From positions 1 through 38,065 of the forward strand of contig DASYUT010000155.1 of the NCBI GenBank assembly GCA_036000965.1: DNA of 38,065 nt, given 5' to 3'. A model generated the notes under the pieces. The model was not told the origin of the DNA and did no database searches. It worked only from the letters and a program-made list of their open reading frames with translations. Positions 1 through 38,065 of this stretch are shown here, piece after piece. The translations under genes were made by a program, and so were the position numbers. Source of the DNA: Actinomycetes bacterium (GTDB lineage: Bacteria > Actinomycetota > CALGFH01). Each line of letters begins with the position of its first letter. Position 1 is the first letter of the stretch.

Positions 1-1003
<1,003 letters not shown>

Positions 1004-1297
1004 TTACTTGAGGACGATGGCGAGGACGTCGCGGGCGGAGAGGATGAGGTAGTCCTCGCCGCCGAGCTTGACCTCGGTGCCGCCGTACTTGGAGTAGATG
1101 ACGGTGTCGCCGACCTTCACGTCGAGCGGTACCCGGGTGCCGTCCTCGAAGCGGCCCGGCCCGACGGCGATGACCTCGCCCTCCTGGGGCTTCTCCTTGG
1201 CGGTGTCGGGGATGACGAGCCCGGAGGCGGTCATCTCCTCGCCCTCGCCCGGCTTGACGACGATGCGGTCCTCGAGCGGCTGCAGGTTGACGCTCAT
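1004..1297 (-). CDS. groES: GroES co-chaperonin (10 kDa)
   Basis: Heptameric lid of the GroEL cage. The 97-residue product has the expected length and the family signatures [13 protein letters not shown] (4-16), the mobile-loop region [21 protein letters not shown] and a C-terminal [13 protein letters not shown]. The reading frame stays open upstream to 1438, but the ATG at 1297 is chosen because it follows AGGAGGAA at good spacing and gives the standard [10 protein letters not shown] start. The 134-nt leader between this start and the CIRCE operator is long for a groES message. First gene of a groES-groEL pair. Confidence 0.97.
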
Positions 1298-1431
1298 CGG
1301 TTCCTCCTGTTGCGGCGCGCCGCCGCGCGGCGGCGCGCAATCGACTGGCCCGGTGGCTGGACGAGCCACGAAGGGCGTGCTTCGGGCGGTGTGGCCTGTG
1401 CTGCGGGCTGTGACTGACGCTGCCGCGGATG

Positions 1432-1458
1432 TTAGCACTCGACATTGTCGAGTGCTAG
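1432..1458. promoter_or_regulatory. CIRCE operator (HrcA binding site) of groESL
   Basis: The inverted repeat TTAGCACTC, nine bases, GAGTGCTAG matches the CIRCE consensus (TTAGCACTC-N9-GAGTGCTAA) with one mismatch. CIRCE is the target of the heat-shock repressor HrcA. It lies 134 nt before groES and 85 nt after the tsaD stop. On the minus strand TAACAT (1434-1429), at the operator edge, could be a -10 box, which would place the operator over the promoter; no convincing -35 is visible. hrcA itself is not in the window. Confidence 0.93.
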
Positions 1459-1543
1459 TCGGTGGGCCGGGCAGGCGACGCCGGGGAGGGCGGGCACGAG
1501 CGGCATCCGGACGCGGTCTGGTCGCGCGCTCCCCGCCGGCACG

Positions 1544-2635
1544 TCAGCTCCGGGCCTCGCCGGGCCCGGGCGCGGCCGCTCGCGGCTTCCGGTGCCGGTT
1601 CGAGCGGCGGGGGGCCCGACGCCCCACCCCGGGAGCGATCGGCAGGTTGGGGTCGGCGCCCAGGTCGAGCGGGGCGCGCTCGCCCCGCTCGAGCGCGAAC
1701 GTGCCGGCGCAGGCGACCATGGCGCCGTTGTCGGTGCACAGCGCCGGGGAGGGCACCAGGACTCGGACCCCCGCGTCGCGGGCCGCCTCGAGCAGCCGCC
1801 AGCGCAGCCGCGAGTTGGCCGCCACGCCGCCGGCGAGCAGCACGGTGTCGAGCCCCTCGCGCTTGGCCGCGCCCAGCACCTTGCTCACCTGGACGTCGAC
1901 CACGGCCTCCTGGAACGACGCGGCAACGTCGGCCACGCGCAGCTCCTCGCCGGCCTCCTCGACCTTGCGCACGTGGCGGAGCACGGCGGTCTTCAGGCCG
2001 GACAGCGAGAAGTCGTCGGTGCCGTCGTCGAGCAGGGCACGTGGGAAGCGGACCGCGCCCGGGTCGCCCTCCTTGGCCAGCTCGTCCAGGATCGGACCGC
2101 CCGGGTACCCCAGCCCGAGCACCCTGGCCACCTTGTCGTAGGCCTCGCCGGCGGCGTCGTCGATGGTCTGGCCGAGGACCCGGAACCGCTCGTCGGCCTC
2201 CGCGACCAGCAGGCTCGTGTGACCGCCGGAGACCACGAACACCACAGCGGGCAGCGGCAGCGGGCCGTGCTCGAGCACGTTGGCGTAGACGTGGGCGATC
2301 AGGTGGTTGACCCCGACCAGGGGGCGGTCCAGGGCGAGGGCGTACGCCTTGGCCGCGGCCACCCCCACCAGCAGCGAGCCGGCCAGGCCGGGCCCGATGG
2401 TCACCGCGAAGCCGTCGACGTCCTCGAGCCTCGCCCCGCCGAGCGCGAGGGCCTGCTCGACCGCGGGGTGCAGCAGGTCGACATGGGCCCGGGAAGCCAC
2501 CTCGGGCACCACCCCGCCGTAGCGGTCGTGCAGGGTCCGCTGGTCGGCGACCACGTTCGAGCGCACCCGCCGGCCGTCCTCGACCAGCGCGACGCCGGTC
2601 TCGTCGCAGCTCGTCTCGATCCCGAGGACCAGCAT
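1544..2635 (-). CDS. tsaD: tRNA threonylcarbamoyladenosine transferase TsaD
   Basis: Transfers the threonylcarbamoyl group to A37 of ANN-decoding tRNAs (t6A), working with TsaB and TsaE. The 363-residue protein starts MLVLGIETSCDET, has the metal-binding HLIAH (His111 and His115), SGGHTSLL, DDAAGEAYDKVAR, and the C-terminal ASKHA-fold signatures LAGGVAANSRLR and CTDNGAM. About 25 residues rich in Arg, Pro and Ala extend past the usual end. The ATG at 2635 follows GGAGGGGAGGC, which is carried by an 80-bp element also found before rplX. It is downstream of rimI and a repeat-built open frame. The antisense frames over it are shadows. Confidence 0.97.
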   Translation of the reverse strand: MLVLGIETSCDETGVALVEDGRRVRSNVVADQRTLHDRYGGVVPEVASRAHVDLLHPAVEQALALGGARLEDVDGFAVTIGPGLAGSLLVGVAAAKAYALALDRPLVGVNHLIAHVYANVLEHGPLPLPAVVFVVSGGHTSLLVAEADERFRVLGQTIDDAAGEAYDKVARVLGLGYPGGPILDELAKEGDPGAVRFPRALLDDGTDDFSLSGLKTAVLRHVRKVEEAGEELRVADVAASFQEAVVDVQVSKVLGAAKREGLDTVLLAGGVAANSRLRWRLLEAARDAGVRVLVPSPALCTDNGAMVACAGTFALERGERAPLDLGADPNLPIAPGVGRRAPRRSNRHRKPRAAAPGPGEARS

Positions 2636-2637
2636 GG

Positions 2638-2874
2638 CTACTGCCTCCCCTCCAGACGTCCGCCCGGCCGGCGCCTGGCCGGGGTGGACGACGCCTCGGC
2701 GTGGCCGTCACGGGAACCCGGCAGCGACCGGACGAGCCTCGCCGGAGTCGGCATCAACGCACCTGCCGGGGCTGGCATCAACGCACCTGCCTGAGTCGGC
2801 ATCGGCGCACCTCGCGGGGCTGGCATCGGCGCACCTGCCAGGGCTGGCATCGGCGCACCTCGCGGGGTCGGCAT
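2638..2874 (-). other. 78-codon repeat-built open frame filling the rimI-tsaD gap (coding status unknown)
   Basis: An ATG overlaps the rimI stop codon as TGATG, and the frame runs to a TAG two bases before the tsaD ATG. The first half is made of six 24-bp repeats, each giving eight residues like GAPMPAPR, so the product would begin MPTPRGAPMPALAGAPMP and end RRRPGGRLEGRQ. Every repeat also reproduces a GAGG or AGG ending and an ATG. The exact fit between two genes and the in-frame repeat length are what one would expect of a translated coupling peptide, but a GC-rich repeat with no stop codons could give the same picture by chance. No known domain is seen. Confidence 0.3.
2643..2722 (-). repeat. 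Dispersed intergenic element, copy A (before tsaD)
   Basis: This 80-bp stretch aligns without gaps to 31804-31883, with 63 of 80 positions identical and 36 of 40 in the half nearest the gene. It ends with GGAGGC exactly seven bases before the tsaD start codon, so it supplies the ribosome binding site. It contains the GC-rich inverted repeat around GGCGCCGGCC. It overlaps the non-repeat part of the 78-codon open frame. Confidence 0.8.
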
Positions 2875-2891
2875 CAGCGCACCTCGCGGGG
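2748..2891. repeat. Tandem array, six 24-bp units, across the rimI 3' end
   Basis: Six head-to-tail 24-bp copies begin at 2748, 2772, 2796, 2820, 2844 and 2868. The plus-strand unit is close to CTGGCATCGGCGCACCTCG followed by CGGGG, with two to five differences between copies. The last copy covers the final codons and the TGA of rimI, so the array looks like repeated copying of the gene's 3' end into the gap. There are no spacers, so it is not a CRISPR array. Confidence 0.93.
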
Positions 2892-3440
2892 CTCTGGGAT
2901 GCGGCGGGCCAGCTCGCCCAGGCGGGCGGTGTACGCGGAGGTCTGCAGGCCCTCGGCCCACATGATGAGCGCGTCCTCGCCGGTCTCGGCGTAGTAGTTC
3001 TTGCGGATGCCGACCGGCGCGAAGCCGAACTGGTGGTACAGGCCCTGGGCGGCGTGGTTGGCCACCCGCACCTCGAGCGTGCAGGCGGTCGCGCCCCTGC
3101 GCCTGGCCTCGGCGACCAGCGCGAACAGCAGCCGGGCGGCGATCTTGCGCCGGTGCTGGTCGGGGTCGACCGCGATGTTGGTGACGTGCGCCTCGTCGCC
3201 GAAGACCATCAGGCCGGCGTAGCCCACCACCCGGCGGTGGGCCCGGGCGACGATGTAGTAGCGGGTCGAGCGCTGGACGATCTCAGAAAGGAACAGGGTC
3301 ATCGTCCACGGGCGCGGGTAGACGCGGCGCTCGATGTCGAGCACCTGACCGATGTGGCGCCGGCGCATGACGGTCAGCTCGATGGCGGCCGGCGGGCGGG
3401 GGCCCTCGACCTGGCCCGGCGGTGGGTACAGGGAAGCCAA
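2874..3440 (-). CDS. rimI: RimI-like GNAT N-acetyltransferase
   Basis: Member of the GNAT fold; RimI acetylates the N-terminal alanine of ribosomal protein S18 in Escherichia coli, and here the target is inferred. The 188-residue product has the acetyl-CoA region AVDPDQHRRKIAARLL (about 91-106), VANHAAQGLYHQFGF and the RKNYY segment usual for RimI. It is longer than the usual 150 residues, with about 20 extra at the N terminus and some at the C terminus. The start is TTG at 3440, seven bases after AGGAG and two bases after the tsaB stop, so translation is coupled to tsaB. The tsaB-rimI-tsaD order is the common actinobacterial arrangement. Its last codons lie inside the 24-bp tandem array. Confidence 0.92.
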   Translation of the reverse strand: MASLYPPPGQVEGPRPPAAIELTVMRRRHIGQVLDIERRVYPRPWTMTLFLSEIVQRSTRYYIVARAHRRVVGYAGLMVFGDEAHVTNIAVDPDQHRRKIAARLLFALVAEARRRGATACTLEVRVANHAAQGLYHQFGFAPVGIRKNYYAETGEDALIMWAEGLQTSAYTARLGELARRIPEPREVR

Positions 3441-3442
3441 GG

Positions 3443-4189
3443 TCAGGCTCCTGGCGCCGTCGGGGCCTGGCGGGCCCCGACCCCCTGGGAGCGGGCCAGC
3501 CGCCGCTCGACCGCGGGGTCGACGTCGGGCCGGCGGAGGTACATGGGGGACACGTCCAGCGGCAGGGTGTACTCCTCACGGTGGAAGCGGGGCAGGGCCA
3601 GCTCGATCAGGGCCTCGGCCGAGGGCGCGGACCCGGCGTGGCTCGCGAGGTGGACGCGCTCGTCGAGGTGCTCGAAGCTGGCGGCGTAGGCCGCCACGCC
3701 CGAGCCGACCAGCAGCATGTCCTCGCGCCGGGCTTCCAGCTCGGCGGCCAGCCGGTCCGGGCGCAGCACGGCGTACCTGCTCAGACGCTGGATGCCCCCG
3801 GGCGCGTGCCGGTACAGGGCGGCGAACAGCTCGCCCCTCCTGGCGTCGATGACCGCGCACACGGTACGGGCCGTGTGCCGGTGGGCGAACGCGATCAGGT
3901 CCAGGCTGGGCACGGCCACCATGGGCAGGCGCCAGGCCTGGGCGAGCGCCTTGGCGGTCGCCACCCCGACCCGCAGGCCCGTGAACAGGCCCGGGCCGAT
4001 GCCGACCGCGATCCCACCCAGCGACCCCGGCTCGAGGTCGGCCCGGTCGAGCACCCAGCGCACCGACGGCGACAGCAGCTCCGCATGGGCGCGCTCATGA
4101 CGCACGGACACCGCCGCGCAAGCGCCCGTCTCCGTGCCGACGGCGACGCTCGTGACGGCGGTGGCGGTGTCGATGCCGAGCACGAACAA
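3443..4189 (-). CDS. tsaB: TsaB, partner of TsaD in t6A tRNA modification
   Basis: Non-catalytic ASKHA-fold paralogue that dimerises with TsaD and is needed for t6A synthesis. The 248-residue product begins FVLGIDTATAVTSVAV, followed by HERAHAELLSPSVRWVL and the typical GGIAVGIGPGLFTGLRVGV (about 58-76). The frame is open far upstream to 4588, but TTG at 4189 is chosen because GGAGG lies seven bases before it and the product then begins at the conserved strand; a GTG six bases further in (4183) is the alternative. It is the first gene of tsaB-rimI-tsaD. Its usual neighbour tsaE is 2 kb away, separated by two plus-strand regulators. Confidence 0.95.
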   Translation of the reverse strand: MFVLGIDTATAVTSVAVGTETGACAAVSVRHERAHAELLSPSVRWVLDRADLEPGSLGGIAVGIGPGLFTGLRVGVATAKALAQAWRLPMVAVPSLDLIAFAHRHTARTVCAVIDARRGELFAALYRHAPGGIQRLSRYAVLRPDRLAAELEARREDMLLVGSGVAAYAASFEHLDERVHLASHAGSAPSAEALIELALPRFHREEYTLPLDVSPMYLRRPDVDPAVERRLARSQGVGARQAPTAPGA

Positions 4190-4371
4190 CTCGAGACCTC
4201 CGGGACGCTCGCCAACTCGGTCCCCATTGTTGCATCCCGGTGCACCCTGTCCCGTGTCACCCCCAGGTCCGTGTCCGCTACCTCCCCGGAATCCTGCACC
4301 GTCTCCCAGCTCTGCTGAGCCCGCCGGCTCAAGGACCTGCCGGCGCGTCCGATCTTCCATCCACACGACAA

Positions 4372-4385
4372 CGACATCGATGTCG
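4372..4385. promoter_or_regulatory. 14-bp perfect palindrome between tsaB and the GGDEF gene
   Basis: CGACATCGATGTCG reads the same on both strands and lies 57 bases before the start of the receiver-GGDEF gene in the 253-nt divergent gap. Its symmetry and position fit an operator for a dimeric regulator, but no regulator or second copy is known. The rest of the gap (4190-4371 and 4386-4442) shows no promoter I can call. Confidence 0.3.
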
Positions 4386-4442
4386 CCGGGCTCGATCTCG
4401 CGGAGCCGTCGGAGGTACCAGCGCACCACAGAGGGAGCTTCG

Positions 4443-5309
4443 ATGGCACGGGTGCTGATCGTCCAGGCGCACGAGCAGTCTCGGTCCGACACCGCCGCCG
4501 AGCTGCACGCGGAGGGCCACGAGGTCCTCGAGGCGGAGTCGGCCGAGCGCGCGGTCACGGTCGCCCGCGACGCCGAACCGGAGATCATCCTGCTCGACCC
4601 GATGCTGCCCGACCGCTCCGGCTACGAGGTGTACGCCACCCTGCAGCGCGACCCGGCCACCGTGGCCATCCCGGTGCTGTTCCTCTCGAGCCCAGGGCGC
4701 AGCCGCGTCACCCGCGCGCTGGTCGGCGGGCTCGACATCACCACCCGGCTCGGCCTGGCCCTGCGCACCAAGACGCTGCACGAGGAGCTGCGGCTCGGGG
4801 ACGCCCGCCTGCGCTCGGCCCTGCTCACCGACTCCCTGACCGGGCTCGCCAACCGGCGGGCGGTGGAGGAGCGGCTGCGGGCGGCCAGCGACACGGCCAG
4901 GTCGGGCGCCGGCCCGCTCTCGGTGGCCCTGGCCGACCTCGACGAGTTCACCGCGGTCAACGAGGAGTGGGGCTACGCGGTCGGCGACCACATGCTGCAG
5001 GCGTTCGCGGGCCTGCTGCACGAGTCGTGCCGGGGCGAGGACGTGATCGGCCGCTACGAGGGCGAGGCGTTCCTGCTGATCCTGCCGGGCACCCGGCTCG
5101 ACGAGGCTTGGTATGTGGCCGAGCGGGTCCGGGAGCGGGCCGCTGCCCTCGGCCTCGCGCTCGGCGCCACGTCCGGGCCGCAGCTCTCGGCCTCGTTCGG
5201 GGTGGCCGAGCACCGCGAGCCCGACTCCTGGAGCGACCTGCTCGGTCGCGCGGTAGCCGCCCTCAGGCGGGCCAAGCGGGCCGGCCGGAACCGCTGCGAG
5301 GTGGCCTGA
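4443..5309 (+). CDS. Receiver-GGDEF protein with degenerate active site and intact I-site
   Basis: Two-domain regulator of 288 residues. Residues 1-105 resemble a response-regulator receiver: Asp52 in LLDPMLPDRSGYEV matches the phospho-acceptor, but the acidic pair near residue 10 is replaced by QAHEQS and the segment carrying the switch lysine appears deleted. Residues 115-288 are a GGDEF domain with DSLTGLANRR (130-139) and ADLDEFTAVNEEWGYAVGD, but the signature reads EGEAF (206-210) instead of GGDEF or GGEEF. The product-binding inhibitory site RxxD (RGED, 197-200) is kept. I infer a c-di-GMP receptor, not an active cyclase. The ATG follows GAGGGAG. It is on the opposite strand to the t6A genes on both sides. 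Confidence 0.9.
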   Translation: MARVLIVQAHEQSRSDTAAELHAEGHEVLEAESAERAVTVARDAEPEIILLDPMLPDRSGYEVYATLQRDPATVAIPVLFLSSPGRSRVTRALVGGLDITTRLGLALRTKTLHEELRLGDARLRSALLTDSLTGLANRRAVEERLRAASDTARSGAGPLSVALADLDEFTAVNEEWGYAVGDHMLQAFAGLLHESCRGEDVIGRYEGEAFLLILPGTRLDEAWYVAERVRERAAALGLALGATSGPQLSASFGVAEHREPDSWSDLLGRAVAALRRAKRAGRNRCEVA

Positions 5310-5348
5310 CCAGGCGGTCCGCTGCGAGGTGGCCTGACCGGGCGGTCC
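5293..5348. repeat. 28-bp tandem duplication over the 3' end of the GGDEF gene
   Basis: Two 28-bp copies (5293-5320 and 5321-5348) differ at one base. The first holds the last codons (Cys-Glu-Val-Ala) and TGA of the receiver-GGDEF gene; the second repeats these codons and the stop downstream. The duplication is recent enough to be nearly perfect. Confidence 0.95.
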
Positions 5349-5482
5349 GACCTGGTCAGCAGGTGGCGGGACTGACGGTCACGGAGCAACCGTTGCTCGG
5401 TGCCGCAGGCCTGGCAGCCGAGCCGGGTCAGGGTGAGGGTGGTGTCGCCTGCGGAGTACCGGCTCACGTGGTCGCCTCGATC

Positions 5483-5511
5483 TTGCATGCTGATCTTTGC
5501 CGATATATCGT
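5483..5511 (+). promoter_or_regulatory. Candidate promoter with 10-bp palindromic operator before the PadR gene
   Basis: TTGCAT (5483-5488) and TATCGT (5506-5511) are 17 bases apart, a fair -35/-10 pair in an unusually AT-rich stretch. The perfect palindrome CGATATATCG (5501-5510) covers the -10 box. PadR repressors commonly bind palindromes at their own promoters, so autorepression is a reasonable inference. The promoter would give a 5' leader of about 40 bases. Confidence 0.4.
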
Positions 5512-5559
5512 GAACATACGAGTTCGTCGAGACGATCGTCAGAAGAAGGGAGCAGGGCG

Positions 5560-6231
5560 ATGCATGCGACAGGTGCGATGCGAGGGCCTTGGGGCGGTTT
5601 CGGACCGGGCCGGGCCGCATGGGCGGCGATGGCCGCCGGGCGCCGGGGGCCGGGGTCCTTCGGGCACGGCCCGCGGGGCGGGTTCCTGTTCGGCGGGCCG
5701 CCGTTTGGCGGCTTCCCAGGGCCGATGTTCGGGCGCGGTCCGAAGGTGCGGCGTGGCGACGTCCGCGCCGCCACGCTGGCCGTGCTGGCTGAGCGGCCGC
5801 TCCACGGCTACCAGATCATCCAGGAGATCACCGAGCGGAGCGGGGGAGTGTGGCGGCCAAGCCCGGGCTCGGTCTACCCGGCGGTCCAGCAGCTCGAGGA
5901 CGAGGGCCTCGTGCGGGTCGAGAAGCAGCACGGGCGCCGCACGGTCCATCTCACCGACGCCGGGCGCGCATACGTGCAGGAGCACCAGGAGGAGCTCGAC
6001 GCGGTCTGGGACACGGTGACCGAGAGCGTGAGCGACGAGGTGCTGGAGCTCGGCGACCTCGCCGCGCAGGTGGGCGCCGCCGTCACGCAGGTGGCCCACG
6101 CGGGGACCGCCAGCCAGGTCGCCGAGGCAGGCAAGGTCCTGGCCGATGCCCGCCGGGCACTGTACCGGATCCTCGCCGACGGTGATCCCGAGCGCGGCGA
6201 CCAGCGCCCGGACGGCCCCGGCAGCGTCTGA
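5560..6231 (+). CDS. PadR-family transcriptional regulator with glycine-rich N terminus
   Basis: DNA-binding repressor of 223 residues. After about 65 residues rich in Gly, Pro, Phe and Arg (for example FLFGGPPFGGFPGPMFGRGP) comes the winged helix: VRRGDVRAATLAVLAERPLH, GYQIIQEI, RPSPGSVYPAVQQLEDEGLV and the wing VRVEKQHGRRTVHLTDAGR, then an alpha-helical C-terminal dimer region with EELDAVWDTV. The ATG at 5560 follows GAAGGGAG; the frame extends 21 codons upstream without a better start. The Gly-rich leader is common in actinobacterial PadR proteins. Targets are unknown: no transporter or efflux gene is adjacent, so it may control itself and genes elsewhere. Confidence 0.92.
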   Translation: MHATGAMRGPWGGFGPGRAAWAAMAAGRRGPGSFGHGPRGGFLFGGPPFGGFPGPMFGRGPKVRRGDVRAATLAVLAERPLHGYQIIQEITERSGGVWRPSPGSVYPAVQQLEDEGLVRVEKQHGRRTVHLTDAGRAYVQEHQEELDAVWDTVTESVSDEVLELGDLAAQVGAAVTQVAHAGTASQVAEAGKVLADARRALYRILADGDPERGDQRPDGPGSV

Positions 6232-6244
6232 CCGGGGTCACGCG

Positions 6245-6266
6245 ACCCGGCCGGGCGGGGCCGGGT
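6245..6266. terminator. GC hairpin between convergent padR-like gene and tsaE
   Basis: ACCCGGCC, six bases, GGCCGGGT forms an 8-bp perfect stem in the 40-nt gap between two genes that end toward each other. There is no run of T on either side, as is usual for terminators in high-GC actinobacteria. It could stop both transcripts. Confidence 0.5.
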
Positions 6267-6271
6267 GAGCG

Positions 6272-6778
6272 TCAGCGGCTGCCGGGGGCGCTGGCCGCGA
6301 ACGGCCGCAGGGCGGCCTCCAGCTCCCCGGTCCGCTGTGACCAGTCCGGCCCGTGTGCCCGCACCCGGATCTCACGCACCTCGTCGAACCTGGTGTGGAG
6401 GGCGAGCTCGAGCCAGCTCTCGGGCATGACGGCCAGCACGCGGTCGGCCCACTCGACGAAGACGACCGTGTCCGGGTCGAACACGTCCTCGAGGCCGAGG
6501 TCCTCGAGCTCGGGCGCACCGCTCAGCCGGTAGGCGTCGACGTGCTGGACGGGCACGTCGCCGTCGTACTCCCGTACCAGCATGAAGGTGGGCGAGACGA
6601 CCGGCTCGCCCACCCCGAGGGCGGCCGCCGCCCCCTGCACGAGCCGGGTCTTGCCCGCGCCGAGGTCCCCGGTCAGCCCGACCACGTCGCCTGGTCCAAG
6701 GACCGTGGCCAGGGCCGCCCCGGCCGCCTTGGTGGTCGCCTCGTCGGCCGCCTGGAGCCGCAGCTCGTGCTCGCCCAT
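6272..6778 (-). CDS. tsaE: tRNA threonylcarbamoyladenosine biosynthesis ATPase TsaE
   Basis: P-loop ATPase that powers the TsaB-TsaD complex in t6A synthesis. The 168-residue product has Walker A GDLGAGKT (37-44), VVSPTFMLVREY, HVDAYRL (79-85) and VVFVEWADR (105-113), all family landmarks. The frame is open to 6877, but the ATG at 6778 lies four bases after the stop of the glycosylase gene and gives the normal N terminus; no strong Shine-Dalgarno is seen, which suggests coupled translation. It is the last gene of the minus-strand cluster that begins at glmM, and is parted from tsaB by two opposite-strand regulators. Confidence 0.95.
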   Translation of the reverse strand: MGEHELRLQAADEATTKAAGAALATVLGPGDVVGLTGDLGAGKTRLVQGAAAALGVGEPVVSPTFMLVREYDGDVPVQHVDAYRLSGAPELEDLGLEDVFDPDTVVFVEWADRVLAVMPESWLELALHTRFDEVREIRVRAHGPDWSQRTGELEAALRPFAASAPGSR

Positions 6779-6782
6779 GGTG

Positions 6783-7553
6783 TCAGAACAGCCCGAGCTG
6801 CTTGGCGTCGGATGGGTCAGGGCTGGCGGCCTCGGACGAGCCGGCCTCCGGGGCCGGGCCCGGCACGGCACGGCCACCCTGGTCCGCCTGGGCCGCGAGT
6901 CCGGGGACGCGGCTGGCGGACGGGGTCATCGGCCCGGCGCTGGCGGGGACGCCCGAGGGGGTGGGCGCGGTCGGGGCCGATTGGCTCTCGGCGAGCAGCT
7001 TGGCCAGGACCTCGAAGTCCTCCTCCATGCCCTGGAGCGGGCTCGGGCCGACGCGGCTCGAGGTGGCGTGGAGGGCGGCGGCCGGGTGGAAGGTGGGCAG
7101 CAGCACGCGGCCCTGGAAGGGGTAGGTTCGGCCGCGCAGGCGGGTGATCCCGGTGGTGGTCTCGAGCAGGGTCTTGGCCGCGAAGTTGCCCAGCGTGACG
7201 ACCACCTTGGGGTCGACCAGGCGGACCTGGGCGTCGAGCCAGCCCCGGCAGGCCGCGATCTCGTCGGGCTGCGGGTCTCGGTTGCCCGGCGGGCGACTCT
7301 TGACCACATTGCAGGTGTAGACGTCCTCGCGGCGCAGGCCGATGCCGGCGAGCAGGCGGTTGAGGAGCTGGCCGGACGGACCGACGAAGGGCTTGCCCTG
7401 CTTGTCCTCGTGGAAGCCGGGCGCCTCGCCCACGAACATCAGGTCGGCGTGAGGGTCGCCGTCGCCGAACACCACCTGGGTGCGGCCCTGATGCAGGCGG
7501 CAGCGGGTACACGTGGCCGCCTCGGCGGCCACCAGCTCCAGCTCGGTGGGCAT
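6783..7553 (-). CDS. Uracil-DNA glycosylase, family 4 (iron-sulfur type), with C-terminal clamp-binding motif
   Basis: Removes uracil from DNA to start base excision repair. The 256-residue product has the four Cys expected to hold a 4Fe-4S cluster (about 15, 18, 81 and 102), the GEAPG active-site loop (42-46), KPFVGPSGQLLNRLL, CNVVKSRPPGNRDP and TFHPAA (154-159). Catalytic core ends near 190; about 60 residues rich in Pro, Ser and Ala follow and the chain ends KQLGLF, matching the QLxLF sliding-clamp motif. The ATG at 7553 overlaps the fmdB-like stop as TGATG; a GTG two codons earlier is possible. It is translationally coupled to its neighbours. Confidence 0.94.
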   Translation of the reverse strand: MPTELELVAAEAATCTRCRLHQGRTQVVFGDGDPHADLMFVGEAPGFHEDKQGKPFVGPSGQLLNRLLAGIGLRREDVYTCNVVKSRPPGNRDPQPDEIAACRGWLDAQVRLVDPKVVVTLGNFAAKTLLETTTGITRLRGRTYPFQGRVLLPTFHPAAALHATSSRVGPSPLQGMEEDFEVLAKLLAESQSAPTAPTPSGVPASAGPMTPSASRVPGLAAQADQGGRAVPGPAPEAGSSEAASPDPSDAKQLGLF

Positions 7554-7780
7554 CAGCACGCCCCGCAGGCGCCGCCGCAGCAGCCGCCGGATGGTGCGCG
7601 CTGCACGTCGCCCCCGCGGGCCGTGCCGGCGCCCGCCCGGGGCGCCGAGAACACGCTGAGCAGCCGGCGGGCCTGCTCAGCCCCGCACGACGGGCAGGCG
7701 GTCAGGTCGGCCCGGCCGGTGGGCACGAGGGCGTCGAACCGGTGGTCGCAGTCCGTACAGCGATACTCGTAGAGCGGCAC
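7553..7780 (-). CDS. FmdB-family zinc ribbon protein
   Basis: Small 75-residue protein of the FmdB/Zn-ribbon regulatory family, whose role is poorly known. It begins PLYEYRCTDCDHRFD with the first CxxC (8-11), followed by CPSC (29-32) and a Ser/Gly linker, and ends with the Cys-rich tail GGCCGGACGAC that many members share. The start is GTG at 7780, eight bases after GGAGG and two bases after the peptidase stop, giving the classic (M)PLYEYRC start. Its stop overlaps the glycosylase start. Zinc binding is inferred from the cysteine spacing. Confidence 0.88.
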   Translation of the reverse strand: MPLYEYRCTDCDHRFDALVPTGRADLTACPSCGAEQARRLLSVFSAPRAGAGTARGGDVQRAPSGGCCGGACGAC

Positions 7781-7782
7781 CT

Positions 7783-8829
7783 TCACGTCCTCCCGGGCTG
7801 ATCGGACCAGGCCGGGATGCCGGCGACCGCGGTGGCCGCCCGGACCCCGGCCCGGATGGCGAGGGCCAATGCCTCCTCGGCCAGAAAGGCTACCAGGTCG
7901 GCCGGTGCCACGACCCTGGGCACGGCCAGGGCGAACACCGTGTCCCCGTCGAAGCTGGTGTGGACTGGGCGGACCGCCCGCGCCATGCCGTCGTGGGCCT
8001 GCACGGCGACCCGGTGGACCTCTCCCTTGGTGAGGGTCGCGTCGGTGACGACCAGGCCAAGGGTGGTGCTGCCCCCAGGCGGCACCGGCTCCCCGAGCGG
8101 AGGCGCGCCCCACGGTCGCGGACCGGGTGGCTCCCCGGGCGGAGGCGCGCCCCACGGTCGCGGACCGGGCGGCTCCCCGGCGCGGGCCCGCGCCTCGCGC
8201 TCGCCCCAGGCCCGGAGCGCAGCCCGGGCCCCTCCCGGAACCCGGGTCCCGGCCACCACGGTGCCGTCGTCGTCGATCACGTCCCCGCCCGCGTTGACCG
8301 CGGCCAGGGCGCCCACCGTGAGCGGGCCGACCGTGACGACCGCGTGGCCGAGGCCGCCCTTCATCGCAAGGTCGGGCCCGCCGGACTTGCCGACGGTCGC
8401 GCCCGTGCCGGCCCCGACGTTGCCCATCCGGTCCTCGGCCGAGCTCGCGGCCAGGCAGGCGGCCTCCCCTTCGGCCGGGCCGGGACGGGCGTCCCAGCTC
8501 CCCACGGCCAGGTCGAACAGCACGGCAGCGGGCACGATCGGGATCGGACGGCCGAAGCGGCCGTAGCCGATCCCCCGCGCCTCGCACCAGGCGACCACGC
8601 CTTGGGCCGCGGCCAGCCCAAATGCGCTCCCTCCGGTGAGCAACACCGCGGACACGCCCTCGACGTGGGCCTGGGGCTGGAGCACGTCGGTCTCTCTGGT
8701 GCCGGGACCGCCGCCGCGCACGCTGACCGAGGCGACGTTCCCGGCCGGGGGGATCACCACCGTGCAGCCGGTCAGCCCGACCGGGTCGGTCCAGTGCCCG
8801 ACCGCCAGGTCGTCGATGCCGAGGCTCAC
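7783..8829 (-). CDS. P1-family (S58, DmpA-like) peptidase/aminopeptidase
   Basis: N-terminal nucleophile hydrolase of the DmpA/BapA family, usually self-cleaved into two chains and active on N-terminal residues of short peptides. The 348-residue product has VSVRGGGPGTRETDVL, the signature VLLTGGSAFGLAAAQGVV (about 62-79), VGAGTGATVGK and, near the autocleavage point, GSTTLGLVVTDA (253-264), where Thr255 or Thr256 is the likely nucleophile. Just before it, residues 218-251 are an inserted Pro-rich stretch made of two 14-residue copies of GEPPGPRPWGAPPP. GTG start at 8829, seven bases after the hydrolase stop. Exact substrate unknown. Confidence 0.88.
   Translation of the reverse strand: MSLGIDDLAVGHWTDPVGLTGCTVVIPPAGNVASVSVRGGGPGTRETDVLQPQAHVEGVSAVLLTGGSAFGLAAAQGVVAWCEARGIGYGRFGRPIPIVPAAVLFDLAVGSWDARPGPAEGEAACLAASSAEDRMGNVGAGTGATVGKSGGPDLAMKGGLGHAVVTVGPLTVGALAAVNAGGDVIDDDGTVVAGTRVPGGARAALRAWGEREARARAGEPPGPRPWGAPPPGEPPGPRPWGAPPLGEPVPPGGSTTLGLVVTDATLTKGEVHRVAVQAHDGMARAVRPVHTSFDGDTVFALAVPRVVAPADLVAFLAEEALALAIRAGVRAATAVAGIPAWSDQPGRT
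8087..8170. repeat. 42-bp tandem duplication inside the P1 peptidase gene
   Basis: Two 42-bp copies (8087-8128 and 8129-8170) differ at two positions, and a partial third copy of about 10 bases follows. The length is 14 codons, so the frame is kept. It adds Pro-rich residues immediately before the predicted self-cleavage site. Confidence 0.93.
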
Positions 8830-8836
8830 GGTGGGC

Positions 8837-10254
8837 TCACGAGTCGCGGATGCGGCGGATCGAGATCTGGTCGCGGCCGGCCAGCTTGGGGACCGGGGTC
8901 GAGGACCGACGCCGGCGGCCGCGCCCGGCCGGGCCGAGCACCTCGCGGGCGAACGCGGCGATCTCGGCGTCCAGGACCTCGTGCTCTTCGAGGAAGGCGT
9001 TGTGGCCGGCGTCCTCCAGGACGACCAGGCGTGCGCCGCCGATCTTCTCGGCCATGTGGCGGGCGGAGGCGACCGGGGTCAGCCGGTCCTTGTCCCCCAC
9101 GGCGATCAGGGTGGGAACCTCGAGGCCCTCAAGGACCTCGGACAGGTCGAAGTCGATGAGGCTGGGAAAGACCCGGGCCCAGACCTCGATGTCGGTGCCG
9201 GCCAGCACGCGGTCGACGAAGGCGACCTGGCTCGGGGAGGGGTTGGAGCCGAAGCCGAACAGGCGCGTGCCGAGGTACCCGAGGTCGCTGCCGCGGCGCC
9301 GGAGCTGGTTGGCCCGGCCCGGGTCGGCCCCGAAGAACTTGAACGCGGTCTTGATCGCGGCGCGCTGCACGGTGAGCGCGCCGCGGGCGGTCACGGCCGC
9401 GCTCATGCCCTTGAGGGCGTCGGCGTAGGTGGAGCCGACCAGCACGAGGCCGGCGATCCTGGTGCCCAGCTCCTCGGGCCACAGCTCGGCGAGCTTGAGC
9501 GCGGCGATGCCGCCCATGGAGTGGGCCACCACCACCACGCGGTCCTCGCCGGTCCAGTCGAGCACCGCGCGGAGGTCGCCGGCGAAGGCGTCCAGCGAGA
9601 AGTCGTGGTCGGCGGGCCGGCCCGAACGGCCGTGACCGCGCTGGTCGAAGAAGACGCAGCGGAAGTCGGCGGGCAGGTCGCGCCGCTGGTAGTGCCATGC
9701 GTCCTGGTTCAGCGAGAACCCGTGCGAGAACACCAGGCACGGGCCCGAACCGAAGTCCTCCACCTCCAGCTCTGTCCCGTCGTGGCCGGTGACCGTGGCC
9801 GGAGCGCCGCGCAGCCCGCCGAACGGCTCGCCCGCCTCCGGGTCCTCGCGCCGCAGGTCCCGCCCGACCAGGGCCCGCTCCACGGCGATGCCGGCGCCGA
9901 CCCCGAGGACCAGGCCGCCGAGCACCATCCCAGCCCCCCGCACGATCAGGGACGCCCTCGACCTCCCGCCCCCTCCGGCGGCCGCGGGGGCGGTCGTCCG
10001 CGCCGACCGCTTGGCCGGCCCGCCGGCCTGCCCCGTCTTGGGCTGGGAACGCGCGGTGGCCGACCGCCGGGCCCGGGCGGCCGGCCGGGGTGCCTTGGCG
10101 GCCGGCGGTGCCTCCTCCCCGCCGAGCTGCCCACGGCCGGCCGCGGAACGGCCACCGCGCTCCCGGGACCCGTCCTCCCGCTTCCCGGACCGCGCGCCAG
10201 CGGGCCGGCCCTCGGGGCCCTTGCCCCCGCGGGAGCGCTTCCTGGTGCTGGCCA

Positions 10255-10255
<1 letters not shown>
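8837..10255 (-). CDS. Membrane-anchored alpha/beta hydrolase
   Basis: 472-residue protein. Residues 1-100 are basic and rich in Ala, Gly and Lys with no fold apparent; residues 103-125 (LIVRGAGMVLGGLVLGVGAG) form one likely membrane segment; residues 150-445 are an alpha/beta hydrolase with oxyanion HGF (178-180), nucleophile elbow AHSMGG (Ser246), GDKDRLTPV (Asp390) and GHNAF (His418). An exported domain behind a short cytoplasmic tail is likely. The GTG at 10255 overlaps the alr TAG as TAGTG. A hydrolase of this kind lies between alr and tsaE in many actinobacteria. Substrate unknown; an esterase or lipid-related role would be a guess. Confidence 0.9.
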
Positions 10256-11493
<1,238 letters not shown>

Positions 11494-11611
11494 CGGGACA
11501 CTCCTCCGGGGTTCCCCAGACCCCCGGTTCCCCGGGCCCCCGGATTCGCCGGACCCCTCCACCCGTCCCACCGGGGCACCCCTCTGGGCTCCCCGGACCC
11601 CTCGGGGGGGC
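11494..11611. repeat. Degenerate G/C-rich repeat region between nnr and alr
   Basis: The 118-nt gap holds several imperfect copies of a short unit. On the minus strand these read like GGGTCTGGGGAACCCCGG, GGGCCCGGGGAACCGG and GAGGGGTCCGGCGAATCCGG. The last unit merges into GGAGG, which serves as the alr ribosome binding site. I see no promoter or gene in it. Confidence 0.6.
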
Positions 11612-13135
11612 TCACCGGGCCGCCAGGGATCGGGAGAGCAGCTCGGCGAAGGCGGGTGGAAGGTGCTCGGCCACGTCCGCGGCCGCCACCGAGACCGGGG
11701 ACAGGGCCCGGGCTGCCAAGGCGCCGGCCCGACCGTGCACCCACGCGCCCAGCCGGCCGGCGTCGAACGGGGCGACCCCCTGGGCGAGCAGCGCGCCGGT
11801 CAGGCCGGTGAGCACGTCCCCGGTGCCGCCGGTGGCCAGCACGGGCGTGCCGGTCGGGTTGACGACCAGGCGCCCCCCGGGCTCGGCGACCACGGTGTGG
11901 TCGCCCTTGAGCAGCACGGTCGCGCCCCAGCGGCGGGCCCGGTCGGCCGCCTGGTGCAGGCGCGTGCCGTCGGCGTCGGGGGCCAGGCGTGCGAACTCGC
12001 CAGCGTGCGGGGTGACCAGGGTGGGCGCTCTGCGCTCGGCCAGGGGCGCGCCCGTGCCCAGGGCGACCAGGCCGTCGGCGTCGACCACGGCCGGCCGCTC
12101 GAAGCGCGCGAGCAGGGCCCGGACCGCCTCCAAGGTCGCCGCCGACCGGCCCAGGCCGGGCCCGATGGCGAGCGCGGTGGCCTCCCCCAGCCAGCGCTCG
12201 CAGGCGTCGACGGCGTCCGGGGTGATGCCGCCGTCGGCCTCGGGCAGGTGGACGGTGAGCGCCTCTGGCACGGCCGCGCCGACCCGGTCGGCCACCGACG
12301 CGGGCACGGCCAGGACGAGCAGCCCGGTCCCGGTGCGCCGGGCGCCCAGGCCGACCAGGGTGGGCGCGCCCCCCATGCCGGTTGAGCCCCCGACCGCGAG
12401 CAGCACCCCACGGGAGCGCTTGTGCTGTTCCCTCCGGGGCAGCGGTACGAGCCCGGCCAGGTCGGCCGCCTCGCTGATCCCCCAGGGGCCCGGCTCCAGG
12501 GGCAGGCCGATGTCGGCCACGTGCAGCCGGCCGACCAGGCCGCTGCCCGGGGCGAGCACGTGCCCTGGCTTGGCCGCCTGGAACGTCACCGTGGCGTCGG
12601 CCCGGACCGCCTCGGCTGGCACCGCTCCGGTGGCGGCGTCCACGCCGGAGGGGATGTCGACCGACAGGACCCGCGCCGGGCTCGCGTTGACCGCCTCGAT
12701 CGCCTCGGCCACCACCCCGTGGGGGGCGCCTGCCGAGCCCGTCCCCAGCAGCCCGTCCAGGACCAGGTCGGCGCCGGCCAGGACCCGGCGGGCCAGGTCG
12801 GGCTCGAACACGCGCGCGCGGCCGCCGGCCGCCCTGACCGCGGCCACGCAGCGCCGGCCCTCGCCGTCCAGCCGCTCGGGGTCGGCGGTGAGCAGCGCCT
12901 CGGCGCCCGCCCCGGCCCTGGCCAGCCTGGCCAGGGCCTCGAGCGCGTCGCCCCCGTTGTGGCCCTTGCCGGCAACGGCCACCACCCGCTGCCCGGACGC
13001 GCCACCGAGCAGGCCGCGCCCTGTCCGGGCCACTGCCGACCCGGCCCGCCCCATCAGCACGGCCACCGGCGTCCCGGCGGCCGCGGCGGCCCGGTCGGCA
13101 GCCTGGACCGTGGCCACCTCGGCGAGCGGGATCAC
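11612..13135 (-). CDS. nnr: Bifunctional NAD(P)H-hydrate epimerase / ADP-dependent dehydratase
   Basis: Repairs hydrated NADH and NADPH: the N-terminal half (about 1-210) epimerises S and R forms and the C-terminal half (about 225-505) dehydrates the S form with ADP. Landmarks are VAGKGHNGGD (54-63), VDIPSGVDAATG, then LAVGGSTGMGGAP, AIGPGLGRS, VVDADGL, TPHAGEF, LLKGDHTVV and the ribokinase-like TGGTGDVLTGLTGAL. Length 507 is usual. The start is GTG at 13135, overlapping the acpS TGA as GTGA, so the two are translated together. The acpS-nnr-alr order is typical of actinobacteria. Confidence 0.95.
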   Translation of the reverse strand: MIPLAEVATVQAADRAAAAAGTPVAVLMGRAGSAVARTGRGLLGGASGQRVVAVAGKGHNGGDALEALARLARAGAGAEALLTADPERLDGEGRRCVAAVRAAGGRARVFEPDLARRVLAGADLVLDGLLGTGSAGAPHGVVAEAIEAVNASPARVLSVDIPSGVDAATGAVPAEAVRADATVTFQAAKPGHVLAPGSGLVGRLHVADIGLPLEPGPWGISEAADLAGLVPLPRREQHKRSRGVLLAVGGSTGMGGAPTLVGLGARRTGTGLLVLAVPASVADRVGAAVPEALTVHLPEADGGITPDAVDACERWLGEATALAIGPGLGRSAATLEAVRALLARFERPAVVDADGLVALGTGAPLAERRAPTLVTPHAGEFARLAPDADGTRLHQAADRARRWGATVLLKGDHTVVAEPGGRLVVNPTGTPVLATGGTGDVLTGLTGALLAQGVAPFDAGRLGAWVHGRAGALAARALSPVSVAAADVAEHLPPAFAELLSRSLAAR

Positions 13136-13644
13136 CGTGCGGGCTCCCCCGGCCCCGCGCCACCCTGCTCCCCCGGCCCCGCGCCGTCGGGGGCGGTCCG
13201 GGACCGCGCGCGCTCGAACCGGCGGCGGACCCAGGGAGGCGGGCCGGGCGGTCGCCGCGGGTAGTCGTCGGGCCCCTCGGCCAGGGCGGTGGCGAACGCC
13301 ATGTCGCGGGTGTCGGAGAGCGACAGGTGCCAGCGGAGCACTCCGAGCTGGTGCGCCCAGCCGGCCAGTTCACCGGAGAGCTCCACCGAGGGGGCGCCCG
13401 AGGGCAGGTTCACGACCTCGATCTCGGTGTAGGTGAAGCCGGAGAAGCCGACCCCGAGCGCCTTGGACACCGCTTCCTTGGCCGCCCACCGTTTGGCCAG
13501 GTAGGCGACCGCGCCGATGCCGCGGCGGGCCGAGGCCGCCTGCTCGGTGGTAGTGAAGACGCGGGTTGTGAAGCGAGGGTGACGGTCGACGGCGCGGGCG
13601 ATGCGGGCGATCTCGACGGCGTCGATGCCGATGCCGACGATCAT
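13132..13644 (-). CDS. acpS: Holo-[acyl-carrier-protein] synthase
   Basis: Attaches 4'-phosphopantetheine from CoA to a serine of acyl carrier protein. The product starts MIVGIGIDAVEI with Mg-binding Asp8, has LAKRWAAKEAVSKALG (49-64, Glu57 as second metal ligand) and LRWHLSLSDT. Length is 170, about 45 more than usual: the extra C terminus is basic and Pro-rich and ends in GAGPGEQGGAGPGEPAR, encoded by a 24-bp-period repeat. The ATG at 13644 overlaps the stop of the upstream membrane-protein gene as ATGA, and its own stop overlaps the nnr start. Confidence 0.93.
   Translation of the reverse strand: MIVGIGIDAVEIARIARAVDRHPRFTTRVFTTTEQAASARRGIGAVAYLAKRWAAKEAVSKALGVGFSGFTYTEIEVVNLPSGAPSVELSGELAGWAHQLGVLRWHLSLSDTRDMAFATALAEGPDDYPRRPPGPPPWVRRRFERARSRTAPDGAGPGEQGGAGPGEPAR
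13143..13185. repeat. 24-bp-period duplication at the acpS 3' end
   Basis: GCTCCCCCGGCCCCGCGCC occurs at 13143-13161 and again, unchanged, at 13167-13185. The 24-base spacing keeps the acpS frame and yields the repeated residues GAGPGE near its C terminus, three codons before the stop. Confidence 0.9.
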
Positions 13645-13988
13645 CGAACCCCGAACTTGGCCCTGACGCCCGGCCTGGTCAGCAGGAAGATCACCAGCCC
13701 GTCGAAGAGCAGGCTGAGCAGGCTGACCGAGGCGAGGTCGAGCAGCGTCCTGACGCTGATGGCGGCGATGGCGACGTACCAGCCCCACCGGAGCCCCTTC
13801 AGCAGCCCCACCCCACCGGCGATGAGCGCCGCCACCAGGGCGACCCAGAACAGCACGAACCCGTTGGGGCTGCCGAGGCTCGAGAACAGCTCCTGCAGCA
13901 GGGGGAAGCCGAGCAGAGCCGCGTCGATGAACAGGAAGATCGCCGCGATGCTGACCGACTGGTCGGGGTCGATGTCATAGGAAGCCAT
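13641..13988 (-). CDS. Small four-helix membrane protein, unknown function
   Basis: The 115-residue product has four hydrophobic segments: SIAAIFLFIDAALLGFPLL, FVLFWVALVAALIAGGVGLL, WYVAIAAISVRTLLDL and LLSLLFDGLVIFLL, with a short acidic N terminus (SYDIDPDQ) and a basic C terminus. I recognise no family. The ATG at 13988 is preferred; a frame ten codons longer exists but has no better ribosome site. Its last base pairs overlap the acpS start (ATGA), so it is cotranslated with acpS, and it follows glmS... on the same strand with 47 nt between it and the glmS stop at 14036. Confidence 0.75.
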   Translation of the reverse strand: MASYDIDPDQSVSIAAIFLFIDAALLGFPLLQELFSSLGSPNGFVLFWVALVAALIAGGVGLLKGLRWGWYVAIAAISVRTLLDLASVSLLSLLFDGLVIFLLTRPGVRAKFGVR

Positions 13989-14034
13989 GGTCCGGCAATC
14001 GTAGCAGCCGGGCGGCACGGTCAGGTCACGACCA

Positions 14035-15916
<1,882 letters not shown>

Positions 15917-16036
15917 CTGGTCCGCTCCCTGCTCGGCGGCGCTCGGCCGGGCCGCGCACGGGCGGCCCGGGGGGCGTCGGGCACCCGGCGCCGCGAATCG
16001 CCGCATGCTACCAGGCCAACAGAAGCTTGCCTCGCT

Positions 16037-16480
16037 TCAGGGCAGGGGCCGGGGACCGGGCCCGCCCGGAGGCTCGCGCCGGTCCCGAGGATGGGGCTCG
16101 CTCGGAGGCTCGCGCCGGTCCCGAGGACGAGGTCCGTCCGGAGGCTCGCGCCGGTCCCAGGGACCGGGTCCGTCCGGAGGCTGAGGCCGGTCACGGTCCG
16201 GGTCGAACATGTCCTGCATCTTGCGGAAGGTCCGGCGCTGGAACAGGAAGAGGAGCAGCCCGGCGATGACCGCGACCACGATGAACGGGCCGTTCATGCG
16301 CCCGCCCGGACCCTGCCCGGCCGGCGTCGAGGAGGTCGGGGAGGACGTCTGGGCCATGGCGGGCACCACCCCGAGCACGAGGAGCGCGTGCGCGGCCGCA
16401 GCGGCGGCCGCGGCCGGCCGGCCCGCCCTCCTCCGGTCCGGAACCGCGGGGGTCCTCGTCGGGATCGGCTGCTCCGGCAT
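16037..16480 (-). CDS. Small membrane protein with Pro/Arg-rich repeat tail, unknown function
   Basis: The 147-residue product has a basic N terminus, a hydrophobic stretch AAAAAAAAHALLVLGVVP ending AMAQ that looks like a signal peptide, a Ser/Thr/Pro linker, a second hydrophobic segment PFIVVAVIAGLLLFLF (about 65-80), the basic QRRTFRK and then a hydrophilic tail. The tail holds three 12-residue repeats such as REPPDGPRPRDR. The ATG at 16480 is chosen; eight codons upstream there is a GTG with no ribosome site. It lies between glmM and glmS on the same strand. I recognise no family; the layout suggests an exported N terminus and a cytoplasmic tail. Confidence 0.7.
   Translation of the reverse strand: MPEQPIPTRTPAVPDRRRAGRPAAAAAAAAHALLVLGVVPAMAQTSSPTSSTPAGQGPGGRMNGPFIVVAVIAGLLLFLFQRRTFRKMQDMFDPDRDRPQPPDGPGPWDRREPPDGPRPRDRREPPSEPHPRDRREPPGGPGPRPLP
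16071..16178. repeat. Three 36-bp tandem repeats inside the small membrane protein gene
   Basis: Copies at 16071-16106, 16107-16142 and 16143-16178 share the core GGCTCGCGCCGGTCCC and differ in the second half. Each encodes 12 residues, so the frame is kept. A degraded fourth start follows at 16179. Confidence 0.9.
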
Positions 16481-16549
16481 GGAGACGATCCTACTCCCCC
16501 GCACCCTGGCCCACCGGGCCTGGGCGGGGGGCGGTGGGTGGGCCCGGGG

Positions 16550-16629
16550 TCAGGCCCGGCCCTGGGCAGGCCCGGCCCTGGGCAGGCCCGGCCCAGGGTC
16601 AGGCCCGGCCTGGGTCAAGCCCAGCCCAG
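16550..16629. repeat. Five 16-bp tandem repeats across the glmM 3' end
   Basis: Units at 16550, 16566, 16582, 16598 and 16614 are variants of GCAGGCCCGGCCCTGG. The last unit holds the final codons and TGA of glmM, and the other four extend into the 134-nt gap. As with rimI, the array seems to have grown out of the gene's 3' end. The repeats can fold with one another and may also end transcription. Confidence 0.88.
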
Positions 16630-17997
16630 CTCGGCGGCGACCACCCCGGCGAGCCGGTCGGCCACCGCCTGGGCGCCGTCGAGGGTCTCGGCCTCCACCA
16701 TGACCCGGACGAGCGGCTCAGTGCCCGAGGCGCGCACCAGCACCCGGCCACCGTCGCCGAGGGCCGCCTCCTCCTCGGCCACTGCCTGGGCGACCGCGGC
16801 CGAGCCAGCCAGCCCGTCGCGCTCGGTCACGCGGATGTTGACCAGCACCTGGGGCAGGCGGCGCATCACCGTGGCCAGCTCCGACAGGGGCCGGCCGGTG
16901 CGGGCGACGATCGACAGCAGCCGCAGGCCGGTGAGGATCCCGTCGCCGGTGGTGGCCCGGTCGAGGAAGATGATGTGGCCGGACTGCTCGCCCCCGAGCA
17001 CGTGCCCGCCGGCCCGCATCGCCTCGAGCACGTAGCGGTCCCCCACCGCAGTCTGCACGACCCGGATGCCGTGCCCGGCCATGGCCTGCCGGAAGCCCAG
17101 GTTGGTCATGACCGTGGTGACCACCGTCCCGGTCGCGAGCGCGCCGCGGTCGCGCTCGTCCAGGGCGGCGACGGCCAGGATCACGTCGCCGTCGACCAGC
17201 TCGCCCCGCTCGTCGACGGCGAGCAGCCGGTCGGCGTCGCCGTCGTGGGCCAGCCCCAGCGCCGCCCCGGTCCGCAGCACCTCGGCCCGCACATGCTCGG
17301 GATGGGTCGAGCCGACCCCGGCGTTGATGTTCTCCCCGTCGGGCTCGGCCGCGACCGCGACCACCCGGGCGCCCGCGCGCCGGTAGGCCTCCGGGGCCAC
17401 CGCGGCGGCCGCCCCGTTGGCGCAGTCGACCACCAGGGGCACGCCGGCGAGGTCGGGGACGCCTTGGAGCAGGTGGCCGAGGTAGGCCTCGACCGCGTCG
17501 ACGGCCGGCACCGAGCGGCCGACCCCGCCGGCCACCGGCCGGGGTGCCTCCTGGTCGGCCAGGCCGAGGGCGGCCTCGATCCGGTCCTCGAGCGCGTCGG
17601 GCAGCTTGAAGCCCTCGGGGCCGAAGAACTTGATGCCGTTGTCTGGCATGGCGTTGTGCGAGGCCGAGATCATCGCGCCCGCCGCGGCGCCGTAGTGCCG
17701 GGTCAGGAAGGCCACCGCTGGTGTGGGGATGACCCCGGCCAGGAGCGCGTCCCCGCCGGCGCTGCAGATCCCCGCCACCAGGGCGCTCTCGAGCAGCGCG
17801 CCCGAGGCGCGCGGGTCGCGCCCGACCACGACCTGGGGCCGCGAGGCCCGGGGCTGACCCGGGGTGCGGGCGGACGAGACCGCCGCCTGGTCCAGCAGCA
17901 CGCCGACCACTGCCCGGCCGAGGGACATGGCCAGCTCGGGGGTGAGGTCGGCGTTGGCCAGCCCGCGCACCCCGTCGGTTCCAAACAGCTTTCCCAA
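16615..17997 (-). CDS. glmM: Phosphoglucosamine mutase
   Basis: Interconverts glucosamine-6-phosphate and glucosamine-1-phosphate for UDP-GlcNAc synthesis. The 460-residue product starts GKLFGTDGVRG, has the phosphoserine loop MISASHNAMPDNGIKFF (Ser113), the metal loop AHDGDADR, the sugar loop GGEQSGHIIF and the C-terminal phosphate loop VRASGTEPLVRVMVE. In the serine loop the usual Pro after Asn is Ala. TTG at 17997 is chosen because GGGAG is seven bases upstream and the product then begins at the conserved N terminus; the frame is open to 18660. It starts a minus-strand run ending at tsaE and is divergent from the plus-strand gene at 18166. Confidence 0.96.
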   Translation of the reverse strand: MGKLFGTDGVRGLANADLTPELAMSLGRAVVGVLLDQAAVSSARTPGQPRASRPQVVVGRDPRASGALLESALVAGICSAGGDALLAGVIPTPAVAFLTRHYGAAAGAMISASHNAMPDNGIKFFGPEGFKLPDALEDRIEAALGLADQEAPRPVAGGVGRSVPAVDAVEAYLGHLLQGVPDLAGVPLVVDCANGAAAAVAPEAYRRAGARVVAVAAEPDGENINAGVGSTHPEHVRAEVLRTGAALGLAHDGDADRLLAVDERGELVDGDVILAVAALDERDRGALATGTVVTTVMTNLGFRQAMAGHGIRVVQTAVGDRYVLEAMRAGGHVLGGEQSGHIIFLDRATTGDGILTGLRLLSIVARTGRPLSELATVMRRLPQVLVNIRVTERDGLAGSAAVAQAVAEEEAALGDGGRVLVRASGTEPLVRVMVEAETLDGAQAVADRLAGVVAAELGWA

Positions 17998-18165
17998 CAG
18001 CGCACTCCCGTCATCTGGCCGGCCGCCTGCGGACGAGCGGCATTGTCCCACGCCCAGGCGACTGGTTCGGCCGGATCGAGCGATGTGCGCGTGACGCCCA
18101 AAGCTGATAGTGATTCCTGGCCAATCCACGCCCGGCCCATGCCCGGGCTCGCACGAGACGGGACC

Positions 18166-18948
18166 ATGATGGACCATCCTCCTCGCCAGGAACCTGGCGC
18201 CGGCAGTGGAAGCGGCGGCGCCACCCGGCCGATCGGTGAACCTCCCGGTTCCCCGCCGGGCGCGCCGCCGTGGCCAGGGCCCGCGGATGCCCCGCCCGGC
18301 TCGCAGACCGCACCGCCGTGGCCAGGGCCCGCGGATGCCCCGCCCGGCTCGCAGACCGCACCGCTGCCCCAGTGGGGCGGGCAGCAGCCCCCGGCGGCGC
18401 CCAAGCGGCGCAACACGGTGCTGTGGGTGGTGCTCGGCGTCGCCGTGCTCGCCGTGCTGCTCGGCGGGATCTACGCGATCACCACCGTGGGCGGCAAGGT
18501 CGCGCGGGCCAGCAAGCCCCTGAAGACCCCGGCCGACGTCGCCGGCCTGCGGCGGATCGACAGCCCCGCCTTCCGGGGCCTGCTCGACCAGCAGGAGAAG
18601 CAGCTCCGGGACAAAGGGGTCAAGAACTTCGTGGTGGCGGCCTACGGCACCGAGACCCAACCCGAGTTCGTGCTGGTGGCCGTGCGCGAGGCCAGCGACC
18701 GCACCCGGGGCGACATCGTCAAGGGGTTCGACCAGGCGCTCGGGCAGGCCACCCCGGGCAGCGGCGCCACCGACCAGACCTTCAAGCGGGGCGACGTCGA
18801 GTACCGCTGTACCGCCTCGCAGCTCGGCGGGAACTTCTCCATCTGCCGGTGGAACGACGGCGACATGGTCGGCTTCGGCTTCAGCCTCACGTCGAGGCCG
18901 GAGCGCCTGAGCGACCTGACCGCCGAGGCCCGCAACGAGATGCGCTGA
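18166..18948 (+). CDS. Membrane-anchored protein with Pro-rich cytoplasmic repeat and exported domain, unknown function
   Basis: The 260-residue product has a Gly/Pro-rich N terminus (1-80), with two identical 16-residue repeats, the basic stop KRRN, one membrane helix VLWVVLGVAVLAVLLGGIYA (about 85-104) and a 150-residue outer domain. The domain contains two Cys (YRCTAS and SICRW) that could form a disulfide. Proline-rich N tail, one helix and a small outer domain is a common actinobacterial layout, but I recognise no family. Two ATG codons in a row (18166, 18169) follow GACGGGA. It is the only plus-strand gene between 6232 and the right edge, and ends at a strong hairpin. Confidence 0.82.
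   Translation: MMDHPPRQEPGAGSGSGGATRPIGEPPGSPPGAPPWPGPADAPPGSQTAPPWPGPADAPPGSQTAPLPQWGGQQPPAAPKRRNTVLWVVLGVAVLAVLLGGIYAITTVGGKVARASKPLKTPADVAGLRRIDSPAFRGLLDQQEKQLRDKGVKNFVVAAYGTETQPEFVLVAVREASDRTRGDIVKGFDQALGQATPGSGATDQTFKRGDVEYRCTASQLGGNFSICRWNDGDMVGFGFSLTSRPERLSDLTAEARNEMR
18265..18360. repeat. Perfect 48-bp tandem duplication in the plus-strand membrane protein gene
   Basis: Two identical 48-bp copies (18265-18312 and 18313-18360) encode 16 residues each, PPWPGPADAPPGSQTA. The identity of all 48 bases points to a recent event. Confidence 0.97.
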
Positions 18949-18961
18949 CCCGCGTCACACG

Positions 18962-18991
18962 ACAGCGCCCGCCGGAACCGGCGGGCGCTGT
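18962..18991. terminator. Strong hairpin between convergent membrane protein gene and rpsI
   Basis: ACAGCGCCCGCCGG (18962-18975) and CCGGCGGGCGCTGT (18978-18991) form a perfect 14-bp stem with AA between. It starts 14 bases after the plus-strand stop. The AAATTC just after it is a weak tail for the plus strand. It sits between genes that end toward each other, so it may serve both. The rest of the gap (18992-19110) holds short inverted repeats, GCCGCAGGCGGC, GCCGCACGCGGC and two copies of GCCGGACTTGGC, which may help to end rpsI transcription. Confidence 0.75.
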
Positions 18992-19110
18992 GTCAAATTC
19001 TGGAACTGCTCGGAGCCGCGTGCGGCGGCACCAGAGCCGCCTGCGGCGGGCAGCTCGTCCATCCCGGCGGCCAAGTCCGGCCGACGGTGCCGCCAAGTCC
19101 GGCGGGTGGG

Positions 19111-19509
<399 letters not shown>

Positions 19510-19525
19510 CTGAACCGATCCTCCT

Positions 19526-19996
19526 CTATTCCTGCTTGGCGCCCGAGGCGGGACCCAGGTCGAGCGGCACGGGCTGCTGGGCCGCGTGCGGGTGGGTCGG
19601 GCCGTCGTACACCTTGAGCTTGGAGATCATCTGCCGGCCGAGCCGGTTGTGGGGCAGCATCCCCTTGACCGCCTTCTCCACGGCCTTGGAGGGCCGCTGG
19701 GCGAGCAGGGTGCTGTAGGGGGTGACCTTCAGGCCACCCGGGTAGCCCGAGTGGTGGTAGACGTTCTTCTGCTCGCGCTTCCTGCCGGTGAGCTCGACCT
19801 TCGCCGCGTTGACGATGATCACGTGGTCGCCGGTGTCGACGTGCGGGGCGAAGATCGGCTTGTGCTTGCCGCGCAGGATCCGCGCCACCTGGGCAGCCAG
19901 GCGGCCCAGGGTCTGGCCGCTGGCGTCGACGACGTACCAGTCGCGGGTGATGTCCTGCGGGCGCGGTGAGAACGTGCGCTGGCTGGCGAGGGGCAT
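19526..19996 (-). CDS. rplM: 50S ribosomal protein L13
   Basis: Early-assembling 23S rRNA-binding protein. The 156-residue product has [20 protein letters not shown] (6-25), [28 protein letters not shown], the YHHSGYPGG motif and [13 protein letters not shown]. The ATG at 19996 is chosen because GGAG precedes it by eight bases; a longer frame to 20056 has no good start. The 96-nt gap to truA holds TTGACC (20085-20090, minus strand), a possible -35 box with TGGTTC 18 bases later as a poor -10, so a separate rplM-rpsI promoter is possible but weakly supported. Confidence 0.97.
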
Positions 19997-20092
19997 GCGG
20001 GCAACTCCGTAGGCGAGCTTCGAGAAGATCACGGGCGGGCGGGCTGACTCACGCACAAGCGAACCAGAGCCTGCCCGTGCAGACGGTCAAGG

Positions 20093-20887
20093 CTAGCGGT
20101 TCCTCCCCTGAACGGTCAACTTGGGTAGCTGACCGATTGGGTAGCTGACCGACTCGAGGACGAGGCCGTGCGGGGGCGCGATGTTGCCGAGCGCGGACCG
20201 GTCGCCGGCGGTGAGGATCGCGGCGGTGCGATCGGGCTCCCGGCGGCCGTCGCCCACGTCGAGCAGGTGGCCGACGATGCTGCGCACCATCTGCCAGCAG
20301 AACGCGTCGGCCGCGACGCGCACCTCGACCAGGCCGCGGACGCGGCGCACGGTGATCGACCGGATCCGGCGCCGGGTCGTCGCCCCCGGCCGGCCCCGGC
20401 AGAAGGCGGCGAAGTCGTGCTCGCCCACGAGCGGGCGGGCCGCCTCCCGCATCCGCTCGACGTCCAGGGGGCGGCGCCAGTGCAGCACCCAGCCGCGGGT
20501 CAGCGGGTCGGGGTCGGAGGAGTCGTCGACCCGGTAGGCGTAGGTGCGCCGCCGGGCCGAGAAGCGCGCGTCGAAGCCGTCGGGCGCCCAGCCCGCCGCC
20601 CGGACCACCACGGCCGGGCCGAGCGCGCCGTTCAGCGCCCGGCGGACCCGCTCGGGGTCGAGCCGGTCCGGGACGTCGGCGTGCACGACCTGGCCGCGGG
20701 CATGCACGCCGGCGTCGGTGCGGCCGGCACCCACGGTCTCGACCGGCTCCCTCGCGATCCGGGAGAGGGCGGTCTCCAGCTCGCCCTGGACGGTGCGCCG
20801 GTCCCGCTGGCGCGCGAACCCTGAGAACGGGGCGCCGTCGTAGGCGACGACCAGCCGGAGGCGGCGCCTGGTGCCGGCGCCAGCCAC
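20093..20887 (-). CDS. truA: tRNA pseudouridine(38-40) synthase TruA
   Basis: Converts uridines 38-40 of tRNA anticodon stems to pseudouridine. The 264-residue product has the strand LRLVVAYDGAPFSGFARQ (10-27), the catalytic loop GAGRTDAGVHARGQ (Asp58), FDARFSARRRTYAYRV and the C-terminal FCWQMVRSIVGHLLDVG. GTG start at 20887, five bases after the rplQ stop. rplQ-truA is a common actinobacterial pair; the alpha operon probably runs into it. Length and motifs are normal. Confidence 0.96.
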   Translation of the reverse strand: MAGAGTRRRLRLVVAYDGAPFSGFARQRDRRTVQGELETALSRIAREPVETVGAGRTDAGVHARGQVVHADVPDRLDPERVRRALNGALGPAVVVRAAGWAPDGFDARFSARRRTYAYRVDDSSDPDPLTRGWVLHWRRPLDVERMREAARPLVGEHDFAAFCRGRPGATTRRRIRSITVRRVRGLVEVRVAADAFCWQMVRSIVGHLLDVGDGRREPDRTAAILTAGDRSALGNIAPPHGLVLESVSYPIGQLPKLTVQGRNR

Positions 20888-20892
20888 CCGGA

Positions 20893-21651
20893 TCAGGCCT
20901 TCCCGGCGTCCTTTCCGTCGTCCTCGGCGCCGGTGCTCCCGCCCTCTTCCGCAGCCGCCTCGGCGCGGGCCTCGTCCTCGGTCTCAGCGTCGGCCTGGCC
21001 GGCCTCGTCCACCTCGGCAGCCGCGGCGTCGGCCTCGTCCTCAGCCTCGCCGGCAGCCGGGGCGCCCGCCTCGATCTCGGCGTCGGTGGGCACGTCCGGA
21101 CGCTCCTCGGCGTCGGCGTCGACCTGCTCGCCGGCCACGGCGGCGTCGGTCTCCTGGGTCCGCCGGCGGGCGGCGGCCCGGCGCTCCGCCCGGTTGGCGC
21201 CCGCCGGGGCGGCCTGCTCGCCCGAGCGTCCCCGCCCGAAGCGCCGGCGGCGGCGCGGGGCGTCGCTGCCCGCGACCGCCTTCTCGTCGCCCGTGCCCTG
21301 GTCGACCAGCTCGATCAGGGCCATCGGGGCCGAGTCGCCCGGCCTCGGACCGAGCTTCAGAATGCGGGTGTAGCCGCCCTGCCGGTCGGCGAACCTGGGC
21401 GCGATCTCGGCGAACAGCTTGTGGACGACCTCCTTGTCCCGCACCACGGTGAGCACCTGGCGCCGGCTGGCCACGTCGCCCCGCTTGGCGAAGGTGATGA
21501 GGCGCTCGGCCTGGGGTCGGAGGCGCTTGGCCTTCGCCTCGGTGGTGCGGATCCGCCCCTCGGCGAACAGCGAGCGGGCCAGGTTCGCGATGAGCATCCG
21601 CTCGTGGCTCGGCCCCCCGCCCAGGCGAGGCCCCTTGGTCGGGGTCGGCAT
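20893..21651 (-). CDS. rplQ: 50S ribosomal protein L17 with long acidic C-terminal extension
   Basis: L17 lines the exit side of the large subunit. Residues 1-117 match the family: [22 protein letters not shown] (within 4-26), [18 protein letters not shown] and [25 protein letters not shown]. Residues 118-252 are an extension: a basic stretch ([23 protein letters not shown]) then a very acidic Ala/Glu/Asp-rich tail ending [11 protein letters not shown]. Some actinobacterial L17 proteins have tails, but this one more than doubles the protein. ATG at 21651 follows GAGGAA. It follows rpoA in the alpha operon across an 81-nt gap with a REP-like hairpin. Confidence 0.96.
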
Positions 21652-21678
21652 CGGTCTCGTTCCTCTCTCTCTGGCGTA

Positions 21679-21714
21679 TCCGGGGGCTACCGCTTCGCTG
21701 CTTGAGCCCCCGGA
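21679..21714. repeat. REP-like hairpin between rpoA and rplQ
   Basis: TCCGGGGGCT (21679-21688) and AGCCCCCGGA (21705-21714) form a perfect 10-bp stem; the loop region holds ACCGCTTCGCTGCTTG. The same stem and the word CTACCGCTTCGCTGC recur in the rpsE-rplR gap, and a related hairpin occurs twice near the rplC 3' end. Confidence 0.8.
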
Positions 21715-21732
21715 CCCCAAGGTCTTGTCGGC

Positions 21733-22671
21733 CTACTCCTCGCGGAGCGACAGGCCAAGCTCGTGCAGCTTCTCGCGCACCTCGTCGATCGACTTGGCGC
21801 CGAAGTTGCGGATGTCGAGCAGGTCGGCCTCGGACTTGGTGACGAGCTCGCCCACGGTGACGATGCCCTCGCGCTTCAGGCAGTTGTACGACCGCACCGA
21901 CAGGTCGAGCTCCTCGATCGGGGTGTCGAGGTTGGCGCCCAGCGGCCCGGTCTGCTCGGCCGGCCCCAGTAACAGGCCCTCGCCTCCGCCGGTCAGATCC
22001 GCGAACAGGCTGACCAGCTCGCGCAGGGTACCGCCGGCCGAGGCCAGGGCGTCCTCCGGGGTCAGCGACCCGTCGGTCTCCACGTCGAGGAGCAACCGGT
22101 CGTAGTTGGTCATCTCCCCCGAGCGGGTGGCCTCGACCGTGTAGCTGACCCGGCGCACCGGCGAGAAGATCGAGTCCACCGGGATGCGCCCGATCTCGTC
22201 CGAGGCGGACTTGTTGCGCTCGGCCGGCCGGTAGCCGCGGCCCTTCTCGACGCGCAGCTCCATCTCGAGCTTGGCCTTGGAGTTCAGTGTGGCCAGGTGC
22301 AGCTCGGGGTTGATGACGTCGAGGTCGGCGGGCGGCACGATGTCGGCCGCGGTCACCTCGGCCGGGCCGGTGGCGCGCAGGAACATCGTTGCCGGCTCGT
22401 TGGTCTCGCTGCGCAGGCGCAGCTCCTTGACGTTGAGGATGATGTCGGTGACGTCCTCTTTCACGCCCTGGATGGACGAGAACTCGTGCAGGACGCCGTC
22501 GATCTTGATCGAGGTCACCGCGGCGCCCGGGATGGACGACAGCAGCGTGCGCCGCAGCGAGTTGCCGAGCGTGTAGCCGAAGCCAGGCTCGAGCGGTTCG
22601 ATGACGAAGCGCGAACGGTTGTCCAGCCCACCCAGCGGGTGCGACTCGATGCGGGGACGCGAGATCTCCAT
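21733..22671 (-). CDS. rpoA: RNA polymerase alpha subunit
   Basis: Assembles RNA polymerase and contacts promoter UP elements and activators. The 312-residue product has the N-terminal domain ([38 protein letters not shown]) and the C-terminal domain from about residue 245. DNA-contact residues are kept: [14 protein letters not shown] matches Arg265, Asn268 and Cys269 of the E. coli subunit, and [14 protein letters not shown] matches Lys298 and Ser299. ATG at 22671 follows GGAGG. Gene order rpsK-rpsD-rpoA-rplQ is the alpha operon. Confidence 0.98.
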
Positions 22672-22752
22672 GTGTGCTGTTCCACCTCCGGCTCCCCGGC
22701 CCGCTATATGACTCGGGGGGTGCCCTGGTTCCTGTTGCTTGCCCTGTTCCTT

Positions 22753-22786
22753 GCTTTGCGTAGAACTCGGCTTTGCGTAGAACTCG
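22753..22786. repeat. 17-bp perfect tandem duplication between rpsD and rpoA
   Basis: GCTTTGCGTAGAACTCG occurs at 22753-22769 and 22770-22786. Read on the minus strand each copy (CGAGTTCTACGCAAAGC) resembles the 3' end of rpsD just upstream (CGAGCTGTACTCCAAGT); both would encode Glu-(Phe/Leu)-Tyr-(Ala/Ser)-Lys. They may be remnants of an older rpsD end. Confidence 0.85.
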
Positions 22787-22792
22787 ACTTGC

Positions 22793-23419
22793 TTACTTGG
22801 AGTACAGCTCGACGATGAGCTGCTCCTGGAGCGGCACCTCGACCTGGTCCCGGGTCGGCACCGAGTTGACCGTGAGCTTGGCCTCGCCGGCGTTCAGCTC
22901 GAGCCAGCCCGGCTGGGGCCGGCCGGTCTGGAGCTGGATCGACTCGTGGACGTTCAGGTTGCCGCGCATCTTCGCCTTGACCTGGACGGCGTCCCCAGGT
23001 TTCACCTGGTACGAGGGGATGTTCACCTTCTTGCCGTTGACGGTGATGTGGGAGTGGCGGACGAGCTGCCTGGCCTGGTCGCGCGAGCGGGCCAGCCCGC
23101 CCCGGTAGACGACGTTGTCCAAGCGCGTCTCGAGGAGCTGCAGCAGCACCTCGCCGGTGATGCCCTTCCGGCGGGACGCTTCCTCGTAGTAGTTGTGGAA
23201 CTGCGTCTCGAGAATGCCGTAGATGCGGCGCGCCTTCTGCTTCTCACGGAGCTGCAGCAGGTACTCGGACTCCTTGATCCGCCCTCGGCCGTGCTCGCCT
23301 GGCGGGTACGGGCGCCGTTCCACCGGGCACTTGGGACCCTCGCACTTGGAGCCCTTGAGGAACAGCTTCGTCTTCTCGCGGCGGCAGAGCCGGCAGTCGG
23401 GACCTGTGTATCTTGCCAA
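22793..23419 (-). CDS. rpsD: 30S ribosomal protein S4, zinc-binding (C+) form
   Basis: Primary 16S rRNA-binding protein that starts small-subunit assembly. The 208-residue product has the N-terminal [18 protein letters not shown] and [20 protein letters not shown], so Cys9, Cys12, Cys26 and Cys31 are present, as in the zinc-binding Thermus S4. Then come [20 protein letters not shown], the S4 RNA-binding fold [37 protein letters not shown], and the end IVELYSK. Streptomyces and Mycobacterium S4 lack these cysteines. ATG start. It follows rpsK and precedes rpoA across a 121-nt gap with a tandem repeat. Confidence 0.97.
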
Positions 23420-23517
23420 TGTCCTGCTACTCCTCTCGCTCCCTCGGCCAGGCGCTCCTCGTCGGCGCCCGCCGGGCCCTCCGGGCCGTGGGGGTCGGTG
23501 CTGGTTGCTTCACGTGG

Positions 23518-23916
23518 TCAGACGCGGCGCCGCTTGGGGGGACGGCAGCCGTTGTGGGGCACCGGGGTGACGTCCTGGATGCCCTGGATCTCCAGGCCGG
23601 CGGCCTGCAGGGACCGGATGGCGGTCTCGCGGCCGGACCCGGGGCCCTTGACGAAGACGTCGACCTTGCGCACGCCGTGCTCCTGCGCCCGCCGAGCGGC
23701 CTGCTCGGCGGCGAGCTGGGCCGCGAACGGGGTCGACTTGCGGGAGCCCTTGAAGCCGACGTTGCCCGAGGATGCCCACGTGATCGTGTTCCCCTGCGGG
23801 TCGCTGATGGTCACGATCGTGTTGTTGAAGCTCGACTTGATGTGGGCATGGGCGTGGGCGATGTTCTTCTTCTCGCGCCTGCGCGGCTTCTTGGCTGCGC
23901 CCTTCTTCGGTGGCAA
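23518..23916 (-). CDS. rpsK: 30S ribosomal protein S11
   Basis: Platform protein of the small subunit near the E site. The 132-residue product has [74 protein letters not shown] and the invariant end [12 protein letters not shown]. The start is TTG at 23916, which gives the usual PPKKG N terminus and follows AAGGAGA; the upstream frame is a shadow. It follows rpsM across a 103-nt gap that holds a strong hairpin. Confidence 0.96.
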
Positions 23917-23990
23917 AGGTCTTGTCTCCTTCAGTGCTCGTGTGGGGCGGATCCAGTGCTCGTATCGGCCGAAGCCCCACCGCTCTGGGG

Positions 23991-24018
23991 GGTGCGGGGG
24001 GCCTGGGCCCCCCGCACC
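23991..24018 (-). terminator. Perfect 13-bp hairpin directly after rpsM (attenuator or mRNA end structure)
   Basis: GGTGCGGGGGGCC (23991-24003) and GGCCCCCCGCACC (24006-24018) pair fully with TG between. It starts one base after the rpsM stop codon at 24020. Since rpsK, rpsD, rpoA and rplQ lie downstream in the same direction, it is more likely to pause or stabilise mRNA, or to attenuate partly, than to end transcription. Confidence 0.55.
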
Positions 24019-24019
24019 G

Positions 24020-24400
24020 TTACTTCTTGGTGGCCTTCTTCTTGCCGGCAACGGTCTTCTTGGGGCCCTTGCGGGTGCGGGCGTTGGTGTGGGTGCGCTG
24101 GCCCCGCACGGGCAGGCCGCGGCGGTGCCGGATGCCCTGGTAGCAGCCGATCTCGATCTTGCGCTTGATGTCCTGGGCGACCTCGCGGCGCAGGTCGCCC
24201 TCGACCTTGTAGTGAGAGTCGATCCACTCCCGCAGGCGGACGACCTCCTCCTCGGACAGGTCACGGACACGGGTGTTGGGGTTCACCCGGGTCCCCTTGA
24301 CCGCCTCCAGGGCACGGGTGCGGCCGAGGCCGTAGATGTAGGTGAGGCCGATCTCCACCCGCTTTTCGCGGGGGAGGTCGACGCCCGAGATACGGGCCAT
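24020..24400 (-). CDS. rpsM: 30S ribosomal protein S13
   Basis: Head protein of the small subunit that contacts P-site tRNA and the large subunit. The 126-residue product has [20 protein letters not shown] (2-21), [50 protein letters not shown] and TNARTRKGP, with a Lys-rich tail. ATG at 24400 follows GGGAGG. It follows rpmJ by 25 nt in the infA-rpmJ-rpsM-rpsK order standard for actinobacteria. Confidence 0.98.
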
Positions 24401-24425
24401 GGACCAGTTCCCTCCCTTGTGGCGA

Positions 24426-24539
24426 TCAGCCCTGTCGCTGCTTGTGGCGGGGGTTGGTGCAGATGACCATGACGACGCCGTGGCGCCGGATGGTCTTGCA
24501 CTTCTCGCAGATCTTCTTGACCGACGGCTTGACCTTCAT
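24426..24539 (-). CDS. rpmJ: 50S ribosomal protein L36, zinc-binding form
   Basis: Smallest large-subunit protein, 37 residues. It begins [15 protein letters not shown] and continues through [11 protein letters not shown], so the zinc ligands Cys11, Cys14, Cys27 and His32 are all present (C+ type). The ATG at 24539 lies 33 nt after the infA stop and follows GGAGCTGG. Size and sequence are normal. Confidence 0.97.
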
Positions 24540-24572
24540 GTCGTTTCCAGCTCCTCGAGGACTGGCATGCCG

Positions 24573-24794
24573 CTACTTGTAGCGGTAGGTGATCCGGCCC
24601 CGGTTGAGGTCGTAGGGCGAAAGCTCGACGACGACCCGGTCCCCGGGCAGGATGCGGATGTAGTGCATGCGCATCTTCCCGGAGATGTGAGCGAGGACGC
24701 GGTGGCCGTTGGCCAGCTCCACCCGGAACATCGCGTTCGGGAGGGGCTCGACGACGGTCCCCTCGACCTCGATTGCACCATCCTTCTTCGGCAA
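24573..24794 (-). CDS. infA: Translation initiation factor IF-1
   Basis: Binds the ribosomal A site during initiation. The 73-residue OB-fold product has [61 protein letters not shown] and ends GRITYRYK. The start is TTG at 24794, behind GAAGGGAAG; the frame continues upstream to 24968 but the TTG gives the standard N terminus and length. A candidate promoter lies at 24923-24952, so infA probably starts a new transcription unit. Confidence 0.97.
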
Positions 24795-24922
24795 GCTCTT
24801 CCCTTCACCTCGTAACGGCGGGCACGGGGGTGCGCCCTGAACCTGGATCGCTCGTTGGAACGAGAGACGCCGGGGCGGAGCCCGCAGCGAAGCCCCCGAG
24901 ACAACCGTGGGGCCAGCAACAA

Positions 24923-24952
24923 AAGATAGCAACGATCGGCCATGTCGAGCAA
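24923..24952 (-). promoter_or_regulatory. Candidate promoter for infA-rpmJ-rpsM-rpsK-rpsD-rpoA-rplQ
   Basis: Read on the minus strand, TTGCTC (24952-24947) is followed after 18 bases by TATCTT (24928-24923). The stretch is clearly more AT-rich than its surroundings, and lies about 129 nt before infA in the longest gap of the window. A GC hairpin-like segment (24868-24898), resembling the REP-like family, lies in the leader. Confidence 0.4.
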
Positions 24953-24969
24953 CAAAGCCGCTGCTCACT

Positions 24970-25076
24970 GGCGCCCCGCCTCCCCGCCGGCGGGATCCGC
25001 GCCCGCCCTGGTCATGGCGCCCCTCACGGCGCCCCGCCTGCTCGCCGGAGGGGGATCCGCGCGCCCGCCCTGGTCA
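24970..25076. repeat. Two-copy ~45-49-bp direct repeat across the map 3' end
   Basis: Copies at 24970-25014 and 25028-25076 share the blocks GGCGCCCCGCCT, GGGATCCGCG and CCCGCCCTGGTCA, with small insertions in the second. The second copy includes the TGA of map on the minus strand; the first puts the same stop region 62 bases further downstream. Again the copied DNA is a gene's 3' end. Confidence 0.85.
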
Positions 25077-25865
25077 CCGGGCGACCGCCTGGGGCAGCCA
25101 GTCGCTCTGCACGCGGCCGTCGAGCAGGGTGAGGACCTCGGGACCGTCCGGGGCGATGGCAACCGTGTGCTCGAAGTGGGCCGAGCGCGACCCGTCCCGG
25201 GTCACCACCGTCCAGTGGTCGTCGAGCACCTCGGTCTCGGGGCCACCCTCGTTCAGCATCGGCTCGATGGCGAGCACGAGCCCGACGTCCAGGCGCAGCC
25301 CACGGCCCGGGCGGCCGTAGTTGGGGACCTGAGGCTCCTCGTGCATCCGGGTGCCGATGCCGTGCCCGACGTACTCGCGGACCACGCCGTAGCCGGGCCC
25401 GGCCGCCGTCTGCTCGACCGCGTGGCCGATGTCGGACAGCCGGTTGCCCACCCGGACCTGGGCGATCCCCGCCCACATGGCCCGCTCGGTCGTCTCGATC
25501 AGGCGCCGGGCCGCGTCGTCGACCTCCCCGACCGGCACGGTCACCGCGGCGTCCCCGTGGTAGCCCTCGACGACGGCGCCGCAGTCGATCGAGAGGATGT
25601 CGCCCTCCCGGAGCGCGTAGCCGTTGGGGATCCCGTGCACGATCCAGTCGTTCGGCGACAGGCAGAGCGTGGCCGGGAAGCCGTGGTAGCCGAGGAAGGA
25701 CGGGACCGCACCGGCGGCACGGATGGTCCGTTCGGCCAGGGCGTCGAGCTCGAGCAGGGTGACGCCGGGCTTGGCCGCCGCCGACACCAGGGTCAGGGTG
25801 TGCCCGACCAGGCGCCCAGCCTGGCGCATGCGCCCGATCTCCTCGGCGGACTTGCGGATGATCAC
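25074..25865 (-). CDS. map: Methionine aminopeptidase, type I
   Basis: Removes the initiator Met from nascent proteins. The 263-residue product has the pita-bread fold with metal ligands Asp94 (ILSIDCGAVVEG), Asp105 (YHGDAAVTV), His168 (YVGHGIGTRMHEEP), Glu201 (LAIEPML) and Glu232 (SAHFEHTVAI), and substrate-contact His77 in IVHGIPN. The start is GTG at 25865, overlapping the adk stop as GTGA. The secY-adk-map order is the normal end of the spc operon. Motifs and length are normal. Confidence 0.97.
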   Translation of the reverse strand: MIIRKSAEEIGRMRQAGRLVGHTLTLVSAAAKPGVTLLELDALAERTIRAAGAVPSFLGYHGFPATLCLSPNDWIVHGIPNGYALREGDILSIDCGAVVEGYHGDAAVTVPVGEVDDAARRLIETTERAMWAGIAQVRVGNRLSDIGHAVEQTAAGPGYGVVREYVGHGIGTRMHEEPQVPNYGRPGRGLRLDVGLVLAIEPMLNEGGPETEVLDDHWTVVTRDGSRSAHFEHTVAIAPDGPEVLTLLDGRVQSDWLPQAVAR

Positions 25866-26434
25866 GTCGACTTGGCCGCCAGGTCGTTGAGGATCCGCTT
25901 GGTGACCTCCTCCACCTGGCCGATGGCGTCGACCGGGATGAGCAGGCCGCGGCGGGCGTAGTAGTCCACCAGGGGCCTGGTCTTGATCGCGAAGACCTCG
26001 AGCCGGTGGCGGATCGTCTGCTCGGAGTCGTCGGAGCGGTGCAGCTCGGCCGAGCGCCCGGCCAGGCGGCGGAACAGCTCCTCCTCGGTGATCTCGAAGT
26101 GCAGCGCGGCGTCGAGCGGGGTGTCCAGCCCGGCCAGGCGGTGGTCGAGCGCCTCGGCCTGGGCCACCGTGCGCGGGAACCCGTCGAGCACGAACCCGGC
26201 CCCGCAGTCGGGCACCGACAGCCGCTCCATCACCATGGCGATGACCAGGCCGTCAGGGACCAGGTCGCCGCGGTCCATGTACTCCTGGGCGGCCCGGCCC
26301 AGCGGCGTGCCCTCGGCGACGTTGGCCCGGAAGATGTCGCCGGTGGCGACGTCCCCGCAGGCGAAGTGCTCGGCGATCTGGACCGCCTGGGTGCCCTTGC
26401 CGGCCCCGGGCGGGCCGAGCAGCACGATTCGCAT
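25862..26434 (-). CDS. adk: Adenylate kinase, short-lid type
   Basis: Makes two ADP from ATP and AMP. The 190-residue product has the P-loop GPPGAGKGT (7-15), the AMP-binding TGDIFRANV and FVLDGFPRTVAQAEAL, and the segment LFRRLAGRSAELHRSDDSEQ where the long zinc-type lid of many bacteria is replaced by a short loop, as in most actinobacteria. ATG at 26434, 29 nt after the secY stop. Its stop overlaps map, so the two are cotranslated. Confidence 0.97.
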   Translation of the reverse strand: MRIVLLGPPGAGKGTQAVQIAEHFACGDVATGDIFRANVAEGTPLGRAAQEYMDRGDLVPDGLVIAMVMERLSVPDCGAGFVLDGFPRTVAQAEALDHRLAGLDTPLDAALHFEITEEELFRRLAGRSAELHRSDDSEQTIRHRLEVFAIKTRPLVDYYARRGLLIPVDAIGQVEEVTKRILNDLAAKST

Positions 26435-26463
26435 GGATGCCGCCTTCTACCCGACCCGGGCCG

Positions 26464-27750
26464 TCAACGCAGGAACCCTTCGTAGTTCCGCATCAGCAGC
26501 TGGGACTCGATCTGCTTCATGGTCTCGAGCCCCACGCCCACCGTGATGAGGATGGCGGTACCGCCGAAGGGGAACTGCTGCACGTTGCCGGCGGCCAGCA
26601 CGATGAAGGGCAGGATGGCGATGGCGGCCAGGAACAGCGCTCCGGGCAGCGTGATCCGCGTCATGATGTGGTTGAGGTACTCGGCTGTCGGCTTCCCGGG
26701 CCGGATGCCGGGGATGAAGCCGCCGTACTTCTTCATGTTGTCCGCCGTGTCGACCGGGTTGAACGCGATCGAGTTGTAGAAGTAGGCGAACGCGATGATG
26801 AGCACGAAGTACCCGATGATGTAGGCCGGGTGCGTGCCCGTGCGCGTGAACTGCTCGGTGAAGCTGGTGAACCAGGGCTTGTTGACGATCGAGGCGAGCA
26901 GCGAGGGCAGGTAGAGCAGGCTGGACGCGAAGATGATCGGGATGACGCCGGCCTGGTTGACCTTGAGCGGGATGTAGGTCGACGAGCCCCCGTACATGCG
27001 CCGGCCCACCATGCGCTTGGCGTACTGGACCGGGATGCGGCGCTGGGCCTGCTCGATCCAGATCACGAACACGATGATGGCCAGGCCGAGCGCGCACATC
27101 ACCCCGAAGATGAAGCCGCCGTTGGAGCGCAGGATGTTGGCGCCCTGGCTGGGGAGCTGGGCCACGATCGCGGCGAAGATCAGGATCGACATGCCGTTGC
27201 CGATGCCGCGCTGGGTGATCAGCTCGCCGAGCCACATGATGAACGCGGTCCCGGCGGTCAGGGTCAGCACGGCCAGCGCGAAGCGCCCAGAGGTCAGCCC
27301 CGGGAAGATGTCGACGTTGGGCAGCAGGCCGCCGCGGTGGGCCAGGGTCACGATGCCGGCCGACTGCAGCAGGGCCAGGGCCACGGTCACGTACCGCGTG
27401 TACTGCTGGATCTTCTTCCGCCCGGTCTCGCCCTCCTTCTGCAGGGCCTCGAGCCGCGGGATGACCACGCCGAGCAGCTGCATGATGATCGACGAGGTGA
27501 TGTAGGGCATGATCCCGAGCGCGAAGATGGCGAACTGGGTCAGCGCGCCCCCCGAGAACAGGTTGATCAGGTTGAACGCGCCGTTGTTCTGCGCGCCGGC
27601 GCTCTCGAGGAACTTCTGGACGCTCTTGAAGTCCACGCCGGGGACGGGCAGATGGGACCCCAACCGGTAGATCGCGATGATGGCGACCGTGAAGAGGATC
27701 TTGCCCCGCAACTCGGGGATCTTGAGCGCGTTGCGAAACGCCGACAGCAT
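26464..27750 (-). CDS. secY: Protein translocase subunit SecY
   Basis: Channel subunit of the SecYEG export and membrane-insertion pore. The 428-residue product has ten hydrophobic segments; landmarks are YRLGSHLPVPGVDF, the plug region NLINLFSGGALTQFAIFALG, IMPYITSSIIMQLL, MWLGELITQRGIGNGMS, VQYAKRMVGRRMYGGSSTY, PLKVNQAGVIPIIFASS and the end ETMKQIESQLLMRNYEGFL. ATG at 27750, 28 nt after rplO. It is the usual membrane-protein gene between the spc ribosomal genes and adk. Confidence 0.98.
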   Translation of the reverse strand: MLSAFRNALKIPELRGKILFTVAIIAIYRLGSHLPVPGVDFKSVQKFLESAGAQNNGAFNLINLFSGGALTQFAIFALGIMPYITSSIIMQLLGVVIPRLEALQKEGETGRKKIQQYTRYVTVALALLQSAGIVTLAHRGGLLPNVDIFPGLTSGRFALAVLTLTAGTAFIMWLGELITQRGIGNGMSILIFAAIVAQLPSQGANILRSNGGFIFGVMCALGLAIIVFVIWIEQAQRRIPVQYAKRMVGRRMYGGSSTYIPLKVNQAGVIPIIFASSLLYLPSLLASIVNKPWFTSFTEQFTRTGTHPAYIIGYFVLIIAFAYFYNSIAFNPVDTADNMKKYGGFIPGIRPGKPTAEYLNHIMTRITLPGALFLAAIAILPFIVLAAGNVQQFPFGGTAILITVGVGLETMKQIESQLLMRNYEGFLR

Positions 27751-27778
27751 CCGGGCCTTCCTTCTTCTCTCTCTCGGC

Positions 27779-28216
27779 CTAGACGACCTCTACGGTACCG
27801 CCTGCGGCAGTGATCTTCTCGGCCGCGGTGGACGAGAAGGCGTGTGCCCGGACCTGGACGGCGACCGACAGGTCGCCGTGGCCGAGCACCTTGACCGGGG
27901 TGCCCTTGCGGGCCAGGCCCGCCTCGACCAGCGCGTCCGGGTCGACGCCGCCCCCCTTGGGGAAGGCGGCGGCGAGCCGGTCGACGTTCACCACCGACCA
28001 GTGCACCTTGTTCGGGTTGGTGAAGCCCTTGAGCTTCGGCACCCGGCGCTGGAGCGGCAGCTGCCCGCCCTCGAAGCCGGTCCGGATCCGCCCCCTCGCC
28101 TTGGAGCCCTTGGTGCCCCGGCCGGCCGTCTTGCCCTTGCCGGCGGCCTCGCCGCGGCCCTTGCGGGTGCGGTCCTTCACCGCCCCGGGCGCCGGGCGCA
28201 GGTGGTGCAGCTTCAT
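27779..28216 (-). CDS. rplO: 50S ribosomal protein L15
   Basis: Late-assembling 23S rRNA-binding protein. The 145-residue product starts [20 protein letters not shown], has the Gly/Arg-rich arm [30 protein letters not shown] and an L15/L18e domain ending [11 protein letters not shown]. The ATG at 28216 overlaps the rpmD stop as ATGA behind GGAGG. The rpmD-rplO-secY order is that of the spc operon. No oddity. Confidence 0.97.
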
Positions 28217-28401
28217 TCCTTCACCTCCTCCACCTCGACGAGGTGGGAGACCTTGTGCAGCATGCCGCGGATCTCGGGGCGGTCCTCCTTGACGACCACG
28301 TCGTGGATGCGCCTGAGGCCGAGGCCCCGGATCGTGTCACGCTGCGGCTTGGGCCGGCCGATCACGGAACGGACCTGGGTGACCTTGAGCCGGGCGCTCA
28401 T
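28213..28401 (-). CDS. rpmD: 50S ribosomal protein L30
   Basis: Small large-subunit protein, 62 residues, with [20 protein letters not shown] and [20 protein letters not shown], then [14 protein letters not shown]: all L30 hallmarks. The ATG at 28401 overlaps the rpsE stop as ATGA, and its own stop overlaps rplO, so the three genes are translationally coupled. Length is normal. Confidence 0.97.
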
Positions 28402-29033
28402 GCCGACGCCTCCTTGGGCGGCGTCTTGACCGCAGCTGCGGCCTTCATCCGGGCCACGGTGGTGGGAGACATCTCGGCCAGCTCGAGCCCGCGCCGCTGG
28501 GCCAGCTCCTCGGGCCGCTTCAGCGACTTGAGCCCGGCCACGGTCGCGTGGACGATGTTGATCGGGTTGGACGAGCCGAGCGACTTGGACAGCACGTCGG
28601 CCACGCCAGCCGCCTCGAGCACCGCGCGCACCGGCCCGCCGGCGATGACGCCGGTACCGGGGGATGCGGGCTTGAGCAGGACGCGGCCGGCGCCGTCCTC
28701 ACCGAGCACCTCGTGCGGGATGGTGGTGCCGATCATCGGGACGGCGAAGAAGTTCTTCTTGGCCACCTCGACGCCCTTCTGGATGGCAGAGGGGACCTCG
28801 CGGGCCTTGCCATAGCCGACGCCGACCTTGCCGTTGCCGTCGCCGACCACGACCAGGGCGGTGAAGGAGAACCGGCGTCCACCCTTGACCACCTTGGCGA
28901 CGCGGTTGATGGCGACCACGCGCTCTTCGAACTGCGACTTCGGGGAGTCGTCCCGGCCAGGGCCACCGCGGTCGTCACGGGGCGGCCGGTTGCCCTGTCC
29001 ACCGGGACCCCGGCGAGCGGGGGCTGCTGCCAT
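28398..29033 (-). CDS. rpsE: 30S ribosomal protein S5
   Basis: Small-subunit body protein that affects decoding accuracy. The 211-residue product has a Pro/Arg/Gly-rich N terminus (1-30), [58 protein letters not shown], then [20 protein letters not shown] and [19 protein letters not shown], ending in an Ala/Lys-rich tail about 25 residues past the core. ATG at 29033 follows AAGGAGGAAT. It is separated from rplR by a 169-nt gap filled with three REP-like repeats, unusual inside the spc operon. Confidence 0.97.
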
Positions 29034-29051
29034 GTTGCGATTCCTCCTTTA

Positions 29052-29191
29052 TCGGTCCGGGGCTACCGCCTTCGGCTACTTGAGCCCCGAACCCCCTTTG
29101 TCGGTCCGGGGCTACCACCTTCGGCTACTTGAGCCCCGAACCCCCTTTGTCGGTCCGGGGCTACCGCTTCGCTGCGCCAGGCCCCCAGACC
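29052..29191. repeat. Three tandem REP-like hairpin units between rplR and rpsE
   Basis: Two nearly identical 49-bp units (29052-29100 and 29101-29149, one difference seen) are followed by a shorter, diverged third (29150-29191). Each can pair GGTCCGGGGCT with AGCCCCGAACC, with an inner GCC-TTC-GGC stem. The third carries CTACCGCTTCGCTGC, shared with the hairpin between rpoA and rplQ. Confidence 0.92.
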
Positions 29192-29202
29192 CTGATGTCT
29201 GT

Positions 29203-29556
29203 TCAGAAGTCCAGGCCGCCCTCGCGGGCCGCCTCGGCCAGCGCCTGGACGCGGCCGTGGTACTGGTAGCCGCCGCGGTCGAACACGACCGAGCTGATCC
29301 CGGCCACCTTGGCCTGGCTGGCCAGCTCGCTGCCGACCCGCTTGGCGGCGGCCTTCTTGTCGCCGTCGCCCGGGAGCGTCACCGACCCGGCGGCGGCCAG
29401 CGTCCGCCCGGCCGAGTCGTCGATGAGCTGTGCGTAGATGTGCTTGCTGGAGCGGAAGACGGCCAGGCGCGGCCGCTCGGCCGTGCCGACCACCCGCCGC
29501 CGAACCCTGGCGTGGCGCCGGATCCGACCTTGCCGCTTGGCGCGCGCTGCATCCAT
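29203..29556 (-). CDS. rplR: 50S ribosomal protein L18
   Basis: Binds 5S rRNA and joins it to the large subunit. The 117-residue product has [63 protein letters not shown] and [20 protein letters not shown], ending [11 protein letters not shown] at 29556; the likely Shine-Dalgarno AAGAAGGG lies about ten bases before it and is part of a 16-bp direct repeat. It follows rplF across a 97-nt gap. Confidence 0.97.
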
Positions 29557-29564
29557 CTTGTCAA

Positions 29565-29602
29565 AACCCTTCTTGGTGTCCCGCGTAACCCTTCTTGGTG
29601 TC
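29565..29602. repeat. 16-bp direct repeat that doubles the rplR ribosome binding site
   Basis: AACCCTTCTTGGTGTC occurs at 29565-29580 and 29587-29602, six bases apart. On the minus strand each copy contains AAGAAGGG; only the nearer one is placed to serve the rplR start. Just beyond, at the end of rplF, the stop region ACCGCCAAATAG is echoed by GCCGCCAACTAG. Confidence 0.85.
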
Positions 29603-29653
29603 TTACGGACGATCTCTTCGATTCCGTCAACGAGAACGGCGCTAGTTGGCGGC

Positions 29654-30190
29654 CTATTTGGCGGTCTTGCCGGCCTTGCGGCGGACCACCTCGCCCGCGT
29701 ACCGGACGCCCTTGCCCTTGTACGGGTCGGGACGACGCAGGCTGCGGATCTCGGCGGCCACCTGGCCGACCTTCTGCTTGTCGATCCCCCTTACCGAGAA
29801 CCGGGTCGGCGTCTCCACCGTGAAGCTGATCCCCTCGGGGGCCTTCACCGGGACCGGGTGGGAGTAGCCCAGGTTGAACATCAGGTCGTTGCCCTGGGCC
29901 TGCACACGGTAGCCGACGCCCTGGATCTCCAGCCGCTTCTCGAAGCCCTTGGTCACGCCCTCGACCATGTTGGCCACCAGCGAGCGGGCCAGCCCGTGGA
30001 GGGCGCGGCTCTCGCGCTCGTCGTCGGGCCGGACCACCCGGAGCTGGCCGTCGTCCTGCTCGATGGTGATCCTCGTGGGGATGGCCTGGGTGAGCGTGCC
30101 CATGGGCCCGGTCACCACGGCGGTGCCGCCCTCGACCCGAACCTCGACCCCAGAGGGGAGCTGGATGGGGAGGTTGCCGATGCGAGACAT
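29654..30190 (-). CDS. rplF: 50S ribosomal protein L6
   Basis: Large-subunit protein near the factor-binding centre. The 178-residue product has [69 protein letters not shown] and the C-terminal [23 protein letters not shown] at 30190, nine bases after the rpsH stop, behind AAGGGGG. Its 3' end is followed by an imperfect copy of the last four codons including the stop. Confidence 0.97.
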
Positions 30191-30199
30191 GTGGCCCCC

Positions 30200-30598
30200 T
30201 TACCAGACGTAGGCCAGGACCTCGCCACCGATGCCGGCCTTGTGGGCGTGGCGGTCGGTCACGAGTCCCTGGGAGGTCGAGATGATGGCGATGCCCAGGC
30301 CGCCGAGGACCCGGGGCAGCGCCTCCTTCTTGGCGTACACGCGCAGGCCGGGCTTGGAGATCCGGCGCACGCCGCTGATGGTCCGCTCGCGGTTCGGGCC
30401 GTACTTGAGCTCGACCTTGAGCATCTGGCCGACCTCTGCCTTCTCGACCGCGTAGTCCTTGATGTAGCCCTCCTGCTTCAGGACCTTGGCGATCTCCACC
30501 TTGATCCTGGAGCTGGGCATGGAGATGTCGTCGTGGTACGCCGCGTTGCCGTTGCGGAGGCGGGTCAGCATGTCGGCGATCGGATCGGTCATCGTCAT
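30200..30598 (-). CDS. rpsH: 30S ribosomal protein S8
   Basis: Central-domain 16S rRNA binder; in E. coli it also represses the spc operon, which is not shown here. The 132-residue product has [80 protein letters not shown] and [23 protein letters not shown] at 30598 follows GGAGG; a second ATG two codons on is possible. It lies 12 nt after rpsN. Confidence 0.97.
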
Positions 30599-30610
30599 GT
30601 CGGTCGCCTC

Positions 30611-30796
30611 CTACCAGCTCGACTTGGTGATGCCGGGCAGCTCACCCGCGTGCGCCAGCTGGCGCACGCAGATCCGGCACAGGCCGAACTTGCGGTACAC
30701 GGCCCGGGGCCGTCCGCAACGCTGGCAGCGCGAGTAGGCGCGCACCTTGAACTTGGGGGTGCGCTTGGCCTTCGCGATCAGTGACTTCTTTGCCAT
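30611..30796 (-). CDS. rpsN: 30S ribosomal protein S14, type Z (zinc-binding)
   Basis: 61-residue short form with two CxxC pairs: [24 protein letters not shown] written in two parts as CQRC (24-27) and CRIC (40-43). The end is [15 protein letters not shown]. This zinc form is the usual spc-operon S14 in actinobacteria, often beside a zinc-free copy elsewhere that cannot be judged here. ATG at 30796 follows AGGAGGTAG. It lies 84 nt after rplE. Confidence 0.96.
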
Positions 30797-30880
30797 CGGT
30801 TGGTGCTACCTCCTAGCCCCGCCGGTTCGCGGCGTGGTGCCGCGCCTGTCGAGAGCCGTTGCTCGCTGTCGCCGGGCCGC

Positions 30881-31456
30881 CTAGCTCGCCCGGAACGGGA
30901 ACCCGAGCGCTCGCAGCAGCGCTCGGCCCTGCTCGTCGGTGTCCGCGGTGGTCACCAGGGTGATGTCCATCCCGCGGATCTTCTCGACCTTGTCGTAGTC
31001 GATCTCCGGGAAGACCAGCTGCTCGGTCAGCCCGAAGGTGAAGTTGCCGTGCCCGTCGAAGCCCTTGGGCGCCAGCCCGCGGAAGTCGCGGATGCGGGGC
31101 AGCGCGATGGACAGCAGCCGGTCCAGGAACTCCCACATGCGGTCGCCCCGCAGGGTGACCTTGGCGCCGATCGACTGACCCTCGCGGATCTTGAAGCCGG
31201 CGATCGACTTCTTCGCCTTGGTCACCAGCGGCTTCTGGCCGGTGATCTGGGTCAGGTCGCGGACGGCACCCTCCAGCAGGCGGGCCTCCTTGACCGCCTC
31301 GCCCACGCCCATGTTCACCACGACCTTGACCGGTCGGGGCACCTGCATGACGTTGGCCAGCCCGAGCTCGTCCTTGAGCGGGCCCCGGAGCTCGTCGTTG
31401 TAGCGGACCTTGAGCCGGGGCGCCGGCACCTCGGTCGCGGTCTGGGTCTGGGTCAT
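30881..31456 (-). CDS. rplE: 50S ribosomal protein L5
   Basis: Binds 5S rRNA and contacts P-site tRNA and S13. The 191-residue product has [80 protein letters not shown] and [20 protein letters not shown]. The ATG at 31456 is chosen over a longer frame because it gives the usual N terminus after a short Thr/Gln-rich leader. It follows rplX by 25 nt. Confidence 0.97.
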
Positions 31457-31481
31457 CTTGGGTTCCGTCCTCGTCCTGCGC

Positions 31482-31796
31482 TCAGAGCTTCGCGCCGGTC
31501 CTGGCGCACACTCGGATCTTGTTGCCGTCGTCCATCCGGTAGGCGACACGGGTCGGCTTGCCGTCGTCGGGCGAGACGATCTGGACGTTCGACGCGTCGA
31601 TCCAGGCTTCCTTCTCGGTGATCCCGCCGGTCTGGCCGCCGCGCTGCGTCGGCCGGATCTTCTCGTGCCGCTTCACACGGTTGACGCCCTCGACCAGCAC
31701 CCGGTTCTTGGCCGGGTCGACCTTGATCACGCGGCCGGTGGCCCCGATGTCCTTGCCGGCCATGACGATCACGCGGTCGTCCTTGCGGATCTTCAC
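31482..31796 (-). CDS. rplX: 50S ribosomal protein L24
   Basis: Assembly-initiating large-subunit protein with a KOW motif. The 104-residue product has [20 protein letters not shown] (2-21), [40 protein letters not shown] and ends [11 protein letters not shown]. The start is GTG at 31796, seven bases after GGAGGC, which belongs to a dispersed element shared with the tsaD upstream region. The gap to rplN is 118 nt, long for this operon. Confidence 0.97.
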
Positions 31797-31803
31797 GGCG
31801 AGA

Positions 31804-31883
31804 GCCTCCCTTCCAAACGTCTGCCCGGCCGGCGCCTCGCCGGAACGGGCGTCGCCGCAGCCTGGAGGCCATGGGAGCCCGGC
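31804..31883 (-). repeat. Dispersed intergenic element, copy B (before rplX)
   Basis: Ungapped match of 63 of 80 bases to 2643-2722 before tsaD. It again ends in GGAGGC seven bases before the start codon. Next to it, 31877-31894 (GCCCGGCGCCGGCCGGGC) is a near-perfect palindrome. The remaining part of the gap up to the rplN stop at 31915 has no other feature. Confidence 0.8.
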
Positions 31884-31914
31884 GCCGGCCGGGCATGCCT
31901 TGCCGCTGTCGCCA

Positions 31915-32283
31915 CTAAAGCACCTCCGGGGCCAGGCTGATGATCTTCATGAAGCGCTTGTCGCGCAGCTCCCGCCCGACCGGGCCGAAGATGCGCGTGC
32001 CGCGCGGGTTCTGCTGCTCGTTGATGATGACGGCGGCGTTCTCGTCGAACCGGATGTAGGAGCCGTCAGGGCGCCGCTTCTGCTTCTTGACGCGGACGAC
32101 GACCGCCTTGACGACCTCGCCCTCCTTCACCGCGCCACCCGGGATCGCGTCCTTCACCGTCGCGACGATGATGTCGCCGATGGAGGCGTACCGCCGGCCG
32201 GAGCCGCCGAGCACGCGGATGCAGAGGATCTCCTTCGCGCCCGTGTTGTCGGCGACCTTGAGCCGCGACTCCTGCTGAATCAT
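31915..32283 (-). CDS. rplN: 50S ribosomal protein L14
   Basis: Large-subunit interface protein that forms bridges to 16S rRNA. The 122-residue product has [60 protein letters not shown] and [20 protein letters not shown], and ends SLAPEVL. ATG at 32283; the upstream sequence has only a weak AGAGG site. It follows rpsQ across a 65-nt gap containing a perfect hairpin, and is followed by rplX. Confidence 0.98.
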
Positions 32284-32327
32284 TCTGGCCTCTTATTCAT
32301 CTGAGTTACGCATCGTGGTGCCCGCTT

Positions 32328-32356
32328 CCAAGTGAGTCGCGCAGCGACTCACTTGG
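32328..32356 (-). other. Perfect 13-bp hairpin at the rpsQ stop codon
   Basis: CCAAGTGAGTCGC (32328-32340) and GCGACTCACTTGG (32344-32356) pair fully around a three-base loop. The right arm includes the last Lys codon and TGA of rpsQ, so the left arm is an inverted copy of that gene end. In the S10/spc mRNA it would form right after translation stops and before rplN. An attenuator, RNase barrier or folding chance are all possible. Confidence 0.7.
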
Positions 32357-32633
32357 CCTTCTGGATGATTTCCACGACCCGCCAGCGCTTGGAGGCCGAC
32401 AGGGGGCGGGTCTCGGCCAGCCGGACGGTGTCACCCACGCCGGCCTCGTTCTGCTCGTCGTGCGCCTTCAGCCGGGAAGTGCGCCGGATGGTCTTGTGGT
32501 AGAGCCGGTGCTGGCGGACGTCCTCGACCTGGACGACCACCGTCTTGTCCATCCTGTCGGAGACGACGATCCCGACGCGGACCTTGCGGTCGCCCCGGGC
32601 TCGGCCGTCCTGCTCCGGCGTGCTCGCTGTCAT
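32349..32633 (-). CDS. rpsQ: 30S ribosomal protein S17
   Basis: Primary 16S rRNA-binding OB-fold protein. The 94-residue product has [20 protein letters not shown] (16-35), [40 protein letters not shown] and ends [12 protein letters not shown] at 32633, six bases after the rpmC stop. rplP-rpmC-rpsQ is the end of the S10 operon. The stop codon is inside a perfect hairpin. Confidence 0.97.
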
Positions 32634-32639
32634 GTGTGG

Positions 32640-32918
32640 CTATCCCTTCCTCTGCCGGCGTCCGAAGCGCCGTCCGGACGGGCGGCGGCGCTCGGGCGCA
32701 ACCGCCACCGGCACGGCTTCGCCGGCCAGCTCGCGCTGGCGGATGACCGTGAAGATCCGCGCGATGTCCTTGCGGACCTCCCGGAGCCGGTGCGGGTCGT
32801 CGAGCTGCCCGGTGACGTTCTGGAAGCGCAGGTTGAACAGCTCTTCCCTCGCCTCGGCGAGCTTGGCCGCCAGCTCCTCGGCGTCCAGGTCGGCCAGTTC
32901 GGTTGCCTTCATGGTCAT
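32640..32918 (-). CDS. rpmC: 50S ribosomal protein L29 with basic C-terminal extension
   Basis: Lies at the peptide exit and helps bind trigger factor and SRP. The 92-residue product has the L29 core [40 protein letters not shown] and [20 protein letters not shown] (to about residue 67), then an added tail [20 protein letters not shown]. The usual length is 65-75. ATG at 32918 overlaps the rplP stop as TGATG; an ATG two codons on is possible. Coupled to rplP and rpsQ. Confidence 0.95.
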
Positions 32919-33340
32919 CACGACTCCGCCATGTCCGTGCGCTTCACGAACTTGCACTTCATGGGCAGCTTGTGGGCGGCCAGGCGCATCGCCTCCTGGG
33001 CGGTCGCCTCGGGCACGCCGGCGAGCTCGAACATCACCCGGCCCGGCTTGACCACCGCGACCCACCACTCGGGCGAGCCCTTGCCCGAGCCCATGCGGGT
33101 CTCGGCCGGCTTCTTGGTCACCGGCTTGTCGGGGTAGATGTTGATCCACACCTTCCCGCCACGACGGATGTACCGGGTCATGGCGATACGGGCCGCCTCG
33201 ATCTGCCGGTTGGTCACCCAGGAGGGCTCGAGGGCCTGCAGGCCGTAGTCCCCGAAGGCGACCGAGGTGCCACCGCTCGCGAGCCCGCGGCGGTGGCCGC
33301 GGTGCTGCTTGCGGTGCTTGACACGCTTCGGTGTGAGCAT
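32918..33340 (-). CDS. rplP: 50S ribosomal protein L16
   Basis: Late-assembling protein near the A-site tRNA. The 140-residue product has [80 protein letters not shown] and [23 protein letters not shown] at 33340, seven bases after the rpsC stop; the frame extends upstream as a shadow of rpsC. Length and motifs are normal. Confidence 0.98.
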
Positions 33341-33347
33341 CTGTTCC

Positions 33348-34385
33348 TTACTCCTTCGCCTGCTCGGAAACCGGACCAGGGGCCTCGCTGGCGGTACCGG
33401 TGTCGGCGGAGGCGGTGGCTGGAGCGGGCGGCTCGGCGCCGCCGCCGGCCGGCTTGGCGGGTGCGGCGCCGCCGGCCGGCTTGGCGGGTGCGGCGCCGCC
33501 GCCCGGCTTGGCCGCAGCCCCGCCAGCCGGCTTGGCCGCAGCCCCGCCAGCCGGCTTGGCCGCCTGCTGCGGCCGCTGGCGCTGCTGCGAGCGGGCACCG
33601 GCACCGCCGCCCTCGGGCCTGGCGCCCTGGCCGCCCGGGGCGCCCCCGCCGCCGTTGGCGGCCCCGCCGCGGCCACGGCCGCGGGGACGGTCGTCCCGTC
33701 CGCCGCCGGCCGACGCCCGGGCCCGTGCCCGGGCACGGTCGGCCTCCTGCTCCTCGCGCGAGGGCAGGACGTCGCCGCGGTAGATCCAAACCTTCACGCC
33801 GATCTGGCCGAACGTGGTGCGGCCCTCGGCCAGGCCGTAGTCGATGTCGGCCCTGAGGGTGTGCAGGGGCACGCGGCCCTCGCGGTACCACTCGGTGCGG
33901 GCCATCTCGGCGCCGCCCAGGCGGCCCGAGCACTGCACCCGGATGCCCTTGGCGCCGCCCTTCATGGCCGAGTTGACCGCCCGGCGCATGGCCCGGCGGA
34001 ACGAGACCCGGCTCGCGAGCTGTTCGGCCACGCCCTGCGCGACCAGGTGGGCGTCGGTCTCGGCGCTCTTGACCTCGAGGATGTTCAGGGTGACCTGCTT
34101 GCCGGTGATCTTGTCGAGGTCGGCCCGGATCTTGTCGGCCTCGGCGCCCCGGCGGCCGATCACCACCCCCGGCCTGGCGGTGTGGATGTCGACCCGCACC
34201 CGGTCGCGGGTGCGCTCGATGTCGACCCGGGAGATGCCGGCGTGGCTCAGCCCCCGCTTGAGGTAGCGGCGGATCTCGATGTCCTCGTGGAGGTACTTCT
34301 GGTAGTCCTTGTCGCTGTACCAGCGCGACTTCCAGTCGGTGGTGATGCCCAGCCGGAAGCCGTACGGGTTGACCTTCTGTCCCAT
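33348..34385 (-). CDS. rpsC: 30S ribosomal protein S3 with long low-complexity tail
   Basis: Head protein with a KH domain at the mRNA entry. Residues 1-207 are a normal S3: [20 protein letters not shown], the KH motif [40 protein letters not shown] and [14 protein letters not shown]. Residues 208-345 are extra: Arg-rich ([20 protein letters not shown]), then Gly-rich, then five AKPAGGAA-type repeats encoded by 24-27-bp DNA repeats (about 33445-33560), ending acidic. Actinobacterial S3 often has a tail, but about 137 residues is long. The ATG overlaps the rplV TAA as TAATG. Confidence 0.97.
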
Positions 34386-34726
34386 TACGAGGCCTCCCTG
34401 GAGTCGACGATGACCGTGATGTGGCTGGTGCGCTTCCGCACCCGGTAGGCGCGGCCGAGCGCCCGGGGCCGGAAGCGCTTCAGGGTCGGGCCTTCGTCCA
34501 CGAACGCCCTGGACACGAACAGCGTGTCGGCGGCGAGCTGGTGGTTGTGCTCGGCGTTGGCGATCGCCGAGTCGAGCACCTTCTTGACCGGCAGGGCGGC
34601 CGCCCGCGGGGTGAACTGCAGGATCCGCCGTGCCTCCTCGACGTGCTGGCCGCGGATGAGGTCCACGACCCGGCGCGCCTTGAACGGCGTCACCCGGACG
34701 AACCGGGCCTGGGCCTTGACTTCCAT
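34385..34726 (-). CDS. rplV: 50S ribosomal protein L22
   Basis: Lines the peptide exit tunnel; its loop is a macrolide contact. The 113-residue product has [60 protein letters not shown] and the tunnel loop plus end [32 protein letters not shown] at 34726 follows GAGAGGGAAA. It lies 24 nt after rpsS. No oddity. Confidence 0.98.
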
Positions 34727-34750
34727 GGTCTTGGTTTCCCTCTCCTCTTC

Positions 34751-35032
34751 CTACCGGACCCCGGTCGCCCGCTCCTGGGAGCGGTGGACGCGGAAGGTCC
34801 GGGTCGGCGCGAACTCGCCGAGCTTGTGGCCGACCATCGACTCCGAGACGTAGATGGGCACGTGCTTGCGCCCGTCGTGCACGGCGATGGTGTGCCCGAC
34901 CATGTCGGGGATGATGGTCGAGCGCCTCGACCAGGTCTTGATGACCCGCTTGTCGCGCTTGCGGTTCAGCTCGTCCACCTTGGCGAGCAGGTGGTCGTCG
35001 ACGAACGGGCCTTTTTTCAGCGATCTGGCCAT
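34751..35032 (-). CDS. rpsS: 30S ribosomal protein S19
   Basis: Head protein that works with S13 at the A site. The 93-residue product has [60 protein letters not shown] and [23 protein letters not shown] at 35032 is fixed by the conserved N terminus; the frame extends upstream as an antiphase shadow of rplB. 28 nt after rplB. Normal. Confidence 0.98.
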
Positions 35033-35060
35033 GTCAGAACTCCCGTAGTCCTCGTTCCAT

Positions 35061-35891
35061 TCATCGACCCCTGCCCTTGCGGCGGCGGCGGATGATGAGC
35101 TGGTCGGACGGCTTGCGGCGCCGGGTCCGGCCCTCGGGCCTGCCCCACGGGGTGGTGGGGTGGCGCCCGCCGGAGCTCTTGCCCTCGCCACCGCCGAGCG
35201 GGTGGTCAACCGGGTTCATGGCCACTCCGCGCACGCTCGGGCGCTTGCCCTTCCAGCGCATGCGACCGGCCTTGCCCCAGCTGATCAGCTCCTGCTCGGC
35301 ATTGCCGACCTCGCCCACCGTCGCTCGGCAGGCGATCTGCACCTGGCGGATCTCCCCGGAGGGCAGCCGGAGCGTGGCCATCGGGCCCTCCTTGGCCACC
35401 AGCTGCGTGCCCGAGCCGGCCGAGCGGGCCAGCTTGGCCCCCCCGCCCGGGCGGAGCTCGATGTTGTGAACGACCGTGCCGACCGGGATATTCCGCAGCG
35501 GCAGGGCGTTGCCCGGCTTGATGTCGGCGCCCTCGCCCGACTCCACCGTGTCGCCGACCTTGAGGCGGGTGGGCGCGATGATGTAGCGCTTCTCGCCGTC
35601 GGCGTAGTGGAGCAGGGCGATGCGGGCGGTCCGGTTCGGGTCGTACTCGATCCCGGCCACCTTGGCCGGCACCCCGTCCTTGTCCCTGCGGAAGTCCACG
35701 ACGCGGTAGCGCTGCTTGTGGCCGCCGCCCTGGTGGCGGGTGGTGATCCGCCCGTGGACGTTGCGGCCGCCCTTGCGGGGGCTCGGGGCCAGCAGCGACT
35801 TCTCGGGGGTCTTCTTCGTCACCTCGACGAAGTCGGCCACGGAGCTGCCGCGCCGCCCCGGCGTGGTTGGCTTGTGCTTGCGGATGCCCAT
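35061..35891 (-). CDS. rplB: 50S ribosomal protein L2
   Basis: Large-subunit protein essential near the peptidyl-transferase centre. The 276-residue product has [60 protein letters not shown], the KOW-like core and [20 protein letters not shown], with the conserved His of the DHPLGGGEG motif, and a basic end. ATG at 35891, two bases after the rplW stop. Length and motifs are normal. Confidence 0.98.
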
Positions 35892-35893
35892 GG

Positions 35894-36184
35894 CTACTTG
35901 GCCTCGAAGATCTCGATCTTGTCGTCCGGGTGGAGCGTCACCAGGGCGCGCTTGGTGGACTTGCGGACGCCCACGACCTGCCTGGTCCGCTTCCGCTTGC
36001 CCTTGCGGTTCAGGGTGTTCACGTTGGTCACGCGCACGGAGAAGATGGCCTGGACGGCCTCCTTGATCTCCGTCTTGTTGGCGTCCGGACGGACGATGAA
36101 GGTGTAGGTGTTGGCGTCCAGCAGCGCGTAGGACTTCTCGCTGACCACCGGCGACAGCACCACCTCGCGGGGATCCTTGGTCAC
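35894..36184 (-). CDS. rplW: 50S ribosomal protein L23
   Basis: Exit-site docking protein for trigger factor and SRP. The 96-residue product has [60 protein letters not shown] and ends [10 protein letters not shown]. The start is GTG at 36184, behind GGAGGAG and overlapping the rplD stop as GTGA. The longer open frame upstream is a shadow of rplD. Confidence 0.97.
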
Positions 36185-36861
36185 GACTCCTCCCCGTCCT
36201 CGAGGACCAGCTCGTCCTGGTCGGCGGTGGCGGCGGTGACGCCCCGGCCGCAGAACGCGTCCAGCGAGTCGCGGGTGAAGACGACCACGTCGCTGGCGAG
36301 CACGTCGTAGGTGTTGAGCTGGTCGAAGGTGAGTAGGTGGACCCAGCCCAGGTTGCGGAAGCTCTTGATCGCCGCGTCCTCGAGCCCGTCCACGACGAGC
36401 AGCACCTTGCGCCCGTCGAGGCCCAGGGTGGCCAGCAGCTCGGCCGCCCTGCTCGTCTTCGGGGTGTCGAAGTCGAGGGCGTCGAGCACCAGGAGGTTCC
36501 CGCCGGCGCGACGGTCGGTGAGGGCCGAGCGCAGGGCGAGCACCTTCTCCTTCTTGTTCACCCGGAACGAGTGGTCGCGCGGGCGCGGCCCGAAGACCAC
36601 GCCCCCGCCGGTCCACTGGGGCGCACGGATGGAACCCTGCCTGGCCCGGCCGGTGCCCTTCTGGCGCCACGGCTTCTTGCCGCCGCCCCGCACCTCCGAC
36701 CGGGTCTTGGTCGAGTGGGTGCCGGCTCTGGCCGCCGCCAGCTGCGCCCGCACCACCTGGTGCATGACGGGCACGTTGACCTCCACGTCGAAGACCTCGT
36801 CGGGCAGGTCGACGGTGCCCGACTTCGCGCCGCTCGCGTCGACCACGTCGATGCTGGCCAT
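36181..36861 (-). CDS. rplD: 50S ribosomal protein L4
   Basis: Tunnel protein; in E. coli it represses its own operon, which is not evident here. The 226-residue product has [40 protein letters not shown], the rRNA-binding arm [40 protein letters not shown] and [20 protein letters not shown], with about 15 acidic residues past the usual end. ATG at 36861 overlaps the rplC stop as TGATG. Confidence 0.97.
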
Positions 36862-37604
36862 CAGCCACGCACCTCCTTGGCTGACCCGGGGGCCGGCCTT
36901 GAGCCCCCGGACCCCTGGGCTGACCCGGGGGCCGGCCTTGAGCCCCCGGACCCGTGCGACCGGACGGAGGAGCGAAGCATGAGCAGGCCGCGCTTGGGAC
37001 CGGGCACGGCGCCGCGGACCAGCAACAGGTTGCGGTCCGGGTCGACCTTGACGACCTCGAGGTTGAGCACGGTGACGCGCTCGTGGCCCATGTGCCCGGC
37101 CATGCGCATGCCCTTGAAGATGCGGCCCGGGGTGGCGCAGGCGCCGACCGAGCCGGGCGAGCGGTGCTTGCGCTCGGTGCCGTGCGAGGCCGGAAGGCCG
37201 GCGAAGCCGTGGCGCTTCATGACCCCGGCGGTGCCCTTGCCCTTGGAGACGCCGACCACGTCGACCCGGTCGCCCGAGGCGAACACGTCCGCCTTGAGCT
37301 GCTGGCCGGGCGAGTAGTCGCCGGCCGAGGCCGTGCGCAGCTCGACCAGGTGGCGCTTGGGCTCGGACCCGGCCTTGGCGAAGTGCCCGGCCCGCGGCTT
37401 GGTCACCTTGCGGGACGCGATGTCGCCGAAAGCGAGCTGGACGGCTGGGTAGCCGTCGCGCTCGACCGACTTCACCTGCGTCACCGTGCAGGGCCCGGCC
37501 TGGATGACCGTCACCGGCACCACGCGGGCGTTCTCGTCGAACACCTGGGTCATCCCCAGCTTGGTCCCGAGGATGCCCTTGAAGTTGGCGGTTGTGGCAC
37601 TCAT
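36861..37604 (-). CDS. rplC: 50S ribosomal protein L3 with duplicated C-terminal tail
   Basis: Early assembly protein near the peptidyl-transferase centre. The 247-residue product has [20 protein letters not shown] (8-27), [73 protein letters not shown] and [20 protein letters not shown]. After the normal end ([20 protein letters not shown]) it carries two 13-residue copies of [14 protein letters not shown] from a 39-bp duplication. ATG at 37604 overlaps the rpsJ stop as ATGA. Confidence 0.97.
36879..36955. repeat. 39-bp tandem duplication with hairpins at the rplC 3' end
   Basis: Copies begin at 36879 and 36918 and share GGCTGACCCGGGGGCCGGCC and the following TTGAGCCCCCGGACCC. Each can pair CCGGGGGC with GCCCCCGG, the stem of the REP-like family, yet both lie inside the rplC reading frame (13 codons each). 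The second copy in the list is the one nearer the L3 core. Confidence 0.9.
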
Positions 37605-37906
37605 AGCTTGATCTCGATGTCCACGCCGGCCGGGAGGTCCAGGCGCATGAGGCTGTCAACGGTCTTGGGGGTGGGGTCGAGGATGTCGATGAGGCGCTTG
37701 TGGGTGCGCATCTCGAAGTGCTCCCTCGAGTCCTTGTCAACGTGAGGGCTGCGGATCACGCAGTAGACCGACTTCTCGGTCGGCAGCGGGACCGGCCCGG
37801 CCACGCGCGCGCCCGTGCGAGTCACCGTGTCGACGATCTTGCGCGCCGACTGGTCGATGATCTCGTGGTCGTACGCCTTCAGGCGGATACGGATCTTCTG
37901 GTTCAT
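37601..37906 (-). CDS. rpsJ: 30S ribosomal protein S10 (NusE)
   Basis: Head protein that also acts as NusE in transcription antitermination. The 101-residue product has [80 protein letters not shown] and ends [11 protein letters not shown]. The ATG at 37906 is fixed by the conserved N terminus. It is the first S10-operon gene, 19 nt after the tuf stop; no separate promoter fits in that gap, so it is probably read through from tuf or from inside tuf. Confidence 0.98.
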
Positions 37907-37925
37907 CTGGCTGCCCGGCCCTTCG

Positions 37926-38065
37926 CTACTTGAGGATTTTGATGACGCGGCCGGCGCCGACGGTGCGGCCACCCTCCCGGATCGCGAACCGCAGCCCCTC
38001 CGCCATCGCGATCGGCTGGATCAGGCGCACCGTCATCTCGGTGTGGTCACCCGGCATCGCCATCT
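37926..38065 (-). CDS. tuf: Elongation factor Tu, C-terminal end, cut by window edge
   Basis: EF-Tu delivers aminoacyl-tRNA to the ribosome. The visible 46 codons read [43 protein letters not shown] and TAG, which is the end of domain 3 and matches the family closely. The rest lies past the right edge. tuf directly before rpsJ is the standard str-S10 junction. Confidence 0.97.

Follow-up and report, generated by a model that had tools for sequence, protein, structure and literature searches.

A palindromic, MITE-like element at operon stop codons of an actinomycete that may carry translation across its own insertion

Short palindromes of the REP/BIME type are 20-40 bp long and are mobilised by a RAYT transposase. 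Mycobacterial interspersed repetitive units (MIRUs), the subject of Supply et al. 1997, reportedly use DTGA as their target site. As described in PMC12548453 and PMC3635867, MIRUs form a class of interspersed repeats; they are mobile, insert at start codons and carry an ORF that is coupled to the gene, so that the insertion is softened (PMC12548453). The RUP element of Streptococcus pneumoniae is a 107-bp MITE with a TA target that has stops in all six frames and is thought to be moved by an IS630 transposase, that of IS630-Spn1 (PMC2229807). The Correia/NEMIS and Rickettsia palindromic elements are MITEs found near or within genes, and some of them have open frames fused to host genes (PMC2229807, PMC10969869). 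A literature search for MITEs linking the stop of one gene to the start of the next turned up MIRUs as the only close description.

The DNA considered here is a window of 38,065 nucleotides (the whole stretch that was analysed) from a draft actinomycete genome with an estimated contamination of 4%. A sequence-only reading had pointed out that the leaders of tsaD and rplX are alike, and this was borne out: aligned without gaps they match at 63 of 80 bases and at 36 of the 40 next to the gene, against a background at all other window positions that averages 25.7 (sd 4.2) with a best unrelated score of 46, and with blastn the alignment reaches 111 bp (76% identity, E 8e-18). Both copies lie on the minus strand, where, as had also been stated, GGAGGC is followed by 7 nt and then by the ATG of tsaD or the GTG of rplX. 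The 80-bp extent given earlier reflected a real match, but the true feature is longer at both sites (Table 1). The insert at rplX begins with the last base of the rplN TAG stop (31915) and stops just short of the rplX start, and that at tsaD takes in a 24-bp tandem array as far as 2874, the site of the rimI stop, with the last units of the array extending into the 3′ end of rimI. According to Pfam the gene order on the minus strand is rplN then rplX, and rimI then tsaD. Each 24-bp unit of the tsaD array contains an ATG and an AGGTG-like stretch.

Table 1. Positions of the two element copies, their bridging frames and the neighbouring genes within the window
Feature	Positions	Strand	Remarks
Element core, 114 nt, GTGGC...CTC, inside rplN TAG stop, upstream of rplX	31802..31915	-	Empty site in G001, G002
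Bridging ORF, 40 codons, rplX	31793..31915	-	GTG start overlaps rplN stop (TAGTG); TGA stop overlaps rplX start (GTGA)
Shine-Dalgarno GGAAGGGAGG from the element's right end	31805..31814	-	8 nt before rplX GTG; anti-SD duplex
GGAGGTG within rplN 3′ end	31921..31927	-	Native rplX SD in sister genus; here 5 nt ahead of the element's GTG
rplX, ribosomal protein L24, downstream gene	31482..31796	-	Pfam PF17136
rplN, ribosomal protein L14, upstream gene, with the insertion in its TAG stop	31915..32283	-	Pfam PF00238
Element core, 114 nt, upstream of tsaD	2641..2754	-	
24-bp tandem array, 6.3 copies, made from the element's left end	2741..2892	-	In frame with bridging ORF
Bridging ORF, 78 codons, tsaD	2638..2874	-	ATG overlaps rimI TGA stop (TGATG); TAG end 2 nt before tsaD ATG
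Shine-Dalgarno GGAGGGGAGG from the element's right end	2644..2653	-	8 nt before tsaD ATG; anti-SD duplex
tsaD, downstream gene	1544..2635	-	Pfam PF00814
rimI-like GNAT acetyltransferase, upstream gene	2874..3440	-	Pfam PF00583

The earlier reading had looked to a genome-wide search for further copies, and the two leaders proved to be members of an element family with about 17 dispersed loci. For this census each single copy and, after that, a sequence model built from twelve copies served as queries against the whole genome (6.47 Mb, 358 contigs). One element copy is shared by the overlapping ends of contigs C291 and C29 and was counted once. These two contigs (loci L036 and L038) are probably adjacent, the assembly having broken inside the copy. 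Several loci contain internal tandem repeats, and some are reduced to one end. Mean pairwise identity among twelve aligned copies is 77% and the maximum is 92%, so the family appears to be old. With a cutoff of E 1e-5 the sequence model matched nothing in 295 other genomes of the phylum, a sample that includes two relatives of the same taxonomic family (G001 and G002), both of another genus. A search with TsaD returned distant hits only, the best at 59% identity, and the source is probably an actinobacterial lineage of which few relatives have been sequenced.

Comparison with these relatives, which had likewise been proposed, shows the element to be missing, with insertion boundaries, at five sites. 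The rplN/rplX, rpsP/khpA, def/fmt and nuoB/nuoC junctions are empty in both relatives and the rimI/tsaD junction is empty in one of them, G002; Pfam confirms NuoB, NuoC, KhpA, S16, deformylase and Fmt as flanking products. At rplN/rplX both relatives lack the element and read GTGCTGTAG directly followed by CCGTGAAG (in longer form, GAGGTGCTGTAG followed by CCGTGAAG), as opposed to the 118 bp that separate the TAG stop from the GTG here. The native junction at all five empty sites consists of a TAG stop that overlaps the next start or precedes it by no more than about 10 nt. With these sites empty in the relatives, the element is an insertion, placed at the TAG stop that ends the upstream gene and shortly ahead of the following start codon. 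Both its mobility and its choice of site have good support, and the earlier suggestion of a small mobile or copied element is upheld by the number of loci, the empty sister-genus sites and the palindromic termini. That suggestion had not extended to the stop-codon insertion, the palindrome or the bridging frame.

In most copies the left boundary of the element is a stop codon of a same-strand gene: a TAG stop at rplX, otsA (C346b), C133b, def (C213), C78a, C253a and C288, and a TGA stop at the tsaD copy, nuoB (C51), rpsP (C164) and probably C332, while at three sites (C133a, C133b and C288) the TAG stop of a convergent neighbour forms the right boundary. The right end has a C before TAG where rplX, fmt and khpA natively have a G, so this C belongs to the element. 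A target duplication of TA(G) is visible yet degenerate and amounts to at most 3 bp; the rplX copy is flanked by TTAG on the left and CTCG on the right, and the choice among TA, TAG and CTAG rests on few sites. A strict 4-bp CTAG duplication was set aside, given the native G before TAG at three sites and the C at the right end. By symmetry, the element would comprise GTGGC...GCCAC with TA on one side and TA(G) on the other, the layout of IS630/Tc1-type MITEs, with the duplicated bases since decayed, and its transposition would be the work of a Tc1/IS630-like enzyme. CTAG occurs at 0.26 per kb in about 150 kb sampled, about tenfold rarer than base composition predicts, and 10 of the 36 CTAG sites examined lie at stops of coding-like frames; a preference for TAG/CTAG would therefore steer the element to gene ends. 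The element may target the TA inside TAG or CTAG, and in a G+C-rich genome a TAG at the insertion point would usually be a stop codon.

The consensus core is an end-to-end imperfect palindrome of 114 nt, 5′-TA/GTGGC...GCCAC/TAG-3′ (slashes mark its ends), in which 34 of the first 50 bases equal the reverse complement, compared with 15.8 (sd 3.1) in shuffles. Its termini are CTAGTGGC and GCCACTAG, its inner arms are CTGCCCGG(Y)CGGCGCC, and the ends expected of any parent IS are GTGGCGACCCC and GGGGAGCCAC. Folding of the consensus RNA, another of the checks first suggested, yields a single hairpin that spans the whole length (z -5.3), and one pair of its arms reads U-A in place of C-G in 4 of 12 copies; the two window copies, being diverged, fold barely better than shuffles (z -1.6 and -0.9). 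Such a palindrome between TA and TAG fits a MITE. The family is short and dispersed and has no transposase coding, its only ORF being one of 38 codons; it has terminal inverted repeats in the consensus ends and inner arms that form the hairpin; and it occupies five sites that are empty in relatives, with a target duplication that is degenerate. Ends matching those of the element were absent from the genome's four best DDE_3 (IS630-type) loci, and no parent IS630 element was found among them. The parent of a MITE may be lost.

The length of the core is exactly 38 codons. Insertion at the TA of TAG produces TAGTG, which restores the stop and adds a GTG start overlapping it (TGATG in some copies), and no copy measured at both ends has an in-frame stop; in the C291/C29 copy, whose co-oriented neighbours stand farther apart, codon 20 is a stop. 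The TAG or TGA that closes the frame falls between -4 and +4 nt from the start of the downstream gene: at nuoC a TAG directly adjoins the GTG, and at khpA the TAG lies 4 nt before the ATG. In the fmt copy (C213, L039) the frame to TAG is lost and the ORF continues in frame into fmt. If translated from TAGTG, Fmt may gain an N-terminal extension of ~60 residues. The arrangement known from MIRUs, an operon-junction repeat with an ORF coupled to the flanking genes, is present at rplX, tsaD, nuoC, khpA and fmt as a matter of geometry only. Among copies enlarged by repeats, the length is divisible by 3 in five of six at co-oriented sites (tsaD, nuoC, khpA, C346b and C180) and in none of the three that are reversed or lie between divergent or convergent genes (C346a, C133a and C294). 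The test of frame keeping (P 0.018 against 1/3; Fisher 0.048) and that of orientation given below involve few copies and were framed after the data were seen. Divergence by codon position is nearly flat (0.22, 0.20 and 0.24) and gives no sign of selection on the peptide, which is therefore not conserved as such. Chance often leaves a frame of 38 codons open in G+C-rich DNA.

The right end of the element is purine-rich (GGAGGGGAG) and forms a new Shine-Dalgarno (SD) sequence for the downstream gene. The earlier statement that the leader supplies the ribosome binding site of two genes was right as to the supply, but it undercounted the gene starts, of which there are five. The anti-SD duplex is stronger with the element than with the native sequence of the sister genus at all five: -11.6 versus -10.8 kcal/mol at rplX, -11.2 versus -6.6 at tsaD, -9.8 versus -8.4 at nuoC, -11.3 versus -2.6 at khpA and -8.5 versus -4.6 at fmt. 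A reversed element would offer only -5.7 kcal/mol. The native SD of rplX (GGAGGTG) lies within rplN in relatives, and after the insertion it stands just upstream of the element's GTG. Wherever a full copy separates co-directional genes that lie close together, it has the orientation of the genes (six of six, or eight of eight when left-end remnants are added, P 0.004); the exception among co-directional pairs is C294, which is reversed, upstream of dnaK, in a wide gap. The orientation could stem from the asymmetric TAG target instead of from selection.

It is considered probable that both leaders are copies of a non-autonomous, MITE-like element that preserves translational coupling across its own insertion. 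On landing in the stop codon of the upstream operon gene, the first bases of the element would restore the stop and add an overlapping GTG start, at which a ribosome that has finished the upstream gene could re-initiate and read through the element. Translation of the element would open the hairpin that otherwise sequesters the new SD, and the ribosome could then re-initiate on the downstream gene by means of that SD. Translation of the ORF and selection for translational coupling are here inferred from sequence. The chances are about even that the whole design holds, namely a transposable element built as a portable translation bridge with stop-codon insertion, its own ORF, hairpin opening and hand-over to its own SD. 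Should it hold, the element could spread at little cost within essential operons, those for ribosomal proteins, complex I and tRNA modification, and downstream initiation could even rise.

A simpler account, unlikely though not negligible, takes the family for an ordinary MITE that ends by chance in an SD, is untranslated and survives by virtue of the ribosome binding site at its right end, with the frame a by-product of high G+C content. SD strength alone would account for both tolerance and orientation, the flat codon-position divergence agrees with an untranslated element, and the frame evidence comes from few copies. It is harder to reconcile this account with an intrinsic length of exactly 38 codons whose start and stop abut the flanking stop and start, with the enlarged copies, which are mostly in frame at co-oriented pairs and out of frame elsewhere, and with the fmt copy, which, having lost the frame to TAG, reads in frame into fmt instead. 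The element with a translated, coupled frame is retained as the preferred reading, and the start codon, ribosome binding site and short frame that it brings seem to be why it is tolerated between packed essential genes.

A shared regulatory leader had also been put forward. It might be a conserved cis-acting site for, say, a ribosomal-protein or stress regulator common to a regulon, and several copies do precede translation-related genes (rplX, khpA, fmt and tsaD). Copies in gene leaders in the same orientation are found at the five gene starts, but others lie between convergent genes or, reversed, upstream of dnaK, which tells against shared regulation. The window has no Rfam match, the candidate conserved RNA leader being rejected on this ground and on its absence from relatives. 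With the same genes lacking the leader in two relatives, the regulatory reading is largely refuted by the empty sites and is now very improbable. Such leaders and short ORFs are to be annotated as insertions, not as conserved regulatory leaders.

The element is classed here as MITE-like and as working like a MIRU, an assignment that claims membership of neither the MIRUs nor an IS630-derived group. In common with MIRUs, as judged from published descriptions, it is a small dispersed repeat at operon-gene junctions with tandem expansions and an ORF end apparently coupled to its neighbour, so that expression would be kept. Unlike MIRUs, it hits the upstream TAG stop (the native sites in relatives are TAG at all five loci, not DTGA), is an end-to-end palindrome with terminal inverted repeats, brings its own SD and has been detected in one species only. 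Descent from MIRUs, as distinct from analogy, would explain the shared logic of a short mobile repeat at operon stop/start junctions with an ORF coupled to its neighbour (PMC12548453) and the tandem copy-number variation, but it is hardly credible given a sequence model without a match in the 295 other genomes of the phylum and a strong terminal palindrome and TAG target that differ from MIRUs. The likeness suggests, by analogy, that a second lineage came to the strategy of MIRUs independently, here with termini of the MITE type.

In anatomy the nearest system is RUP, which is likewise intergenic, about 110 bp long and equipped with terminal inverted repeats and a TA-containing target; it differs in its stops in all six frames, in having no reported ribosome binding role and in its known parent IS, none having been found for the present family among the best IS630-type loci. 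The family may thus be said, by analogy, to combine MIRU function with RUP anatomy. The Correia/NEMIS and Rickettsia elements are palindromic MITEs as well and show in-frame fusion as at fmt here, but they become joined to coding regions or serve as RNase III sites, whereas the present family has a separate short ORF bridging stop and start. REP/BIME palindromes differ in size, the present element being about three times longer. Insertions in essential operons are normally lethal or polar, and this family, for which relatives provide the empty sites, shows a route into junctions like that of rplN and rplX: the element lands in a stop codon and brings a start, frame, stop and SD sequence. Whether mobile elements are shaped by selection for translational coupling can be tested directly on it.

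Other repeats occur at operon junctions of the window. On the minus strand at 29034-29202, upstream of the ORF at 28398-29033, 49-bp units are repeated 2.4 times and end in AAAGGAGG before an ATG; this junction is taken as rplR/rpsE by position only, and seven other places in the genome match the repeat in part. Several repeat families placed at operon junctions in this way seem to be present in the genome. At 36869-36960, also on the minus strand and probably at the rplC/rplD junction, there are two 39-bp units, with five matches at other places, that continue the upstream gene in frame as its last part and close with TGATG over the next start.
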